NCBI GenBank assembly: GCA_027618565.1
Contig: JAQCEQ010000012.1
Coordinates: 1-62,091 of the forward strand
Origin: Planctomycetota bacterium
GTDB taxonomy: Bacteria > Planctomycetota > Phycisphaerae > Phycisphaerales > SM1A02
Length of the DNA stretch: 62,091 bases
Direction: 5' to 3'
Shown: positions 1-62,091 of the stretch, piece by piece
Position numbering within the stretch: position 1 is the first letter of the stretch
How the letters are laid out: the number at the start of each line of letters is the position of its first letter
Made by a program: the position numbers and the translations under genes
The notes under the pieces: model-generated
Databases searched by the model: none
Told to the model about the DNA's origin: nothing
The model's input: the letters and a program-made list of their open reading frames with translations, nothing else

Positions 1-29
1 CTACCGATCGCTGCAAGCGTCAGCCGCGC

Positions 30-407
30 TTAGCCGCCGCCGCGCTGGACCTCGTCGGCAAGATCCCCAAGTTCCTTGTCGCGTGCCTCAGCCTTGTCCT
101 TGACGCGGAGGGCACTATCGCGTGCCTTCCCGAGGGTGGACTGGCTTTGCCCCATCCCCAGCCCAGGGTCCTTGCTCTGGCTTGGCTTGAGCCGGGCTGC
201 CTCTGCCTCCGCTTGCGCCTTCTTGGCGGCGTCCTCGGCCTGGAGCCGGGCAGCCCGCTCGCGGGGGTGCTCGCCTTGCTCGCACCCGAGGATCGCGACC
301 GACGACCAGAGGAGAATCGATGCGGCCATGGCGAAGCCGACGCGCACAGGCAAGCCGCAGCTCCGGCGGGGTTTGCCCCGGCGTTCGGAGAGAAGTGGCA
401 CCGTCAT
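30..407 (-). CDS. Small putative lipoprotein, coiled-coil-like, unknown function
   Basis: The 125-residue product has a basic N-terminus, one hydrophobic stretch (about residues 25-41) and a cysteine in the context ILGC. That is close to a lipobox, although Leu at -2 is atypical. The start could be Met27 instead of Met1, which would give a shorter n-region. After the cysteine the chain is charged and Ala/Lys/Glu-rich, likely helical, with no recognisable domain. It sits downstream of the M29 aminopeptidase on the same strand with a 13-base gap, so co-transcription is plausible. The envelope location is inferred from the signal alone. Confidence 0.5.
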   Translation of the reverse strand: MTVPLLSERRGKPRRSCGLPVRVGFAMAASILLWSSVAILGCEQGEHPRERAARLQAEDAAKKAQAEAEAARLKPSQSKDPGLGMGQSQSTLGKARDSALRVKDKAEARDKELGDLADEVQRGGG

Positions 408-420
408 CCCCGCAGCCTAG

Positions 421-1530
421 TCAAGGGTTGAGCGCCTTCAAGTCGGAAGGCAGGAAAAGGCCGTCTCTGCGGATCAATTCCCCGTCAAAAGAGATTGTCC
501 CGCCCCCGTAGTCCTGGCGCTGGATCGCCACCAGGTCCCAGTGCACCTGCGACCGGTTCCCGTTCTCCGTCTCCTCGTAGCACTGCCCGGGGGTGAAGTG
601 GAAGCTGCCGGCGATCTTCTCGTCAAAGAGGATGTCCTGCATCGGGTGCATGATCTTGGCGTTGAACCCGATGGCAAATTCGCCCACGAACCGGGCGCCG
701 GCATCCAGGTCAAAGATGGCGTTCAACTTGGCGGCGTCACCCTCGCAGGTGGCACTCACCACCCTCCCCTTCGAGAACTCCAGGCGCACATTGGCAAAGG
801 AAATGCCTTGGTAGATCGTCGGCGTGTTGTAGTGGACGATGCCCTCGACACTGTCCTTGACGGGGGCAGAGAAGCACTCGCCGTCGGGGATGTTGCGGGC
901 ACCGGTGCAGGGGACGGCGCCGATGCCCTTGATCGAGAACTGGAGGTCCGTGTCGCCGGGTCCAACGATGTGGACGCGGTCGCAGGCACGCATGCGTCTG
1001 GCGAGCGGCTCGGCGTTCTTGGCCATCGCGGCGTAGTCCACGCAACAGACATCGAAGTAGAAGTCCTCGAATGCGCGAGTGCTCTGCTTGGCCAGCTGCG
1101 CCATGCTGGGGCTGGGCCATCGCAGGACGACCCAGTTGGTGTGCTTGACGCGGCGCTCGAGGTGAACCGGGTGCTGGTAGAGCGAGCCGATGCGCTGCAT
1201 CTGTGCGCCATCAACACCCGACATCTCGTTGGCGTTGTTGGCGCCGCGCAGCCCGATGTAGGCCTGCATCCGCTCCATGCGAAAGAGGTCGCAGGCGGCC
1301 CAGGTCTTGAGGTTCTCTTCGGAGGCCGACTCGTTCAGGGCGCGCATGAGGCGCTGCGAGCGGAGGGCCACATGGGGATTCCCGCCCGCCTTCCTCGCCG
1401 CATCGATCACGGCCTCCACCATCTCGTCGGGAGCGTCGAAGGCTTCGATCAGGACATGCTCGCCCCGTTGAAGGTGGCAGGAGTGGTTGATGAGGATGTC
1501 GGCGAGTCGCCCGAAGCGGGGGTCGTGCAT
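421..1530 (-). CDS. M29-family aminopeptidase (AmpS/AmpT type)
   Basis: This 369-residue protein resembles the thermophilic M29 metallo-aminopeptidases, cytosolic enzymes that remove N-terminal residues using a two-metal centre. The C-terminal third carries the family pattern: LGE-like FVGEFAIGF, then LFDEK, a histidine in SFHFTPG, and the closing HWDLV in which His330 and Asp332 are expected metal ligands. The reading frame extends upstream, but that part is arginine/proline-rich and unlike the family. The ATG at 1530 gives a normal start (MHDPRFGRLADILI) and a length close to the usual 370-410. It lies 23 bases downstream of the threonine aldolase gene on the same strand. Confidence 0.85.
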   Translation of the reverse strand: MHDPRFGRLADILINHSCHLQRGEHVLIEAFDAPDEMVEAVIDAARKAGGNPHVALRSQRLMRALNESASEENLKTWAACDLFRMERMQAYIGLRGANNANEMSGVDGAQMQRIGSLYQHPVHLERRVKHTNWVVLRWPSPSMAQLAKQSTRAFEDFYFDVCCVDYAAMAKNAEPLARRMRACDRVHIVGPGDTDLQFSIKGIGAVPCTGARNIPDGECFSAPVKDSVEGIVHYNTPTIYQGISFANVRLEFSKGRVVSATCEGDAAKLNAIFDLDAGARFVGEFAIGFNAKIMHPMQDILFDEKIAGSFHFTPGQCYEETENGNRSQVHWDLVAIQRQDYGGGTISFDGELIRRDGLFLPSDLKALNP

Positions 1531-1553
1531 GGGTGGAACGGGTTCGCCAGATC

Positions 1554-2624
1554 CTAGGGTCGTTGGTCGTGGAGCACGGATGCAAGGATCCCTGCCGCGA
1601 GGTCGATCTCGATCGCGCTCACGTCCAGGTGCGTGACTGCCCGCAGGCGCGCGGGACCCGCTGCCAGGAGCCGGACGCCGCGAGACTGGAGCGCAGCGCA
1701 CAGCGCCGCTGCCGGACGGTCTTTGGGACCCGCTGACGGCAGGTCAAAGAAGACCATGTTGCTTGGCGTGGCCTCCGGGGGACAGAGCAGTTGCACGCCA
1801 GGCATGCCTTGGATGTGAGAAGCCAGGCGTCGCGCGTTGGCGTGGTCGTCTGCAAGTCGGTCCACATGGTGGTCCAGCGCATACCGGCAGGCCGCCGCGA
1901 GCAGTCCCGATTGTCGCATGCCGCCGCCGAACATCTTCCGGAACCGCCGTGCTTCCTCGATGAGCGACGCGGGACCGCACAGCGCGCTCCCGACCGGTGC
2001 GCCGAGTCCCTTGCTGAAGCAGATGGAGACCGTGTCGGCAATCGCTGCGAACTCGCTTGCTGTGTAGCCACGAACGATCGAGGCGTTGAAGAGCCGTGCG
2101 CCGTCGATGTGGACCAGGAGGGAGTGCTCGCGCGCCGCACAGGCGGCTCTCGTGGCCAGGTCGAGCGGCCACGCGGTGCCGCCGCCGCGATTGGAGGTGT
2201 TCTCGATGACCACCAGGCGCGATCGGGGCGCGTGGATGTTCCGGTCGCGGACGCTGGCGTGCACGGCATCGGCGTCGAACATCCCGTCCGCGCCCCCGAT
2301 CGCCCGCACCATGCACCCACTGAGTGCGGCGGGTGAGCCCGTCTCGTAGTGGATGATGTGGCTGCTCTCGTGCGCGATGATCTCGTCGCCGGGCTGCGTG
2401 TGGCATCGAATCGCCAGCTGGTTGGCCATCGTGCCGCTTGGGACAAAAAGGGCGGCCTCCTTGCCCACCCGCGCCGCGACCTGGGCTTCCAGGGCCTGCA
2501 CGGTCGGGTCATCACCCAGCACGTCGTCGCCCAGCGGGGCGCGCCGCATCGCCTCCCACATCGCCTCGGTGGGGCGCGTGACCGTGTCGGATCGAAGGTC
2601 GATGGGGCGCTGGGTGGAAACCAT
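1554..2624 (-). CDS. ltaE: Low-specificity L-threonine aldolase family, PLP enzyme
   Basis: The 356-residue fold-type I PLP enzyme is predicted to cleave L-threonine or L-allo-threonine to glycine and acetaldehyde. The N-terminus [12 protein letters not shown] is the family signature. It is followed by [12 protein letters not shown] (cofactor phosphate and ring region), [10 protein letters not shown] (Asp174, Arg177) and [10 protein letters not shown], with Lys205 as the likely Schiff-base lysine. I chose the ATG at 2624 because the frame upstream has no family similarity. Length is normal (about 340-360). Substrate preference (threonine, allo-threonine, phenylserine) cannot be read from sequence. 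The related beta-eliminating lyases share the fold, but the N-terminal signature favours aldolase. Confidence 0.88.
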
Positions 2625-2664
2625 GGGTTGGAAGCGTAGGGCGTGACCGGTGTCCTTGCGTCGG

Positions 2665-3243
2665 CTAGAGGAGCCCGCGGCCGGGTACCTCTCCAAGGAA
2701 CCGGACCCACACGATTTGCGTGATGAGCCACGAGCCGTCGGGTGCGCGCGCGACCTGGAACTCCCATCGGGACGACATCAGGCCCTGGCTGTTGCGGGTC
2801 GACGTGAAGCAGGCGAGGTCGACGGTGGCCGTCGTCTCGCTCGTCGTGCGCCCGTCCAGGACCGTCACGGTGTTGGAGGAGATTCGCTCGCTGCTGCAGA
2901 CGCGGTCGAAGGCCCGATCGATGCGGGCCGCATCCTCGGCCGGTGCGTCGGCGCTGCCACGATGCCAGGTGGCCGCGGGGGCAATCGTCGACTTCATTGC
3001 GGCTGCATCCGCGGCGACGGCAGCATCGACCAGCCAACGCACCACCAGTTCACCGTGCTCTGCCGGCGTCACCGTGAGGTACGCGGTGGCACCACTGGCT
3101 GCAAGCAACAGCACGCCGACGCCGGTCGCCGCCAGCCAGCGGCGATCCGCCGTGTGCCAGGTCAGCCACGCCACGGCCGTCGTGGCCAGCCCGATCCACA
3201 GGAGCATGGACCAGAGGTGTTCATCAATCCAGACGAGGGGCAT
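2665..3243 (-). CDS. Membrane-anchored protein with NTF2/SnoaL-like C-terminal domain
   Basis: The 192-residue product starts with two hydrophobic helices (about residues 12-28 and 38-57). A soluble domain of about 130 residues follows, probably on the periplasmic side. Its pattern (ELVVRWLVDAAVAADAAAM, a central charged helix, beta-rich end with WEFQVARAPDGSWLITQI) resembles the cone-shaped NTF2/SnoaL/DUF4440 fold, often used for ligand binding or as a scaffold. No catalytic residues can be named. It is divergent from the LON-domain gene, with 33 bases between the starts. Function unknown. Confidence 0.6.
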   Translation of the reverse strand: MPLVWIDEHLWSMLLWIGLATTAVAWLTWHTADRRWLAATGVGVLLLAASGATAYLTVTPAEHGELVVRWLVDAAVAADAAAMKSTIAPAATWHRGSADAPAEDAARIDRAFDRVCSSERISSNTVTVLDGRTTSETTATVDLACFTSTRNSQGLMSSRWEFQVARAPDGSWLITQIVWVRFLGEVPGRGLL

Positions 3244-3276
3244 TGGAAATTGCGCTCACCGTCCTACCATAAGGGG

Positions 3277-3987
3277 ATGGGCAAGGCCGGAACAGTTGAC
3301 TTGAGTGGCCCGGTGCCGTTGATCACGACGCCGGGTGTCATGATCATCCCGCACGGCTCGCTGGAGATTCATGTCTCCGATGCCGCCACGCGACGGCTGA
3401 TCGACGACGTGACAGAGGGATGCCCGGACTCGGATGGCCTCGCCGGTGGGTCGATCGCCGTCGCGAGCCTGCCCATGGGGCAGCCCGCGACAGAGGGAAG
3501 GGGCTTGCCACGACAGGTCGTCTGCGTCTGCAAGGTGGTCCGCATCCGTCGCAGGGGCGGCACGCTGTCCGTCCTCCTGGGCGGCGCCTGTCGCGCACGA
3601 ATCCTCTCGATCCTCGCTCCTGATGACGAACTTCCGTATCGCCGGTGCCTGGTGGACGGGCTCCCTGAGGACGCCGAAGGCACGATGGGCCCAGCCATTC
3701 GGGCGCTGTGTGACCTCCTGGGGAACTCAAGGCTGAGCCGCGTGGGCGCCACTCGATTGGCACTTCGCATGCTGCGAGACCAGGACGTGCCGCGCGCGGC
3801 GGCGGTGGACATCGCCGGGCTCATGTTGGTGCGCGCGGACGAGGCCCGCTACCGGTTGCTGGAGAGCCCAAGCGCGGGCGACCGCGCGCAGGTGGTGTGG
3901 AGCGAGCTCTACGAGATGGATCGGTTGATCCACCGTGCCGACCAGCAGCACCCCGAGGCGTGGCCCAAGGGCATGAGTTGGAACTGA
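3277..3987 (+). CDS. Stand-alone LON substrate-binding (N-terminal) domain protein
   Basis: The 236-residue protein opens with VPLITTPGVMIIPHGSLEIHV, the entry strand pattern of the Lon protease N-terminal (PUA-like) domain. It then shows the CRARILSI strand and a helical bundle, but no AAA+ or protease domain. Such proteins are common in bacteria; their role is unknown, perhaps recognition of unfolded protein. The frame is open far upstream without family similarity. I chose the ATG at 3277, preceded directly by AAGGGG, although that spacing is tight. The end overlaps the following HAD gene by about 10 bases, indicating translational coupling. Confidence 0.75.
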   Translation: MGKAGTVDLSGPVPLITTPGVMIIPHGSLEIHVSDAATRRLIDDVTEGCPDSDGLAGGSIAVASLPMGQPATEGRGLPRQVVCVCKVVRIRRRGGTLSVLLGGACRARILSILAPDDELPYRRCLVDGLPEDAEGTMGPAIRALCDLLGNSRLSRVGATRLALRMLRDQDVPRAAAVDIAGLMLVRADEARYRLLESPSAGDRAQVVWSELYEMDRLIHRADQQHPEAWPKGMSWN

Positions 3988-4727
3988 CGGCTGGGGCATG
4001 GGAATCGCCGGCGCGGGGCACGGCTGTCTTCGATGTCGACGGCACGCTCACGCAGACCCACGAGCTGGACGAAGCGTGGTATCGCATCGCGATCGCCGAA
4101 GTGCTGGGGGTGAACGACTTCTCGACGGACTGGGCGTCGTACCGGCACTCGTCCGATCGGGCGATCGTGCGCGAGATCGGTGAGCGCCACCGTGGTCGCG
4201 AGGCGACGCCCGAGGAAGGAGAACGCGTGCTCGATCGGTATGCGTCGCTCCTGGAGGGCGCCGCGGCGCGCGGGCTGATCCAGCCAGTCGCAGGCGCGCA
4301 GGGCGTGCTTGGTGCGCTTCAGGCGCAGGGGTGGACCGTCGCCATCGCCACCGGGGGATGGGGCCGGACGGCACGGCTGAAGCTGCGCGCGGCGGGGATC
4401 GAGTGCGAGGGGGTGGCATTCGCCAGTGCCGACGACGCGGACCCGCGCGAGGACATCATCGAGCTGGCCTTGAGGCGCGCCGTGCACGCGCGCCGTGCAC
4501 TGGTTGTGTATGTGGGAGACGGGTGTTGGGACAAGGTGGCGGCTGACCGGCTCGGATGTGGGTTTCTCGGCATTGGCACGGGTGAGCGCGCCGCGGAGCT
4601 GGTTGCCGCCGGCGCCAAGACCGTGCTGGACGGGTATCGTGACCATGTCGCCCTTGGGCGATTGCTCGTCGGTGCGGGGCGTTCCCTCGCTGGCTGGGCA
4701 TCATGCGGAACACCCGCAAGGACCTGA
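3978..4727 (+). CDS. HAD-superfamily hydrolase, phosphoglycolate-phosphatase-like
   Basis: The protein has HAD motif I FDVDGTLT (Asp19 nucleophile, Asp21 acid/base), a helical cap, motif II IATGG and motif IV VGDGCWDK. It is probably a small-molecule phosphatase of the beta-phosphoglucomutase/Gph group; the substrate is unknown. No ATG fits. I used TTG at 3978, which has AAGGG 6 bases upstream and overlaps the LON gene stop. GTG at 3960 is an alternative adding 6 residues. Length from TTG is 249 residues. LemA follows 5 bases after the stop. Confidence 0.78.
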   Translation: MELTAGAWESPARGTAVFDVDGTLTQTHELDEAWYRIAIAEVLGVNDFSTDWASYRHSSDRAIVREIGERHRGREATPEEGERVLDRYASLLEGAAARGLIQPVAGAQGVLGALQAQGWTVAIATGGWGRTARLKLRAAGIECEGVAFASADDADPREDIIELALRRAVHARRALVVYVGDGCWDKVAADRLGCGFLGIGTGERAAELVAAGAKTVLDGYRDHVALGRLLVGAGRSLAGWASCGTPART

Positions 4728-4732
4728 ACACT

Positions 4733-5296
4733 ATGGGACCAGTTCTTGTCATTGTCCTCGTCGGATTCGCGATCATCCTCTTGGTGGTGATGTGGGCGAT
4801 CGGGATCTACAACTCGCTCCAGCGGCAGCGCTTGACCGTGGACACGGCGTTTGCCGACATCGACACACTCCTCAAGCGGCGGTGCGACCTGATCCCCAAC
4901 CTGGTGGAGACCGTGAAGGGATACGCCGGCCACGAGAAGAGCACCCTGGAAGGCGTCATGCGTGCACGCGCTGCCGCGATGGGCGCGCGAGACTCCGCCG
5001 AGCGCATGAAGGCGGAGGGCGAAATCAGCGGGTTCCTCTCGCGGCTGATGGCCGTGTCCGAGGCGTACCCCGACCTGAAGGCGAACCAGAACTTCATGCA
5101 GCTCCAGGGAGAACTGGGGAGCACGGAGGATGGCATCGCGCGGGCGCGAGGCGGCTTCAACGGGACCGTCCGCACCTACAACGAGACGCTGTCGGTGTTC
5201 CCCAGCAATCTCGTGGGTCGGATGCTTGGCTTTGCGCCGAGAGCATTCTTCGAGGCCCCGACCGCCGATCGTGATGCGCCCAAGGTCAGCTTCTGA
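4733..5296 (+). CDS. lemA: LemA family membrane protein
   Basis: The 187-residue protein has one N-terminal transmembrane helix (about residues 3-24). Then come the LemA signatures IYNSLQRQR, FADIDTLLKRRCDLIPNLV and YNETLSVFPSNLVG, in a four-helix coiled domain. LemA proteins are widespread and their exact role is unresolved; they often sit beside membrane proteases or TPM-domain proteins. ATG 4733 is preferred over ATG 4703 because AAGGA lies 10 bases upstream of it and the longer form only adds a hydrophilic leader. ruvB follows 12 bases downstream, so the two are probably co-transcribed. Confidence 0.88.
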   Translation: MGPVLVIVLVGFAIILLVVMWAIGIYNSLQRQRLTVDTAFADIDTLLKRRCDLIPNLVETVKGYAGHEKSTLEGVMRARAAAMGARDSAERMKAEGEISGFLSRLMAVSEAYPDLKANQNFMQLQGELGSTEDGIARARGGFNGTVRTYNETLSVFPSNLVGRMLGFAPRAFFEAPTADRDAPKVSF

Positions 5297-5308
5297 GCCA
5301 TCGAGCGA

Positions 5309-6346
5309 ATGGCACGAGAGCGCCTCATTTCAGCGACCGAGACAGAAGACGAGCCCACGGCTTCGGTGGTGGCATCGCTGCGGCCGGAGCGGCTGGAGGG
5401 GTATGTCGGGCAGCGCGACCTCAAGGAACGGCTGTCCATCGCTCTGACGGCGGCGAGGGAGCGGAACGAGCCGCTCGACCACCTGCTCCTCCATGGCCCG
5501 CCCGGGCTTGGCAAGACGACGCTGGCGCACATCGTGGCCCGGGAACTTGGAACGAAGGCGTATGTCACCAGCGGGCCGGCGCTGACCAAGGCCAGCGACC
5601 TGGTGGGGACCCTCACGCGGATGGAGTCGTGCGACATTCTGTTCATCGATGAGATCCACAGGCTCCCTCCGGTGGTGGAGGAGTACATCTATCCGGCGAT
5701 GGAGGATGGGCGGATCGACTTCACTGTCGACAGCGGCATGCACGCGCGCGTGGTGACGCTTGACCTCAAGCCCTTCACGCTCATTGGTGCCACCACGCGC
5801 CCAGGACTCTTGAGCCAGCCGCTGCGGGACCGATTCGGCCTGCGCCACCACCTTGGCTACTACGCCGAGTCGGAGCTGGGGGAGATACTGGCCCGTGCGG
5901 CGGCGCGGCTTGACATCGACCTCCCCAGGGATGCGCTGTCGGCGCTGGCGTCGCGAAGTCGAGGGACTCCCCGCGTAGCGCTGCGCCTGTTGCGGCGGGT
6001 GCGCGATTTCTCGCAGGTGCGTGCGTCGGGTCGCATGGGAGCGGGTGTCGTGCAGGAGGCGCTTGACCTGGAAGGCGTGGATGTCCGGGGACTGGACGCC
6101 TTGGACCGCCAGTACATGCGAGTGCTGGGGGAGACCTACGAAGGCGGTCCCGTTGGCGTGGAGGCGATCGCCGCCAGCATGGGCGAGGATGACGGAACGC
6201 TGGAAGATGTCGTGGAGCCGTACCTCTTGCAGGTCGGGTTCCTGGCGCGCACGCGGCAGGGGCGTTGCCTCACGCGGGCCGGGGCGGAGCACATCGGCGT
6301 GCCGTTCCGAGAGCGGGCGTGTGCCGGCGACTTGTTCGGAGGGTGA
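5309..6346 (+). CDS. ruvB: Holliday junction branch-migration helicase RuvB
   Basis: RuvB is the AAA+ motor that, with RuvA, drives Holliday-junction branch migration in recombination repair. Walker A is GPPGLGKT (63-70) and Walker B is LFIDEIH (111-117). The RuvB-specific hairpin and lid pattern follows (EEYIYPAMEDGRIDF; IGATTRPGLLSQPLRDRFG). A winged-helix end recognises DNA (EDVVEPYLLQVGFLARTRQG). The 345 residues are the normal length. There is no ruvA or ruvC beside it; it follows lemA. The end converges on lptD with a 39-base gap in which I see no terminator. Confidence 0.97.
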   Translation: MARERLISATETEDEPTASVVASLRPERLEGYVGQRDLKERLSIALTAARERNEPLDHLLLHGPPGLGKTTLAHIVARELGTKAYVTSGPALTKASDLVGTLTRMESCDILFIDEIHRLPPVVEEYIYPAMEDGRIDFTVDSGMHARVVTLDLKPFTLIGATTRPGLLSQPLRDRFGLRHHLGYYAESELGEILARAAARLDIDLPRDALSALASRSRGTPRVALRLLRRVRDFSQVRASGRMGAGVVQEALDLEGVDVRGLDALDRQYMRVLGETYEGGPVGVEAIAASMGEDDGTLEDVVEPYLLQVGFLARTRQGRCLTRAGAEHIGVPFRERACAGDLFGG

Positions 6347-6385
6347 TCGGTGACGCGCGCGACCTGCACCGTTGCGCCTCCCTCC

Positions 6386-9300
6386 TCAAGTCTCGGGGTC
6401 CGGGTTGATCCGGATGCCGGTGCGGGGCTTGCCAGGCAAGCCGATCCGGAGCATGAACGAGAGCGTGTACTCGCCTTGGATCTCGTCGTAGCCGGCATTC
6501 ACGCCAAAGTCCAGGTCGGGGAACTCGCGCGTGAGAGTGGCGTTCCATCCGCGGAAGTCGTTGTTGATGACATCCCAGAGGAGTGCGGCACCGAGGTCGT
6601 AGTTCTTGCCGATCTCGTAGGCGAAGCCTGTGGAGAGGAACTCGTCGTTCCCGTAGGTGAAGGTGCCTGGGGTGCCGGGGTTGAAGGCGTCGATGAATCG
6701 GTACTCGCCGAAGATGGTGAAGTCCGGGCGCTGTCGGATGCTGACGCCAAATGACTTCCGGGGCAGGCTGTCCGCATCCGGAAAGTTGGAATCGTCGAAC
6801 AGGTACAAGAGCGAGCCATAGAAACTGACGGCGTCGGAGAACTCGTAGGTGCCATTGAGGTAGCCGTGGCTCCCGCGCTGGCTGAGTTCCGGACGCCATG
6901 CGTAGAACGCGGGAGCGGGGCTCATGCGCCACTGGAGAGCATCGGAACCGGCATCGGTGTCGTTGCGAGGGCCCGAAGCATCCATGCCGTCCAGCACGAT
7001 GCCGGTGTCCAGCACCACCATGTCCACGTTCCGCCAGTCGCCGGGAGCACCGCGCATCGTTTGCAGCCGCTGGGTCAGGCCGAACTGTGTCGCCCAGTTG
7101 CCCGAGATGGCTTCGATTTCCTGGTCGTACACCGGGTAGTCGTACTCAGATCCGGAGTCCCACGCCGCGTAGAGCGTCGAGTACGGCTCGAACACATGCC
7201 GCAGGCGGTGCACATCCAGCACGGGAATCTCCACGCCGTCATGCGTCATCGAGAATCGGGAGGATGCGCGGACGCCGCCGCCCGCGAGGAGCCGACCCTC
7301 GCCCGACTGTGTCCCGTACGCCTGAAACTCCTCTCCGCCGAAGTAGCCGGCACCCACACCAAAGAGGAATGGTGCCATGCGCAGCGCGCCCATCTGCACG
7401 GGCAGCGACACCTCTTGTCTGGTCATCACGCGGGCACGCCAGTCCTCGTCGTAGCCGGCCGCTCCGTACGCGGCGGCGATGTCTTCGGTGCTGCTGAAGG
7501 AAGAGCTGGTGCTGATGGCCTGGGGGCGCACGCCGCTGGCCTGTGCCGATGCGTGCTGCAACTCCATGTCGATGCCGGCCAGTTGATACTCCTGCGTCCA
7601 GGTGAGGTCATCCCAGAGCGTGTCGCCCACGCTGCGGAAGATCGCCTCGGGCAACTTCTGCACCTGGTAGGGACGGGAGGCCATCTCCCAACCGGTGGAA
7701 ACAAAGTCGTTGATCGCGCCGTTCATCAAGAACTGGAGTGACGAATTGCCCCACACATCCTCGAGAAACAACGACGTCTCGTAGGACCGGCGATTGGCGT
7801 ACTGCCTCTGCCGGAAGGTGGACGTCCAGGCTGCATCGCTCAGGTAGCCCAACTGGATCTGTGTCCGCCAGCCGCCGCCCAGCGTCGCGCTCCAGTCACC
7901 GACAATCTCGCCGCGGAGTTCATGGGGACTGGTGACGAGGACACCGGAATAGGTCTGCTCCTGTTCCTGGAAGTCATTCCAGGCGTAGACGGAGAGGTTT
8001 CCCTTGCTTCCCGATGTCTTGGCCAAGTTGAGGCCCGCGCCAAAGCCGTTCAAGGAGTAGTAGTCGATCGGGACGGACGCCGTCCATCCGTCGGGAGCCT
8101 CCAGACCCAGCAACACAAACGGGTCCAGCGTGGCGGACACCTGCGTGCCTGTGTATTTCTGGTCGCCGACGCGCAAGCGCCGTAGCGGGAACGCGCCGGG
8201 CTCGCCCTGGAGCTTGGGCCAATAGAAAAACGGCACACCGCCGGCGCGAAGGGTGACATCCTCCGCCTCGGCAAGCATCGTGGTGCCCGTCACGCTTTCT
8301 GATTGCGTGATGATGGCGCGCGAGGCGCCGATGGAGAGATGGGGCTCCGCGAAATCGCTCGATGAGAGAGTGAGTTGCTCGGCAGACCATTCACTCGCCG
8401 AGAGTTGACGCATTTCCTTGGCTCGCGTGACGCCGGGGGAGCCGTCCCTCAGGCTTGAACGAAGGACGGCGTCCGCAATGAGCGCGCGATTCTGGGCCAG
8501 GTCGTAGTAGATGCGAGATCCGCGGATCGTGTACTTGAAGTCAGTGACCGAGACATCGCCTTCCAGGTACACGCCCTCCACGGAGTCCGCACCCACCTGG
8601 ATGCTGGAGCCGCGCAGGCCGCGCATCGCCCCCGGCTTGAGGAAGAGGACGGCTCGCTCCGCGCGCATCTGGAGGGCGCGCGCCTGCCCACTGATGCCCA
8701 TGGGCTCCACATCCACCATGACATGCCCAAGCACCTGGATGGCGTCTTCCGATTCTTCGGCGATCACATCATCGCCCGAAAACGCGATCATGCTGCCAGG
8801 CGCGAAAATGGGGTTCCGCGCATCACCGGTTCGCGTGATCGAACCGGGTGCGTGGCTGGCAGCGGACGCATCGGCGCCGGTTCCATGAAGCACCGGTTCG
8901 CCCACGACCAATGGCGGTGCCGGAGCCGGCTCGACCACCTGAATCAGAGGCTGCGTGCGCAGTCCGGCGTCGCCCCCAGCGAGCCGCCGGAGGTAGCCCT
9001 GCAGTCGCAGCCGGGCGGCCTGGACGCCGGTGTTGCCGGGCGGCGCGCGCTCTTCAATGACGGGACAGTCCAAGGTCACGGCCCCCCGGGCGCTGGCCGT
9101 CACCAACAGGTCGGTGCCGGACGCCCCCAACCCCGCGCGGCGCGTTGGCTCACTGGCCTTGGGGAACCAGACAGCCATCTGGTTGATCAGCCCGCCTGCG
9201 GAGGGGAGGCGGTTGATCCAGACCACGGCGGTGTCGCTGGAGAAGAAGTAGTAGCCGCACGAGATGCGCACATCGCCTTGCAGGAGGAGGCGCTGCGTCT

Positions 9301-9538
9301 CGCCGGCCGTCCAGGTCCAGGCGGTGTTGGATTCCAAGGTGATGTCGCTGTCGACGGGCAGGATCGGGAGGACGAATCCTCCCAGGCTGTCCCCGGTGAT
9401 CGGAACCTCTTCGATGGCCTGGCCGAGTGCGCCGCGACCAATCACGGACACCACCGCGACCACCAACACCATCACCAGACGCGAGCACGGCGACAACAGG
9501 ATGGAGCCGCGAAGGAGTCGGTGGGTCAGTCCGGACAC
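6386..9538 (-). CDS. lptD: LPS-assembly protein LptD (OstA), large divergent form
   Basis: LptD is the outer-membrane barrel that inserts lipopolysaccharide. This 1050-residue form is longer than the E. coli protein (784). An N-terminal signal sequence ends near ALGQA. About 200 residues without clear similarity come next, then an OstA jellyroll (DDVIAEESEDAIQVLGHVMV through VEGVYLEGDVSV), the WPKLQGEP region, and a long C-terminal run of alternating beta-strands. GTG at 9538 was chosen because it supplies the basic n-region; ATG at 9472 would leave a signal peptide without positive charge. The gene is divergent from ribH. Its presence implies an LPS-type outer membrane. Confidence 0.8.
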   Translation of the reverse strand: MSGLTHRLLRGSILLSPCSRLVMVLVVAVVSVIGRGALGQAIEEVPITGDSLGGFVLPILPVDSDITLESNTAWTWTAGETQRLLLQGDVRISCGYYFFSSDTAVVWINRLPSAGGLINQMAVWFPKASEPTRRAGLGASGTDLLVTASARGAVTLDCPVIEERAPPGNTGVQAARLRLQGYLRRLAGGDAGLRTQPLIQVVEPAPAPPLVVGEPVLHGTGADASAASHAPGSITRTGDARNPIFAPGSMIAFSGDDVIAEESEDAIQVLGHVMVDVEPMGISGQARALQMRAERAVLFLKPGAMRGLRGSSIQVGADSVEGVYLEGDVSVTDFKYTIRGSRIYYDLAQNRALIADAVLRSSLRDGSPGVTRAKEMRQLSASEWSAEQLTLSSSDFAEPHLSIGASRAIITQSESVTGTTMLAEAEDVTLRAGGVPFFYWPKLQGEPGAFPLRRLRVGDQKYTGTQVSATLDPFVLLGLEAPDGWTASVPIDYYSLNGFGAGLNLAKTSGSKGNLSVYAWNDFQEQEQTYSGVLVTSPHELRGEIVGDWSATLGGGWRTQIQLGYLSDAAWTSTFRQRQYANRRSYETSLFLEDVWGNSSLQFLMNGAINDFVSTGWEMASRPYQVQKLPEAIFRSVGDTLWDDLTWTQEYQLAGIDMELQHASAQASGVRPQAISTSSSFSSTEDIAAAYGAAGYDEDWRARVMTRQEVSLPVQMGALRMAPFLFGVGAGYFGGEEFQAYGTQSGEGRLLAGGGVRASSRFSMTHDGVEIPVLDVHRLRHVFEPYSTLYAAWDSGSEYDYPVYDQEIEAISGNWATQFGLTQRLQTMRGAPGDWRNVDMVVLDTGIVLDGMDASGPRNDTDAGSDALQWRMSPAPAFYAWRPELSQRGSHGYLNGTYEFSDAVSFYGSLLYLFDDSNFPDADSLPRKSFGVSIRQRPDFTIFGEYRFIDAFNPGTPGTFTYGNDEFLSTGFAYEIGKNYDLGAALLWDVINNDFRGWNATLTREFPDLDFGVNAGYDEIQGEYTLSFMLRIGLPGKPRTGIRINPDPET

Positions 9539-9555
9539 GTGGTTGATCGTACGGG

Positions 9556-9572
9556 TTGGCACGATCTTTGTC
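9556..9572 (+). promoter_or_regulatory. Candidate sigma-54 (-24/-12) promoter upstream of ribH
   Basis: The 17 bases read TTGGCACGATCTTTGTC. Against the RpoN consensus YTGGCACGRNNNTTGCW every specified base matches except the last two; the -12 element is GT rather than GC. The GG-to-G(C/T) spacing is the required 10 bases. Transcription would start near 9583, about 30 bases before ribH. It lies in the 76-base lptD/ribH divergent gap. It may be coincidence: no enhancer-binding regulator gene is nearby. Confidence 0.3.
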
Positions 9573-9614
9573 CGGCGGCGAACCCTCTCGCAGGGACTAC
9601 CATCTCCGCCCCTC

Positions 9615-10103
9615 ATGTCGCTCCCCGAAGGCCAGTATCCCGTGACCACTGCGCACGACGGCGCAGCGCGCGCGCGGGTGGCAATCGTGGCCGCTCGGTA
9701 CCACGCGGAGATCGTCGACCCGCTCGTCGAGGGAGCCCGCGGGCACTTTCTTGCCAGTGGTGGTCTTGCGGAGGACCTGACGGTGCACGAAGCGCCGGGC
9801 ACCTTTGAACTGCCGCTGATGGCGCAGGCGTTGGCCGCCTTGGAGTCCATCGATGCCGTCGTCTGCGTGGGCTGCGTCCTGACCGGCGAGACCAGCCATG
9901 ATCGATATATCTGCGACGCGGCGGCGCACGGGCTGATGCGAGTCTCGCTTGACTTCGGCAAGCCCGTCGCGTTTGGCGTCCTCACCTGCCAGACGATGGC
10001 GCAGGCGCGCGCGCGGGCCGGCGGCGATCGTGGCAACAAGGGCGAGGAGGCCATGGCCGCGGCGCTGGCCATGCTCCGGACGCTGAAGGGAATGACCTCG
10101 TGA
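9615..10103 (+). CDS. ribH: 6,7-dimethyl-8-ribityllumazine synthase
   Basis: RibH condenses 5-amino-6-ribitylamino-uracil with 3,4-dihydroxy-2-butanone 4-phosphate in the penultimate step of riboflavin synthesis. The 162-residue protein shows ARVAIVAARYHAEI, the substrate loop APGTFELPLMA, and GCVLTGETSHDRYIC, in which His95 is the expected catalytic histidine. C-terminal LTCQTMAQARARAGGDRGNKG matches the family's phosphate and ring contacts. ATG 9615 gives a family-like start. The stop overlaps the nusB GTG start by 4 bases (GTGA). Pairing ribH with nusB is a widespread bacterial arrangement. No other rib gene is in the window. Confidence 0.95.
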   Translation: MSLPEGQYPVTTAHDGAARARVAIVAARYHAEIVDPLVEGARGHFLASGGLAEDLTVHEAPGTFELPLMAQALAALESIDAVVCVGCVLTGETSHDRYICDAAAHGLMRVSLDFGKPVAFGVLTCQTMAQARARAGGDRGNKGEEAMAAALAMLRTLKGMTS

Positions 10104-10522
10104 AGACGGATCGACAGGTCCGGACGTGCGCGATGCAGGCGCTCTTCCAGCTGGACTGCTCCGGCGACGCCAACCTTGAGTCCATCCGCGGCTCGCTGGA
10201 CCGGGGGGAGAGCCCCGGCGGGTCACGCGAGTTCGATGCCGGCTTCCAACTGGCGCAGCGAGTCTGGGAACGGCGCGAGGACGCCGACAAGGCCATTGGC
10301 GCGCTGAGCCTGGAGTGGCCGGTCCACCGCCTGGCGCGCGTGGATCGATCCTTGCTCCGCCTGGGCTGGTTCGAGCTCACGGTGGACACCGTCTCGAAGG
10401 GGGTGTGCATCAACGACCTGGTGGAGATCGCGAAGACCTACTCGGGGGCGAAGAGCGCGTCGTTCGTGAACGCCTTGCTGGACGAGGTTGCACCCGCTGG
10501 GGAGGGGAGCGTCGCCGAGTGA
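10100..10522 (+). CDS. nusB: Transcription antitermination factor NusB
   Basis: NusB binds BoxA RNA with S10 (NusE) and supports antitermination in rRNA operons. The 140-residue all-helical protein has the family marks RTCAMQALFQLD at the N-terminus, VDRSLLRLGWFEL, and INDLVEIAKTYSGAKSASFVNALLDEV at the end. It starts with GTG at 10100 inside the ribH stop, and its own TGA (10520-10522) overlaps the ftsY ATG by one base. ribH, nusB and ftsY are therefore translationally coupled. Confidence 0.92.
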   Translation: MKTDRQVRTCAMQALFQLDCSGDANLESIRGSLDRGESPGGSREFDAGFQLAQRVWERREDADKAIGALSLEWPVHRLARVDRSLLRLGWFELTVDTVSKGVCINDLVEIAKTYSGAKSASFVNALLDEVAPAGEGSVAE

Positions 10523-11454
10523 TGTTCAAGCGCGCGTGGGGCGCACTGCGCCAGGGGCTGGCCAAGACGGCCGACGCGCTGGGTGGCAAGCTGCGGGCGT
10601 TGCTGCACGGCCGCCGGCTTGACGCCGCCACGCTGGACGAGGTCGAGCGGCTCCTGATCTCGGCGGATGTCGGCGTCAAGGCTGCGGCAGAGCTCACGGC
10701 GTCGCTGCGCGCAGAGTTCGCCGCTGGCACGGTGGAGCGAGGCGAGGACGCCATCGAACACCTGAAGAAGGCGATCTGCGCTCGATGTGGCGGACGATCC
10801 ACGGCGATCGCTGTCGCCGAGCGGTCACCGACCGTCATCCTGGTCGTCGGGATCAATGGCGTGGGCAAGACCACGAGCGTGGCCAAGATCGCTCACTCGC
10901 TGCGCTCATCCGGCAAGTCGGTGCTGCTGGCGGCGGCCGACACCTTTCGCGCGGGTGCGGTGAAGCAGCTCACGATCTGGTCGGAGCGCTTGGGTGTGGA
11001 CATCGTCCGGGGAAAGGATGGCGCGGACCCGGCATCGGTCGTCTTCGATGCCGCGGAAGCGGCCGTGGCTCGCGGCGTTGACGTCCTCCTGGTGGACACC
11101 GCGGGTCGATTGCACACGCAGGAGCACTTGATGCGGCAGCTCACCAAGCTGCGTTCGGTGCTGGAGCGGAAGATTCCCGGCGCCCCGCACGAGACGCTCC
11201 TGGTGATCGATGCCACCAGCGGACAGAACGCAATCCGCCAGGCGGAACTCTTCTCCAAGGCCGCCGGCGTCACGGGCATCTTCCTGGCCAAGCTGGACGG
11301 CACCGCGAAGGGCGGCGTGGTTGTGGCGATCGGGGATGAAATGGGCATTCCCGTCAAGCTGGTCGGCACGGGAGAGACCCCGGAGGATGTCCAGCCATTT
11401 GACCCTGCATCGTTCGTCGAGGCGATGCTTGGAGCCCCTGAGGGACCCGCCTAG
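10522..11454 (+). CDS. ftsY: Signal recognition particle receptor FtsY (NG domain only)
   Basis: FtsY is the membrane-bound GTPase that receives SRP-ribosome complexes. The 310-residue protein holds an N helical bundle and a G domain: G1 GINGVGKTT (110-118), DTFRAGA, DTAGR and the closing DVQPFDPASF. There is no acidic A domain; such minimal receptors occur in several phyla. The G4 element reads AKLDG instead of the usual TKLDG. ATG 10522 overlaps the nusB stop by one base. Confidence 0.95.
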   Translation: MFKRAWGALRQGLAKTADALGGKLRALLHGRRLDAATLDEVERLLISADVGVKAAAELTASLRAEFAAGTVERGEDAIEHLKKAICARCGGRSTAIAVAERSPTVILVVGINGVGKTTSVAKIAHSLRSSGKSVLLAAADTFRAGAVKQLTIWSERLGVDIVRGKDGADPASVVFDAAEAAVARGVDVLLVDTAGRLHTQEHLMRQLTKLRSVLERKIPGAPHETLLVIDATSGQNAIRQAELFSKAAGVTGIFLAKLDGTAKGGVVVAIGDEMGIPVKLVGTGETPEDVQPFDPASFVEAMLGAPEGPA

Positions 11455-11463
11455 ACTGCGTGC

Positions 11464-12117
11464 ATGGCTGGCACGCCGCGACCAACCTGTGGGAACACGC
11501 GGGCCTTCACGCTGGTGGAGATTCTGGTTGTCCTTGGCATCATCACGACGCTGGTGGGAATCATGATTCCCGTCGTTGCCAATGTCCGGTTCGAGGCCAA
11601 GAATTCGCAGTGCCTCTCCAATCTCCGTGACAATTTTGTCGTGATCGAGGGCTGGCGAGGCAGCCACAAGGACGCGCTCCCGATGTGCGAGTTCATCCCG
11701 CTCGTCGGCCCCGATGGGCCCGAGGGGGGATTGCCCGCGAAGCTGGACGGGCGGCTTCCCAAGGAAAGCAGCACCTGGCTGTGCCCGGCGGACATGGACG
11801 AGGATTCCCTGTCGACCGGCACCAGTTACACCTATCTCCCGGGCCTGATCCGATATGTGCCGCAGATCCAGCTGGAACTCTTCCAGGTGCTGTTGGCGCA
11901 GCCCAATCTTTCCGATGGTCAGCGAGCGAGGCTGCGCGAGGATGTGGAAGCGCGGGCGGTGACGGCCTTCTACCAGCTGGATTCGCAGCGCCTCTTTCCG
12001 CTGTTGCTCGATTCGCTGGACAACCACCCGGGCTCGCGGGAGCCGCGCAACGGTGTCTACCTGGACGGCGGCACCGGCGAAGCGACCATGGACGCCTCAC
12101 TTCCACCCCAACCCTGA
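11464..12117 (+). CDS. Type II/IV pseudopilin-like protein with prepilin cleavage signal
   Basis: The 217-residue protein has a class III signal: a short basic leader, then AFTLVEILVVLGIITTLVGI, with Phe15 as the mature +1 and Glu19 at +5. Residue -1 is Ala rather than the usual Gly, which may slow PilD-type processing. The rest is a small soluble head. This layout resembles the H-X9-DG-free pseudopilins abundant in Planctomycetota, whose roles are mostly unknown. It follows ftsY by 9 bases and precedes a membrane protein by 11. No assembly ATPase or secretin gene is nearby. Confidence 0.7.
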   Translation: MAGTPRPTCGNTRAFTLVEILVVLGIITTLVGIMIPVVANVRFEAKNSQCLSNLRDNFVVIEGWRGSHKDALPMCEFIPLVGPDGPEGGLPAKLDGRLPKESSTWLCPADMDEDSLSTGTSYTYLPGLIRYVPQIQLELFQVLLAQPNLSDGQRARLREDVEARAVTAFYQLDSQRLFPLLLDSLDNHPGSREPRNGVYLDGGTGEATMDASLPPQP

Positions 12118-12128
12118 CGGAGCGCGCG

Positions 12129-12821
12129 ATGAACCTGAGCGACACCCTTTCCAGCCGGCGCGTGCAAGTTGCGATGCTTGCGGTGATCCTTGTCGCCGGT
12201 GCGGGCACAGGCGCCTTTGCATGGTGGAACACCCGGTTCCAGCCGCCGCCGTCGATTTTCGACACGCCAGTGGACGGAGTGCTGAGTTACCTCACGATCG
12301 ACGACTTCAGCCAGTTGCCCTTGAAGGAGCGTCTGGACTTCATGCTCGACTTGGCTGACCGCTTCCGAGGGCTGGGTTCGGGTGAGAGTGCCAGCATGGC
12401 GGCGTTCCTTGCTGGCGTCACCGGACCGTCACGGGCACAGCTGGAGCAAAACGTCAGGCTCTTGGCCAAGGACGCGCTCGTCGAAGGTGCTGCTACCTAC
12501 TACACGCTCCCAAAGGACCATCGCGGCGACTACATCGAGAAGTGGACCTGTGACTGGATTCGATACGGGGAGCGGGTCACCACCGGAGAAGAGAGCAAGA
12601 AAACCGACGAGGAACTCCTGCGGGGAATCCGCCGCGGCGCCGAGCGCGACGGGGAACGCGTCGCGGACATGGGCAACATTCCATCGCTCAACGCCGAGGG
12701 AGCGATGTCCTTCCTCGGCTTCTTCAGCACGCAAGTCCAGGGGACGGCCAGCCCGCGTGAGCAGGGCCAGATCGCCGGATTCCTGGACGATGTCCGCGGC
12801 CACTTCTCGCCGGTGTTTTAG
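12129..12821 (+). CDS. Single-pass membrane protein, unknown function
   Basis: The 230-residue product has a basic start, one transmembrane helix (about residues 12-33) and a soluble, acidic, helical remainder with no domain I recognise. The helix lacks a clear signal-peptidase site, so it is likely an uncleaved anchor with the bulk outside the cytoplasm. It lies between the pseudopilin and hrpB with gaps of 11 and 9 bases. Co-expression with the pseudopilin is likely, which suggests an envelope role, but this is inference from position only. Confidence 0.65.
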   Translation: MNLSDTLSSRRVQVAMLAVILVAGAGTGAFAWWNTRFQPPPSIFDTPVDGVLSYLTIDDFSQLPLKERLDFMLDLADRFRGLGSGESASMAAFLAGVTGPSRAQLEQNVRLLAKDALVEGAATYYTLPKDHRGDYIEKWTCDWIRYGERVTTGEESKKTDEELLRGIRRGAERDGERVADMGNIPSLNAEGAMSFLGFFSTQVQGTASPREQGQIAGFLDDVRGHFSPVF

Positions 12822-12830
12822 TCTTCACTC

Positions 12831-15389
12831 GTGGTCAGCCCTTCCCTGCCCATCGAGGCGCACCGGGACGCGATCCTTTCGGCGCTTCGTGATGGCACCA
12901 CGCTGCTCCTGTCGGCCGAGACAGGCTCGGGGAAGACCACTGTCGTGCCGCGCATGCTGCTGGAGCAGCCGGTGGTCCCGGGAAAGGTGATCGTCCTCCA
13001 GCCACGGCGGATCGCCACGCGGGCGGCGGCCAGGCGCGTGGCGGAGGTGCTTGGCGAACCGATCGGCAGGCGAGTGGGGTTCGTGACGAGGCACGAGCGC
13101 TGCGAGTCTCGGGAGACGAGGCTCCTCTTCGTGACCGACGGCCTCTTCCTCAGGATGGTCCAGTCCGATCCCACGCTGCGCGGCGTCGGCGTCGTGATGG
13201 TGGACGAATTCCACGAGCGATCGCTGGCCACGGACCTCGCGGTGGGTCTGGTGCGAGCACTTCAGGCATCGGACCGAAGGGACCTCCGGCTCGTCGTCGC
13301 CAGCGCCACGCTGGACGCCCGCACGCTCGCCACCACGCTTGGTGCCGCCGACGTCACCATCCCGGGTCGATTGCATCCGGTTGAACTCTCCTACCAGCCA
13401 CCCCCTCGCGATGACGAGCCAGCCTGGCGCCACGCCTCGCGCGTGGCGGCCGCCGCGGTGCAGCAGGGGGAGGCGGGCGACATTCTGGTGTTCCTTCCCG
13501 GCAAGGGAGAGATCGACCGGTGCGTGTCGGCACTCCGTGACGAGCGCGCTGTCCAGGATCGATCGATCCAGGTCGTCCCGCTGCATGGGTCTCTTCCGGC
13601 GGCCGCGCAGGACGACGCGATCCGCGAAGGAGCCACGCCTCGCATCGTCGTCGCGACGAATGTCGCCGAGACCTCGCTCACGATCCCGGGTGTCACGCTG
13701 GTCATCGACTCCGGACTGGTCCGCATCCACCGCTTTGACCCTCGCCGCGGCCTCAACACGCTGCGCGTGGAGCCCACCAGCCAGGCGAGCGCCACACAGC
13801 GCGCTGGTCGCGCGGGGCGTGTGCGCCCCGGACGCTGCATCCGGCTCTGGAGCGAGCGCAGCCACGCGCGCCGTGCTGCCTTCGAGGCGCCAGAGGTGGA
13901 GCGAGTCGAGCTGGCGGAGAGCCGGCTCCTTCTGGCCTCGCTCGGGTGGAGGGACCCCGACACTTTTCCATGGGTCACCCCGCCGCCGACTGATCGCCTA
14001 GAGGCCGCGGGGAAATCCCTGTCGCTGATCGGTGCGCTGGACGCCGACGGAAGCGTCACCGCCCTTGGCTCCCAGCTCGCGTCGATCCCCGTCCATCCGC
14101 GCCTGGGGCGATTCATGCTGGAGGGCCATGCCATGGCTGTTGGTCGCCGCGCGGCGACCTGGGCCGCCATCGTCTCCGAGAGAGATCCTGCGGAGCGAAT
14201 GGACCGAGAGCAGCTGGCGCAGGGCCCCTCCGGCGACGACCCGATGGGGGACATCGTGGCGCGAGAGCGACTGGTGGAGTGCTGCGGGGCGGGGGATGGC
14301 CCATCCCCGCACGGCGCAGACCGCGGTGCATGCCGGGAGATCGAGCAGGCGGCCCGCCAGATCTTGCGTGCCGCTCGAGACGTGGCGGACGCCGATCCAT
14401 GGCCCACCGATGTTTCCGAGCACGACCGCCTTGTGCGTGCGTTGCTCACGGCCTTCCCGGACCGCGTGGGCTGGCGGTTGGACGCGCTGCGGCCCAGCGT
14501 GGCGATGGAGGGCGTGCGCGCGTGCGAACTCTCGCCTCAGTCGCTGCACACCGGCACGGGACCGCTGCTGGCACTGGACATCGGTGACCGGACCGATGGT
14601 CGACGGACCCTCGCGGTGCTTGGGCTGGTGGAGCCGGTGCCTGAAGCGCTCCTTCGAGAATGCCTGCCTTCTCGATTCACCCGAGTGGCGGCGATGAAGT
14701 GGGATCCCACCCGGCAGGTCGTGGTGGAGGCGCAGGACGAGCGCTTTGACGGGACGATCATCACTTCGCGCACGAGGGATGTCGTCGACCCGCTGCAGTC
14801 GCCTGGAGCCTCGGGCGTCCTGGCCGACGAGATCATCGCCAAGCGCGTGAGGCTCCATCGATGGGACGACTCGGTGGATCGATGGCTGGCACGCGCGCGC
14901 ACCGTCTCGGCATGGTTCCCCGATCGGCGCATCCCGCTCTATGACGACGAGGAACTTGGCGTGCTGCTGCGGGACCTGTGCGAGGGTGCGGTGCGGGCGT
15001 CAGAGGTGCGAGATCGCGAGGTGCTCCCGGTGCTCCAGGGTGCGCTCAGCTGGGACGACCTGCAATTCATCGAGCGCATGGCCCCACACGAACTCCCGCT
15101 GCCCTCCGGTCGGCGGCTGCGCATCGACTACACGCCCGGGCAGGCGCCTCGTGCGCGTTCTCGCATCCAGGACTTCTTCGGGCTCACGGAAACGCCTCGC
15201 GTCGGCGGCGGGCGGATCCCAGTCCTCTTGGAGCTCACGGGGCCCAACCTCCGTCCCTTGCAGGTCACCGGCGACCTCGCCAACTTCTGGAGGGTGCTCT
15301 ACCCCGAGATCCGGCCCGAACTCAGCCGTCGCTACCCGAAGCATGACTGGCGCGAGGATGGCACGGTCGGTGGCCCGCGCGTTTCCTGA
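12831..15389 (+). CDS. hrpB: ATP-dependent RNA helicase HrpB (DEAH-box)
   Basis: The 852-residue superfamily 2 helicase has GSGKTT (32-37), the DEAH-box variant DEFH (125-128) typical of HrpB, SATLD, NVAETSLTIPGV and QRAGRAGR (motif VI). Helicase-associated domains follow, then the HrpB-specific C-terminus (LELTGPNLRPLQVTGDL, FW, YPEIRPELSRRYPKHDW). RNA processing is presumed, but the physiological substrate in bacteria is poorly defined. It starts at GTG 12831, nine bases after the previous gene. The family is typically about 800-850 residues. It ends 6 bases before the convergent LOG gene. Confidence 0.93.
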   Translation: MVSPSLPIEAHRDAILSALRDGTTLLLSAETGSGKTTVVPRMLLEQPVVPGKVIVLQPRRIATRAAARRVAEVLGEPIGRRVGFVTRHERCESRETRLLFVTDGLFLRMVQSDPTLRGVGVVMVDEFHERSLATDLAVGLVRALQASDRRDLRLVVASATLDARTLATTLGAADVTIPGRLHPVELSYQPPPRDDEPAWRHASRVAAAAVQQGEAGDILVFLPGKGEIDRCVSALRDERAVQDRSIQVVPLHGSLPAAAQDDAIREGATPRIVVATNVAETSLTIPGVTLVIDSGLVRIHRFDPRRGLNTLRVEPTSQASATQRAGRAGRVRPGRCIRLWSERSHARRAAFEAPEVERVELAESRLLLASLGWRDPDTFPWVTPPPTDRLEAAGKSLSLIGALDADGSVTALGSQLASIPVHPRLGRFMLEGHAMAVGRRAATWAAIVSERDPAERMDREQLAQGPSGDDPMGDIVARERLVECCGAGDGPSPHGADRGACREIEQAARQILRAARDVADADPWPTDVSEHDRLVRALLTAFPDRVGWRLDALRPSVAMEGVRACELSPQSLHTGTGPLLALDIGDRTDGRRTLAVLGLVEPVPEALLRECLPSRFTRVAAMKWDPTRQVVVEAQDERFDGTIITSRTRDVVDPLQSPGASGVLADEIIAKRVRLHRWDDSVDRWLARARTVSAWFPDRRIPLYDDEELGVLLRDLCEGAVRASEVRDREVLPVLQGALSWDDLQFIERMAPHELPLPSGRRLRIDYTPGQAPRARSRIQDFFGLTETPRVGGGRIPVLLELTGPNLRPLQVTGDLANFWRVLYPEIRPELSRRYPKHDWREDGTVGGPRVS

Positions 15390-15395
15390 GGCGAG

Positions 15396-16181
15396 CTACC
15401 CCTCGTCCTCGATGCCCATGTACGCATCGCCGTGCCTCCACGCATGGTGGTGCATCTTGGCGATGTCGTCGACAGTGCCCATCGGGTCGGACTTGAATCG
15501 GGGCAGCCCCGGGGCCCACTGCCGATGTCCCGCGTGGACCTCGGTGATCACGCGGACGGCCTCTTCCACGTCGTCGGTGAGGTGGAAGAGGTCAAAGTCT
15601 TCCTGAGAGATGGTGGCGTAGCGCGTCAGCAGCGTGTCATTCATCCAGCGGAGGAGCCCCTCCCAAAAGTCCGTCCCGATGAGGATGACGGGCTGCGGCG
15701 CGATCTTGAGCGTCTGCACCAGCGTCAGCAGCTCAAAGGTCTCGTCCAGCGTGCCGAAGCCCCCCGGAAAGACGACAAAGCCCCTCGCATACTTCACGAA
15801 CATCACTTTGCGGATGAAGAAGTAGCGGAACGAGAGCGCGAGGTTTTGGTACGGGTTGGGATCCTGCTCGTGCGGCAGCGTGATGTTGAGTCCGACTGAG
15901 ACACCGCCGGCTTCTTTGGCGCCCTTGTTCCCCGCCTCCATGATGCCAGGTCCGCCGCCAGTGATGATCGCATAGCCTCGGCGCGCGAAACTGCGAGCGC
16001 ACTCCACCGCTTGTTGATACGACGGTGACTCCGGCGACAGGCGTGCGGAGCCAAAGAGGGTGACGGCATTCGGGAGCGGCGAGAGGGCATCGATGCCATC
16101 GACGAACTCCGACATGATGCGCATTGCGCGCCAAGCCTCAAAACTGAGCGAGGCCTGTGAGGGGGGTCTGTGCTTGGACAC
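15396..16181 (-). CDS. LOG-family nucleotide 5'-monophosphate phosphoribohydrolase-like protein
   Basis: The 261-residue Rossmann protein carries the two LOG motifs GGGPGIME (75-82) and PGGFGTLDE (139-147). In plants and several bacteria this family releases the base from cytokinin nucleotides or AMP; many members are mislabelled lysine decarboxylases. There is an additional 35-40 residue N-terminal helix before NAVTLFGSAR. The actual substrate here is unknown. It is divergent from folC across about 117 bases and convergent with hrpB. Confidence 0.85.
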   Translation of the reverse strand: MSKHRPPSQASLSFEAWRAMRIMSEFVDGIDALSPLPNAVTLFGSARLSPESPSYQQAVECARSFARRGYAIITGGGPGIMEAGNKGAKEAGGVSVGLNITLPHEQDPNPYQNLALSFRYFFIRKVMFVKYARGFVVFPGGFGTLDETFELLTLVQTLKIAPQPVILIGTDFWEGLLRWMNDTLLTRYATISQEDFDLFHLTDDVEEAVRVITEVHAGHRQWAPGLPRFKSDPMGTVDDIAKMHHHAWRHGDAYMGIEDEG

Positions 16182-16298
16182 GGTCTTCTCTTATCGGCTC
16201 TAGGGGGTTTGATCGGCAGCAAGTCTATAACTCATGCAAGGCCAATCGGTTAGATGCGCAAAGTTGCCGCAGAATCGCAAAATCGATACGATCCACCG

Positions 16299-17831
16299 AT
16301 GCCCCGAAAGACCGCAGCGACCCCCATTCCGGAGTCCTCCACGGCCGCACCAGCCCCAAAGCCCAGAACCAAGTCCAAGGTGACCAGGAGGCCCGTGGCG
16401 TTCCCGCCGGACGAGATGCTCGTGCCGCGCCGGACGAAGGTGGCTGCTCCGGTCGAGATGTCCACCGAAGCCTCCAGCGGGACGGCGTTTGCCGAGATGA
16501 TCGAGTGGCTCTACTCGCGCACCGACATCGAGCGGTCTCGTACGGTCAAGTACGACGAAGCCACGTTCAAACTGGACCGGATGCGCAAGCTCCTGGCCTC
16601 GCTGGATAACCCCCACGAGCAGTTGCGATGCGTGCATGTGGGGGGCACGGTCGGCAAGGGGTCCACGGTGGCGATGATCGCATCGATGCTCCAAGCGGGC
16701 GGGTACACCGTGGGCAGCTACACGAGCCCGCACCTGCAGTCCGTCTGCGAGCGCATCCAGATCAATGGCGCCAACATTGTCGAGGGCGCACTGGCCGACA
16801 CGCTCAAGCGCGTTCGCGCGGCGGCCCTCAAACACAAGCTCGAGATCACGTTCTTCGAAGCCATGACCGCGGCGGCGTTCCTCCATTATGTGGAGGAAGC
16901 CGTCGACATCGTCGTCGTGGAGGTCGGGCTCGGTGGGCGGCTGGACTCCACCAACGTGATCACGCCCCTGGTGTCGGTGGTCACCACGATTGACCTTGAC
17001 CACACGATGTTCCTCGGGTCCACACTGGCAGCGATCGCGCGCGAGAAGGCTGGCATCTTCAAGCCGGGCATCCCGGTTGTGGCCTTCGATCCCCAGCCGG
17101 AGGTGCTCCGTGAGTTCGAGGCGGTCGCGGGCAAGGTCGGCGCGCCACTGAGGATCGTCAATCGTGACGTGGAGTTCTCCAGCCGGTTCTGCGTGACCCC
17201 GGAGATGGGGCCGCACACACGCATCTGCTTCTACACGCGCAACACGCGGCTGGAACACTTGCCCGTGCCGCTCCCTGGCGAGCACCAGGCCATCAACTGC
17301 GGCCTCGCGCTTGGCGTCATGGACACGCTCAAGTCCTGCGGATTCGCCTGCTCCGACGAGAAGATGGCGACGGGACTGGCCAAGGTGCGTCTGCCGGGAC
17401 GGATGGAGGTGCTCAGCGAGAAGCCGAAGATCATGATCGATGGCGCCCACAACCCCGCCAGCCTCAACGCGCTGATGAAGTGCGTCGGGAGCCAGATTCC
17501 CTACGACAGCATGGTCTGTGTCTTCGGGTGCTGCGCCGACAAGGACGTCCCCGCGATGCTGGACGCGCTCAATCTCGGTGCGGACAAGGTCATCTTCACT
17601 CGCAGCATGGGCAACCCGCGGGCAGCCGACCCGTCCGACTTGCAGCGGCTGTTCAGCGAGCGCAGCGGCAAGATGAGCCAGGTGACCAGGTCCATCGGGG
17701 AGGCGATCGAGCTGGCCGTCCGTGCCGTGGGCCGGGACGACCTCATCTGCGTCACGGGCAGTTTCTATGTCGCCGGCGAGGCCCGCAAGCGCCTGTTGGC
17801 AACACGCGCGCAGCCGGTCGGCACGCGCTGA
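16299..17831 (+). CDS. folC: Folylpolyglutamate/dihydrofolate synthase, extended N-terminus and altered P-loop
   Basis: FolC adds glutamate to folates (and to dihydropteroate in bifunctional forms). The Mur-ligase fold is clear: the P-loop region GGTVGKGST (Lys120), YTSPHLQSVCERI, VEVGLGGRLDSTN, TTIDLDHTMFLG, EKAGIFKPG and IDGAHNPAS. Two oddities stand out. The P-loop has Val where GTNGKGS usually has Asn, and about 70 Pro/Lys/Ala-rich residues precede the catalytic core. ATG 16254 would add 15 residues; neither start has a good ribosome site. A -10-like TATAAC lies at 16226-16231 without a convincing -35. leuS follows after 61 bases. Confidence 0.85.
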   Translation: MPRKTAATPIPESSTAAPAPKPRTKSKVTRRPVAFPPDEMLVPRRTKVAAPVEMSTEASSGTAFAEMIEWLYSRTDIERSRTVKYDEATFKLDRMRKLLASLDNPHEQLRCVHVGGTVGKGSTVAMIASMLQAGGYTVGSYTSPHLQSVCERIQINGANIVEGALADTLKRVRAAALKHKLEITFFEAMTAAAFLHYVEEAVDIVVVEVGLGGRLDSTNVITPLVSVVTTIDLDHTMFLGSTLAAIAREKAGIFKPGIPVVAFDPQPEVLREFEAVAGKVGAPLRIVNRDVEFSSRFCVTPEMGPHTRICFYTRNTRLEHLPVPLPGEHQAINCGLALGVMDTLKSCGFACSDEKMATGLAKVRLPGRMEVLSEKPKIMIDGAHNPASLNALMKCVGSQIPYDSMVCVFGCCADKDVPAMLDALNLGADKVIFTRSMGNPRAADPSDLQRLFSERSGKMSQVTRSIGEAIELAVRAVGRDDLICVTGSFYVAGEARKRLLATRAQPVGTR

Positions 17832-17892
17832 GCCACCGTTCCCCCTGCCGCAGGACCGCGCCCGAGTTTGACGCTCACCGCCCTTGCCTCCT

Positions 17893-20724
17893 ATGGCCAG
17901 CGACACTCCCACGCCCTTTCGATACGACGCCCGCCTTGCCGACGAGATCGAGCGGCGGTGGCAGGGTCGGTGGGAAGAGGCGAAGGCGTTCCGGACGCCA
18001 AATCCCGGTGACGCGGGCTTTGATGCCAGCAAGCAGAAGTTCTATTGCCTGGACATGTTCCCGTACCCGTCCGGGGCCGGATTGCATGTGGGCCACCCCG
18101 AGGGATATACCGCAACCGACATCCTCTGCCGTGCGCGTCGCATGCAGGGATTCAATGTGCTGCACCCGATGGGCTGGGACGCCTTCGGCCTGCCCGCGGA
18201 GCAGTACGCGGTGCAGACCGGCGTGCATCCATCGATCACGACCGGCAAGGCGATCGACAACTTTCGCCGGCAGCTCAAGCGCTTCGGGTTTTCCTACGAC
18301 TGGTCCAGGGAATTTGCGACGATCGATCCCGACTACGTCAAGTGGACCCAGTGGATCTGGCTGCAAGCCTACGACTCCTGGTACGACCGTTCGCTGGATC
18401 GCGCCCGCCCGATCAGCGAACTGCTCGCGGAACTGGAGGGCGGGACGCGGCAGCCGGACGGCGAATGTGCGGGAATGCCCTGGGAGGCGATGGAGCAGCC
18501 ATCCAGGCGCGCCTATGTCGATGCACGGCGACTGGCCTACCTGGGCACGCAGACCGTCAACTGGTGCCCCACGCTGGGCACGGTCCTCGCCAACGAAGAA
18601 ATCATCGACGGGCGCAGCGAGCGCGGCGGCCACCCGGTGGCGCGCCTTCCCCTGAAGCAGTGGATGTTCCGGATCACCGCGTACGCGGACCGATTGCTCG
18701 CGGACCTCTCGCTGGTCGATTGGCCCGAGAGCACCCGTGCGATGCAGACCGAGTGGATCGGGCGAAGCGAGGGCGCCGAGATCAACTTCGCCGTGGAGGG
18801 GTTTGGGGACCTGCGTGTCTTCACGACGCGGCCCGACACGCTCTTTGGCGCCACCTCCATGGTGGTCGCTCCGGAGCACCCCTTGGTGTCGGCGGCGCTG
18901 GCGTCACCATCCACGCCTAGTGACATGCGGGCGTCGCTGCGCGCGTATGTGGAAGCCGCACGGAATCGCAGCGACTTGGATCGCCAGGCCGAGTGCAAGG
19001 TGAAGACGGGCGCGCCGACGGGCCTGCACGCGACCAACCCCGCCACCGGTGAACGGATCCCCGTCTGGACCGCGGACTATGTCCTCCTGGGGTACGGCAC
19101 GGGTGCGATCATGGCGGTGCCCGCCCACGACCAGCGCGACTTCGAGTGTGCGCAGGCGTTCGCGCTTCCGATCCTCGAAGTCGTTCGCATCGAGGGCGCT
19201 CAGTTCGACGGCACGAAGGCCACGACCGGCGACGGCGTGGCGTTTCACAGCGCGTCCAGCGCGGTTTCCATCGACGGACTGCCGACGGCCGCGGCCAAGG
19301 CGAAGATCATCGAGTGGCTGGAGTCGACGGGGCGCGGCACGAGGCGCGTGAACTACCGGCTGCGCGACTGGCTCTTCAGCCGGCAGCGCTACTGGGGCGA
19401 GCCGTTCCCGATCGTGTACGACGAGGCCGGGAACCACTACCCGATCTCTTCCTCGGCGCTCCCGCTCACGCTGCCCGCGATGGTGGACTACCAGCCGATC
19501 GAGAGCGACACGCCGCTCCCGCCGCTTGGCAAGGTTCGGGACTGGGTTCAGACCACCGCCGGCGCCGCGGGAGTGGATCCATCGCTGCTGCCGCCATCCA
19601 CCCCCGTGCGCCGGGAGACCAACACCATGCCCGGCTGGGCCGGCTCATGCTGGTACGAGCTCCGGTACTGCGATCCGCACAACGAGCATCGATTCGTCGG
19701 TGAGGAAGCCGAGCGCTACTGGATGGGGCAGGGGACGGGGTCCCGCACCGCAGGCGTGGACCTCTATGTGGGTGGGTCCGAGCACGCCGTGCTGCACTTG
19801 CTCTACGCGCGCTTCTGGCACAAGCTGCTCTTCGACCTGGGCCATGTCAGCGCGCCGGAGCCATTCGCCAAGTTGTTCCACCAGGGTCTGATCACCAGCC
19901 ACGCCTACCAGCGCGCGGACAAGTCGCTGGTGCCCGTGGACGAGGTGGAGGAGCGCGATGGCGTGTTCATCGAGCGGGCGACCGGCGGCGCCGTGACCCC
20001 AATCGTCGCCAAGATGTCCAAGAGCCTGCGCAATGTCATCAATCCTGACGATGTCATCGCCGAGTACGGTGCCGACACCTTCCGGCTCTACGAGATGGCG
20101 ATGGGGCCGCTGGAGGCTTCCAAGCCCTGGAACACGCGGGACATTGCGGGCGTCTTCCGGTTTCTCCAGCGGGCCTGGAGGCTGTGCATCGACGAATCCA
20201 CCGGCGAGCCGTTGATGGCTCGCGAGCCCGATCCGGCGATCGAGCGAGCGCTCCACAGGACGATCAAGAAGGTGTCCGACGACATCGACCGCCTCGCCTT
20301 CAACACGGCGATTGCCGCCATGATCGAGTTCGTCAACGCGGCGACACGGGCGACGGGCTTGCCCGACCAAGCGGAGGGGGGACTCACGCGCGAGCAGGCC
20401 GACCGATTCATCCGGCTGCTGGCGCCCTTCGCGCCGCACCTGGCGGAAGAAGCCTGGCGTCGGCTGGGGCACCCCACGCTCGTCTCGCACGCTGCGTGGC
20501 CCGCGGCCGACCCGGCGATGCTGGTGGACAGCGAGGTGGAGGTCCCGGTGCAGGTGCTGGGCAAGGTGCGCGCGCGGATCATGGTGCCGGCCGCCATCGC
20601 GCGAGACGCATCGCAACTGGAAGCATTCGCACGATCCCACGCGGATGTCGCGCCGCTCATCCAAGGCAAGACCGTCCGGCGTGTGATCGCCGTGCCAAGC
20701 AAGCTGGTCAACTTCGTGGTGTGA
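17893..20724 (+). CDS. leuS: Leucyl-tRNA synthetase
   Basis: This class I synthetase charges tRNA-Leu. At 943 residues it is slightly longer than most bacterial LeuRS. The HIGH-like box is HVGH (65-68) after FPYPSGAGL, and KMSKS is at 707-711. The CP1 editing domain contains TTRPDTLFGATSMVVAPEHP and the GTGAIMAVPAHDQRD loop that hydrolyses mischarged tRNA. The C-terminal anticodon and LysW-like ends are present (KTVRRVIAVPSKLVNFVV). A TTG nine bases upstream is in frame, but ATG 17893 is the natural start. The final 17 bases overlap the convergent gene at 20708. Confidence 0.97.
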   Translation: MASDTPTPFRYDARLADEIERRWQGRWEEAKAFRTPNPGDAGFDASKQKFYCLDMFPYPSGAGLHVGHPEGYTATDILCRARRMQGFNVLHPMGWDAFGLPAEQYAVQTGVHPSITTGKAIDNFRRQLKRFGFSYDWSREFATIDPDYVKWTQWIWLQAYDSWYDRSLDRARPISELLAELEGGTRQPDGECAGMPWEAMEQPSRRAYVDARRLAYLGTQTVNWCPTLGTVLANEEIIDGRSERGGHPVARLPLKQWMFRITAYADRLLADLSLVDWPESTRAMQTEWIGRSEGAEINFAVEGFGDLRVFTTRPDTLFGATSMVVAPEHPLVSAALASPSTPSDMRASLRAYVEAARNRSDLDRQAECKVKTGAPTGLHATNPATGERIPVWTADYVLLGYGTGAIMAVPAHDQRDFECAQAFALPILEVVRIEGAQFDGTKATTGDGVAFHSASSAVSIDGLPTAAAKAKIIEWLESTGRGTRRVNYRLRDWLFSRQRYWGEPFPIVYDEAGNHYPISSSALPLTLPAMVDYQPIESDTPLPPLGKVRDWVQTTAGAAGVDPSLLPPSTPVRRETNTMPGWAGSCWYELRYCDPHNEHRFVGEEAERYWMGQGTGSRTAGVDLYVGGSEHAVLHLLYARFWHKLLFDLGHVSAPEPFAKLFHQGLITSHAYQRADKSLVPVDEVEERDGVFIERATGGAVTPIVAKMSKSLRNVINPDDVIAEYGADTFRLYEMAMGPLEASKPWNTRDIAGVFRFLQRAWRLCIDESTGEPLMAREPDPAIERALHRTIKKVSDDIDRLAFNTAIAAMIEFVNAATRATGLPDQAEGGLTREQADRFIRLLAPFAPHLAEEAWRRLGHPTLVSHAAWPAADPAMLVDSEVEVPVQVLGKVRARIMVPAAIARDASQLEAFARSHADVAPLIQGKTVRRVIAVPSKLVNFVV

Positions 20725-21193
20725 CCGCGGACTCCCCGACCATCGACAGGACCACCCCCACGATGGCGATCACCCCCAGGATCAAGAACAGGATGGCGAC
20801 GATGGCTCCGCAGGCAGCCAGCACCTTGGCTGTCCGCGTGTAGAGCGTGTCGCGTCCGGCGGCGAGCCTGACCTCGGCATCGTCATCGCCGACATCAACG
20901 GAGTCCCAGTCGAGCTCGTGGGAGGACTGTTCGTTCTCGGCCAGGCAGCGCCGCGCGAGCTCCAGGTCGCGTAGCTGGACCTGCACAGGGATCCCGCCCA
21001 GGAGCGATGCCGAGGCGCCGAACCCCAGCGCACCGATGGGTGCGGAGAAGACCCACGCCTGAACACCCGCGTCCTCCAGCACCACTCGCATCGACTCGGC
21101 CTCCATTTCCGTCGGCACCGACGCCAGCGTCACCAGTTCCAGGCCGGCATCGTCACCGCGGTCATGGTCGCGCGCGCGGTGCAGGCCACTCAT
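20708..21193 (-). CDS. DUF2007-like small protein with C-terminal membrane helix
   Basis: The 161-residue product has an N-terminal segment (LELVTLASVPTEMEAESMRVVLEDAGVQAWV, then the GIPVQVQ strand and RDLELARRCL) with the strand-helix-strand pattern of DUF2007, sometimes called putative signal-transducing proteins. An acidic linker and one long transmembrane helix (about residues 125-152) follow. DUF2007 members are thought to bind partners through a PII-like fold; no function is established. Its start overlaps the stop of the 516-residue gene upstream by 4 bases. Its last 17 bases overlap leuS tail to tail. Confidence 0.65.
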   Translation of the reverse strand: MSGLHRARDHDRGDDAGLELVTLASVPTEMEAESMRVVLEDAGVQAWVFSAPIGALGFGASASLLGGIPVQVQLRDLELARRCLAENEQSSHELDWDSVDVGDDDAEVRLAAGRDTLYTRTAKVLAACGAIVAILFLILGVIAIVGVVLSMVGESAVTPRS

Positions 21194-22740
21194 GGTGACG
21201 TCCCCTCGCTGCGCGCCAGGCCTCGGACACGGTCGACTTCCACCAGCAGGTCATCGGCCTCCGCCGGCCCGTAGGAACGAGTGGGAAACTCCACGCGCCA
21301 GTTCGTGACCCGCCACGCTGGAACGGTGACCTCCATGCCGATCCGCAGCTCAGGTCGCGACCGGGGGCTCGCGGCAAGCGCACCACGGATGCCTGCCTTC
21401 TCGATCGCCCTGACTTCCAGCCAGACCTGCTCGATGCGGTCGTCGGGCTCGGTCACGGCATCCGCTCGGAGGGCAGGCCCGCCCAGCGTGGGGTCGTCCT
21501 CGATCGACGCCTGCACCAAGAAGGCACGCTCGGCCAGGTCGGTCCATTCGGGATGGTCGCGCCGGTGCAGCGACGCGAACGCCGTGGCAAAGGTGGCGAA
21601 GGTGGCCTGCGCGCGACGGAGGTCGGCGGTGGCCTCGTTGGTGGAGACATAGAGAACGGCTTCGCCGTTGGCGATGACCTCGATCACCCGCACTGGGAAG
21701 AGTTCGTCCTTGGATCGCGCCTCTCCCTGCGCGGGGCCCACCACGGCGGACTCCTCTTGGAATCGATCCATGCCCACCGATTCCATGTGCGTGCGCCACG
21801 CCACAGACCCGAGCGCCAACTCGGGCAGGGTCGCACTCACCAGCGTTGACCTCCGCAGGGACACGGCCAGCTGGTCCCCGATTTCCAGGGTGGTGCCAGG
21901 TGTGGGCATCTCGCCCTCCAGCAACAGTGACGCCAGCGTCTGCAGGAGCACGACGCCTGACTGGGCGTGCTCGACCGGCAGTCCCAGGAGTTCCAGTTCT
22001 GGAAGCCCGCAGCGGCGCAGGCCGGTCGTGGCCAGCAGCGTCGTGGCGCCGTCTGGGCTGTCGAATCGACCCAGCCGCCAGAGCGCGTGGTCGATTGGCG
22101 CGGTGTCCGGCGCCAGGAAAAGCTGCGCCAGGCGCTTGCGCGGGAAGTACTGGCTCGTGACCACGTCCAGGATCCCCACCAGTTCCGGCATCGATCCCGC
22201 CACCAGGTTGAGCACCATGAAGTAGTCGGAGGCGGCCGTCGTCGCACCGAGCACCGTCTGGACGCGGAGGACCCACAGAGAGTCGGAGGCCTCGGTTCCC
22301 AGCATCTCGCGTTCGCTCTCGCCCAGCGGTGCGGCTTCTTCCACCCAGAGGATCAGCCCTGCGCGCAGCGATGGGATGTTCAGTTGCAGGCCCCACAGCG
22401 CACCGCCGGGGTCCATCTCGACCGCGCGCGCGTGGATGCCGTCGCCGGCATCGATTGGATCCTCGTCGCCCGCTTCGGCGTCAGCCTCATCATCATCCGC
22501 ATCCTCACGCTCGTCGTCGGAATCCGGTTCGTCCAGTGTGTCAGCGCCCGCGTCTTGGACACCCTCGGCGTTTCGCTTCTCCACGCCCAGCCACGCTCGA
22601 ATGGACTCCACCACCTCCGCCAATTGGGGCGGCTCCCGCTCCGGCCAGAACGCCACCAGCCCCGACTCTTCGGGAAGCAGCGAGCCCCACGGGCCGTCGG
22701 CAGGCGTCTTGGCGTGTGGGTCGGGCAAACCACCTGACAT
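21190..22740 (-). CDS. Unknown 516-residue protein with acidic linker and possible DUF2314-like end
   Basis: There is no signal peptide or membrane helix. Three zones can be seen. The N-terminal 60 residues are followed by a strongly acidic linker (about residues 68-100, mainly Asp/Glu). Then comes a large alpha/beta body (about 105-400). The C-terminal 110 residues include QVWLEVRAIEKAGIRGAL and a LRIGMEVTVPAWRVTNW strand pattern resembling DUF2314. The body may be related to DUF4026, which often accompanies DUF2314, but I cannot confirm this. It is translationally coupled to the DUF2007-like gene downstream. It is divergent from the zinc-ribbon gene, with 33 bases between starts. Confidence 0.6.
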   Translation of the reverse strand: MSGGLPDPHAKTPADGPWGSLLPEESGLVAFWPEREPPQLAEVVESIRAWLGVEKRNAEGVQDAGADTLDEPDSDDEREDADDDEADAEAGDEDPIDAGDGIHARAVEMDPGGALWGLQLNIPSLRAGLILWVEEAAPLGESEREMLGTEASDSLWVLRVQTVLGATTAASDYFMVLNLVAGSMPELVGILDVVTSQYFPRKRLAQLFLAPDTAPIDHALWRLGRFDSPDGATTLLATTGLRRCGLPELELLGLPVEHAQSGVVLLQTLASLLLEGEMPTPGTTLEIGDQLAVSLRRSTLVSATLPELALGSVAWRTHMESVGMDRFQEESAVVGPAQGEARSKDELFPVRVIEVIANGEAVLYVSTNEATADLRRAQATFATFATAFASLHRRDHPEWTDLAERAFLVQASIEDDPTLGGPALRADAVTEPDDRIEQVWLEVRAIEKAGIRGALAASPRSRPELRIGMEVTVPAWRVTNWRVEFPTRSYGPAEADDLLVEVDRVRGLARSEGTSP

Positions 22741-22773
22741 GGCACCCTAACCTACCCCAGACCCGGATTCATC

Positions 22774-23013
22774 GTGCATTGCTTCAACTGCGGCTACCAA
22801 CAGGCATCGATTGAAGGCATCTGCCCGGAGTGTGGTCAACCTGCGTCGTTGGGGAGGGAGAGGGAGCGCGCTCAACTCGCCTTCTACGAGACCGACGGCA
22901 CCTGGGGCATGCCCATCCTCGTCCGGTGGCTAGCTTCGCTTGGTGGAGTGGTCCTCGCGTCCGCGATCGTGGTGGCGTGGGCCGGGGCGACCATCGCGAG
23001 GATCATCAACTAG
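22774..23013 (+). CDS. Zinc-ribbon membrane peptide, unknown function
   Basis: The 79-residue protein begins with two CxxC knuckles (CFNCGYQQASIEGICPECGQ), a small zinc ribbon, and ends with one transmembrane helix (about residues 48-74). The start is GTG 22774. It precedes the DUF58 gene by 3 bases and so is probably the first gene of the DUF58-transglutaminase-PilZ run. A membrane-tethered zinc ribbon might act as a docking or regulatory subunit; that is inference from context. Confidence 0.7.
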   Translation: MHCFNCGYQQASIEGICPECGQPASLGRERERAQLAFYETDGTWGMPILVRWLASLGGVVLASAIVVAWAGATIARIIN

Positions 23014-23016
23014 CCC

Positions 23017-24126
23017 ATGGCACGAACTCGCACACAACGGCGATCACGCCTCACCCCGCAGGGATGGTCGTTGGCGCTGATGGCACTCTTGTTGGGAGCA
23101 GCCGCGTTGCAGCGACCTACCGCCGCGCTGGTCGGTTCCTTCGGTGTGGTGGTCGGGCTCTTCTTCGCCTCTGGGTTGGTGAGCGGGGTGGCGATGATGC
23201 GACTGCGCGCCATCCGCCGCGTCCCAGACCGGTGCCGAGTGGGTGAAGTGGTGCCGATCGAGTATCGAGTCGCCAATCGGTCGTGGCTGCTGCCAGTCTG
23301 CGACCTCACGATTGGGGAACTTCACCCACCGCCAGGGGAGTGGTCCGGCGGATGGGTCGACGCCATCTCCGGTCGCACTCATCGTCGAGTCGTGGCGTGG
23401 TACAAGCCCGCGCGCCGCGGACGGATTTCGTTCCAGGTCGTCCAGGCCACCAGTGGTTCGCCGCTTGGACTGGCACGGAAGTCGCTCCGGTGGACACAGG
23501 AGCGCACGGTGGTGGTCACGCCGCAAGTCGTGCCGCTGCGACGCGGAGTCATCGGCTCACTCACGAGCGCGTCGAACACCGGGACATCGATCGGGAGGGG
23601 CATCGGTCCGGGCGAGGACCCCGCAGGGCTGCGACCGTGGCGCCACGGCGATCGCGTCCGGCACGTGGCCTGGCACCGGAGCACGATGCCGGGCGAACTG
23701 GTGGTCGTGGAGCGAACGGAGCCGGAGCGGCCTCGAGTGCGGTTGGTCCTCAACCTCTCCACCCCGACCGCCGCCCTCCGGTCCGCGGATGGCGACCCAC
23801 GCTTGCTGGAGGAGCGCGCCATCGTCCTTGCCGCCAGCTTGGCCAGCGCCGCCAACGACGAGGGACTGGAATACGGCCTCGAAGTGCTGGGATTCCCCGA
23901 GGCAGTGTCGCCCTGCCGGCGGGGAGGCCGACAGTGCACGCGGATCCACCGGCTCCTGGGTGAACTGGACCTGGATGCGCCTCGCCGTTCGGAGCCTCGG
24001 AGTGTGCGGGCCACGCCAGCCCGCGTGATCGTGATCCACCCGGAGCGCGTCGACCTCGGCATCGGGACGAAAGAGGCCGTGCACCTCACGGCGGCGCACC
24101 TGTCGTCGCTGGAGGTTGCCCCGTGA
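23017..24126 (+). CDS. DUF58 domain membrane protein
   Basis: The 369-residue product has two N-terminal membrane helices (about residues 16-55). A beta-rich domain follows (VGEVVPIEYRVANRS through RRGRISF), then the DUF58 core, with GEDPAGLRPWRHGDRVRHVAW replacing the usual GxxxxxRxYxxGDxxRxIDW. The family is von Willebrand A-like and usually works with MoxR-type AAA+ ATPases and transglutaminase-like membrane proteins; its biochemical role is unclear. The stop overlaps the transglutaminase GTG start by 4 bases. No MoxR gene is nearby. Confidence 0.85.
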   Translation: MARTRTQRRSRLTPQGWSLALMALLLGAAALQRPTAALVGSFGVVVGLFFASGLVSGVAMMRLRAIRRVPDRCRVGEVVPIEYRVANRSWLLPVCDLTIGELHPPPGEWSGGWVDAISGRTHRRVVAWYKPARRGRISFQVVQATSGSPLGLARKSLRWTQERTVVVTPQVVPLRRGVIGSLTSASNTGTSIGRGIGPGEDPAGLRPWRHGDRVRHVAWHRSTMPGELVVVERTEPERPRVRLVLNLSTPTAALRSADGDPRLLEERAIVLAASLASAANDEGLEYGLEVLGFPEAVSPCRRGGRQCTRIHRLLGELDLDAPRRSEPRSVRATPARVIVIHPERVDLGIGTKEAVHLTAAHLSSLEVAP

Positions 24127-26294
24127 CCGCGACCCCCTCATCACACCGGAGCGGGCTCACCGTGATGGCCGTTGCCGCTTCGCTTGGAGCGTTCACGCTC
24201 TCCATCGAGAGCCCGTGGATGTTGGCCGCGACGCTGGCGCTGTGTGGAGTGAGTTGGGTGGCTGGCCGCTGGACAAACCGGTTGCTCCTCCCGCCGCGCC
24301 TGGGGGCAATCCTCGGGGTGGTCAGTGCGCTGGGCGCGGTGCTGCTCCTCCCGCCGCTTACGGTCTCCGGGATCGTTCCTGCCGCGGGTGTCGCGACGGC
24401 TGCAGTGCTCTTGTTTCGGCTGTGGACAAGCCGGACCGCTTCCGCCGACCTCCCGGTGGTGCACCTGTCGGCTGTGCTGCTGGCGCTGGCGGCGTTCTCG
24501 TCGTCCAGCGCGTTGGGGACGATCGCCGTCACGGTGGCCGTCCCGCTCGTGATCTCGGCCGTCCTCGGGGAGCGCATCATGCTGGGCGGAGATCGCGCGG
24601 CCCGTGCGGCTGGCCGTGTGATGCAGCAAGAGAGTCCGGCGTTCGCGCCGACCCGGTCCACCCGTCGCACGATTCACCAGCTCACCGTTGCGTTGGTCAC
24701 CATCAGTTCCCTGGTGGCGGTCGCGGCCTTCGTCGTATTTCCCCGGCAGATGGTCCGGCAGACCTGGTGGCGAGCGCCGGCGCGGTCGGGATTGTCGAGC
24801 GGCGTGGACCTCAGCACCTCTGGACCCATCGACGCGAGCCGCCGAGAGGTCCTCCGCGTCACCATCCTGGATCCGAGCGGTGCCAGGACTGGAGCACTCG
24901 GGGCGCTCTACCTGAGAAGCACGGTCGCCGACACCTACGAGCGGCACGACTTCCGGTGGTCCGTGCAGCGCGAAGCCCGGAACTACTTGGACACCGGCCC
25001 GGGGCGCTGGACGCCGACGGGAGCCGCGATGCCCGCCGGGACCGCTGGCGTGTGGGTGGCCGAGTGCCGAACACGCGGCCTTCGACTCCCCGCGCTGCCG
25101 ATGCCACAACCCGCGTTCGCAATCCAGACCGCCGAGCCGATGACGCTCCCATTCCACCCGGGCCTTGGAGAGGTACCGATCACCGATGTCTGGTCGTGGT
25201 CCGTCCTGTTCAAGCCGCACGCGATGGCCGCGGACTGGGAGTTGCTGGACCCGGAGCAGGACCCGTCCGGGGCAGCGACTGACGACGGGAACCAGGAGGC
25301 CGGCCGTGACGGTGCGGAGCCGCGGTTCGGGCCAGCGGTTCAATCGCTGGCCGACCAGGCGAGCGCATCCATCGACCCAGAGCTGCAGGGTTGGGACCGG
25401 GCACGCGCCCTTGCGGAGGCGGTCAGGCGAGCGCTGTCACAGCCGCCGTTCCACTACACCACGGCGGTGCCTTCCCCGCCCGGCGGGATCGATCCCATTG
25501 AGTACTTCCTCTCCCGTTCCCACGGCGGGCACTGCGAACTCTTCGCGAGCGCACTGGTTGCGGCGTGCCAGCAGGCTGGGCACGACGCGCGGGTCGCCAC
25601 CGGGTTCCTGGCCACGGAGTTCACGGATGGAACGCAGAGCTACACCGTGCGCGAGTCCGATGCACACGCCTGGCCTGAGATCCGCGTTGGCCCCAACGAG
25701 TGGCGAATCGTGGACCCGTCCCCGATCGAGTACCTCGCGATCCAGCGCGCCGCGAGTCGTTCTTGGTCAGACGAACTCCTCGCGCTGGTTGCCCCCGTGG
25801 AAGACCTGTTCTCACGGTTCGTCGTGGGATTCGATCGCCGGATGCAGGCGGACCTGATGCGGCAATTGCGGGACTGGCAGGCACGTGCCTGGGACTCCAT
25901 CGCCGCTCCGGTGGTGGCCTGGTTCACGGAAACGGCGCGTTGGCTCTCTCCTTCGGAGGAAGAGTCGTGGCGCGCGCAGGCGTGGCTGGTGAGCATCGGC
26001 GCGACCATCGTCGCGGCAGGGCTGGCGCTGGTGGCGCGAAGGGCCTCGATCAACCGGCTGCGGACTCGCTGGGCTCCCACGGCGCACTACCGGCGCCCAT
26101 CCACGGCGGTGCTGCTCGCATGCCGCCCCTTCAGCAAGTTGCATGCGAGGCTTGAGCGAGCGTGCGGGCCGCGCCCGGCGGGAGCCACGCTCCTGCAGTG
26201 GATCGATCGTTCCGGGAACGCTTCAGCCGCACCGCGCGCGCGATTGCGCGAGCAGGTCCAGGCGCTCTATGCCACGCGCTTTGGCTGGGCGTAG
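24123..26294 (+). CDS. TgpA-like membrane transglutaminase/protease-fold protein
   Basis: This 723-residue protein has five or six N-terminal membrane helices (to about residue 215), a large periplasmic domain, a late membrane helix (about 620-640) and a cytoplasmic tail. The papain-like triad is intact: Cys471 in HGGHCELFAS, His515 in SDAHAWPE and Asp531 in RIVDPSP. Pseudomonas TgpA is the characterised relative and is essential there; its substrates are unknown. The start is GTG 24123 inside the DUF58 stop codon region. The PilZ-like gene follows after 11 bases. Confidence 0.88.
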   Translation: MTATPSSHRSGLTVMAVAASLGAFTLSIESPWMLAATLALCGVSWVAGRWTNRLLLPPRLGAILGVVSALGAVLLLPPLTVSGIVPAAGVATAAVLLFRLWTSRTASADLPVVHLSAVLLALAAFSSSSALGTIAVTVAVPLVISAVLGERIMLGGDRAARAAGRVMQQESPAFAPTRSTRRTIHQLTVALVTISSLVAVAAFVVFPRQMVRQTWWRAPARSGLSSGVDLSTSGPIDASRREVLRVTILDPSGARTGALGALYLRSTVADTYERHDFRWSVQREARNYLDTGPGRWTPTGAAMPAGTAGVWVAECRTRGLRLPALPMPQPAFAIQTAEPMTLPFHPGLGEVPITDVWSWSVLFKPHAMAADWELLDPEQDPSGAATDDGNQEAGRDGAEPRFGPAVQSLADQASASIDPELQGWDRARALAEAVRRALSQPPFHYTTAVPSPPGGIDPIEYFLSRSHGGHCELFASALVAACQQAGHDARVATGFLATEFTDGTQSYTVRESDAHAWPEIRVGPNEWRIVDPSPIEYLAIQRAASRSWSDELLALVAPVEDLFSRFVVGFDRRMQADLMRQLRDWQARAWDSIAAPVVAWFTETARWLSPSEEESWRAQAWLVSIGATIVAAGLALVARRASINRLRTRWAPTAHYRRPSTAVLLACRPFSKLHARLERACGPRPAGATLLQWIDRSGNASAAPRARLREQVQALYATRFGWA

Positions 26295-26305
26295 CATCCG
26301 CCACC

Positions 26306-27166
26306 GTGCCAGCCAACAGGAGCCGAACGCAGGAGTGGCGACGCACCATGGAGCAAGTCATGGAGCGTGGCGGCGGGCTGGAGGTTGCGCTCGACCGCGG
26401 TACGGTGGGCAACGACCCCGTCGAAGAGGCCGGTTCCGCGGATCTGGTGTGGCGCGTGCGACTGCTGGCCATAGAAACCCAAGCGCTCGTCATCGAGCCG
26501 CCCACGGCCATCGGCAAGGCCGTGGCGATCGCCGATGGCACGCCCCTCATGGCCGCAATGACCGTCGGCCAAAACCGCTGGAAGTTCAGGACCAGGAAAC
26601 TCTCTCAGTCAGGGACTGGCGCCCAGGCCACGTTGCGAATACAGGCGCCCGAGTCGGTGGAGCGCTGCCTTCGCCGATTCACCCGATTTGACATGGGAGG
26701 ACTGATCCTTCCCCAGGTGCGATGTTTCCCGCTGCTGGACCCGTCCAGCGTGGTGGAACCCGAGCGGGTCGTCGCCACGGCCGTCGCCGCGTTCCTCCAA
26801 GGGGGTGCCGTGCCCAAGGGGGCCATGCCGCGACCGCGCGTCGGGCCGGAGTTTGCCGCGGTCCTCATGAACCTGGGTGGCGGCGGCCTTGGCCTGCGGG
26901 TGGACCCGGCGGAGGCTTCGCACCTCAGCCGTTCGCGCATCCTGTGGGTGGAAGTGGATCTGGGCCGCGACATGCCGGTGCCGCTGTGCGCCACGGGCAA
27001 GGTGGTCCACACGCGGATCGATTCCACGCAGTGCACCTACGCGGGCGTTTCCTTCGACTTTTCCTTCAATACCGCGCACCACCGGACGGTCGTCGAACAG
27101 GTCCGGCAGTACGTGGAACGAGTCCAGCGGACGGCCACGACTCCCACGACTCCCGCGGCACGCTGA
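26306..27166 (+). CDS. PilZ/YcgR-like putative cyclic-di-GMP-binding protein, degenerate motif
   Basis: The 286-residue protein shows a YcgR-type N-terminal barrel (VWRVRLLAIETQALVIEPP, then RKL). A PilZ-like part follows, with R123-xxx-R127 in CLRRFTRF. The second PilZ motif is MNLGGGGLGLRV, where the expected D/NxSxxG serine is Gly. Cyclic-di-GMP binding is therefore plausible but not assured. An insert of about 50 residues separates the two motifs. GTG 26306 was chosen to follow the transglutaminase stop; ATG 26348 is an alternative. A link between envelope remodelling and second messenger is only suggested by position. Confidence 0.6.
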   Translation: MPANRSRTQEWRRTMEQVMERGGGLEVALDRGTVGNDPVEEAGSADLVWRVRLLAIETQALVIEPPTAIGKAVAIADGTPLMAAMTVGQNRWKFRTRKLSQSGTGAQATLRIQAPESVERCLRRFTRFDMGGLILPQVRCFPLLDPSSVVEPERVVATAVAAFLQGGAVPKGAMPRPRVGPEFAAVLMNLGGGGLGLRVDPAEASHLSRSRILWVEVDLGRDMPVPLCATGKVVHTRIDSTQCTYAGVSFDFSFNTAHHRTVVEQVRQYVERVQRTATTPTTPAAR

Positions 27167-27232
27167 TGGCGCCTTCCGGGTCCTCCGCGGTCTCCTCGAT
27201 CCGGTTCGCCACACCACACGAAAGGCGCACCC

Positions 27233-28054
27233 ATGCTCACCTCCACCAACCCAGTCCTCGCCGACGCTTCCCTTGATGGCACGCTCGCCCACGCACACGC
27301 TGACGCCAGCGGCCGCACGGCGACGGTGCAGGGTGTGGTGAACAAGACGCTGGGCTGTGTCGTGCTGGCCACCGCCGCGGGCGCGGGCGGCTACGCGCTC
27401 GCCAGCGCGTACGCCGGATGGTCCAACGCCTTGATGATTGGCTCGCTCATCGGGACGCTGATCGTGTTCTTCACGCTCGCGCGGACACCGGAGCGATGCC
27501 AGATCGGGGCGCCGCTCTACGCCGTCCTCGAAGGGATCGCCCTGGGTGTGCTGACCTACTGGCTGGAGTCGATCCTTGAGGCCCAGGGACTGGTCGCCAA
27601 GGGAGCCCCCAGCCTCACGCTCCAGGCCTTCGTCATCACCGGAAGCCTCATGCTGGCGATGTTGGGCGCCTACAAGGCCGGCATTCTCAAGCCAACCGAG
27701 CGCTTCGCTTCATTCCTCAGCGTGGCAACCATTGGCATCGTGATCGTCTACGGCGTCTCGTTCCTGCTGTCGATCTTTGGCATGGAAGTCCCCTTCATCT
27801 CCCTTGGTAGCGCGCTCGAGGGTGGCAGCGGGGCGCTCATCGGGCTGGGCATCAATGTCCTGGTGCTGATCGTGGGCGCGCTCTGGTTCGTGATGGACTT
27901 TGGCCAGATCCAGCGTGCGGTCGCCTCAGGCGCCCCCGCGTCCTGGGAGTGGTATCTCACCTTTGGCCTGCTGGTCTCGATCGCCTGGGTCTACATCGAG
28001 GCGCTCAAGCTGGCATTCCGGCTGGCGCTGCTCTTTGGTGGCCGTCGGAGCTGA
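27233..28054 (+). CDS. Bax inhibitor-1/YccA-like integral membrane protein
   Basis: The 273-residue protein has a hydrophilic N-terminus of about 40 residues followed by seven predicted membrane helices. It matches the bacterial YccA/Bax-inhibitor group (ARTPERCQIGAPLYAVLEGIALG, WYLTFGLLVSIAWVYIEALKL). Bacterial members include YetJ, a pH-sensitive calcium leak, but function here is unknown. Its start has AAAGG a few bases upstream at about 27220. Its last 50 bases overlap the convergent glucoamylase gene. Confidence 0.85.
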   Translation: MLTSTNPVLADASLDGTLAHAHADASGRTATVQGVVNKTLGCVVLATAAGAGGYALASAYAGWSNALMIGSLIGTLIVFFTLARTPERCQIGAPLYAVLEGIALGVLTYWLESILEAQGLVAKGAPSLTLQAFVITGSLMLAMLGAYKAGILKPTERFASFLSVATIGIVIVYGVSFLLSIFGMEVPFISLGSALEGGSGALIGLGINVLVLIVGALWFVMDFGQIQRAVASGAPASWEWYLTFGLLVSIAWVYIEALKLAFRLALLFGGRRS

Positions 28055-30014
28055 CGAGCGCGCGGTGCCGGCGCGCGTACAGCTGGCAGGTGGCCAGGAA
28101 GGTGGAATGTGACCAGGTGAGGGGGCTGACGGAGATCGGCTCGCCCGTGTACGGGTGGCACTGTTCGGGAAGCACGCCAGAGGCAAACGCACGGTCAGCC
28201 GCCCAGTGAAGCAGCGGGAGCGCCTCTTCAAGCTCGGCGTGGGTGGTGGCGCGCTCCACATGCCACTGCGCTAGCCACAGCGTGCAGATGATCCAGGGAT
28301 TGCCTGGCACGCGCGCCGTGTCCGATCGCTCTACCTGGTGGTAGTAGTCGTTGTGGTAGCGGGCCACGCCACCGACCGACGTCTTGCACCACAACGCGTC
28401 CTTGAGACGATGCATGTGGCGCGCCACGCGGCCGTCGCCGGCGGGCAGCGCCCCAAACTTGAACAGCCCCGCGGCTGACGAGTCGAGGGTCCAGTCCTGG
28501 CGATACGCGCCGCCACCAAGAGGCGTGAGCATTCGCGCGAACTGCGCGCGCTCCTCGCTCCAGAAGTGCTCCACCATCGCCTCGCGCATCTGGGTCGCGC
28601 CCTGCGTGTACTCCGCGGCACGATCGAACGCCCCCAGGTCCGACGAGAACGCGGCGGCGGCCTCCAGCGCCCCAATGACCGAGGCGACCGTGAAGAGGTG
28701 GATGCCCCGCCGTTCCTCCCACAAGTCCCACGACGGCAGGGGCAAGCCGTTCGAGTCTCGGTAGCTCATCATCCAGTTGCCCGGCTCGACGACGAGCGGC
28801 GCATAGAGATCGCGGAGGAACTCCACGTCGCGAAACATCGTGAAGTGTTGCCGGAAGGCCCAGACCACGAGCGCCGTCTCATCCTGCTGCACGGGAAGAG
28901 TGCGCCGCGAATCCATCATCCACGGGTGCCAGCTGGAGGCCAGCGTGCCGGTCGGGTTGTACTTGTGGAGGAAGTACCCGTCGGGGCTGATGACCCTGGC
29001 ACAGAAGCTGAAGAACCGGCGGCAGAGGTCGCTCTGTCCCGAGAGGGTCAGGGCGAAGGCAACCAGGGCGCCGTCGCGAGGCCACATGTAGGAATAGGTG
29101 TCCCCGGCGAAGTGGGTGATGTCGTAGTCGTTGGCCGCGATGATGGCACCGCGATTGTCCGACTGCGTGCGAATCGTGAGCGCACTGCGCCTCGCCAGCG
29201 TCTGGAGGCGCTCCGGGAGCGGGTCCAGCGAGTTGGGCTCCTTGCGGCACCAGAGCCGCCAGTAGGCCTCGGACCGGAGCATCATCCGGTCCGGCGTCTT
29301 CGTGCGAACCTTGTCGTCAAGCGCCTTCACCTCGGCGTAGGTGGTCCCCGCCGCGAGCCAAAGGCATGCGCGCGCCGTCCCGTTGGCTGGAGCGGCCAGG
29401 TGGAATCCGACGACGGCATCCACGCTGCCCTGCGCGATCGGGTTGCGCGAGAGGTGCCCATCCTCGGCATCACGCCAAGTTCCCTCGGCATCACCGATGC
29501 GCTTGGCGCCCGTCGCCCAGTGGGTGATCCCCCAGGTTCGACCCTCGGTGCCGTTGATGAGGAAGTACCGGTTGTCCTTGTACGCGATGAGTGCCGAGAG
29601 CTTCGGGTCGTAGTTGACGGTGTCCCCGATGGCGCTCTCGTCGATGGAGAGGTCCACATGGAAGAAGACGCGAATGTCTCGCGCCCGCCCCCAGAGGTCG
29701 CGCACTTCCACCGTTCGAAAGAGAACCGGGCTGTAGTAGTCGACCGCATCGCGGCAGGTGAGTTCCACCCCCAGGCGCGAGTGGCGCAGCCGGACATTCG
29801 TGACGAGGGAGTCTTCGACGTACCCCAGCTCTCGTTCCCACCCCGGCTGGTCCAGCCACACAAAGTCGCCGTCCGCCCAGACGCCGAATCGTTGCGGGTG
29901 TCCCTGCGTGTGGTTGGGCATGCCCACATGGGGCCAGTAGAGGTCGCGGAGCTGGAAGAGCCGGTCGTAGGCGACCAGCATGTCGCCGTTGCCGATGGGC
30001 AGGTCGCGTGGCAT
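28005..30014 (-). CDS. GH15 glucoamylase/glucodextranase-like glycoside hydrolase
   Basis: The 669-residue protein has an N-terminal beta-sandwich (to about residue 270) and an (alpha/alpha)6 barrel with GH15 marks. These are TYSYMWPRDGALVA, SWDLWEERRGIHLFT with Glu433 as likely general acid, and VLPEQCHPYTGEP with Glu617 as likely general base. It should release glucose from alpha-glucans, or possibly act on trehalose. There is no signal peptide, so it is probably cytoplasmic and may act on stored glycogen or maltodextrin. fabF lies 6 bases upstream on the same strand. Confidence 0.88.
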   Translation of the reverse strand: MPRDLPIGNGDMLVAYDRLFQLRDLYWPHVGMPNHTQGHPQRFGVWADGDFVWLDQPGWERELGYVEDSLVTNVRLRHSRLGVELTCRDAVDYYSPVLFRTVEVRDLWGRARDIRVFFHVDLSIDESAIGDTVNYDPKLSALIAYKDNRYFLINGTEGRTWGITHWATGAKRIGDAEGTWRDAEDGHLSRNPIAQGSVDAVVGFHLAAPANGTARACLWLAAGTTYAEVKALDDKVRTKTPDRMMLRSEAYWRLWCRKEPNSLDPLPERLQTLARRSALTIRTQSDNRGAIIAANDYDITHFAGDTYSYMWPRDGALVAFALTLSGQSDLCRRFFSFCARVISPDGYFLHKYNPTGTLASSWHPWMMDSRRTLPVQQDETALVVWAFRQHFTMFRDVEFLRDLYAPLVVEPGNWMMSYRDSNGLPLPSWDLWEERRGIHLFTVASVIGALEAAAAFSSDLGAFDRAAEYTQGATQMREAMVEHFWSEERAQFARMLTPLGGGAYRQDWTLDSSAAGLFKFGALPAGDGRVARHMHRLKDALWCKTSVGGVARYHNDYYHQVERSDTARVPGNPWIICTLWLAQWHVERATTHAELEEALPLLHWAADRAFASGVLPEQCHPYTGEPISVSPLTWSHSTFLATCQLYARRHRALVSSDGHQRAAPAGMPA

Positions 30015-30020
30015 CGCGCG

Positions 30021-31277
30021 TCAGCCCCCGAACCGGGCAAACACCAGGCTGGTGTTGTGCCCGCCGAAGCCGAATGAGTTGTTGATGGCGTGCGTGAGCC
30101 GTCGCTCCTTGGCCGCGTGGGCCACGAAGTCAAGGTCAAAGCCATCGTCGGGAGAGTCCAGGTTGATCGTGGGTGGCATGACGCCATCTCGCACGGCCAG
30201 GACCGTGGCCACGCTCTCGATACCTCCCGCGGCTCCAAGCGCGTGCCCAGTGCATGACTTTGTGCTGGACATCGCCAGCGCGAAGGCATGTGCCCCAAAG
30301 AGGGACTTCACGGCAGAGACCTCCGCAGCGTCGCCCAGCGGCGTGCTGGTGCCATGCGCGTTGATGTAGCCGATTTGGTCGGCGTTGAGACCAGCATCCC
30401 TCAGGGCCATCGCCATCGCATGCCGTGCGCCCGCGCCCTGCGGGTCGGGGGCCGCGATGTGGCTGGCGTCGCCGGAGCTCCCATACCCCACCAGTTCCGC
30501 GTAGATCTTCGCGCCGCGAGCCTTCGCGTGTCCCAATTCCTCGAGGACGATGATGCCCGCACCCTCTGACATGACGAAGCCATCGCGGTCCCGGTCAAAG
30601 GGGCGGCTGGCCTTGGTGGGTTCGTCGTTGCGCGTGGACAGCGCCTTCATGGCCGCAAAGCTGGACAGGCACAGTGGCGTGCATGCGCCCTCGGCGCCGC
30701 CAGCGATCATGAGGTCAGCCTCGTCCAACTGGATCGCCCGGAATGCCGCGCCAATGCTGTGCGAGCCCGAGGCGCACGCCGTCGCGGTGCAGGTATTGGA
30801 ACCCTTGAGATTGAACCGGATAGACACATGCCCCGCGCACGAATTGGCCATGAGCTTGGGCACGGTGAACGGGTTTATCTTGGAGGGACCGGTCTGGACC
30901 AGTGTCCGGTATCCAATCTCAATCGTCCCGATGCCGCCGATCCCCGACCCGATCGCGACGCCGCGGCGCCAGGGGTCCCCGGACTTGAAGTCAAACCCGC
31001 AGTCCTGCGCTGCCTCGCTGGCGGCGTAGACGCCAAAGAGGCAGAAGCGGTCCATCCGCTTCTGTTCGCGCGGGTCGATGACGGCATCAAGGTTGACGCC
31101 GCGCACCTCGCCGCCAATGCGGCAGACCCAGTCGATGCTCTGGTCAAACCCCGAAATCGTGTCGATGCCCGACCGCCCCGCGAGAAGCGACTCCCACGTT
31201 GCCGGGGCCGTGTGCCCGACATCGGTGAGTGCGCCAATCCCAGTGACGACGACGCGGCGGAGCTGGACGGTTCGCAT
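30021..31277 (-). CDS. fabF: 3-oxoacyl-ACP synthase II (KAS II)
   Basis: FabF elongates acyl-ACP chains with malonyl-ACP. The catalytic triad is present: Cys168 in TATACASGSHS, His308 in NAHGTSTP and His345 in SCTGHALGAAG (with Lys340). The 418 residues are the normal length. I chose ATG 31277 (MRTVQLRRVVVTG) because the 24 upstream residues of the open frame are Pro/Arg-rich. acpP lies 102 bases upstream, and the two are likely co-transcribed. The glucoamylase gene follows 6 bases downstream. Confidence 0.96.
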   Translation of the reverse strand: MRTVQLRRVVVTGIGALTDVGHTAPATWESLLAGRSGIDTISGFDQSIDWVCRIGGEVRGVNLDAVIDPREQKRMDRFCLFGVYAASEAAQDCGFDFKSGDPWRRGVAIGSGIGGIGTIEIGYRTLVQTGPSKINPFTVPKLMANSCAGHVSIRFNLKGSNTCTATACASGSHSIGAAFRAIQLDEADLMIAGGAEGACTPLCLSSFAAMKALSTRNDEPTKASRPFDRDRDGFVMSEGAGIIVLEELGHAKARGAKIYAELVGYGSSGDASHIAAPDPQGAGARHAMAMALRDAGLNADQIGYINAHGTSTPLGDAAEVSAVKSLFGAHAFALAMSSTKSCTGHALGAAGGIESVATVLAVRDGVMPPTINLDSPDDGFDLDFVAHAAKERRLTHAINNSFGFGGHNTSLVFARFGG

Positions 31278-31379
31278 GGTGCTGTCTCGACGCCAGGAGC
31301 GGGAAGGGGAAGAAAAAGGGGCGCGGCACGCCGGGAGTTCCCGGGGCACACGCGCCCCAACGCTGTCTCGGTGACGGGG

Positions 31380-31637
31380 TCAGTTGGCCGCGCGCTCGGC
31401 CGCCTTGCCCTTGATGTATTCGATGGCGGCGCCCACGGTCTGGAGTTTCTCGCCGTCGCCTTCCGGGATCTTGGTGTCGAACTCCTCCTCGAATGCCATG
31501 AGGAGCTCCACCATGTCAAGGCTGTCGGCGTTGAGGTCAGTGAAGAAATTGGTCTCTCGGGTGATCTCACCCTTGTCGACCTTGATCTTGTCGGCGATGA
31601 TCGTCAGGACCTTGGCTTCAATCTCGGATTCAGTCAC
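31380..31637 (-). CDS. acpP: Acyl carrier protein
   Basis: The 85-residue acidic helical carrier has the phosphopantetheine site DLNADSLDMVELL at Ser39. It begins at GTG 31637 (MTESEIEAKVLTIIADKI), with GGAG 6 bases upstream. It carries the growing acyl chain for FabD, FabH, FabF and FabG. It is divergent from fabG over 161 bases and precedes fabF on the same strand. Confidence 0.97.
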   Translation of the reverse strand: MTESEIEAKVLTIIADKIKVDKGEITRETNFFTDLNADSLDMVELLMAFEEEFDTKIPEGDGEKLQTVGAAIEYIKGKAAERAAN

Positions 31638-31677
31638 GGGAGTCTCCAAATGGGTAGGCAGCAGTGATGCGCGGGGA

Positions 31678-31683
31678 AGTATA
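31678..31683 (-). promoter_or_regulatory. Possible -10 element for acpP-fabF
   Basis: On the minus strand this reads TATACT (5 of 6 to TATAAT). It would place a transcript start near 31671, about 34 bases before the acpP GTG. I see no good -35 at 16-18 bases, so the call rests on the -10 and its position. Confidence 0.3.
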
Positions 31684-31798
31684 GGGGAAGAAATCGAGGG
31701 CTGCCTGTTGGGAACGATGGTCCCATCGCGAAGCCAAGGCCGCTCAGGGGCTGCGGTTATGCTTCGCCGCGCTCCCCTACTGGGGACAAGGAACACCC

Positions 31799-32536
31799 AT
31801 GACAGAGAAGCGCGTGGCCATCGTGACGGGAGCAAGCCGGGGCATCGGACGGGCCATCGCCGAGCGATTGGCACGGGATGGACGCTATGTGGTTGGGGTC
31901 GCCCGCACGCTTGAAGGGCTTGGCCCCGTTGGCGAGGCGATCGCATCGGCGGGAGGATCATTTGAGCCACGCGCCTGCGACATCGGTGATACCGACGCCT
32001 TTGGTGCCCTGGTCGAAGCGGTCGCGGAGGCGCATGGCCGACTGGACATCTTGGTCAACAACGCGGGAATCACCAAGGACGGATTGATGCTCCGCATGTC
32101 CGACGAGGACTTTGACACCGTCATCCGCACCAACCTCAAGAGCACCTTTGTCTCGTGCCGCATCGCCGGGCGCCACATGATGCGCGGTCGCTTTGGTCGA
32201 ATCTGCAACCTGAGCAGCGTCTCCGGCATCAATGGCAACGCAGGGCAGGCCAACTACGCGGCGTCGAAGGCGGGCGTCATCGGCCTCACGAAGTCGATCG
32301 GCAAGGAGCTCGGGGCCAAGGGTGTCACGGCCAATGTGGTGGCGCCTGGCTTCATCGACACCGACATGACCGCGGCGCTGCCGCAAGGGATCAAGGACGC
32401 CGCGATGGCCACGATCCCCGTCCGCAAGTTTGGAAGCGTGGCCGACATCGCGGCCGCGGTTGCCTACTGCACCAGTGACGAAGCCGGCTTCCTCACCGGC
32501 CATGTCCTGGTGGTGGATGGCGGCATGACGATGTAG
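31799..32536 (+). CDS. fabG: 3-oxoacyl-ACP reductase
   Basis: FabG is the NADPH-dependent short-chain dehydrogenase that reduces 3-oxoacyl-ACP. The 245 residues show the TGASRGIG cofactor loop (10-17), NNAG (87-90), and the catalytic Asn112, Ser140, Tyr153 and Lys157 (YAASK). ATG 31799 has AAGGA 6 bases upstream. It lies among fab genes that all run the other way: acpP-fabF to its left and fabD-fabH-plsX to its right. It needs its own promoter; the 161-base acpP/fabG gap is the place to look. Confidence 0.95.
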   Translation: MTEKRVAIVTGASRGIGRAIAERLARDGRYVVGVARTLEGLGPVGEAIASAGGSFEPRACDIGDTDAFGALVEAVAEAHGRLDILVNNAGITKDGLMLRMSDEDFDTVIRTNLKSTFVSCRIAGRHMMRGRFGRICNLSSVSGINGNAGQANYAASKAGVIGLTKSIGKELGAKGVTANVVAPGFIDTDMTAALPQGIKDAAMATIPVRKFGSVADIAAAVAYCTSDEAGFLTGHVLVVDGGMTM

Positions 32537-32585
32537 TCACCGCGAGGTTGATCCTCTGCGATTGGCGCCCATCGCGCTGCTGAGG

Positions 32586-33425
32586 TCAGTTCCCTGATGG
32601 TCCGCCGGGTCCGCCGGGCGAACGCAGCGGCGGGGGAGGTCGGCGCATGGGCACGCCGCCGGTGCCCGAACCACCTTCCCCGGCATCGTCGGACACCTCA
32701 TCGGTCTTGACGGTCCGGTCTTCCTTCACCGTGGTCACTTCGACGTCTGGCTGTTCGGCCAGCGCCAGGAACTCCCCAAGAATGCGATACCACTGGCCGA
32801 TGGGGTCGGTACCCGAAAGCTGCGCCATCACATGGGGTGGCGTGAGCTCGGCATCAAAGGTCGCCTCGATGTCGTCGCCTTCGCCCTCCACTGTGTAGAG
32901 CCAGAGTCCCGCTTGGTCATCACCCCGGCGGAAGCTGAACTGCCCGTAGGCACATGGCTTGGTCTCCGGGCTGCTGCCGGACTTGATCTCAATCAACTCA
33001 ATGGCTTCGGTGGAGCTGGACCACGATCCATCAGCGACCAAGGCGGCCAGTTGTTGGCGATCGACCTCGGAGGCCAGTCCCTCCAGCGCCTTGGCATCGC
33101 CCTTGGCGAAGGCGTCAAAAAACTTCAGGATCGCGATGCGGGCCGGATCATTGTCAGGAGCATCCGCCTCGGCGAACTCAATCTTGTCGCTGATCCCGTA
33201 CCGCTCCATCAATTCCTTGATCGAGGTGACGGTGGGTGCTTCTGGTTCTTCCTCGACCACGACCGGCGGTGGCGGGGGAGGTGGCGGTGGAGGCGCGTCT
33301 TCTTCGCAACCCGTGACCGCGACCAAGACAGCCGCCATCGGAATCACGGCAACGACCAGCCGCGGCAGCGCGCGGTGGACGATCATCGACAGTGGTTCAG
33401 TGAGCAGTCGTGGCAGGAGCGTCAT
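32586..33425 (-). CDS. Putative lipoprotein with polyproline linker, unknown function
   Basis: The 279-residue product has a basic leader, a hydrophobic stretch and a lipobox VTGC (Cys40). A ten-proline run and a Glu-rich segment follow, then a soluble domain of about 160 residues (KELMERYGISDKIEF through LGEFLALAEQP), and a Pro/Gly-rich tail. ATG 33425 is preferred because GAGGTGA sits 6 bases upstream; it then overlaps fabD by 29 bases. ATG 33386 is an alternative that avoids the overlap. The proline run may span periplasm or peptidoglycan. It follows fabD on the same strand and converges on fabG with a 49-base gap. Confidence 0.7.
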   Translation of the reverse strand: MTLLPRLLTEPLSMIVHRALPRLVVAVIPMAAVLVAVTGCEEDAPPPPPPPPPPVVVEEEPEAPTVTSIKELMERYGISDKIEFAEADAPDNDPARIAILKFFDAFAKGDAKALEGLASEVDRQQLAALVADGSWSSSTEAIELIEIKSGSSPETKPCAYGQFSFRRGDDQAGLWLYTVEGEGDDIEATFDAELTPPHVMAQLSGTDPIGQWYRILGEFLALAEQPDVEVTTVKEDRTVKTDEVSDDAGEGGSGTGGVPMRRPPPPLRSPGGPGGPSGN

Positions 33426-34362
33426 GGGAGGTCACCTCGCAAGTTCGGTCGATCCGGCGCATCAATCCCTTGAGCACGGTGCCCGGAGCGAGTTCCAGGC
33501 ACGACACGCTTGATCGGTCGGCTCGGAGCGACTCCAGCATGTGCTGGCAGGACTCTCCCCATCGTACCGGCTCAGTGAGCTGCCGGACCAGCAATTCCCT
33601 GATGGAATCAGGGGTTCCCAGATGAGGCCGTGCCGTGACATTGCTCCAGACTGGGCAACGCAGTGGATGGATCGGTGTCGCGGACAGAACGGCGCGCATG
33701 CCGTGGGCCGCGGAAGCCATGAGGGGACTGTGGAACGCGCCGGCGACGGCCAGTTTCGTTGCCCGGAGCCCGCGCGAGGCGGCCTCAAGCACGGCACGAT
33801 CGCACGCGGCCTCATCGCCCGAGATCACGATTTGCCCCGGACAGTTGAGATTGGCACAGACCAGCACCAGCTCACCGGCCGCGGCAAGGCACAAGTCGGA
33901 GGCCGCAGCCTCATCCGCACCGATCAGCGCCACCATCCCGCTGGGCGTGGCTTCCGCGGCGGACTGCATGAGGCGTCCCCGCTCGGCCACCAGGCGCAGG
34001 CCATCCTCAAGGGTCAGGGCACCAGCCAAGTGCAGCGCCGTGTACTCACCTAGCGAGAGCCCCGCCATCGCGGCCGGAGTGTCTGTCGGGTCTCCCGCCG
34101 CAAGCGCACGCGCGCACGCCACAGCTGCGGTGAAGAGGGCGACCTGCGCCACATCGGTCCGATCCAGCACTTCCTTGGGTCCTTCGCGGCAGACCTGGCT
34201 GATGGTGCGACCACCAGCACAGGCGGGCAACTGGACCGAATCGTCGGCGATGGCAAAGACCTCACTCGCCGCCGGGGAGGCGTCCGCCCAGGCGATACCC
34301 ATGCCGACCGACTGCGAACCCTGTCCCGGGCAGAGCAGAACGCGAGTGGTTGATGTGTTCAT
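33397..34362 (-). CDS. fabD: Malonyl-CoA:ACP transacylase
   Basis: FabD moves malonyl from CoA to ACP. The 321-residue protein has LLCPGQGSQSVGMG at the start, the nucleophile Ser103 in GLSLGEY and His211 in GAFHSPLM. ATG 34362 was chosen over the longer frame because the extra 13 residues are unlike the family. fabH is 45 bases upstream; the lipoprotein gene overlaps the 3' end. Confidence 0.95.
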   Translation of the reverse strand: MNTSTTRVLLCPGQGSQSVGMGIAWADASPAASEVFAIADDSVQLPACAGGRTISQVCREGPKEVLDRTDVAQVALFTAAVACARALAAGDPTDTPAAMAGLSLGEYTALHLAGALTLEDGLRLVAERGRLMQSAAEATPSGMVALIGADEAAASDLCLAAAGELVLVCANLNCPGQIVISGDEAACDRAVLEAASRGLRATKLAVAGAFHSPLMASAAHGMRAVLSATPIHPLRCPVWSNVTARPHLGTPDSIRELLVRQLTEPVRWGESCQHMLESLRADRSSVSCLELAPGTVLKGLMRRIDRTCEVTSHDAPATTAH

Positions 34363-34407
34363 GGTGAATTCTGTGATGGCCCGGGCGCTGACCTCGCGCA
34401 CCTGGCT

Positions 34408-35406
34408 TCAGGTGTCCCAGACGGCCGCAGCCCAGGTGAGACCGCCGCCGAAGGCCACCATGATGAAAGGCTGGCCCCGCGTGATCTTTCCTTCGCGCCA
34501 CAATTCGTCCAGGCAGATGCCCACGCTGGCAGCGCTGGTGTTGCCGACGCGGTCGATGTTTATGTACACCTTTTCCGCGGGGAGGCCGAATTTCTCTCTC
34601 ACACTGTTGATGATGCGGATGTTGGACTGGTGGCAGATGATCTGGCTCACATCCGCCGGGGTGAGGTTGCTCTCGGAAAAGGCGCGTCCCATCACTTCAC
34701 AGAACTTGTTGACAGCGAACTTGTACACCTCGCGACCGTTCATCCGAAGGACCCGCATCAGGGGTGCGTGTGCCTTGTCGCACTCGGGAATGTCCGCTTC
34801 GCGTTCCGGGATGTACAGCGTGTGCCATCCGGAGCCGTCGCTCCCCAAGGTCTGCCACCGGCAGCCCATCGACGGGTCAGGATCCGCCACCAGGACCGCC
34901 GCGCCGGCACCATCGCCAAAGAGGATCGACAGGCTTCGGTCGGTGTAGTCCACGTACTTCGTCATGTGCTCGGCGCCGACGACGCCAACGCACTTGTAGC
35001 GACCCGAGCGGACCATCGTGTCCGCCACGACCATCGCGTACACGAACCCGCTGCACGCGGCAACCAGGTCAAACGCGGCAGCGTGCGTATTGCCCAGCGC
35101 GGCGGCCAAGCGGCAGGCCGACGAGGGGCAGCGCATCTCCGAGCCAACACTGGCGACGATCACCAAGTCCAGGTCCGAGGCCGGCTTCCCGGAGGCCTCC
35201 AGCGCGCGCGAGAGCGCCTCGAGCGAGAGCGAAAATGTCCCTTCCCCATCCCGGCAGATGCGACGCTCGGAGATGCCGGTCCGCTGCCGGATCCACTCAT
35301 CGGAAGTGTCGACCATCCTCTCGAAGTCGGCGTTGGTGAGCCGGGCTTCGGGGAGGGCCGACCCAGTCCCCAGGATGCGAACGCCGACGGGGGCGTGCGT
35401 GCTCAT
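34408..35406 (-). CDS. fabH: 3-oxoacyl-ACP synthase III (KAS III)
   Basis: FabH starts fatty acid synthesis by condensing an acyl-CoA with malonyl-ACP. The triad is Cys118 (VAACSGF), His259 (IICHQSN) and Asn289 (VGNTSAAS). TSDEWIRQRTGI near residue 34 is the family N-terminal signature. Length is 332 residues. Its ATG overlaps the plsX stop by 4 bases. Confidence 0.96.
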   Translation of the reverse strand: MSTHAPVGVRILGTGSALPEARLTNADFERMVDTSDEWIRQRTGISERRICRDGEGTFSLSLEALSRALEASGKPASDLDLVIVASVGSEMRCPSSACRLAAALGNTHAAAFDLVAACSGFVYAMVVADTMVRSGRYKCVGVVGAEHMTKYVDYTDRSLSILFGDGAGAAVLVADPDPSMGCRWQTLGSDGSGWHTLYIPEREADIPECDKAHAPLMRVLRMNGREVYKFAVNKFCEVMGRAFSESNLTPADVSQIICHQSNIRIINSVREKFGLPAEKVYINIDRVGNTSAASVGICLDELWREGKITRGQPFIMVAFGGGLTWAAAVWDT

Positions 35407-36437
35407 GCAGTGGCCGGGCCAGACTTGGCCAGGGGCGTGGCCGAGAGCCGCGCGGAGAGCTGGTCGTTGATCCCGCTCTCCACGAACTGCTTGGCGCGCA
35501 GGATCGCGTTGGTGATGGTCCGCCCAACGCTTGAGCCGTGCGAGATCAGGCAGACGCCGTTGACGCCCAGGAGAGGCGCTCCGCCGTACTCGTGGTAGTC
35601 GTGCTTGGCATAGAGGTTCTTGATGACGGGTTCCAGCCGCGTCACCAGCTCGGCGTCCACTTCAAGCGTCTCTTGGAGGAGCGCCCGGAAGATGCCGGCA
35701 GAGAGTCCTTCGGCCAGCTTGATCATGACATTGCCCACGACGCCATCGGTGATGACGACATCGGCCTCGCCATTGAAGACACCTCGGCCCTCGACATAAC
35801 CGATGAAATTGGCGCCTTCGGCCCCTTCCAGGAGTTCTCGAGCTTCTTTCATCTCGGCCGTGCCCTTGCCGGCCTCGCCACCCACATTCATGAGGGCAAC
35901 GCGGGGACTCGCGATCCCCAGGATCTGCCGAGCGTAGATCTCGCCCATCACGCCGTATTGCGCAAGGTGCGCGGGCTTCGGCTCGATGTTGGCACCGACA
36001 TCGAGCAGCACGACCGGTCCGGCAAAGGTGGGGATGGTGACGGCGATGCCGGGCCGGATCACGCCGGGCAATCGCTTCATGTACATCTGCGCTCCGGCGA
36101 CGCAAGCGCCGGTGTTCCCGGCGCTGAGCACGGCATCCAGACGGCCTTTCTTGGCAGCGGAGCTCCCCAGCCGGCTCATGACGGCGATGGAGGAGTCTGG
36201 CTTGTTTCGGACACCGTCGACGGGTGACTCACCCATGCCGATGATTTCCGTCGTGTACAGCGGTTCGATGCGCCGGTCAGTGGAGCCGCGCTCGCGGATG
36301 GCGTCATCGATGCATTCCCGGTCTCCCACCAGCACCAGCGTGTCGTCGGATCCGATCCGCTCCAGCGCCGAGAAGCATCCCTTGATGATCTCGTCCGGCG
36401 CGTTGTCGCCTCCCATGACGTCGATGCCGATGCGCAC
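35403..36437 (-). CDS. plsX: Phosphate acyltransferase PlsX
   Basis: PlsX converts acyl-ACP to acyl-phosphate for phospholipid synthesis. The 344-residue protein has the family start RIGIDVMGGDNAP, then GNTGA, DVGAN, NVGGEAGKG and VVTDGFVGN-like VITDGVVGNV. The start is GTG 36437 with AAGGAG about 13 bases upstream. It follows rpmF by 79 bases and overlaps fabH by 4. rpmF-plsX-fabH-fabD is the conserved bacterial order. Confidence 0.96.
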   Translation of the reverse strand: MRIGIDVMGGDNAPDEIIKGCFSALERIGSDDTLVLVGDRECIDDAIRERGSTDRRIEPLYTTEIIGMGESPVDGVRNKPDSSIAVMSRLGSSAAKKGRLDAVLSAGNTGACVAGAQMYMKRLPGVIRPGIAVTIPTFAGPVVLLDVGANIEPKPAHLAQYGVMGEIYARQILGIASPRVALMNVGGEAGKGTAEMKEARELLEGAEGANFIGYVEGRGVFNGEADVVITDGVVGNVMIKLAEGLSAGIFRALLQETLEVDAELVTRLEPVIKNLYAKHDYHEYGGAPLLGVNGVCLISHGSSVGRTITNAILRAKQFVESGINDQLSARLSATPLAKSGPATA

Positions 36438-36516
36438 GGTGCGGATGTCTCCTTGGTGGTCGAACCGGGCTCAGCGACCTCTCGTTGCGAGCCTTATGCG
36501 GACAATTCAACGGTAG

Positions 36517-36708
36517 TCAGGCAGCGCGCTCGCCGCGAACGACCTTGACCTGCAGCCCAGGTCGGAGGTAGCCGCAGCTGGCGCAAGCGGCGTGCGGCCG
36601 GCGTGCCGAACCACAGTTGGGGCACTGGGTGGTCTGGACGGGGCTGAGGGCGTGGTGCGCGCGGCGTCGGCCCTTGCGGCCCTTGGATACGCGATGGGTA
36701 GGTTGCAT
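36517..36708 (-). CDS. rpmF: Large ribosomal subunit protein bL32, zinc-binding form
   Basis: The 63-residue basic protein has four zinc ligands, Cys29, Cys32, Cys42 and Cys45 (CPNC and CASC), so it is the zinc-containing type. It heads the unit continuing into plsX and fabH. A promoter with a perfect -35 lies upstream (36757-36784). The usual yceD (DUF177) partner gene is not upstream; instead the region is divergent to rpsL. Confidence 0.93.
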   Translation of the reverse strand: MQPTHRVSKGRKGRRRAHHALSPVQTTQCPNCGSARRPHAACASCGYLRPGLQVKVVRGERAA

Positions 36709-36732
36709 GGTGGAATCCTGATGTCGCTAAGG

Positions 36733-36748
36733 CGGCATAAAAATGCCG
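36733..36748 (-). promoter_or_regulatory. Small hairpin at the 5' end of the predicted rpmF transcript
   Basis: CGGCAT and ATGCCG form a perfect 6-base stem with a four-base loop (TTTT in the minus-strand transcript). It begins at about the predicted start site (near 36750) of the rpmF leader. It could stabilise the mRNA or be a control site; that is inference. Confidence 0.4.
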
Positions 36749-36756
36749 AGCCGGGG

Positions 36757-36784
36757 ATCTTACAGTGGGAATATGGCGTGTCAA
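36757..36784 (-). promoter_or_regulatory. Sigma-70 type promoter of rpmF-plsX-fabH-fabD
   Basis: On the minus strand, TTGACA (36784-36779, perfect -35) is followed by 16 bases and TAAGAT (36762-36757, 4 of 6 to the -10). Transcription would start near 36750, about 40 bases before the rpmF ATG. Confidence 0.65.
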
Positions 36785-36883
36785 GAATCGCACACCGTGC
36801 ACCACGCAGCGCGATGGATCGCATCCGATAACACGCGCGTGGGACCGATCGATCGTTCGGGGACTGTCGACTCTCCCCGCTCC

Positions 36884-36912
36884 TTGCGGAGGCCTCGACA
36901 TTCCGCTAGATT
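36884..36912 (+). promoter_or_regulatory. Probable sigma-70 type promoter of rpsL-rpsG
   Basis: TTGCGG (36884-36889), a 17-base spacer and TAGATT (36907-36912). The start would be near 36919, about 38 bases before rpsL. A CCCGC/GCGGG stem (about 36923-36937) lies in the leader. The -35 is weak (first three bases only). Confidence 0.45.
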
Positions 36913-36956
36913 GCTCGATTCCCCGCCGTTGAGCGGGTTCACGGACCTACGACCTC

Positions 36957-37346
36957 ATGCCGACCATCAATCAGCTCGTTCGCAAGCCCCGCCGGGACAA
37001 GCCCGCCAAGAGCAAGACGCGTGACCTTGAGGCGTGCCCCCAGCGCCGAGGCGTGTGCCTGCAGGTCAAGACCGTGACCCCGAAGAAGCCGAACTCCGCG
37101 CTGCGCAAGGTGTGCCGCGTGCGTTTGTCCAACGGGAAGGAAGTGACCGCCTATATCGGTGGCGAAGGTCACAATCTGCAGGAGCACTCGATCGTCCTCG
37201 TCCGCGGCGGCCGCGTCCGTGACCTCCCAGGCGTTCGCTACCACGTGGTGCGCGGCTCGCTGGATTGCCTCGGCGTCGATGGCCGCAAGAAGAGCCGCTC
37301 CAAGTACGGCGTGAAGCGCAAGGCTGCCGCCGCGAAGAAGAAGTAG
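36957..37346 (+). CDS. rpsL: Small ribosomal subunit protein uS12, with Arg at position 88
   Basis: The 129-residue S12 protein of the decoding centre has the usual [17 protein letters not shown] with wild-type Lys43. Position 88 is Arg ([13 protein letters not shown]), where E. coli, Thermus and most bacteria have Lys. Asp89, the methylthiolated residue in E. coli, is kept. The C-terminal tail is Lys/Ala-rich. rpsG follows after 122 bases. Confidence 0.98.
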
Positions 37347-37468
37347 CCCATCCGATCACGGTCTGCACGCCCATGTGGGCGGCGGCCCATGTCTCAGTGG
37401 AGTAGCGACGGTCACTGCCTCGGGATGCCCATCCCCGACCGCCGCGAAGCAACAGAAAGGACCCACCT
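37347..37468 (+). promoter_or_regulatory. rpsL-rpsG intercistronic region with hairpins, possible S7 control site
   Basis: The gap contains GCCCA-TG-TGGGC (about 37367-37380) and GGGATG-CC-CATCCC near 37425-37438, then AAAGGA ahead of rpsG. In E. coli the equivalent S12-S7 spacer is the binding site for repressor S7. A similar role here is inference; I have not modelled the fold. Confidence 0.35.
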
Positions 37469-37963
37469 ATGGCAGGCAAGTTCACCGCGAGCGCCACGCA
37501 GCTCCGACCCGATCCCCGTTACAAAGACCTGGTTGTCGCCAAGTTCATCAATTGCCTGATGTACGACGGCAAGAAGGCCACCGCGACCAAGGTCGTGTAC
37601 GACGCCTTTGACCTCATCCAGAACAAGCTGGACAAGGACAAGCCGGAGAACCTCCCCAAGACCGCCTTTGAGGTGTTCCAGCGCGCCCTGGACAATGTGC
37701 GGCCCAATGTCGAGGTGCGCTCCAAGCGCATCGGCGGAGCCAACTATCAGGTGCCGATGCAGCTCAACAGGCGTCGCCAGCAGAGCCTGACCTTCCGGTG
37801 GGTCATCGGCTCCGCGCGCGAGGAGAAGGGCAAGCCCATCTCGACCCGCCTCGCGAAGGAACTCTGGGACGCCGCCATGAACACCGGCAAGGCCGTCACC
37901 ACCAAGGAAAACACCCACCGCATGGCGGAGGCGAACCGCGCCTTCGCGCACTTCGCTCGGTGA
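37469..37963 (+). CDS. rpsG: Small ribosomal subunit protein uS7
   Basis: The 164-residue S7 protein organises the 16S rRNA 3' domain. It has the family start, KFINCLMYDGKKATATKVVYDAF, RIGGANYQVPMQ and the C-terminal helix ENTHRMAEANRAFAHFAR. It is slightly longer than the typical 156. AAAGGA precedes the ATG. A strong terminator lies 33 bases after the stop, so fusA and tuf, which usually follow, are not in this transcript. Confidence 0.97.
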   Translation: MAGKFTASATQLRPDPRYKDLVVAKFINCLMYDGKKATATKVVYDAFDLIQNKLDKDKPENLPKTAFEVFQRALDNVRPNVEVRSKRIGGANYQVPMQLNRRRQQSLTFRWVIGSAREEKGKPISTRLAKELWDAAMNTGKAVTTKENTHRMAEANRAFAHFAR

Positions 37964-37996
37964 GCCTGCGCTGAGCAGGTACTGGCACGCACCCAC

Positions 37997-38028
37997 GCCC
38001 CGTGCAGGCTCCCTGCACGGGGCTTTTT
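37997..38028 (+). terminator. Rho-independent terminator of rpsL-rpsG
   Basis: A perfect 12-base stem, GCCCCGTGCAGG (37997-38008) with CCTGCACGGGGC (38012-38023), a three-base loop, and TTTTT at 38024-38028. It separates rpsG from the ThiF-like gene. Confidence 0.92.
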
Positions 38029-38067
38029 CGTGGGACCAGGCGCAGTTCTTAGGATGGTGACTCAACC

Positions 38068-39126
38068 ATGACCGGCACGCCCACCGATCGATTCGCGCGC
38101 GTCCGCGCTCTGCACGGGCTGCCGGATGGCGCGGTTGAGCGATGGCAGGGGGCCAGCGTGCTCGTTGCAGGCGTCGGCGCGCTGGGGTGCGTCGCTGCGG
38201 AGTTGCTGGCCCGTGCGGGAGTGGGCCACCTGGTGCTGGTGGACCGCGACATTGTGGAGTGGACCAACTTGCCGAGGCAGCTGCTCTATTCCGAGGACGA
38301 TGCGCGCCAGTCGCGTCCCAAGGCCAGTGCAGCGCGCGCGCGGCTGCTTGACATCAACTCGTCCATCCGCATCGAGGCCTTTGACGACCAGCTCGATGGC
38401 GAAAGCATCCACAGCTACGCGCACGGCGTGCACGCGGTGGTCGACGGCCTGGACAACATCGAGGCGCGCCAGGTGGTGAACGAGTGGTGCGTGGACCACC
38501 GTGTCCCGTACTTCCACGCCGCCGCGGTCGGATGGGAGGGTCGATCCCTGGCGTGCCTTCCGGGCGAAGGCGGCGCGTGTTTCCGCTGCGCCTTCCCGGA
38601 ACTTCCCGCGCCAGGCACGCTGGAGACCTGCGAGTCGGCGGGCATTTTCACCCCTGCGGCCGTGCGGGCGGCGAATGCGGCGACGGCCGAGTGCCTCAAG
38701 TGCCTCGCCGGGATGGAGGCCGCCGTGGACCGGCGGCTGCACTCCTTCAATGCACTGACAGGCGAGGCCTGCGCGATCGGTCCCATCAAGCGCGATCCAG
38801 ATTGCCCCTGCTGCGGCCGAGGCGAGCGCCCGTTCCTGAGGGCGGGGGCTGGGTCGCGCGTCCTCGCGCTGTGCGGTCGCGGTGCAATGCAGGTGCTCCC
38901 GGCGCGGGGCGCACCGCCCGTGGAACTGGGACCACTGCTGGCGCGGCTTTCGCGTGAGGGCGATTTTGCGATGGCAGAGGGAAACCGACTGGTCGGCACG
39001 ATTGATTCCGGCGCGGCCGGACGGCCGCTTGGTCTGGAAGTCCATCGCGACGGTCGTGTGATCGTTCGAGGGACCGCGGACGAGCGGCAGGCTCGGCTCG
39101 CGGTCTCGCGCTACATCGGCACGTGA
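38068..39126 (+). CDS. ThiF/MoeB-type E1-like adenylyltransferase
   Basis: The 352-residue enzyme activates the C-terminus of a ubiquitin-like sulfur carrier with ATP. It has GVGALGC (35-41), the VDRDIVEWTNLPRQ loop, Asp126 in VDGLDN, and a zinc site from CFRC (171, 174) and CPCC (246-249). The catalytic cysteine is probably Cys188 in TCESAGIF. A C-terminal domain of about 90 residues resembles the ThiS-like end of some MoeB proteins, but without a Gly-Gly terminus. No thiS, moaD or other cofactor gene is adjacent, so the partner is unknown. Confidence 0.85.
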   Translation: MTGTPTDRFARVRALHGLPDGAVERWQGASVLVAGVGALGCVAAELLARAGVGHLVLVDRDIVEWTNLPRQLLYSEDDARQSRPKASAARARLLDINSSIRIEAFDDQLDGESIHSYAHGVHAVVDGLDNIEARQVVNEWCVDHRVPYFHAAAVGWEGRSLACLPGEGGACFRCAFPELPAPGTLETCESAGIFTPAAVRAANAATAECLKCLAGMEAAVDRRLHSFNALTGEACAIGPIKRDPDCPCCGRGERPFLRAGAGSRVLALCGRGAMQVLPARGAPPVELGPLLARLSREGDFAMAEGNRLVGTIDSGAAGRPLGLEVHRDGRVIVRGTADERQARLAVSRYIGT

Positions 39127-39169
39127 CGGACTAGGATCGATTCCCGGAACGATTCCCCACCCCCAGCCT

Positions 39170-41719
39170 ATGTCGCCGGAATTCATCAACAGGTGCGCAC
39201 GCAGTCCCGCAGTCTCGCGACTGGCGCAACTGGCTTGCCTGATGGTGGCCATCCTTGGGAGTCGCGTAGCCACTGCGCAGCAAAAATCGGCCGAGGAGTT
39301 GGCTCTGCCGCCGCTCCTGGAACTGTCACAACTCGCAGAACTCTTGGAGGCGCACGCCCCCGTGCCTCCGGAGAAGTGGCTGGATGTGGAGAGGGCGCAC
39401 GCCGAGTATGCCGCCAAGCACGCCGCGGTCTTCGAGAAGGACCCGGCGATCGCACGGATGTCCAACTGGCGGGCGGAGGAGCCGAGAGCGGACATGTATG
39501 GCACGTGGGTCACCGCCCGAGAGACGCTCGTCAGGCGGCTGCTGGCGATGGAGGCGGCACTCTTCGACGCGGTGCGGCCCCTCGTCGCGGAAGAGCACCA
39601 GTCAGGGATGGAGCGAGTGCGCAGGCGGCGTGCCTCGAGTTGGTACCAGGGTGGCATGCGAGGGAGCGGCGTCGCGACTGGATGTTCGGCGGACATCACG
39701 GCAGTGGTCTACGCCGTCGATGCCACCATCCCGTACCGCGAGGCGTTGGCGCCGACGCTGGAGGGATACGAGTCGGCACGGGCGCGCGACCTGGACGGTC
39801 TCTTCCGTGAAGTGATGAGGGTCGCCGGAGACATGGTGCGCGCCTACCAGGTGCTGGAGCAGCGGATGCGTGACACTGCCCAAGAGAAGCGCCGGCAGGA
39901 GGAACAGGGGCAGGTACAAGGAGAAGGCGAGGGCGAGATGGACATGTGGATGGAACTGCAGGTGGAGATGAAGCGGCTCAGCAAGCCACTTGGCTCGATG
40001 ATTCAGAGCGTGCTGGCGCGCCAGCGGAGGACGCTGTCCGCGGTGGAGGCGCAGATTCCCCTGGAGGCCCGTCGGCCGTTTGTGGATCGATTCATCACCG
40101 AGGCGTACCCCGATGTCGGGGACTCCGAGGGACTTGAGGTGCCAGCAGCCATCCGGAGGGCGCTGCGGCTGAGGTCACTCACCCCGGAGGAGCGCGAGGC
40201 CGTGAAGCGCATCGACCAGTCGTGGTGGGCCGCCGACCGCGCCATCTGCAACGACTGGATGGATCGCACCGACCAAGAGTCGGAGCGCTTTGTAGGAGGG
40301 GATGGCGAGAGCTGGGCCGCGTACTCCAGCGACCTGGATGTGCTGCGAGATCGCCGGTGGGACCGAGCACATCAGGCCCAAGCGGAACTGGCGGCGCTCC
40401 TGGGCGACGAACGCAACGGCCGGATGTCGGGACCCGAAGACGCCGAGCACTTCGTGCCTGACGTCGCCGCAGGCCCCGGCTCCACGACCCCGTCCGCTCT
40501 CTGGATGACGGACCCAGAGGAGGTCGATGCGCTCTCCGCCCATGCGAGTGCGCCAGACGCGCTGCGCGCGTTCCTGGCCCGCAGGGTGGCCAATGATCCG
40601 GTGGGCAGCGCCGTCCTGGATGTGCTGTGGGGAGACCTCGTGGATGCCTGGCAACGGGAGGTGAAGGCGTCGCTCGAGGAGGGCCAGTCCCTCCAGGAGA
40701 AGGTGACCGTGGTCTCCGACGACGACGTGGTTCGCTTCGACTTGGCGGTCTGGCAACGTGTCCAGGAGCTCAACCAGCGCGCGATCGAGCGCGAGCGAGA
40801 GCTGGTCGCCACGCTTGTCTCGGAGCTTCAGGCGACCGCCACATCGCTGGATGACATGTCCGCGCGTGCGGCGATGGCGTGGATGGACATCGAGCTGGCA
40901 CGCACCGTGATTCAGGCGCACCTCTCCGAATCTCGCGACTCCGGTCCGAACGCCATCCGCGTCGCCGATGCCGTCATCCGGTCGATCCCGCCGCAGGAAT
41001 TGAGCGTGAAGATCATGGATCGGCTGTCCACGTTGCCCGCGGCGGTGGCGACCGCCAAGGAGCTTGCGGCGGAGGCTCGGCGGCACGGCCTCGCCTTCGC
41101 CCAGTTGCGTGCCGAGGACCCGGAGTCCTGGTGGGAGAGCGAGCGATACACAGAGATTGGCACGATGCAAGCCAACCATGATGGAGAGGTGCGCGAGCTT
41201 GCAAGGACGGTGCGGGCCCTCATGGACGACGCACTCCTGTCGCTGATGGGCGGGCTTCCAGAGGAGGAGCGGGCCCAGCTGGCCAATGCGGCGCGCCGTG
41301 ACGCCGACGGCGCGATGCTCAAGCGACTCCCCTCCCTGGTGGCACTGATCCAGGCGGTGATGGACGCCCTCCCGGAGGATGACGCCCGCCGCGCGACGCT
41401 GGAAGCCTTCCTGAAGGAAGCAGGCACGGAGGAGGCCACTCTCCTGGACGCGTTCGTTGCGGCGCGGGCGGATGCGGTCCGGTTCATCGATGCGCGCGAC
41501 CGTGCCGAGAACCTTGAGGAGTACCAGGCCCAGTGGGACCAGTACCAGAGGAGCCATGAGGCCATCGAGGTCGTGATCACCAAGCTCCGCCAGCACGCCC
41601 AGCGCGTCCTGCTCCGCCTGGAATCGATCGTCGGCGTCGAATCGGTTCGCGCCATGCCGATGCACGCGCGCTGCCGGGCGGTCTATGTCGAGGGCGACCT
41701 CTCGTGGGCGGCGTGGTGA
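39170..41719 (+). CDS. Large secreted alpha-helical protein, unknown function
   Basis: The 849-residue protein has a signal peptide (basic start, hydrophobic core near residues 20-33, likely cleavage after VATA). It is otherwise almost wholly charged and helical, rich in Glu, Arg, Ala and Leu. A low-complexity Gln/Glu/Gly stretch lies near residues 245-262 (EEQGQVQGEGEGE). I recognise no domain or catalytic motif; long coiled coils are likely. The next gene starts on its last base (TGATG), so the two secreted proteins are translationally coupled and may work together. Confidence 0.75.
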   Translation: MSPEFINRCARSPAVSRLAQLACLMVAILGSRVATAQQKSAEELALPPLLELSQLAELLEAHAPVPPEKWLDVERAHAEYAAKHAAVFEKDPAIARMSNWRAEEPRADMYGTWVTARETLVRRLLAMEAALFDAVRPLVAEEHQSGMERVRRRRASSWYQGGMRGSGVATGCSADITAVVYAVDATIPYREALAPTLEGYESARARDLDGLFREVMRVAGDMVRAYQVLEQRMRDTAQEKRRQEEQGQVQGEGEGEMDMWMELQVEMKRLSKPLGSMIQSVLARQRRTLSAVEAQIPLEARRPFVDRFITEAYPDVGDSEGLEVPAAIRRALRLRSLTPEEREAVKRIDQSWWAADRAICNDWMDRTDQESERFVGGDGESWAAYSSDLDVLRDRRWDRAHQAQAELAALLGDERNGRMSGPEDAEHFVPDVAAGPGSTTPSALWMTDPEEVDALSAHASAPDALRAFLARRVANDPVGSAVLDVLWGDLVDAWQREVKASLEEGQSLQEKVTVVSDDDVVRFDLAVWQRVQELNQRAIERERELVATLVSELQATATSLDDMSARAAMAWMDIELARTVIQAHLSESRDSGPNAIRVADAVIRSIPPQELSVKIMDRLSTLPAAVATAKELAAEARRHGLAFAQLRAEDPESWWESERYTEIGTMQANHDGEVRELARTVRALMDDALLSLMGGLPEEERAQLANAARRDADGAMLKRLPSLVALIQAVMDALPEDDARRATLEAFLKEAGTEEATLLDAFVAARADAVRFIDARDRAENLEEYQAQWDQYQRSHEAIEVVITKLRQHAQRVLLRLESIVGVESVRAMPMHARCRAVYVEGDLSWAAW

Positions 41720-43713
41720 TGGCATTCCCCGCGACGGCCATCATGGTGGCCGCGCTTGCCGCCCAGCTTGCGGCGGCTCGTGCCTCACCCCAAGGGGAGG
41801 TCGCGCTTCCCGACATGCCCTGGTTTGCGCGATTGGGGCTGCGCGCATCGGACGTGAACTTTCGCATGCCCGTCGCGGACCGAGTCGTCCTGGTCCCCGA
41901 CGAGGCAACATTCCTGGACGAGCTCAGTCGCTGGTCCCTCAACGCACGCTGGCCGGTGCTCATCGAGGATGACTGGTACGCGCCTCGATTCGTCCGAGGC
42001 TTCCAGCCGAAAGAAGTTGTCCGACGCACCTCCGTCGCGACAGCCATGCCATCCGGCGAGGCCCTGCACACGGCGGTGGACCGCGCGGTGGCGGCGGCTT
42101 GGAGTCGACCTGACTCTTCCACCGTGACCGCATCAGCCGCGTTCGCAGCGGCTCGATTCGTGCCCGCGGGACTGGTCGTGACCGCGGACGACGCACCGCA
42201 ACGCTGCGCAGCCGCCGCCTTGGCCGCATGGCACGGTCAGCCCGTGGCGTGGCTGGCCGGTGACTTTGGGACGCTTGGAAGCACGATTTCGGAGAGCCAG
42301 ACGCAGGCGCTGAGCACAGGCGTGGAGGGTGCCGCTCGCGATTGCGGCTACCCAGCACTTGCGCTTGGCGATGCCATCGAGACCGTGACGCTGGCGCTTC
42401 CGATGGGCATCAAGGCGACGCTTCCGCTCACGACGCAGTTCACCCAAGTGAACAACGCGCGCAGTTCCCAACCTGCCGCCACGAGCGATGCGATGTGCCG
42501 GCTCGAGGATGGGACTCGTTGGGCGGTCGCCTCGTCGATCGTCGGCTCGCCGGCGCAATCCGTGGCGATGGCGATGTCGAGCGCCTTCCTTCCGCGCGAG
42601 GACGCGCTCCTCTGGAACGGATACCCCGACACAGGGCAGTGGCAGCAGTATGGATTCGATCCGATCCTTCCCATGATGGAGGAGTCGGGCGTGAAGCCGT
42701 CGGCGCGGCGGGGCGATGCCGCCGAGGCCAGCGATTTTCGTGTCGCCGGTGTCGCGGGCCTCACGGCTCACTGGCTGTTCATCGACAGCAAGGGCAACTG
42801 GGACTTCTTCGACCTGGCCAATGACTCTCGCGCGGACGCGATGGACGTGCCGCTGCTCGTCGTCCCCACGCCGCTCTACATGGTGCACTCCTTCAGCCTC
42901 CAGATGCCGGCGTACGAGCCAAGCATCGGGGCGAGGTGGCTGGACCACGGCGTGTACGCCTACGTGGGAAGCGTTCAAGAGCCGATGCTCAACGGCTTCA
43001 CGCCTCCCGGGCTGGTCATCGACCGAACGCTTCGGCTGGTGCCCTTCCTCGTCGCCTCTCGATGGCTGGAGGGACCCGGCGACGCGTGCTGGCGAATCGC
43101 CCTCATCGGTGACCCGTTGATGCAGGTCCGGCCGATCGCCAAGATCCCCGTCGCACCTCGCGTGGCACCCGAGACGATCCCTTCGGATCGGCGCGACGGA
43201 TGCCAGCCCATTCGCGCCGCGGCGATCCAGCTCCTCCGCCGGTCCCAGGCGCCCGACGCCACGCCGGATGTCCTTCAGGCTGCCGCTCGCGACATGGCGC
43301 TCCTGGGCGACACCGCGCTGGTGTGCGGTGCGTTCGCGGCCGCGGAGAAGCAGGGCGATCCCGTCGCTTCCGCCGTTGCACCCGTGGCCCTGGAATCGCT
43401 CTTCCTGGCCGGAGACCACGCATCGTTCATGCGTGCCATCGCCTTGGTGCCTTCCCCTTCGCCGCGCCAGCTCGACTTCCTGTGGGCGATGTGGACGCCG
43501 GCGATCGGCTCGTCGATGGACTCACCGACGGTTCGATACCTCGCCTCTCACCCGCGCCAGCCGCGCGCGCAGGTGGATCTCTCGCGGCTCCTGCCGCAGA
43601 TGGTGAGGGTGATGGGTCCGCAGGAAACGAAGAATGCGATCGAGGCCGCCATGCGCGCCTGCCCCGATGACGGCGACCGCGACAAGATCGCTCAGTTGCT
43701 GCGGGGTGTCTGA
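41719..43713 (+). CDS. Secreted protein with C25/TIGR03790-like (caspase-fold) features
   Basis: The 664-residue protein starts at ATG 41719 on the previous stop and has a signal peptide ending near AARASPQ. Residues about 395-470 contain LDHGVYAYVGSVQEPMLN and CWRIALIGDPLMQVRP. These match the pattern of the gingipain (C25) and TIGR03790 families, where a similar AYVGSV.EP stretch and GDPL close the caspase-like domain. I cannot identify a firm His-Cys dyad, so peptidase activity is uncertain. A tetratricopeptide-like helical tail follows (about 500-664). Its last 22 bases overlap the convergent SGNH gene. Confidence 0.6.
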   Translation: MAFPATAIMVAALAAQLAAARASPQGEVALPDMPWFARLGLRASDVNFRMPVADRVVLVPDEATFLDELSRWSLNARWPVLIEDDWYAPRFVRGFQPKEVVRRTSVATAMPSGEALHTAVDRAVAAAWSRPDSSTVTASAAFAAARFVPAGLVVTADDAPQRCAAAALAAWHGQPVAWLAGDFGTLGSTISESQTQALSTGVEGAARDCGYPALALGDAIETVTLALPMGIKATLPLTTQFTQVNNARSSQPAATSDAMCRLEDGTRWAVASSIVGSPAQSVAMAMSSAFLPREDALLWNGYPDTGQWQQYGFDPILPMMEESGVKPSARRGDAAEASDFRVAGVAGLTAHWLFIDSKGNWDFFDLANDSRADAMDVPLLVVPTPLYMVHSFSLQMPAYEPSIGARWLDHGVYAYVGSVQEPMLNGFTPPGLVIDRTLRLVPFLVASRWLEGPGDACWRIALIGDPLMQVRPIAKIPVAPRVAPETIPSDRRDGCQPIRAAAIQLLRRSQAPDATPDVLQAAARDMALLGDTALVCGAFAAAEKQGDPVASAVAPVALESLFLAGDHASFMRAIALVPSPSPRQLDFLWAMWTPAIGSSMDSPTVRYLASHPRQPRAQVDLSRLLPQMVRVMGPQETKNAIEAAMRACPDDGDRDKIAQLLRGV

Positions 43714-44678
43714 GCGTCCAGCGTGGCCTGCACCTGTTCGTGGAGTTCGCGCTCGATGCGCGCGCGATGCACACGCGGGTCCAGGTTGATGTCCGCACGA
43801 ATCTCGGCGCCGCCGTCGCGGAGCGACTCCAGCGATCGCGCCCACAACGCAACCAGCCCCTCGAAGGTGGGATGCAGGTGGTCGTCCTGCAGGAGCGCGC
43901 CGTCCACGGCGGGCGTCCACGCCACGCCGCCAAAGGTGGTCGGCTGTCCCGACAGCGCATCCTTGGTGAGCGTGTACATCGGCACGATGACCGCCCGATT
44001 CGGGTGCTGTGCGACCCACTCCTTGAGTCGCGCGTTGGCCGCGACGATGGTGGTGGGCTCCGGAATCTGTGCCTCTCCCAACATCGACGAATGGGCATCG
44101 TTCAGGTCGGGAATCTCGCCCACCACCAGCATGGTCCGCCCCATCCGCGACGCATTCTCGGCGTCGACCGGGCCAAGCAGCCGATCCAACTCCGCCAGCC
44201 CCACCTCCAGGCTCTCCAGACGCGCCGACTCGTTGCGAAGGGGCTGGTCATCCACTCCCGTCGTTCCGTAGACGTACCAGAACAAGAAGTCCAGGCCGAC
44301 GACGAGGGTCGGCCGCTCCCGCATCGCGTGTCGCACCTCGTCCGCACCGGTCGCGTGCGGTGACAGGAACATCGTGCGGGTTGCATAGGACACCAGCACG
44401 GCGGGGTCCGGGTCGATCGTCGTCTCAATCACCGTCCGCAGGTCCGTGGGCTCCACGCCCGTCAGTTTCCCGATCCGTGCGCGAATGCCCGCACCGAAGC
44501 CATCAGAGGCGCTGGCCCCGATCACTACGACTCGATCCAGGAGTCGCGGCGCGGCACTGGTCGTCGCCTGCTGCGCGCACGCGCCGGAGCAAGGCACTCC
44601 CGGGGCGCAGAATCCAATCAGTGCAGAAAGCGCTACAGGGAACAGTGCGCATCGGTGCGGGGCGCACGCCAGGGTCAT
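43692..44678 (-). CDS. Secreted SGNH/GDSL-type hydrolase
   Basis: The 328-residue product has an N-terminal hydrophobic signal with several cysteines (cleavage near ACAQQ). It then has SGNH blocks: [14 protein letters not shown] (nucleophile Ser in place of GDS), a central Gly/Asn region, and [10 protein letters not shown] supplying Asp and His. It probably hydrolyses an ester or acetyl group on a polysaccharide or lipid outside the cytoplasm. Its ATG overlaps the sucD stop by 4 bases, and its end overlaps the secreted C25-like gene by 22. Confidence 0.75.
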
Positions 44679-45652
44679 CCCGCGCGCCTCGCGCCGAGGG
44701 CGCCGTCTCCACGGCCAGCCAGCCCCAACCCAAGCCCATCCGCCATGCGTGCTCCCATGTCCGCCGGGCTGTCCGCGATCAGCACCCCAGCCGCCTTGAG
44801 CGCCGCGATCTTGGCAGGGGCGGTGTCATCGGTGCCGCCGATGATCGCGCCGGCGTGGCCCATGCGCTTTCCCGGCGGCGCCGCGCGGCCGGCGATGAAT
44901 GCGGCCACGGGCTTCTTCATGTGCGCGGTAATCCAGTACGCCGCCTCGATCTCCGCGGTGCCGCCAATCTCGCCGATGAGAACGACGCCGTCGGTGTCGG
45001 GGTCCGCGTTGAATCGATCCAGGCAGTCGATGAAGTCAAGTCCCTTGACGGGATCGCCCCCGATGCCCACGCACGTGCTCTGGCCGATGCCGCGCTGCGA
45101 GGTCTGCCACACCGCCTCGTAGGTCAGCGTGCCCGACCGGCTCACGATCCCTACCGCCTTGCGAGTCGCCGCATCCACGCGGTGCGTGTGGATGTAGCCG
45201 GGCATGATGCCGATCTTGCATCCGCCCTCGAACGTGCCGCTGGCTGTCCGCTTGCCGGGTGTGATGACCCCCGGGCAATTGGGGCCGATGAGCGTGACGT
45301 CGCGCATCTCGTCCACGAGGCCGCGGACCCGGATCATGTCCTGCACCGGGACACCCTCGGTGATCGCGCAGATCACCTTGATGCCGCCGTGCGCCGCCTC
45401 CAGGATCGCGTCGGCGCAAAAAGGTGGCGGCACGAAGATCATGCTCGCCGTGGCTCCCGTGGCGCGGACCGCTTCCGAGACGGAATCAAAGATGGGAAGC
45501 CCGTTCGGGTCCTTCTGGCCGCCCTTGCCCGGCGTCGTCCCGCCCACCACTCTCGTCCCGTAGTCCAGGCAGCCCTTGGTGTGGAAGGCGCCGGCCGTGC
45601 CGGTGATGCCCTGGCAAATGACCTTGGTTCCGCCGTCGACGAGGATGGACAT
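44675..45652 (-). CDS. sucD: Succinyl-CoA synthetase alpha subunit
   Basis: SucD with SucC interconverts succinyl-CoA and succinate in the TCA cycle. The protein shows [13 protein letters not shown] (CoA site), [23 protein letters not shown] and GHAGAII, with phospho-histidine His266. At 325 residues it is longer than the typical 290. Extra residues lie near 136-144 and in a C-terminal tail. ATG 45652 was chosen because the upstream 19 residues are unlike the family. sucC is not adjacent. It is divergent from purM across 44 bases. Confidence 0.93.
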
Positions 45653-45696
45653 GGGGGGCGGAGGATAGCGGAATCTGCTGTAATGACCCGTCTCCC

Positions 45697-46836
45697 ATGA
45701 GTCGCGCACCCGCTGCCCCCAAGGGCCTCACCTACAGAGATTCCGGCGTCGACATTGATGCGGGCGACGAAGTCGTTGAGCGCATCAAGCCCATCGTCCG
45801 GCGCACCTACAACCCTCGCGTGCTGGGCAGTCATGGCGGCTTCGCAGGCATGTTCCGCCTGGACTTCAACGAGAAACTCTTCAAACGAAACTACAAGGAG
45901 CCGGTGCTGGTGGCATGCACCGATGGCGTGGGCACCAAGGTGCTCCTGGCCGCGCAGCGGGGCGTCTACGACTCCGTCGGGATCGACTGCGTGGCGATGA
46001 ATGTCAACGACCTCATCGTCTGCGGCGCAGAGCCGCTGTTCTTCCTGGATTACCTCGGCCTGAGCCGGATCCACCCCGACGAGACCACCGCGATGATCGA
46101 TGGCGTGGCGAAGGGTTGCGAATTGGCCGGCTGCGCCCTCATCGGCGGCGAGTGCGCAGAGATGCCCGATGTCTACAAGCCCGGCGAATTCGACATCGCC
46201 GGCTTCTGCGTAGGCGTCGTGGAGCTCAAGAGAGTCACGGACCCCGAGCGCGTGCGCAAGGGCGACGTGATCCTGGGAATCGGCTCCAGCGGCATCCATT
46301 CCAACGGCTACTCGTTGGTGCGCCGCATCGTGAGGGATGCCGGGCTGGACATGGACACGCGCTACCCGGAACTGGGCACCGATCCACTCTGGAAGGTGCT
46401 GCTGGAGCCGACCCGCATCTACGCGAAGCCGGTCTCGAAGATGCTCGGCGGGTACAAGAAGAAGCGCCCGATCACCGGGATGGCGCACATCACCGGCGGC
46501 GGACTTCCCGGCAATGTCTGCCGCGCGCTCCCAGACAACCTGGACGCCGTGATCGATGTCTCCTCGTGGGAGCCTCACCCGATCTTTCACTTCCTGCAGC
46601 GCCACGGAGGCGTTGACACCCAAGAGATGTTCCGCGTCTTCAACATGGGGATCGGCTACGTCATCATCGTCCGCCCCGACTTCGCCAGCGCCGTGCGCGC
46701 CAGGCTCAAGCGGATGGGGGAGAAGGTGTGGCGCATCGGCACGGTCGAGAAGGGGAGCGGTGAAGTTCGGCTCGCGGGCCTTAAGCCTGAGTCCGCCCGC
46801 GGGGCCGTCGCGACGACTTCGGAGGACGCGGCCTGA
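45697..46836 (+). CDS. purM: Phosphoribosylformylglycinamidine cyclo-ligase (AIR synthetase)
   Basis: PurM closes the imidazole ring to give aminoimidazole ribotide in purine synthesis. The 379 residues contain [58 protein letters not shown] and [10 protein letters not shown], with [11 protein letters not shown] near the end. It is a little longer than usual (about 345-350), with an extended C-terminus. No other pur gene is nearby. The metallophosphoesterase follows 28 bases later. Confidence 0.97.
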
Positions 46837-46864
46837 GGCGCGCCGCGCCGGCCGTGCAAGACTG

Positions 46865-47788
46865 ATGGTGCGCCGGCTGGCCAAGGCGATTCGGGACGCG
46901 GCACGAGGCGTGTCGAGGACAGCCACGAAGGCGGCGGGCGCCCATTCAGCCGCCAGGCTCAAGCGGGCGCAGTGGCGGTATCGACTGCTCACGCAACTTC
47001 CGGACAAACTCACGGGGGGCAAGCTCTCCAGGGCCTACCGGGCGATGGAAGTCGTGACTCGCGAGTGGACCGTAGTGTCTCCGCACTGGCCCGCCGCGTT
47101 CGACGGACTGAGAATCGGCCATGTGACGGACCTCCACGCCGGAGAGCTCATCACCCCGGAGCATGCGGCTGCCATCGTGGGGCGACTCCGGGCACACGAT
47201 GTGGACCTGGCTGTCTGCACGGGCGATGTCACCGATCTGCACCCTGAGCACGCTGCCGAGCCGCTGGACATGCTGGGCCGGCTCGAGGCGCCATTGGGCG
47301 CCTACTTGGTGCTGGGCAATCACGACGAGCTCCTGTGTGCCGATCAGGTCGCCACGATGGCGCGGCGCTCCGGCGTCAAGGTGCTGCGCAACGCGACGGT
47401 GGCGCTGCGGCGGGGCGCAGACGCGCTGCGCATCGGCGGCATCGAGTGGGAACAGACCGTGGCCGCCTGTGCTGGAGCGGTGGACCTGACCTGCACTCCC
47501 TCTGGCGGGAGTCCCCACCTGCTCCTGGCCCACAACCCGAAGGCGTTTCGGCGCGCAGCGGACCTAGGCGTGGCGTTGACGCTGAGCGGGCACACGCACG
47601 GAGCCCAGCTGGCGATCCGCAAGCGGGAGCCTCGATTCCCACGGCGTGCCAGTTGGCGCAGGCTCCACGCCGGGCCGTATTACGAGCGAGACTCGCACCT
47701 GTATGTGTCCAGCGGCGCCGGGAGTTGGTTCCCGGTGCGGGTCAATCGACCCCCGGAGGTGGTGATCATCACCGTCAAAGCAAGATAG
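46865..47788 (+). CDS. Calcineurin-like metallophosphoesterase
   Basis: The 307-residue protein has the five metal motifs in order: HVTDLHAG (DxH), CTGDVTD (GDxxD), LGNHDE (GNHD/E), LLAHNP and LSGHTHGAQ (GHxH). A basic N-terminal helix of about 70 residues takes the place of the membrane anchor in YkuE/YaeI-type relatives, which act on phosphoesters such as UDP-diacylglucosamine. The substrate is unknown. ATG 46865 follows the purM stop by 28 bases. Base composition drops sharply after the stop. Confidence 0.87.
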   Translation: MVRRLAKAIRDAARGVSRTATKAAGAHSAARLKRAQWRYRLLTQLPDKLTGGKLSRAYRAMEVVTREWTVVSPHWPAAFDGLRIGHVTDLHAGELITPEHAAAIVGRLRAHDVDLAVCTGDVTDLHPEHAAEPLDMLGRLEAPLGAYLVLGNHDELLCADQVATMARRSGVKVLRNATVALRRGADALRIGGIEWEQTVAACAGAVDLTCTPSGGSPHLLLAHNPKAFRRAADLGVALTLSGHTHGAQLAIRKREPRFPRRASWRRLHAGPYYERDSHLYVSSGAGSWFPVRVNRPPEVVIITVKAR

Positions 47789-47971
47789 TTGCAAGAAAGA
47801 TCATGTGGAGACAACAGAAACGCATTTTACTTGCACAATTGAGCAGATTATGACGGAGGGCACAGAATTTGTGTTGAGAACCGCTGGATGGGGTCGATTT
47901 CTCTTGGCAAGACGGTCTCTCCGATTGTGCGCGTGCACAGCCGTCATTTTCCCCCTTGTATGGAGGCACTG
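47789..47971 (+). promoter_or_regulatory. AT-richer intergenic region upstream of small membrane peptide
   Basis: The 183 bases are about half A+T, much lower in G+C than the surroundings. They contain two TTGCA(A/C) copies (near 47789 and 47830) and a TGTGC/GCACA stem at 47926-47939. I see no full -35/-10 pair. It probably holds the promoter and leader of the peptide gene. Confidence 0.4.
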
Positions 47972-48202
47972 ATGAAGGCTATGGAAATGTTTAAGGGCTG
48001 GGTCCGCGAGTTCATTGATCTGTTGCTCCTCTTTATCGCCGTTGGCGTGGTGGTGCAGATCGCTTTCGGTAGCAGCGTTCCGTTCTTCGGCGGCATTACC
48101 AACAACCTCATGGCTTTCGTGAGCCAGTTGGGAAGCAACGGTCTTGTCGGCTTGATCGCCCTGCTGGTGATCATCGCCGTGTTCAACAAGCGCACCGCCT
48201 GA
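47972..48202 (+). CDS. Small two-helix membrane peptide, unknown
   Basis: The 76-residue product has an amphipathic start (MKAMEMFKGWVREF), two membrane helices (about residues 15-34 and 52-70), and a basic end (NKRTA). GGAGG sits 5 bases before ATG 47972, which decides the start although the frame is open upstream. By hand count it is about 55% G+C, against roughly two-thirds for its neighbours. It may be a highly expressed or recently acquired gene. A short holin-like or channel peptide would fit, but I do not recognise the family. Confidence 0.65.
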   Translation: MKAMEMFKGWVREFIDLLLLFIAVGVVVQIAFGSSVPFFGGITNNLMAFVSQLGSNGLVGLIALLVIIAVFNKRTA

Positions 48203-48241
48203 CGCGGACGCTTCGCTTCGTTATCTCTGATTGGAACGCCG

Positions 48242-48266
48242 GACGGCCGAGTCACACTCGGCCGTC
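48242..48266 (+). terminator. Hairpin after the small membrane peptide gene
   Basis: A perfect 10-base stem, GACGGCCGAG (48242-48251) with CTCGGCCGTC (48257-48266), and loop TCACA. It is followed by TGTGCGTTT, so the U-tract is weak. It probably ends the transcript of 47972-48202. Confidence 0.6.
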
Positions 48267-48366
48267 TGTGCGTTTGGGGGGAGTGCCGCTGGGAACGGTG
48301 TGTCGCACGCTGCACGAGATCGGGGTTCCTGCCAGGACGCAGGCTCCGCCCGGGCGCGCGGCTGAC

Positions 48367-48576
48367 TCAGAGGCCAAGCGTGCGCGCCAGCAGCATTCCG
48401 ACCAGGAGGCCACAGGCCGCCACGATGCACCGCTGGATGCACCAATGCAGATCGCGCTTTCGAGTGCCCTTGCCGCGGGACCTGCCTGTGGCGCCGGGGT
48501 TGGCTCCGGAGTCGGTCCCCTGGGGCTCAGAGCTGGTGAGTGTGTTGTCTGACCGACGGGGTTGAGAACTGGACAT
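48367..48576 (-). CDS. Small tail-anchored membrane protein, unknown
   Basis: The 69-residue protein has a Ser/Thr/Gly-rich N-terminus, a basic patch (RSRGKGTRKRD) and one C-terminal membrane helix (about residues 46-66, with two cysteines). GGAGG lies 4 bases upstream of ATG 48576, which supports translation. It stands alone between a hairpin and the decarboxylase gene. No family is recognised. Confidence 0.5.
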   Translation of the reverse strand: MSSSQPRRSDNTLTSSEPQGTDSGANPGATGRSRGKGTRKRDLHWCIQRCIVAACGLLVGMLLARTLGL

Positions 48577-48755
48577 GGTGCCTCCGGTCGGATCCGCCGA
48601 CCGCACGGTAATGGCCCTTCGGGCCTGGTTCCCTGGGGGTGAGTGGCCGGCACGCGCCGACGCCACTCACACAGTCAATTTCGATCGTCCCAGTGCCAAG
48701 CCCGGTGGAGCGAATGTCGATGGAATTGGTCTTTGGAACTGATCCCGTGTGGCAA

Positions 48756-50192
48756 TCACGCCGCAGCCACGAGGAGTTCCCAGAGCCGATCCAGATCTTC
48801 CGCCGTTGTCTCCGGGTTCCCGATGGCCACCCTGAGCGTGAATCGGGGATCTGGGCTGCCGGTCTGTGCCCAGGGAATCCGCGTGTGGGTGAGGAAGGCG
48901 ATTCCCGAGGCGTTGACCCGGCGAAGCAAGCCCTCCGTCTCCTCATCCCCCCCTCGGTGCCGCAGGCACACCAGGCCAAGCCGCTGGGGTTCCAGCACCT
49001 CCAGATCCGGGTGCTGACGGGCGCGTTCCGCCCACGCCGCGCTCATGGCGCAGCTCCTTCGCACGCGCTCGCGCAGCGCCTCGGCGCCGGTCAAGCGCAA
49101 GAGGAACCAGAGCTTGAGCGCTCGGAATCGACGACCGAGCGGGACCTGCCAGTCGCGGTAATCGATCACCTCCCCCGACGCGGTCGCGGCATTCTTGAGG
49201 AACTCCGGGTCGATCCCCAGCGCGCCCACCAGCGCCGCACGGTCACGGACATAGAAGAGGTCGCAGTCAAAGTTGACGCCCAGCCACTTGTGCGGGTTGG
49301 TGCAGTAGGAGTCCGCTCCTTCCAGCCCGGCGTGGATGCCCCGGTGCTCAGGACAGATGGCCGCGCAGCCGGCCAGCGCCGCATCGACATGCAGCCACGC
49401 CCCGAATTGCTTGCAGAGCTTGGCGGTGGAGAGCAAGTCATCCATGGCCAGCGAACTGGTGGTGCCCACGGTGGCCACCACGAAGCATGGCCGGATCCCG
49501 TCTTCCTGGTCTCGGCGCATGGCGCGCGCTAGTGCGTGCGCCTGCATCGCCATCGTCTCATCCGTCGGAATCCGTCGCATGGAGAGACTCCCCAGACCGG
49601 CAATGCGCACGGCCTTCTCGATGCTGGAGTGGGCTTGCGTGCTGGCGTAGCACGCCAGCGGCGGGCACGCTGGCGAGCGGAGCCCACTGGCGTTGGATCG
49701 CCCCTGCGTCACTCGCTCACGCGCCGCGACCAGCGCGCAGAGCGCCGCGCTGCTGGCGGTGTCCTGGATCACGCCGCCCCCGGCGCCGGTGCTGCGGAAT
49801 GCATCGGGAAGGTCCAGCAGGTCCACGCACCAATCCATCAGGTGCGTCTCGATTTCGGTGCACGCCGGGCTGGCGCTCCAGAGCATGCCCTGCACGCCCA
49901 ACCCGCCACTCACCAGGTCGCCAAGCACGCTGGAGAGGTCCGAGAGCGCCGGGAAATAGCCAAAGAAACGCGGGTGCTGCCAGTGGAGCAGGTGGGGGAC
50001 GACCAGTCGATCAAGGTCCGCCTCGATGGCTTCGATGGACTCGGGGTGTTCGGGTGCGTGCGCCGGCATCCCCGCGCGGACCTCACCGGGCTTCGTCGCC
50101 GGGGCCACGGGCCGGTCGCGCAATTCCGCGCGATACCTCGCTACCCATCGGGCCAGTCGTTCGGCAGCGGCGGGGAAGTCCTCCGGCCTCAC
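48756..50192 (-). CDS. Group II PLP-dependent decarboxylase (aromatic amino acid decarboxylase family)
   Basis: The 478-residue enzyme has HWQHPRFFGYFPA and SPACTEIETHLMDW near the N-terminus, LHVDAALAG (cofactor Asp), and NPHKWLGVNFDCDLFYV with Lys302 as Schiff base. The family includes tyrosine, tryptophan, aspartate and 2,4-diaminobutyrate decarboxylases; the substrate cannot be assigned here. Start GTG 50192 lies 4 bases past the stop of the saccharopine-dehydrogenase-like gene, so translation is coupled and a joint pathway is likely. Confidence 0.88.
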   Translation of the reverse strand: MRPEDFPAAAERLARWVARYRAELRDRPVAPATKPGEVRAGMPAHAPEHPESIEAIEADLDRLVVPHLLHWQHPRFFGYFPALSDLSSVLGDLVSGGLGVQGMLWSASPACTEIETHLMDWCVDLLDLPDAFRSTGAGGGVIQDTASSAALCALVAARERVTQGRSNASGLRSPACPPLACYASTQAHSSIEKAVRIAGLGSLSMRRIPTDETMAMQAHALARAMRRDQEDGIRPCFVVATVGTTSSLAMDDLLSTAKLCKQFGAWLHVDAALAGCAAICPEHRGIHAGLEGADSYCTNPHKWLGVNFDCDLFYVRDRAALVGALGIDPEFLKNAATASGEVIDYRDWQVPLGRRFRALKLWFLLRLTGAEALRERVRRSCAMSAAWAERARQHPDLEVLEPQRLGLVCLRHRGGDEETEGLLRRVNASGIAFLTHTRIPWAQTGSPDPRFTLRVAIGNPETTAEDLDRLWELLVAAA

Positions 50193-50196
50193 GATG

Positions 50197-51279
50197 TCAC
50201 GCGTAGTACTTCCCGAACCGGTTGCCGAGGAACGCGTCCAGCCCGACATCCTCCATGCGGATGAAGCCCGTACTGGAGAGTTGGCCCTGGGCGAGCATGT
50301 CCGCCACCGCGCAGATCCCCGCGGCGGTCGTGATCTGGATGGCGGTCCAGTGCGAGCCGCCGATCTCCTGGTGGAGCACGGTCTTGGCGTAGGTGCGCTC
50401 GGTGAATCGACCCTCCATCACGCCGGTTGCGGAGCAGAAGATCACCACTTGGTCCTGCCTTGTAGTCGGGATCGCACGGTCGAAGATGTTGCAGAGTTCC
50501 TCCCGGCGGTCGATGAACTTGAGGTCGTGGAGCAGGAACTTGAGGTGGTCGCAATGGCCCGGGAACCGCATCGTCTTGTAGTTGAGGTTTCGGACGCGTC
50601 CGTGCAGGCTCTCGGCCAGCGTGCCAACGCCGCCAGAGGTGTTGAAGGCCTCGTAGGTGACCCCGTCGATCTTGAGGTGCTCCAACTGCTCCAGCGGAGG
50701 AACGGTGACGAATCGGCCGGCTTCCACGGCCTCGCAGGGATTGCAGTATTCGTTGATGAGCCCGTGCGTGCTCCAGGTCATGTTGTAGTTGAGGCGATTG
50801 GAGGGGAATCGCGGCAGGGCGCCCACGCGAAGGCGCAGGTCGTGCAACGGCTCCAGTGGACGGGCCAGGTCGTAGCCGGCAATCGTGATGAAGCCCGGTG
50901 CGAGGCCGCACTGGGGAGCAAACGCGGTGCCCGCGCCCTGCGCGAGTTCCTTCACCTGCTTGGCGACGGCCACATCTTCCGTGAGATCCAGGTAGTGGAC
51001 GCCGGCGTCCTTGCAGGCACGTGCGATGATCGGGTTGCAGAAGAACGGCGCGCACGAGAGTGCCGCCCACGCGCCTTCCAGCACGCGCTTCACGTGCATC
51101 GCATCATCCAGCTTGGCCACTGCACTCGTGGCTCCTGGCGCCAGCGCAGCCGCCTCAGCGGCTATCGAAACATCGCCATCGACCATGACGACTTCGTAGT
51201 CGCCGCAGGTCTGCATGAAGAATCCGACCATCCGGCCAATCTTGCCGGAACCGAGAACGACGATGCGACGCTTGGACAT
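50197..51279 (-). CDS. Saccharopine dehydrogenase family oxidoreductase
   Basis: The 360-residue protein has a Rossmann start (RRIVVLGSGKIGRM, GxGxxG at 10-15) and the family C-terminal domain with TWSTHGLINEYCNPCEAVEAG and TYEAFNTSGGVGTL. Relatives include saccharopine reductase, lysine 6-dehydrogenase and carboxynorspermidine dehydrogenase. ATG 51279 was chosen for the Rossmann strand; the longer frame adds an unlikely leader. Coupling to a group II decarboxylase suggests amine or lysine-derived metabolism. Confidence 0.85.
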   Translation of the reverse strand: MSKRRIVVLGSGKIGRMVGFFMQTCGDYEVVMVDGDVSIAAEAAALAPGATSAVAKLDDAMHVKRVLEGAWAALSCAPFFCNPIIARACKDAGVHYLDLTEDVAVAKQVKELAQGAGTAFAPQCGLAPGFITIAGYDLARPLEPLHDLRLRVGALPRFPSNRLNYNMTWSTHGLINEYCNPCEAVEAGRFVTVPPLEQLEHLKIDGVTYEAFNTSGGVGTLAESLHGRVRNLNYKTMRFPGHCDHLKFLLHDLKFIDRREELCNIFDRAIPTTRQDQVVIFCSATGVMEGRFTERTYAKTVLHQEIGGSHWTAIQITTAAGICAVADMLAQGQLSSTGFIRMEDVGLDAFLGNRFGKYYA

Positions 51280-51380
51280 GATGCGGGGTGCTAGCGGGAA
51301 ATCAAGTGTTGGACGGAACCAGTGTGAAAACAAAGACGCAAGGGGGTCGAAGCGCGGAACCCATCAGTCCGAGAAGCACC

Positions 51381-53102
51381 TCAGGCGGGCAGGGACGCCA
51401 GTTCCTCCCGCACCACCGACATGAGCCGACCAATCATGGCGGCGGAGAAGCTGAATTCGATGCCCGCCGCCGCGAAGAGCTCCGGCAACGGGCGCGAGCC
51501 GCCAAGGGAGAGCGCCGCCTTGTACGGGTCGATCGCGGCGCGCTCGTCCTGCTGGGCGATGGCCCACAACTGCAGCGCGCCCAACTGCGCGATGCCGTAT
51601 TCGATGTAATAGAACGGGGATCCGTAAAGATGGCCCTGGCGTTGCCACTGCGTGTCGCGCGCCTCGGTGCAGTCAGACCAGTCCACGGCGCTTCCAAAAC
51701 GGCGGTCGATGTCCAGCCACGCCCGCGTGCGCGACGCGGTGGTGTGTCCCTCGTGGGTGTAGATCCAGTGCTGGAAGCAATCGATCGCGGCGACCCATGG
51801 AAGCACATCGATGATGCGCTCCAGCTGGCCGCGCCGGTGCCGGTTGGCGTGGTCCTCGGAATAGAACTCGTCCAGGTAGGGAAGCACCAGCAGTTCCATC
51901 GACATGCTGGCCACTTCGGCAAACTCGATCGGGCTCTCGCGGTAGGCGAGCAGTGGCTCTTGCCTCGAAAGCTGCGAGTGGAACGCATGTCCCGCCTCGT
52001 GGACCATGGTGGTCAAGTCTCGCTGCTGGCTGGAGGCGTTCATGAAGATGAAGGGCCGACGCGTGCGCTGGCGCTGGTACTGGTAGCCGCCCGGCGCCTT
52101 CCCCTTGCGCGAGTCCAGGTCCAGACAGTGCCCGTCATTGAGTCCCGCCAGGATCTCACCCAGTTCTGGGTCCAGCCGCTGGCACGCACGCACCGATCGC
52201 TCCACGAGGTCCTGCCCATCGGAGAAGGGCACCAGCGCATCCCGGCCGCACACATCCACCTGCAGGTCCCACGGGCGGAGAGCATCCAACTTGAGCAGGT
52301 TGGATCGCTGCGCATCCAGCTCACGACGCAGCGGCACGACATGGGTGGCGATCGCGTCGTGGAATTCCAGGCAATCGTCGACGGAGTAGTCGAAACGCTG
52401 CATGTTCTGGTGCTGGAAGTCGCGGAAGTTCTCGTAGCCCGCGTTGTGGGCCATCCTCTGGCGCAGTCCAATCAGCGCGTCGTAGGAGGAATCCAGCGTC
52501 GCTCGATCCTGGATCCGGCGTTTGCTGACGGCCCTCCAGGCGCGCTCGCGGATGTCGCGATCCGTGCTCTCCTGGTACTTGGCCATGTGCTGGAGCGTGT
52601 GCTCACGGCCGTCGAAGGTGACCGACCACGCGCCCATGACCTGGTTGACCTTCTGGTCTGCTTCCGCCGCTTCCGTCTGGAGCGCGATGTTGGCTTCGCG
52701 ATACAACTCGATCTCGCGGCGCATCGAGCGAAGGTACACCTCAAAGTGGCCGGGGAGTTCCGCCGCGAACGCCGACTCCGCAATCAGCCGGTCCAGCTCT
52801 GCTCCAGCCCGCTTGGCGTGGGGCAGCACCTCGCGCACAAACCCGAGATATGCATCTTTGCGCGCGGTGTCGCCGGTGTCGCGGGTGGTGGCGATGTACA
52901 GGTTGGCCAGGTGCTCGGCGACCGCAGCGTCCAGTTCGCTGCGATCCATGATCAGCCGCTCCAGCGTGGCAGCGGAATCGATCACCCGTCCGCGAAGGTC
53001 GTTAAAAAGCGGCTCGAGATTGGTCCACCGGGACGCGTCAAGGTGGGCGGGAACCCAATCCGACGCTGGCGAGAATCCGACGAATGGGCTGGCGGTTGTC
53101 AT
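51381..53102 (-). CDS. M3-family oligoendopeptidase (PepF type)
   Basis: The 573-residue cytosolic metallopeptidase has the zinc motif HEAGH (His368, Glu369, His372) in MVHEAGHAFHS, with the third ligand expected in the downstream EFAEVASMSMELL glutamate. The helical funnel fold restricts it to short peptides. The length suits the M3B oligoendopeptidase F group. It lies between ispE (57-base gap) and the saccharopine-dehydrogenase gene (101-base gap) on the same strand. Confidence 0.92.
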   Translation of the reverse strand: MTTASPFVGFSPASDWVPAHLDASRWTNLEPLFNDLRGRVIDSAATLERLIMDRSELDAAVAEHLANLYIATTRDTGDTARKDAYLGFVREVLPHAKRAGAELDRLIAESAFAAELPGHFEVYLRSMRREIELYREANIALQTEAAEADQKVNQVMGAWSVTFDGREHTLQHMAKYQESTDRDIRERAWRAVSKRRIQDRATLDSSYDALIGLRQRMAHNAGYENFRDFQHQNMQRFDYSVDDCLEFHDAIATHVVPLRRELDAQRSNLLKLDALRPWDLQVDVCGRDALVPFSDGQDLVERSVRACQRLDPELGEILAGLNDGHCLDLDSRKGKAPGGYQYQRQRTRRPFIFMNASSQQRDLTTMVHEAGHAFHSQLSRQEPLLAYRESPIEFAEVASMSMELLVLPYLDEFYSEDHANRHRRGQLERIIDVLPWVAAIDCFQHWIYTHEGHTTASRTRAWLDIDRRFGSAVDWSDCTEARDTQWQRQGHLYGSPFYYIEYGIAQLGALQLWAIAQQDERAAIDPYKAALSLGGSRPLPELFAAAGIEFSFSAAMIGRLMSVVREELASLPA

Positions 53103-53158
53103 GGCGGGTTGGGGGTGGTCGGCGACCCCAATCGGAGCGCCGCGCTGGGTCGCGAATC

Positions 53159-54112
53159 CTACTCCACGGCGGCTGCTGCCGACGGTCCTCGGATGGCGCG
53201 AACCGGAACGCCCAAGTGCGTCGTGGCGTGCGCAGCAAGCGCTTGGGCCGTCACTTCATCGGGGCACAGGGCGAAGAGGGTCGAACCGGAGCCTGTGACA
53301 TGCACCGAGCCTGGAACAAGCTCCTCAAGTTCCTCCAGGAGACCCGCAAGTCGTGGCGCAACATCGCATGCGGCGAACGCAAGGTCGTTCCAGAGCGGAG
53401 TCAAGGCATCGATCACGTTCGCGCGGCCGGCGCAGCGCACCAGCTCGCGCACCCGAATGGAGTCGACGGCGCTTCCGCCGTGCCCGCTTCCTGCCGGGCC
53501 CCAACGATCAAAGGATTGATAGACCTGCTCCGTGGGGCAGCCAAAGTCGGGCATCACGATCACCGCGTGGAACGACGGGCATCGATCCACTCGCACCAAC
53601 TGCTCGCCGAGCCCCTCGACGATGGCACTGCCGCCCCGGACGAAGAATGCCACATCGGACCCAAGCGTGAAGGCGATGTTTTCCAGCTCGTCCGCCGAGA
53701 AGCCAAGTGCGAACAACTGGTTGAGTCCCACCAGCATCGCGGCTGCGTTGGAGGAGCCGCCTCCAAGACCGCCTCCGACCGGGATGCGCTTGCGAAGCGT
53801 CGCCTTCACCCTGAGCCGCTGGCCCGCTGCCCGCTCCATGGCCGTGTGCGCGCGAGCGACGAGGTCTTGATCAAGCGGCCAGTCGAGGTCGGATCGAACC
53901 GGGGCGTCCTCATGCCAGGCCCGGCCGATGAGGGTCATCGCGGAGTCGGCGCGCGGCTCAATCGTGAGTTCGTCACAAAGGTCGATCGTGGCCATCCAGC
54001 TGGAGATTGGATGGAGCCCGTCCTCCGCGCGCGGCGCTCCCACGCTCAACGCCAAGTTGAGCTTCCCCGGGCAGGGCAGCGTGATCGACGCGCTGTCGCG
54101 GTCATTGGGCAT
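53159..54112 (-). CDS. ispE: 4-diphosphocytidyl-2-C-methyl-D-erythritol kinase
   Basis: IspE is the GHMP kinase of the MEP isoprenoid pathway. The 317-residue protein has PCPGKLNLAL near residue 13, the phosphate loop PVGGGLGGGSSNAA (111-124) and a C-terminal VTGSGSTLFAL. ATG 54112 was chosen because the frame upstream lacks similarity. It is divergent from nadA (50 bases between starts). No other isp gene is present. Confidence 0.93.
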   Translation of the reverse strand: MPNDRDSASITLPCPGKLNLALSVGAPRAEDGLHPISSWMATIDLCDELTIEPRADSAMTLIGRAWHEDAPVRSDLDWPLDQDLVARAHTAMERAAGQRLRVKATLRKRIPVGGGLGGGSSNAAAMLVGLNQLFALGFSADELENIAFTLGSDVAFFVRGGSAIVEGLGEQLVRVDRCPSFHAVIVMPDFGCPTEQVYQSFDRWGPAGSGHGGSAVDSIRVRELVRCAGRANVIDALTPLWNDLAFAACDVAPRLAGLLEELEELVPGSVHVTGSGSTLFALCPDEVTAQALAAHATTHLGVPVRAIRGPSAAAAVE

Positions 54113-54162
54113 CGGCAGGGGAGCGTAGTGGTACCAATCACCGATCCACCTAGAATTCCGGC

Positions 54163-55434
54163 ATGCTGTGGCAACCGCCGCTTCCTCAAAGGTATCGAGC
54201 CATGGGTGCCGTAGAGCTCTCCAAGGCCATCGCGGCGCGGCGCGAGCAACTGGGATCAAGCCTCCTGATCCTGGGGCACCACTACCAGGCGGATGAGGTC
54301 ATCCAGCACGCGGACCTGGTGGGCGACAGCCTGAGGCTCTCCAGGCTGGCGGCCGAGGAATCACCGCGCCGAGGGGCGAAGTGGATCGTCTTCTGTGGCG
54401 TCCACTTCATGGCGGAAACGGCCGATCTGTTGACGGATGAATCCGTCGCGGTGATCCTCCCCGACTTGGCGGCGGGCTGCTCCATGGCCGACATGGCGGA
54501 CTATGACGACTGCGTCGCGGCGTGGGATGTAATCGCTCGAGCGCACGATGCGTCGCCCGGCGAACCTGTCCGGGTCATCCCGATCACGTACGTGAACTCC
54601 TCCGCGGCGGTCAAGGCGTTTGTCGGCGCACGAGGCGGCGCGTGTTGCACCAGCAGCAATGCTGCAACCGTCTTTGCGTGGGCACTTGCCGGGGGGACGG
54701 AGCCGCGTCGCGCCGGCGAGCGGATCCAGTTGCTCTTCCTGCCCGACCAACACCTGGGCCGGAACACGGCACACGCCAAGGGACTGGTGACGGAAGTGGA
54801 CGCCGCGCGCACGGGCGAGCCCTCGCAGACGCTGCTCTGGGACCCTCGCCGCCCGCACGGCGGGACCACTCCAGACGCTGTGCATCGAGCGGACGTGATC
54901 CTGTGGGCGGGCCATTGCAGCGTGCACAAGCTCTTCCGGCCGGAGCATGTCCAGGAAGTCCATGACACGGAGCCCGGGCGTCGCGTCATCGTCCACCCCG
55001 AGTGCAGCCAGCAGGTGGTCGACCTGGCGGACGAGTACGGCAGCACAGATCGGATCCTGTCTCGGGTGCGCGCGTCAGAAGTGGGCTCCAAGTGGGCCGT
55101 CGGCACGGAGATCCACCTGGTCAGCCGGCTGGCAGCGGAGATGGTCCCACGGGGGGTCGATGTCCAGAGCCTCAGTGGTTGCCAATGCCTGTGCACCACG
55201 ATGTTCCGGATCGACCAAGGGCACCTCCTGTGGGTTCTGGATGAACTGGCGCAGGGCCGCGTCGTCAACCAGATCTCGGTGCACGCCGACGCGAGGCCGT
55301 CGGCGAAGGCAGCGGTGGATCGCATGCTCGCCCTGGCGGCGGACGCGGGGAGCGGTGGCGGGAAGTCTTTCAGCGACCGGACCGCGAATTCACGAGAAGA
55401 AGCTCGATCTCGCGTGACTACGATTGGGGCGTGA
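54163..55434 (+). CDS. nadA: Quinolinate synthase A
   Basis: NadA condenses iminoaspartate with dihydroxyacetone phosphate to quinolinate in NAD synthesis. The 423-residue protein has LGHHYQADEV and the three Fe-S cysteine sites: Cys106 (AGCSMAD), Cys252 (GHCSVHK) and one in SGCQCLCTTMF (340-344). It also has the YVNSSAAVKA and HPEC patterns. The C-terminal 30 residues are an uncharacteristic extension. Its stop overlaps the AsmA-like GTG start by 4 bases. Confidence 0.95.
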   Translation: MLWQPPLPQRYRAMGAVELSKAIAARREQLGSSLLILGHHYQADEVIQHADLVGDSLRLSRLAAEESPRRGAKWIVFCGVHFMAETADLLTDESVAVILPDLAAGCSMADMADYDDCVAAWDVIARAHDASPGEPVRVIPITYVNSSAAVKAFVGARGGACCTSSNAATVFAWALAGGTEPRRAGERIQLLFLPDQHLGRNTAHAKGLVTEVDAARTGEPSQTLLWDPRRPHGGTTPDAVHRADVILWAGHCSVHKLFRPEHVQEVHDTEPGRRVIVHPECSQQVVDLADEYGSTDRILSRVRASEVGSKWAVGTEIHLVSRLAAEMVPRGVDVQSLSGCQCLCTTMFRIDQGHLLWVLDELAQGRVVNQISVHADARPSAKAAVDRMLALAADAGSGGGKSFSDRTANSREEARSRVTTIGA

Positions 55435-58400
55435 GCAACAACCAGAGCCCCGCCGAAGCGCCGACCGGTGTATCGCCCCGCCCGCGCGGGAGGAGCCTGT
55501 GGTGGTGGACGGGAGGCATCGTCGCCGTGGTGGCCGCCGCGCCAAGCGTGATCGGCTGGACGATCGGGGCGGCGCTGGTGGAGTCGCAGGTTCGCGACGC
55601 GCTTCCCGGCGTCACCGGCGTGAAGGCATCGGGCGTGAGCCTGGGCTGGATCTCCGGCGTGTCGATCGGCCAGGTCAGCCTCAGTGGAGCCACGGGTGAC
55701 TCATTCGACGGCAGCGTGGAACTTGATCGCGGCGTCGGCTCGCTCTTGGTGAGTGGCGTCTCGGGCTCAACGGTCTTGGTCAGCGGCCGGATCTCCACGC
55801 GAGTGCTGGAGGATGGTGCGCTGGGGATCAGTTCGTGGTCGCAGCAAAGCGGCGGTGCGAGCGCCTCGTCCGGTTCGGCTGGATCGTCGGGCCTGCCAGA
55901 TCAACTCAACATCATCGTTGGTGGCCTCGACATCACGCTTCGCGATGCCACGGGTGCGACGGTCGTGGGCGAGATCGGCGCGGTGCAGGCCACGACGACG
56001 CTCTCTGGAGGAAGCCTGCAATTCACGGCCAAGGCCACGACGAAGGTCGGAGAGCTCGCCGGCTCCATCGAGGCCGAGGGAACCGTTGGACTCTCCGGCA
56101 ACTCCGCACCCGTCCGCATCACGCTCTCCGGAACCAACATCCCGGTACCGGGTGCCGGGACGGCGCTGGTGCTTGGTTCCATCACCGGCGCGATCGAATC
56201 GGACGACATCAAACGGGCGGGAACGATCCACGCCAAGGCGCGCATCGAGGGTCAATCCTCGCTCGCCGCTTCGCTCGATGCCGCGCTGGCGTACCAGCTT
56301 GCGCCGAGCACCGATGGCGCTCCGCTCCCGATGCCAGTCCTGAGCGGCTCCCTCAGCATCAAGAACTGGCCAACCACGTCGATCCAACCGTGGGCGCCTG
56401 AAGGACTCTCGGTGGCTTCCATCCTGGGTCCGACCGTGGACCTCTCGTTGACCGATGTCGCGGACGACTCACGGGCGATTGACCTGATCCTGAGTTCGCA
56501 ACGCCTGCGAGTGCAGGGGACGATGCCGCAGGGTGGCTCCACGATGCGACTGGAACAGTTCTCGCTTGAGGCGGAACTCGACGCGACCACGCTGGCGTGG
56601 CTCACCGACTCCGAACTGCTCGACAGCGGATGCTCGGTGTCACTCCACGGCTCGTTCGTGGAACTGGGGCCTGTCCTTGACGAGTCATGGACGATCGGCG
56701 GCCTCGCCTTCGAGGCCGGTGGCACGCTGCAGAATCTCACGGTGAGAGCCTTCGACGCGGGCGACGGCGCGGATCCCACCGTCTCCCGATGGCAATCGCT
56801 CTCGCTGCCCTGGGTCGTGGGCCGCGTTGCGACGACCGCGCTCTCGCAAGGAATCAGCGTGGACATCGCCGGTCGATGCCAGGGCGCGTCATTTGACGTG
56901 GAGACCGTGGTGCGCGGCCTGGTGGATGGCACGCCGAGCGTCGAGCAACTGCACGCGAAGATCGGTCCCATCGATGTGGCGGCGCTCCCGGGTGTCTCAC
57001 CCTTCACGGCGTCTCGCTTGGCACAGTCCGGCCTCGCCGCCGTGACGGTCGAGGCAAGCGTGGAATCGTGGGCGGCCACGGGCGGCAGCGGCTCGGTGGC
57101 GTGGACTTCCGCGGGCTTGCACGGGACGATCCCGGTGCGGATGGACACGCGAGGGAATCTCACGATTGGACCGGTGACGGCGTCGGGTTCCGGCACCGGC
57201 GCGATGATCGAGCCGTGGCTGGACTCGCCGTCATCCACCACCATCGGCGCGATCGAGGGGCTCGTCGTCGACATGGCTCCACTCACGTTGACCAGGGGCA
57301 AGGACGACACTTGGTCGATGTCGGCGACGGAAGTCGAGGTGCGCGCGCGCGCGGCAAGCGTGGTGGTCGACAGGGCACCAGGGCTCTCCGCCGCGGTCAC
57401 CGCACAGGCGCTCGACCTGCAAGCCACGATCGAGTTGGATCAGGCTCGCCGCTCGTCCGCACGGCTGGCGGCGGACCTCGCCACCGCGGGCGGCGCGATC
57501 GGTCATGTCGATGCGACCGCAAACTGGTCGGTGAACGCCACGGGAGCCGAGTGGCTTGTCGATGCCACGCTCCAGACGACCGCGGGTGAGCGACTGGCCG
57601 GACTGGCCGGGGCGGGCGACTGGTCAGGTGCGGCGGCAGGTGCGGGGTCGATCCACGCCGCCATGACGGGTGCCGCCGAAGGCTGGACCCTCAAGGTTGA
57701 TGCCTCGCTGCCGATGGTGCGCGCGGCCGTTACCGTCCGGGACGCCGACGGAAGCGTCGACATCACCGATGGCTCGCTGCAGGCGGCGATCCGGCCCGAC
57801 GCCCTGGCATCGTTCGTGACCGATGACCTCGTCCCGCTTCCGGCGCAGGCGCTGCAAGCCCTGGGATCGAAGGGCGCCATCCCGCTCTCGATGTCCATCG
57901 TGTCGGCCACGCTCGTGGGTGGCGCACCCCACGATGACCTGGATGCCACGGTCGTGGTCGGTCCCGGCGAGATCCCCGTGTCGGGGCACAAGCCGATCGT
58001 CTTGGGCGCGACCACGATTCGCCTCACTTCGGAAGAGATCAGCCGGGAGTGGTTGGCGGTGCTGACTGGAACCGTGGGCGATGGCACTGCGCCGCCGCAC
58101 CCGATTTCGCTGGAGGCGGCCGTGTCACTGGAGCGTTCGGCTGACGGCGACATCGTCGCGCTTCGAGACTCCAGCCTCACAGCCCACCTTGACGGGTTGC
58201 TGCTGGATGTGATCGGCGACTGGTATTGGGGCGACTCGAAGCAGTCCAACTCCATCGCCACGGCCTCCGCGATTGATCTGGAGGCCCACATCCGACGATG
58301 GTCGCTCGCCGGACCGATGGCGAGCCGTGCCGTGAATGCGGACTGCACGCTCCAGCCGGTGCAGCTGACCTTCGCTGCTGGCGGCGCGGTCACGCTAGAC

Positions 58401-59477
58401 AAGACCACGGTGACGGTCTCCGCAACCGAATTGGGGCGCCAGGTCAAGTTCTCGCTCGCCTCCGGCGTGCGCGAGGGTTCCGTCGCGCACCCGATTGCCG
58501 CGGGAGTCACGGCCTACAGCCTGGGTGCGCCGGACGGATCGCTCGGCCTGGACCACGCCCGGTTTGATGCCCAGGTCGGTGCCAGCGCGATTCCCATGCA
58601 TGTGGTCGACGCCATCCTGCGCACGGAGTCCAGCCTCGTGCCGGCACTGGGGAGTCCCCTCAACCTGTCAGTCTCCGCCTTGGCGACTGCCGCCAGCGAG
58701 GGATCGCCGGCCGCAACGACGCTGAACCTCACGCTGGACACTCCGGCCATCGACATCCTTGCGCCACACCTGTGGCTGCAGGGCGGAGACCTCAGCGTGT
58801 TCGCAGACCAGCCCGCGATCATCCGCTTCGAGGCACCGACAGAGTTCCGTGACCGGATGCTCGCGGGGCTCAATCCAATTCTTGGCTCGGTGACCCAGGC
58901 GCCGCCGATCGTGCTCAGGGTGGACTCGATGAAGATGCCGCTCGAGGCGTGGCGCACTCTGGACGCCACGGGCTCCGTGACCACCGGTGTGGTGATGATG
59001 GAGCGGCAGACGCAGATTCTTGGGCTCCTCAAGCTGGGCGACGACACCACGGAGATCCAGGGCGTCATCGGCCCCCTGGACTTCACCATCCGGCACGGCG
59101 AACTGAACTACAGCAAGTTCCTGGTTGGCATCGGGAAGTACGGGTCCACCTGGCAAACGCAGTTGATCATGTCCGGCGACATCGAGTTCTCGAAGGACCC
59201 ACCCTACGCCAGGGAGATCGCCGTCGACTACCCAATCAGCAGCCTGGCGCGAGACCTCACGAGCGTCCCCCTCGTCCGAGAGGTGGGCGTGCAGCTGAGC
59301 AACCTCCTGCAAAAGATTCCGATCTCGATTGGAGACTCCGCCAGCGTGCGCGTGACCTTCTCCGGGCCGCTGGATGACCAGACGCCACTCGACATGAAGG
59401 TGCGACCGCGCGTGGACATCGGGGAAACGGGGAAGGGACTTCTGGACAGCGTCGGAAGGATCTTTGGCGGCAAGTGA
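55431..59477 (+). CDS. Giant AsmA/YdbH-like membrane-anchored beta-rich protein
   Basis: The 1348-residue product has a single N-terminal membrane helix (about residues 22-45) followed by a very long, low-charge Ser/Thr/Gly/Val-rich chain that looks like repeated beta-strands. The C-terminal about 130 residues (VIGPLDFTIRHGELNYSKFLVGIG, then a PLDMKVRPRVDIGE end) look like the end of AsmA/DUF748/YdbH proteins. Such proteins bridge the inner and outer membranes and may move phospholipids; that role here is inference. The start is GTG 55431 overlapping nadA. Confidence 0.65.
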   Translation: MSNNQSPAEAPTGVSPRPRGRSLWWWTGGIVAVVAAAPSVIGWTIGAALVESQVRDALPGVTGVKASGVSLGWISGVSIGQVSLSGATGDSFDGSVELDRGVGSLLVSGVSGSTVLVSGRISTRVLEDGALGISSWSQQSGGASASSGSAGSSGLPDQLNIIVGGLDITLRDATGATVVGEIGAVQATTTLSGGSLQFTAKATTKVGELAGSIEAEGTVGLSGNSAPVRITLSGTNIPVPGAGTALVLGSITGAIESDDIKRAGTIHAKARIEGQSSLAASLDAALAYQLAPSTDGAPLPMPVLSGSLSIKNWPTTSIQPWAPEGLSVASILGPTVDLSLTDVADDSRAIDLILSSQRLRVQGTMPQGGSTMRLEQFSLEAELDATTLAWLTDSELLDSGCSVSLHGSFVELGPVLDESWTIGGLAFEAGGTLQNLTVRAFDAGDGADPTVSRWQSLSLPWVVGRVATTALSQGISVDIAGRCQGASFDVETVVRGLVDGTPSVEQLHAKIGPIDVAALPGVSPFTASRLAQSGLAAVTVEASVESWAATGGSGSVAWTSAGLHGTIPVRMDTRGNLTIGPVTASGSGTGAMIEPWLDSPSSTTIGAIEGLVVDMAPLTLTRGKDDTWSMSATEVEVRARAASVVVDRAPGLSAAVTAQALDLQATIELDQARRSSARLAADLATAGGAIGHVDATANWSVNATGAEWLVDATLQTTAGERLAGLAGAGDWSGAAAGAGSIHAAMTGAAEGWTLKVDASLPMVRAAVTVRDADGSVDITDGSLQAAIRPDALASFVTDDLVPLPAQALQALGSKGAIPLSMSIVSATLVGGAPHDDLDATVVVGPGEIPVSGHKPIVLGATTIRLTSEEISREWLAVLTGTVGDGTAPPHPISLEAAVSLERSADGDIVALRDSSLTAHLDGLLLDVIGDWYWGDSKQSNSIATASAIDLEAHIRRWSLAGPMASRAVNADCTLQPVQLTFAAGGAVTLDKTTVTVSATELGRQVKFSLASGVREGSVAHPIAAGVTAYSLGAPDGSLGLDHARFDAQVGASAIPMHVVDAILRTESSLVPALGSPLNLSVSALATAASEGSPAATTLNLTLDTPAIDILAPHLWLQGGDLSVFADQPAIIRFEAPTEFRDRMLAGLNPILGSVTQAPPIVLRVDSMKMPLEAWRTLDATGSVTTGVVMMERQTQILGLLKLGDDTTEIQGVIGPLDFTIRHGELNYSKFLVGIGKYGSTWQTQLIMSGDIEFSKDPPYAREIAVDYPISSLARDLTSVPLVREVGVQLSNLLQKIPISIGDSASVRVTFSGPLDDQTPLDMKVRPRVDIGETGKGLLDSVGRIFGGK

Positions 59478-59528
59478 CGGCTGGCCGAGGCGGAGTGAGC
59501 CAGCGTCCGGAGCGATGTCGTCGGTCGT

Positions 59529-59564
59529 GCGTCGACCGTCGCGCGTCCCGCGTCGACCATCGCG
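59529..59564. repeat. Two near-identical 15-base direct repeats
   Basis: GCGTCGACCGTCGCG at 59529-59543 and GCGTCGACCATCGCG at 59550-59564, one mismatch. They lie in the 91-base gap between the convergent AsmA-like and nuoI genes. They may be chance or a small binding site. Confidence 0.4.
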
Positions 59565-59568
59565 GCTC

Positions 59569-60126
59569 CTACATCGGCTTTTCGTCGATCGTCTCGTCGT
59601 AGATCTGCAGGAGCTTTGACTTGTCGAAGATCAACTCCTGGCGCGACAGCCCCGTGATCTCGTAGTGCGGCGTGAGCTCGATCGCGTCACAGGGGCACGC
59701 TTCCTCGCACATGCCGCAGTAGATGCAGCGCAGCTCGTCGATGTCGAACTGCTTGGGGTACTTCTCGCGATCCTCCCAGGGGCTCTCCTCCGCCACGATG
59801 TGGATGCAGTTGGCGGGGCAGGCGGTGGCGCACATCATGCACGCGACGCATCGGATGCGGCCGTCCTCGTCCTTGTTCAGCCGATGGACACCGCGGAAAT
59901 AGTCGCGGAACTGGCCGCCTTGCTCGACCGGAAAGTCGTCGCGTTTCTCCTCGGGGTACTGGATGACGCGGATGTTCTGCGGCGTGCGGCCGTTGCGGCC
60001 GACATTCTGCAGGCAGTGGCGCATCGTCGTGCCAAGCCCCTTCACGATGTTCACAACGAACAGGCGCTCGGTCGTGTTCAGCCGCGTGGGGGTGACGTCA
60101 ACAAAGTCCTCGTCGCGCAGGGCCAT
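59569..60126 (-). CDS. nuoI: NADH-quinone oxidoreductase subunit I
   Basis: NuoI carries two 4Fe-4S clusters in the peripheral arm of complex I. The 185-residue protein has cysteines 93, 96, 99, 103 (CVACMMCATACP) and 134, 137, 140, 144 (CIYCGMCEEACP). ATG 60126 (MALRDEDFVDVTP) was chosen as family-like. No other nuo gene is adjacent; it stands alone between the AsmA-like gene and the ATP synthase genes. Confidence 0.93.
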   Translation of the reverse strand: MALRDEDFVDVTPTRLNTTERLFVVNIVKGLGTTMRHCLQNVGRNGRTPQNIRVIQYPEEKRDDFPVEQGGQFRDYFRGVHRLNKDEDGRIRCVACMMCATACPANCIHIVAEESPWEDREKYPKQFDIDELRCIYCGMCEEACPCDAIELTPHYEITGLSRQELIFDKSKLLQIYDETIDEKPM

Positions 60127-60212
60127 GGGGTGCGGATGGTAGGGCACTGTGGCGAGCCGACAGCTGCAGTCAACATCGACCAACGTGTCGCGCGGCGCAG
60201 TAGCCTTCCCAG

Positions 60213-60515
60213 ATGGGCGATCCACCTCGGCCCCCGAATGCCAGCCGCGAGCGCGCGGAGATTAGGGCGGGCTGGAGGATGCTTGGCGTGGCCTGGCAAG
60301 TCTCGGCGGAGGTTCTGGGCGGGATGGCGTTGGGCTGGCTCTACGACCAGTGGGAAGGCGAGGGATCGACTGGCGTGCTGGTTGGCGCGATCGCCGGCAT
60401 CGGCGTGGGACTCTGGACGCTGGTGCGTGGCTCGATGCGTGTCTTGAACCAGCTGGAGCACCCTGGCGAGAAGGCGCGGCGCGGCGAAGACGCCGACCGG
60501 AAGGGAGGCGCATGA
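60213..60515 (+). CDS. atpZ: AtpZ/AtpI family protein of the ATP synthase operon
   Basis: The 100-residue protein has two membrane helices: WRMLGVAWQVSAEVLGGMALGWLYDQW, then a GVLVGAIAGIGVGLWTLV stretch, with charged ends. This is the layout of AtpZ/AtpI proteins, which help c-ring assembly or Mg2+ supply. It starts the Fo gene order and overlaps the next gene by 4 bases (ATGA). It is divergent from nuoI across 86 bases. Confidence 0.8.
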   Translation: MGDPPRPPNASRERAEIRAGWRMLGVAWQVSAEVLGGMALGWLYDQWEGEGSTGVLVGAIAGIGVGLWTLVRGSMRVLNQLEHPGEKARRGEDADRKGGA

Positions 60516-61018
60516 GCGTCGGCGTGCCCGGTGAGTCGAGCGTGTCGCCGCAGTCGCCCGCATCGCCGCAGTCGCCCGCATCGCCGCAGTCGCGTGAGCC
60601 CCGGTTCGCACTGCCGGCGGTCAGCGTCGGCGTGGCGCTCGCACTGCTCGGCGGAGCGCTGGTTTTGGCCTGGGACTGGATCGGTCCGGCGCTGGGATAT
60701 TCCGTCGAGGAAGTGTCGATGGGACGGCGAGGCGTCATCGGCGTCTCGGTGGCGATGGTTGCCGTCTGGCTGCTCATCTGCCCCTGGAAAATCCGGTGCG
60801 CAGGGGACTGGATGGCGTGGTGGCTGGGGGCCATCGTGGTGAGGCTGTTTGGCCTCCCGATCCTCGTCTACCTGCTACACTCTCCGCCCCCCAAAAGCCC
60901 CAATGCCCTCGTGGCAGCGGCAGCCGGGGCAGCCCTCGTACTCCTCTTGGCCGAGGCTGGGCTCACGGCGCGGAGCGTGGGTTGGCACTTTGATCGGCAG
61001 ACCATACCCACGCCATGA
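60512..61018 (+). CDS. Membrane protein of the ATP synthase operon, possible AtpI-like
   Basis: The 168-residue product has a repetitive Ser/Pro N-terminus (three SPQS units encoded by an 18-base repeat) and four membrane helices (about residues 32-54, 69-89, 100-122 and 130-150). It sits exactly between atpZ and atpB, with ATGA overlaps at both ends, the position of the AtpI subunit. Direct family similarity is weak, so I leave the symbol empty. Confidence 0.65.
   Translation: MSVGVPGESSVSPQSPASPQSPASPQSREPRFALPAVSVGVALALLGGALVLAWDWIGPALGYSVEEVSMGRRGVIGVSVAMVAVWLLICPWKIRCAGDWMAWWLGAIVVRLFGLPILVYLLHSPPPKSPNALVAAAAGAALVLLLAEAGLTARSVGWHFDRQTIPTP
60545..60593. repeat. 18-base tandem repeat within the AtpI-like gene
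   Basis: Two full copies of TCGCCGCAGTCGCCCGCA (60545-60562, 60563-60580) and a 13-base partial third. They encode SPQSPA units near the N-terminus. In-frame copy number could vary between strains. Confidence 0.8.
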
Positions 61019-62016
61019 ACGTGCTCACATTGCTCGCATTGTCTGACCCGGTCGGGCACGTCATCGACAAGGCCTATCCCGAGTCGGTGATCATGCTCAG
61101 CATGGTCTCGCTGGTGGTCGGGGCCATCCTCATGCTGTGGCTGCTTCTCGGCGCCGCGAAGGCCATCGCCACCGGTCCCGAGGGCCAGGGTGTGGAACGC
61201 TATGTCGCGAAGACCCGGATCGGGCAGCTGGTGGAGAGCATCGTGGTCTACCTGCGCGATGACATGCTCCTCCCGGTGATGGGCGAACGGATGACGCGCC
61301 AGTGGCTGGGTTTTCTCCTTGGGATCTTCTTCTTCATCCTGATCCTGAACCTCTTGGGGCTCATCCCCTTCGCGGACATCCAGGAGGCCATCTTCATGGT
61401 CACGGGGTGGCACCCGTTCCACCCGGTTAATTTGGAGTCCGAGTCCGCGGTGCTCTTCGGAGGGACCGCCACGGCCAGCATCTCAGTGACTGCGGGTCTG
61501 GCCACGATTTCGTTCTTCGCGATCCTCTATCAGGCGCTTCGTGAACTCGGCATCAAGGGGCTGCTCGTCCACCTGTGCGGCGGCCCGGAACTGGTGAGCG
61601 GCTCCAAGGCGCTCTGGCTCATCGTCCCCCTCATTTTCCTGGTGGAACTCGCCGGGATGTTCATCAAGCCTGCGGCACTCGCCATCCGACTCTTTGCCAA
61701 CATGGTCGCAGGACACCTGCTGCTGGCGGTGCTGATGGGATTTGGCCTGATGGCCGTGCCGATCGGGGGGTGGGCCGTCGGCGCGATCAGCGTTGTTTCC
61801 GGGATTGCCGCCATCGCCATCAGTTTCCTCGAGCTCTTCGTGGCTGTCCTCCAGGCCTTCATCTTCATGTTCCTCACGGCGGTCTTCATCAGCCTGATGG
61901 CGCACGAGGAGCACGAAGAGCATGAAGAACACGGAGCGCATGAGGGTCACGATGCCCACGGTGACGGGCACGGGAAGGCCGGCGCCCACGCGGCCGAACT
62001 TGCCCCAGCGCACTGA
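61015..62016 (+). CDS. atpB: ATP synthase Fo subunit a, with histidine-rich tail
   Basis: The a subunit forms the proton half-channels next to the c-ring. The essential Arg225 lies in IKPAALAIRLFANMVAGH, and the second channel helix is VVSGIAAIAISFLELFVAVLQAFIF. Residues 295-333 are a cytoplasmic tail with ten histidines, mostly every third residue (HEE units, then HGA, HEG, HDA), which is unusual for this protein. The start overlaps the previous gene by 4 bases. The next gene, expected atpE, lies beyond the edge. Confidence 0.95.
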   Translation: MNVLTLLALSDPVGHVIDKAYPESVIMLSMVSLVVGAILMLWLLLGAAKAIATGPEGQGVERYVAKTRIGQLVESIVVYLRDDMLLPVMGERMTRQWLGFLLGIFFFILILNLLGLIPFADIQEAIFMVTGWHPFHPVNLESESAVLFGGTATASISVTAGLATISFFAILYQALRELGIKGLLVHLCGGPELVSGSKALWLIVPLIFLVELAGMFIKPAALAIRLFANMVAGHLLLAVLMGFGLMAVPIGGWAVGAISVVSGIAAIAISFLELFVAVLQAFIFMFLTAVFISLMAHEEHEEHEEHGAHEGHDAHGDGHGKAGAHAAELAPAH

Positions 62017-62091
62017 CGATCAGGTATAGTCCCCGCCCCTGAAACCCTCGAAATGGAAGGCTGTCTCAACCTCGAGCCCAGCCCCAGCCCC
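62017..62091 (+). other. Right-edge intergenic sequence, possible start of the next frame
   Basis: TATAGT (62025-62030) resembles a -10; a TTGCCC 19 bases earlier is a poor -35. An ATG at 62053 opens a frame running off the edge (13 codons), with no ribosome site, so it may not be a gene start. Nothing firm can be called. Confidence 0.2.

What the first reader, a model, noticed from the sequence alone, without database searches (positions are those of the whole stretch)
47789..48202. Low-GC pocket encoding a two-helix membrane peptide
The peptide gene is about 55% G+C with an AT-richer 183-base leader, in a window of about two-thirds G+C. It has an excellent ribosome site and a following 10-base hairpin. 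It may be a strongly expressed small protein or an acquired gene such as a channel or toxin-like peptide.
Basis: partly seen in the sequence, partly recalled or inferred. Interest (0 to 1): 0.5.

Follow-up and report, generated by a model that had tools for sequence, protein, structure and literature searches.

The report
Conserved two-helix planctomycete membrane protein
The stretch holds a real, inherited bacterial gene for a tiny two-helix membrane protein of an unnamed family that also occurs in uncultured marine viruses of bacteria; nothing marks it as a foreign toxin, and its exact job is still unknown.

Summary
In detail: 47972-48202 (+) is a 76-residue, two-helix membrane protein gene with a GGAGG ribosome site, an AT-rich leader and an 11-bp hairpin. 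"Acquired" is not supported. The gene's G+C (0.553) is what local codon usage gives for this protein (0.565 +/- 0.015), a congener's copy differs almost only at third codon positions, and the taxonomic family's copies form one clade. I count one copy in each of 100 genomes of that family, from 108 hits in 400 order genomes. No neighbour is widely conserved, but a promoter-like element (T-N21-CCGAT) is: 14 of 21 genera against 0 of 83 control upstream regions. Distant planctomycetes carry tandem pairs. Twenty-three uncultured virus contigs carry homologues, some clearly T4-like. No above-threshold match was found in Pfam, NCBIfam, PHROGs, PADLOC or PDB, and none in cultured phages. MscL and type IV pilin membership failed. 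Best guess: a separately regulated, oligomeric inner-membrane pore or membrane-organising protein that phages also carry. Gene, family and element are shown; function is inferred.

The parts
47867..47971 (+). conserved part of the leader (about the last 105 nt of the AT-rich 183-nt gap)
   Evidence: 88 of 105 nt identical to the same-genus relative, 21 of 78 further upstream (gapped alignment)
47899..47925 (+). copy of the promoter-like element T-N21-CCGAT (T at 47899, CCGAT at 47921-47925; CCGAT starts 51 nt before the start codon); it overlaps a conserved inverted repeat
   Evidence: site at -51 with T at -22; element in 14 of 21 genera against 0 of 83 control upstream regions
47911..47945 (+). 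inverted repeat GACGG...CCGTC in the leader, followed by a T-run; role unknown
   Evidence: read; kept in the congener; part of it listed as terminator-like
47962..47966 (+). ribosome-binding site GGAGG
   Evidence: read; ribosome sites kept in 37 of 37 distinct homologous genes
47972..48202 (+). gene for the 76-aa two-helix membrane protein
   Evidence: homologues; purifying selection
48242..48266 (+). 11-bp hairpin with 3-nt loop after the gene (terminator-like)
   Evidence: stem arms exactly complementary; fold z-score -5.14 for 48203-48290; in the relative the stem is kept with a different innermost pair

Best explanation
The gene is a resident gene of an unnamed planctomycete family, probably its own transcription unit: it has its own promoter-like element and its own hairpin. 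The product has an N-terminal stretch running into helix 1, an outside loop with an amphipathic helix, and helix 2, with both ends probably in the cytoplasm. I think it works as a homo-oligomer in the inner membrane, packed through conserved small residues (G25, G33, G57, G60), and acts on membrane permeability or organisation (a small pore or membrane patch) under conditions signalled by an alternative sigma factor. T4-like marine phages carry a version, probably to act on the host membrane during infection. Shown: the gene, the family, its inheritance within the taxonomic family, the conserved element and the phage copies. Inferred: transcription unit, topology, oligomer, the sigma factor and the membrane role.
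For: Homologues in 100 genomes of the window's family f1, one match each, and in 7 genomes of families f5 and f6; the 108th hit of 400 order genomes (G029, partial match in a 976-aa frame) I discount. f1 forms one clade, 100/98. No neighbour is widely shared. SD in 37 of 37 and hairpin in 35 of 37 distinct genes. Element T-N21-CCGAT in 14 of 21 genera against 0 of 83 controls; CCGAT in 21 of 24 hold-out leaders against 5.2 expected. Two hydrophobic segments without K/R, basic C-tails, acidic-leaning loop. G60 is invariant and G57, F32, L61, V26 are at 90% or more across 59 bacterial and phage proteins. Conservation of segment 37-55 has helical periodicity (p = 0.007, one of four segments tested). 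AF2 helices 2-35, 37-55, 59-75. Phage copies: between ssDNA-binding and UvsX-like genes in L119, after a dUTPase in L101; gp23 capsid on 4 of 12 contigs checked; a perfect TTGACA-17-TATAAT ends 34 nt before the L103 copy.
Against: No experiment. The AF2 model is weak (mean pLDDT 63.7, pTM 0.34) and Foldseek found no PDB match. Conservation in the two membrane helices shows no significant helical face (p = 0.20 and 0.23), so a packing or pore face is not shown. Charge evidence for topology is modest: the f1-group N-terminal segment is net about zero and the loop carries 1.0 K/R on average. The sigma factor is unknown. In the window the CCGAT lies inside a conserved inverted repeat (47911-47945), so there it could belong to a leader structure. 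Six of 23 leaders lack CCGAT within 200 nt. Many genomes of the order, among them a congener (G002, 88% complete), show no match, so the gene is dispensable for the group.
Confidence: 0.4

Rival explanations
1. It is an accessory subunit: a small regulator bound to a larger membrane protein (transporter, respiratory or envelope complex), not a self-assembling pore.
For: [quoted passage not shown] Tandem pairs in distant planctomycetes suggest hetero-complexes.
Against: No neighbour that could be the partner recurs widely; among the 18 f1 loci compared only the pairs g5/g7, g34/g54 and g22/g61 of different genera share more than one nearby ORF. Phage copies stand in at least four different gene contexts. 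A partner encoded elsewhere is not excluded.
Confidence: 0.27
2. It is a holin-type pore: a phage class II holin or a domesticated, holin-like membrane protein of the bacterium.
For: Size, two helices and predicted N-in/C-in topology fit class II holins (definition from passages of PMC9636201). Phage copies exist; in L101 an endolysin (phrog_894) starts about 1.6 kb downstream. A motif within one mismatch of the T4 late promoter TATAAATA (motif recalled) lies within 150 nt upstream in 7 of 19 phage leaders, most of them near-copies, against 516 of 2600 random stretches.
Against: No PHROGs holin match. In the two contigs where close neighbours were named, they are replication or nucleotide-metabolism genes. 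The exact late motif is in 1 of 19, and L103 has a host-type promoter. In f1 it is an inherited gene with no widely shared neighbour.
Confidence: 0.18
3. It is a minimal osmotic safety channel that stands in for MscL.
For: The window genome has no MscL match. In f1, 16 genera have only this gene, 12 only MscL, 5 both.
Against: Profile comparison with planctomycete MscL gives 0.9% probability over 14 columns; 30 of 100 carrier genomes also have MscL; the pattern may follow ancestry, and genera with neither gene were not counted.
Confidence: 0.08
4. It is a type IV secretion pilin relative (VirB2/TrbC-like) without its signal peptide.
For: Weak hits to several pilin-like models: TIGR03745 in 8 of 15 members (best E 0.0017) and NF045849 in 1 of 15, E 0.0086, PF11190 in 4 of 15, best E 0.056, PF18895 in 1 of 11 distant members, E 0.018.
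Against: P0001 scores 15.3 bits against the TIGR03745 cut-off of 52.5. No VirB4 (PF03135) in the own genome or 40 relatives. The loop leans acidic and the C-tail is basic.
Confidence: 0.04
5. It is a recently acquired foreign gene or toxin.
For: Local G+C dip; phages carry relatives.
Against: Local codon usage, congener ortholog under purifying selection, one f1 clade; PADLOC gave nothing for P0001 and three single-member weak hits (best E 0.016) among the 15 proteins of A1.
Confidence: 0.03

Closest known systems
Class II phage holins (e.g. phage 21 pinholin S21-68)
   Same: about 70-80 residues, two membrane helices, predicted both ends inside, phage copies exist
   Different: no family match; not seen in a lysis cassette; kept as an inherited bacterial gene with its own conserved upstream element
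MscL (PF01741)
   Same: two membrane helices with an outside loop; short local likeness AVGVxxxxxFG
   Different: no profile similarity (0.9%); about half the length of the planctomycete MscL proteins in A2 and without most of their invariant residues
VirB2/TrbC-like pilins (TIGR03745, PF18895, NF045849)
   Same: two-helix architecture (recalled for the pilins), recurrent weak HMM scores
   Different: far below cut-offs; no VirB4 match in the genome; basic ends and acidic-leaning loop
Sigma-28 (FliA/WhiG) promoters, consensus TAAAGWWY-N11/12-RYCGAWRN (passage of PMC8762339)
   Same: CCGAT(A) core; some leaders read TCAAGTTT-N13-[GA]CCGAT
   Different: spacer 13 instead of 11/12; 28 of 30 flagellin leaders examined lack the T-N21-CCGAT form; own genome has no flagellin match

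Membership tests
MscL (PF01741) | matches the family profile | tested here: not met
   no Pfam hit at E<=10; hhalign with 8 planctomycete MscL proteins 0.9%
MscL (PF01741) | pressure-gated pentameric channel | not testable with these tools
   needs electrophysiology
Class II holin | two membrane helices, N-in and C-in | tested here: inconclusive
   two hydrophobic segments and basic C-tail; topology predicted only
Class II holin | lies in a lysis cassette with endolysin | tested here: not met
   no widely shared bacterial neighbour; of 10 phage proteins from 4 contigs scanned, one (L101) is an endolysin, about 1.6 kb away. Similar-sized ORFs in L102 and L117 were not scanned
Class II holin | matches a known holin family | tested here: not met
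   no PHROGs holin hit; Phage_holin_2_4 only E 8.1 in 1 of 15
Class II holin | late expression and lethal pore | tested here: inconclusive
   late-promoter scan mixed (exact 1 of 19, one mismatch or fewer 7 of 19), host-type promoter in L103; lethality not testable here
Type IV secretion pilin | passes a pilin family cut-off | tested here: not met
   15.3 bits against 52.5 for TIGR03745
Type IV secretion pilin | VirB4 ATPase in the genome | tested here: not met
   0 of 41 genomes; the control rang in 1 of 14 named genomes
Type IV secretion pilin | cleaved signal peptide | not tested
   no predictor run; none evident by eye
Sigma-28 flagellar regulon | same element before flagellin genes | tested here: not met
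   2 of 30 flagellin leaders (one per genome, 30 of 48 genomes with a hit) have CCGAT with T at -22; only 11 of the 30 are from f1 and 3 (L172, L176, L182) from genera that carry the small gene, none of which has it
Sigma-28 flagellar regulon | FliA/WhiG-class sigma factor present | tested here: met
   61 of 61 genomes hit, 60 over the cut-off; this alone is weak

The most novel reading that the evidence does not exclude
An undescribed family of self-assembling two-helix inner-membrane proteins, shared by planctomycetes and T4-like marine phages. The bacteria switch it on through a dedicated alternative-sigma promoter, some lineages use a two-paralog pair, and phages have captured it at least once as a stand-alone gene to control the host membrane during infection.
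Probability: 0.25. Interest if true: 0.68.

Novelty: new variant of a known kind. Interest (0 to 1): 0.45.

Why it matters
Small membrane proteins are easily missed in annotation. This one has a defined set of homologues, a likely promoter element and phage copies, so it can be tested directly. If phages carry a host membrane-stress protein, it would be a membrane-acting auxiliary gene; if it is a pore, it would add a minimal channel family.

Tried and rejected
Tried and led nowhere: Pfam, NCBIfam, PHROGs and PADLOC scans gave no hit or only weak ones. PF18895 in 149 phylum genomes: 1 over the cut-off, own genome none. PDB by sequence: 5 weak hits for A1 (best E 0.32), none for A6. Foldseek on the weak model: none. 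Cultured phages by tblastn or blastn: none. Plasmids: one hit at E 8. Rfam: one hit at E 0.94 below its gathering score. The sigma-70 scan of the window leader found nothing. A motif EM gave log-likelihood ratios above 12 of 12 shuffled sets at each width but only moderately (25.6 against at most 24.2 for width 8), and the shuffled sets had fewer restarts.

Rejected: MscL, type IV pilin, acquired gene. Flagellar sigma-28 promoter: not supported, on a limited control. The MscL/small-gene complementarity by genus was kept only as a hint. The handles in that script were typed; G029 was left out of the small-gene list because its hit is a partial match in a 976-aa frame.

On the element: CCGAT was noticed by eye in the first leaders and then counted in 17 (13 of 17), so that count is post hoc; the 24 hold-out leaders include genera already seen. 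In one search the 36 sites aligned were picked by hand, one per leader. In the per-genus count I used L063 for genus g55; the representative used (L067) lacks CCGAT, so with it the count would be 13 of 21. In one search, 6 of 23 leaders (21 f1 genera plus two f5 genomes) lack CCGAT within 200 nt.

Full report
What is there. The ORF 47972-48202 (+) encodes 76 residues. GGAGG lies at 47962-47966, five bases before the ATG, and an 11-bp hairpin at 48242-48266 follows the stop; the 88 nt after the gene fold with z = -5.14, none of 200 shuffles as well. The 183-nt gap before it is among the most AT-rich stretches of the window (7 of 6191 windows as low, in steps of 10; the lowest listed overlap it). 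The gene's own G+C, 0.553, is not odd: the same protein written in the local codon usage gives 0.565 +/- 0.015, and GC3 is 0.803 against 0.817 +/- 0.044 (the reference was 37 ORFs picked by codon pattern). So the pocket is an AT-rich leader plus a hydrophobic protein, with no sign of a foreign insert.

It is a real, inherited gene. The own genome has one match. In 60 relatives plus the own genome, 16 of 61 gave a match at E <= 0.1; I count 15 as real, because the G022 match is a weak partial one in a 407-aa frame. A profile of these 15 (A1) hit 108 of 400 genomes of the order: 100 in the window's family f1, 7 in families f5 and f6, and one (G029) that I discount. One congener (G002, 88% complete) has no match. 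The other congener's copy is 97% identical, with 30 nucleotide differences of which 23 are at third positions, and 2 residues changed. In a tree of 59 proteins the 30 f1 rows lie on one side of a branch with support 100/98; 81 columns is few and the tool warns of long branches, so inner forks are unsure. The one named relative is a MAG labelled Planctomycetia bacterium.

It mostly stands alone but keeps its signals. Comparing ORFs around 33 loci, the five largest clusters of similar ORFs all overlap the gene itself. Among the 18 f1 loci, the window and its congener share many neighbours; of loci from different genera only three pairs share more than one nearby ORF cluster (g5/g7, g34/g54, g22/g61), and a few others share one. 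So no single neighbour is widely kept. Among 37 distinct genes from this order, all have a ribosome site of four or more matching bases and 35 have a downstream hairpin stronger than all 15 of their own shuffles (the exceptions are L003 and L031; several rows are near-copies). Between the window and its congener the last 105 nt of leader are 88 of 105 identical while the next 78 are 21 of 78.

A conserved promoter-like element. CCGAT occurs in 13 of 17 diverse leaders (3.0 expected; noticed by eye first), in 21 of 24 hold-out leaders (5.2 in shuffles, 5.5 in same-locus stretches), and in 18 of 84 upstream regions of other genes. Anchored on CCGAT, a T stands 22 nt upstream in 15 of 21 sites against a frequency of 0.12 in 377 control sites (p = 4e-9), and an A follows in 11 of 21 against 0.04 (one genome per genus; 6 of 23 leaders lack CCGAT). 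T-N21-CCGAT occurs in 14 of 21 genera and 0 of 83 control upstream regions (13 of 21 with the other g55 genome). In the window it sits at 47899-47925 and overlaps a conserved inverted repeat (47911-47945), so in this genus a role as leader structure is also possible. The -10-like part recalls sigma-28 promoters (consensus TAAAGWWY-N11/12-RYCGAWRN, passage read in PMC8762339), and with a 13-nt spacer the family leaders score above controls (p = 1.3e-6). But of 30 flagellin leaders only 2 have it (11 of the 30 are from f1 and 3 from genera that carry the small gene, none of these three with the element), the own genome has no flagellin match, and a FliA/WhiG-class sigma is found in 61 of 61 genomes checked, which is uninformative. 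I therefore call it an element of an unnamed alternative sigma factor.

Relatives elsewhere in the phylum. In 392 phylum genomes, 16 had matches; of the 11 outside the order, 10 are convincing (families f15, f38, f48, f71) and one (G644) is a partial match in a 343-aa frame. Nine of the ten show two or more matches and the tenth (G578) a pair, so tandem pairs seem to be the rule there. A profile of some of these with f6 members (A3, 11 sequences) aligns with A1 over 76 columns at 99.5%.

Phage copies. Scans of uncultured viral contigs found homologues on 23 contigs (repeats removed; one, L129, is a partial match). Identity to the window protein is 28-43% for the 17 aligned in A6. PHROGs scans of 10 proteins from 4 contigs named 7: ssDNA-binding protein just upstream and UvsX-like recombinase just downstream plus a DnaB-like helicase in L119; dUTPase just upstream, endolysin and DNA polymerase further down in L101; DNA ligase in L106; 3 had no match. 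The gp23 major capsid family was found on 4 of 12 contigs searched. So at least some are T4-like phages. The phage copies stand in at least four different gene contexts. The late-promoter motif TATAAATA (recalled) lies within 150 nt upstream exactly in 1 of 19 and with at most one mismatch in 7 of 19, most of them near-copies, against 516 of 2600 random stretches; L103 instead has a perfect TTGACA-17-TATAAT ending 34 nt upstream (under that scan's looser rule 4 sites were found with 3.0 expected). None of the searches of cultured phages matched. The phages' hosts are unknown.

The protein. Two hydrophobic segments without K/R, basic C-tails and a loop leaning acidic (f1 group, 31 sequences of which one is from f5: loop K/R 1.0, D/E 2.0; C-tail K/R 1.9, D/E 0.2; N-terminal segment K/R 2.5, D/E 2.6) suggest both ends inside. 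G60 is invariant and G57, F32, L61 and V26 are at 90% or more over 59 proteins. The middle segment shows helical periodicity of conservation (p = 0.007), residues 2-35 marginally (p = 0.05), the two membrane helices alone do not (p = 0.20 and 0.23; four tests, uncorrected). AlphaFold2 gave helices 2-35, 37-55, 59-75 at low confidence (pLDDT 63.7); Foldseek found no PDB match.

What it is not. MscL: profile comparison 0.9%; no Pfam hit. It is notable that the own genome has no MscL match, and that in f1 16 genera have only this gene, 12 only MscL and 5 both, but 30 of 100 carriers have both, genera with neither were not counted, and shared ancestry could explain the pattern. Type IV pilin: recurrent weak scores but far under cut-off, and no VirB4 in 41 genomes. 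Holin: fits in size and helix number (class II definition, passages of PMC9636201) but not in family match, and not in the contexts seen.

Most likely working. Shown: a conserved gene with its own upstream element, translation signal and hairpin; a family in planctomycetes and marine phages. Inferred: an alternative sigma factor switches it on; the product inserts with both ends inside, self-associates through small residues and alters membrane permeability or organisation; phages carry it for the same purpose. I give this chain 0.4; the first half (resident, regulated small membrane protein gene) I hold at about 0.9.

Novelty. No named family reached its threshold in the libraries searched (Pfam, NCBIfam, PHROGs, PADLOC, PDB; calls as in Tried and rejected). 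Literature searches for planctomycete small membrane proteins and for a T4-like small membrane protein with gp32 and uvsX returned no paper; broader ones listed papers on other small proteins or on phages in general, of which I saw titles and abstract starts only. That is not proof that it is unpublished.

Noticed in passing
L075-L084 (planctomycete families f15, f38, f48, f71): Distant relatives of the protein occur as tandem pairs of diverged paralogs, perhaps a two-subunit complex.
   Followed up: partly
L099-L129 (23 uncultured viral contigs): Homologues in T4-like and other virus contigs, next to ssDNA-binding/UvsX-like genes, a dUTPase, or unscanned genes; hosts unknown.
   Followed up: partly
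L103:4875-4903 and 5216-5243: Two perfect TTGACA/TATAAT host-type promoters flank the phage copy on this contig.
   Followed up: no
own genome G000 (C13:1229-1897) and relatives: A FliA/WhiG-class sigma factor is present although the own genome and 12 of 60 relatives have no flagellin match.
   Followed up: no
family f1 genomes: MscL and the small gene are partly complementary by genus (16 only small gene, 12 only MscL, 5 both).
   Followed up: partly
window 47911-47945: The leader holds an inverted repeat GACGG...CCGTC enclosing TGTGCGCGTGCACA, kept in the congener and followed by a T-run; it overlaps the CCGAT element and could be a leader structure.
   Followed up: no
L057:1957-4386 and L066:4039-6510: Two f1 genera (g34, g54) share a divergent neighbour of about 800 residues 281-329 nt upstream of the small gene.
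   Followed up: no
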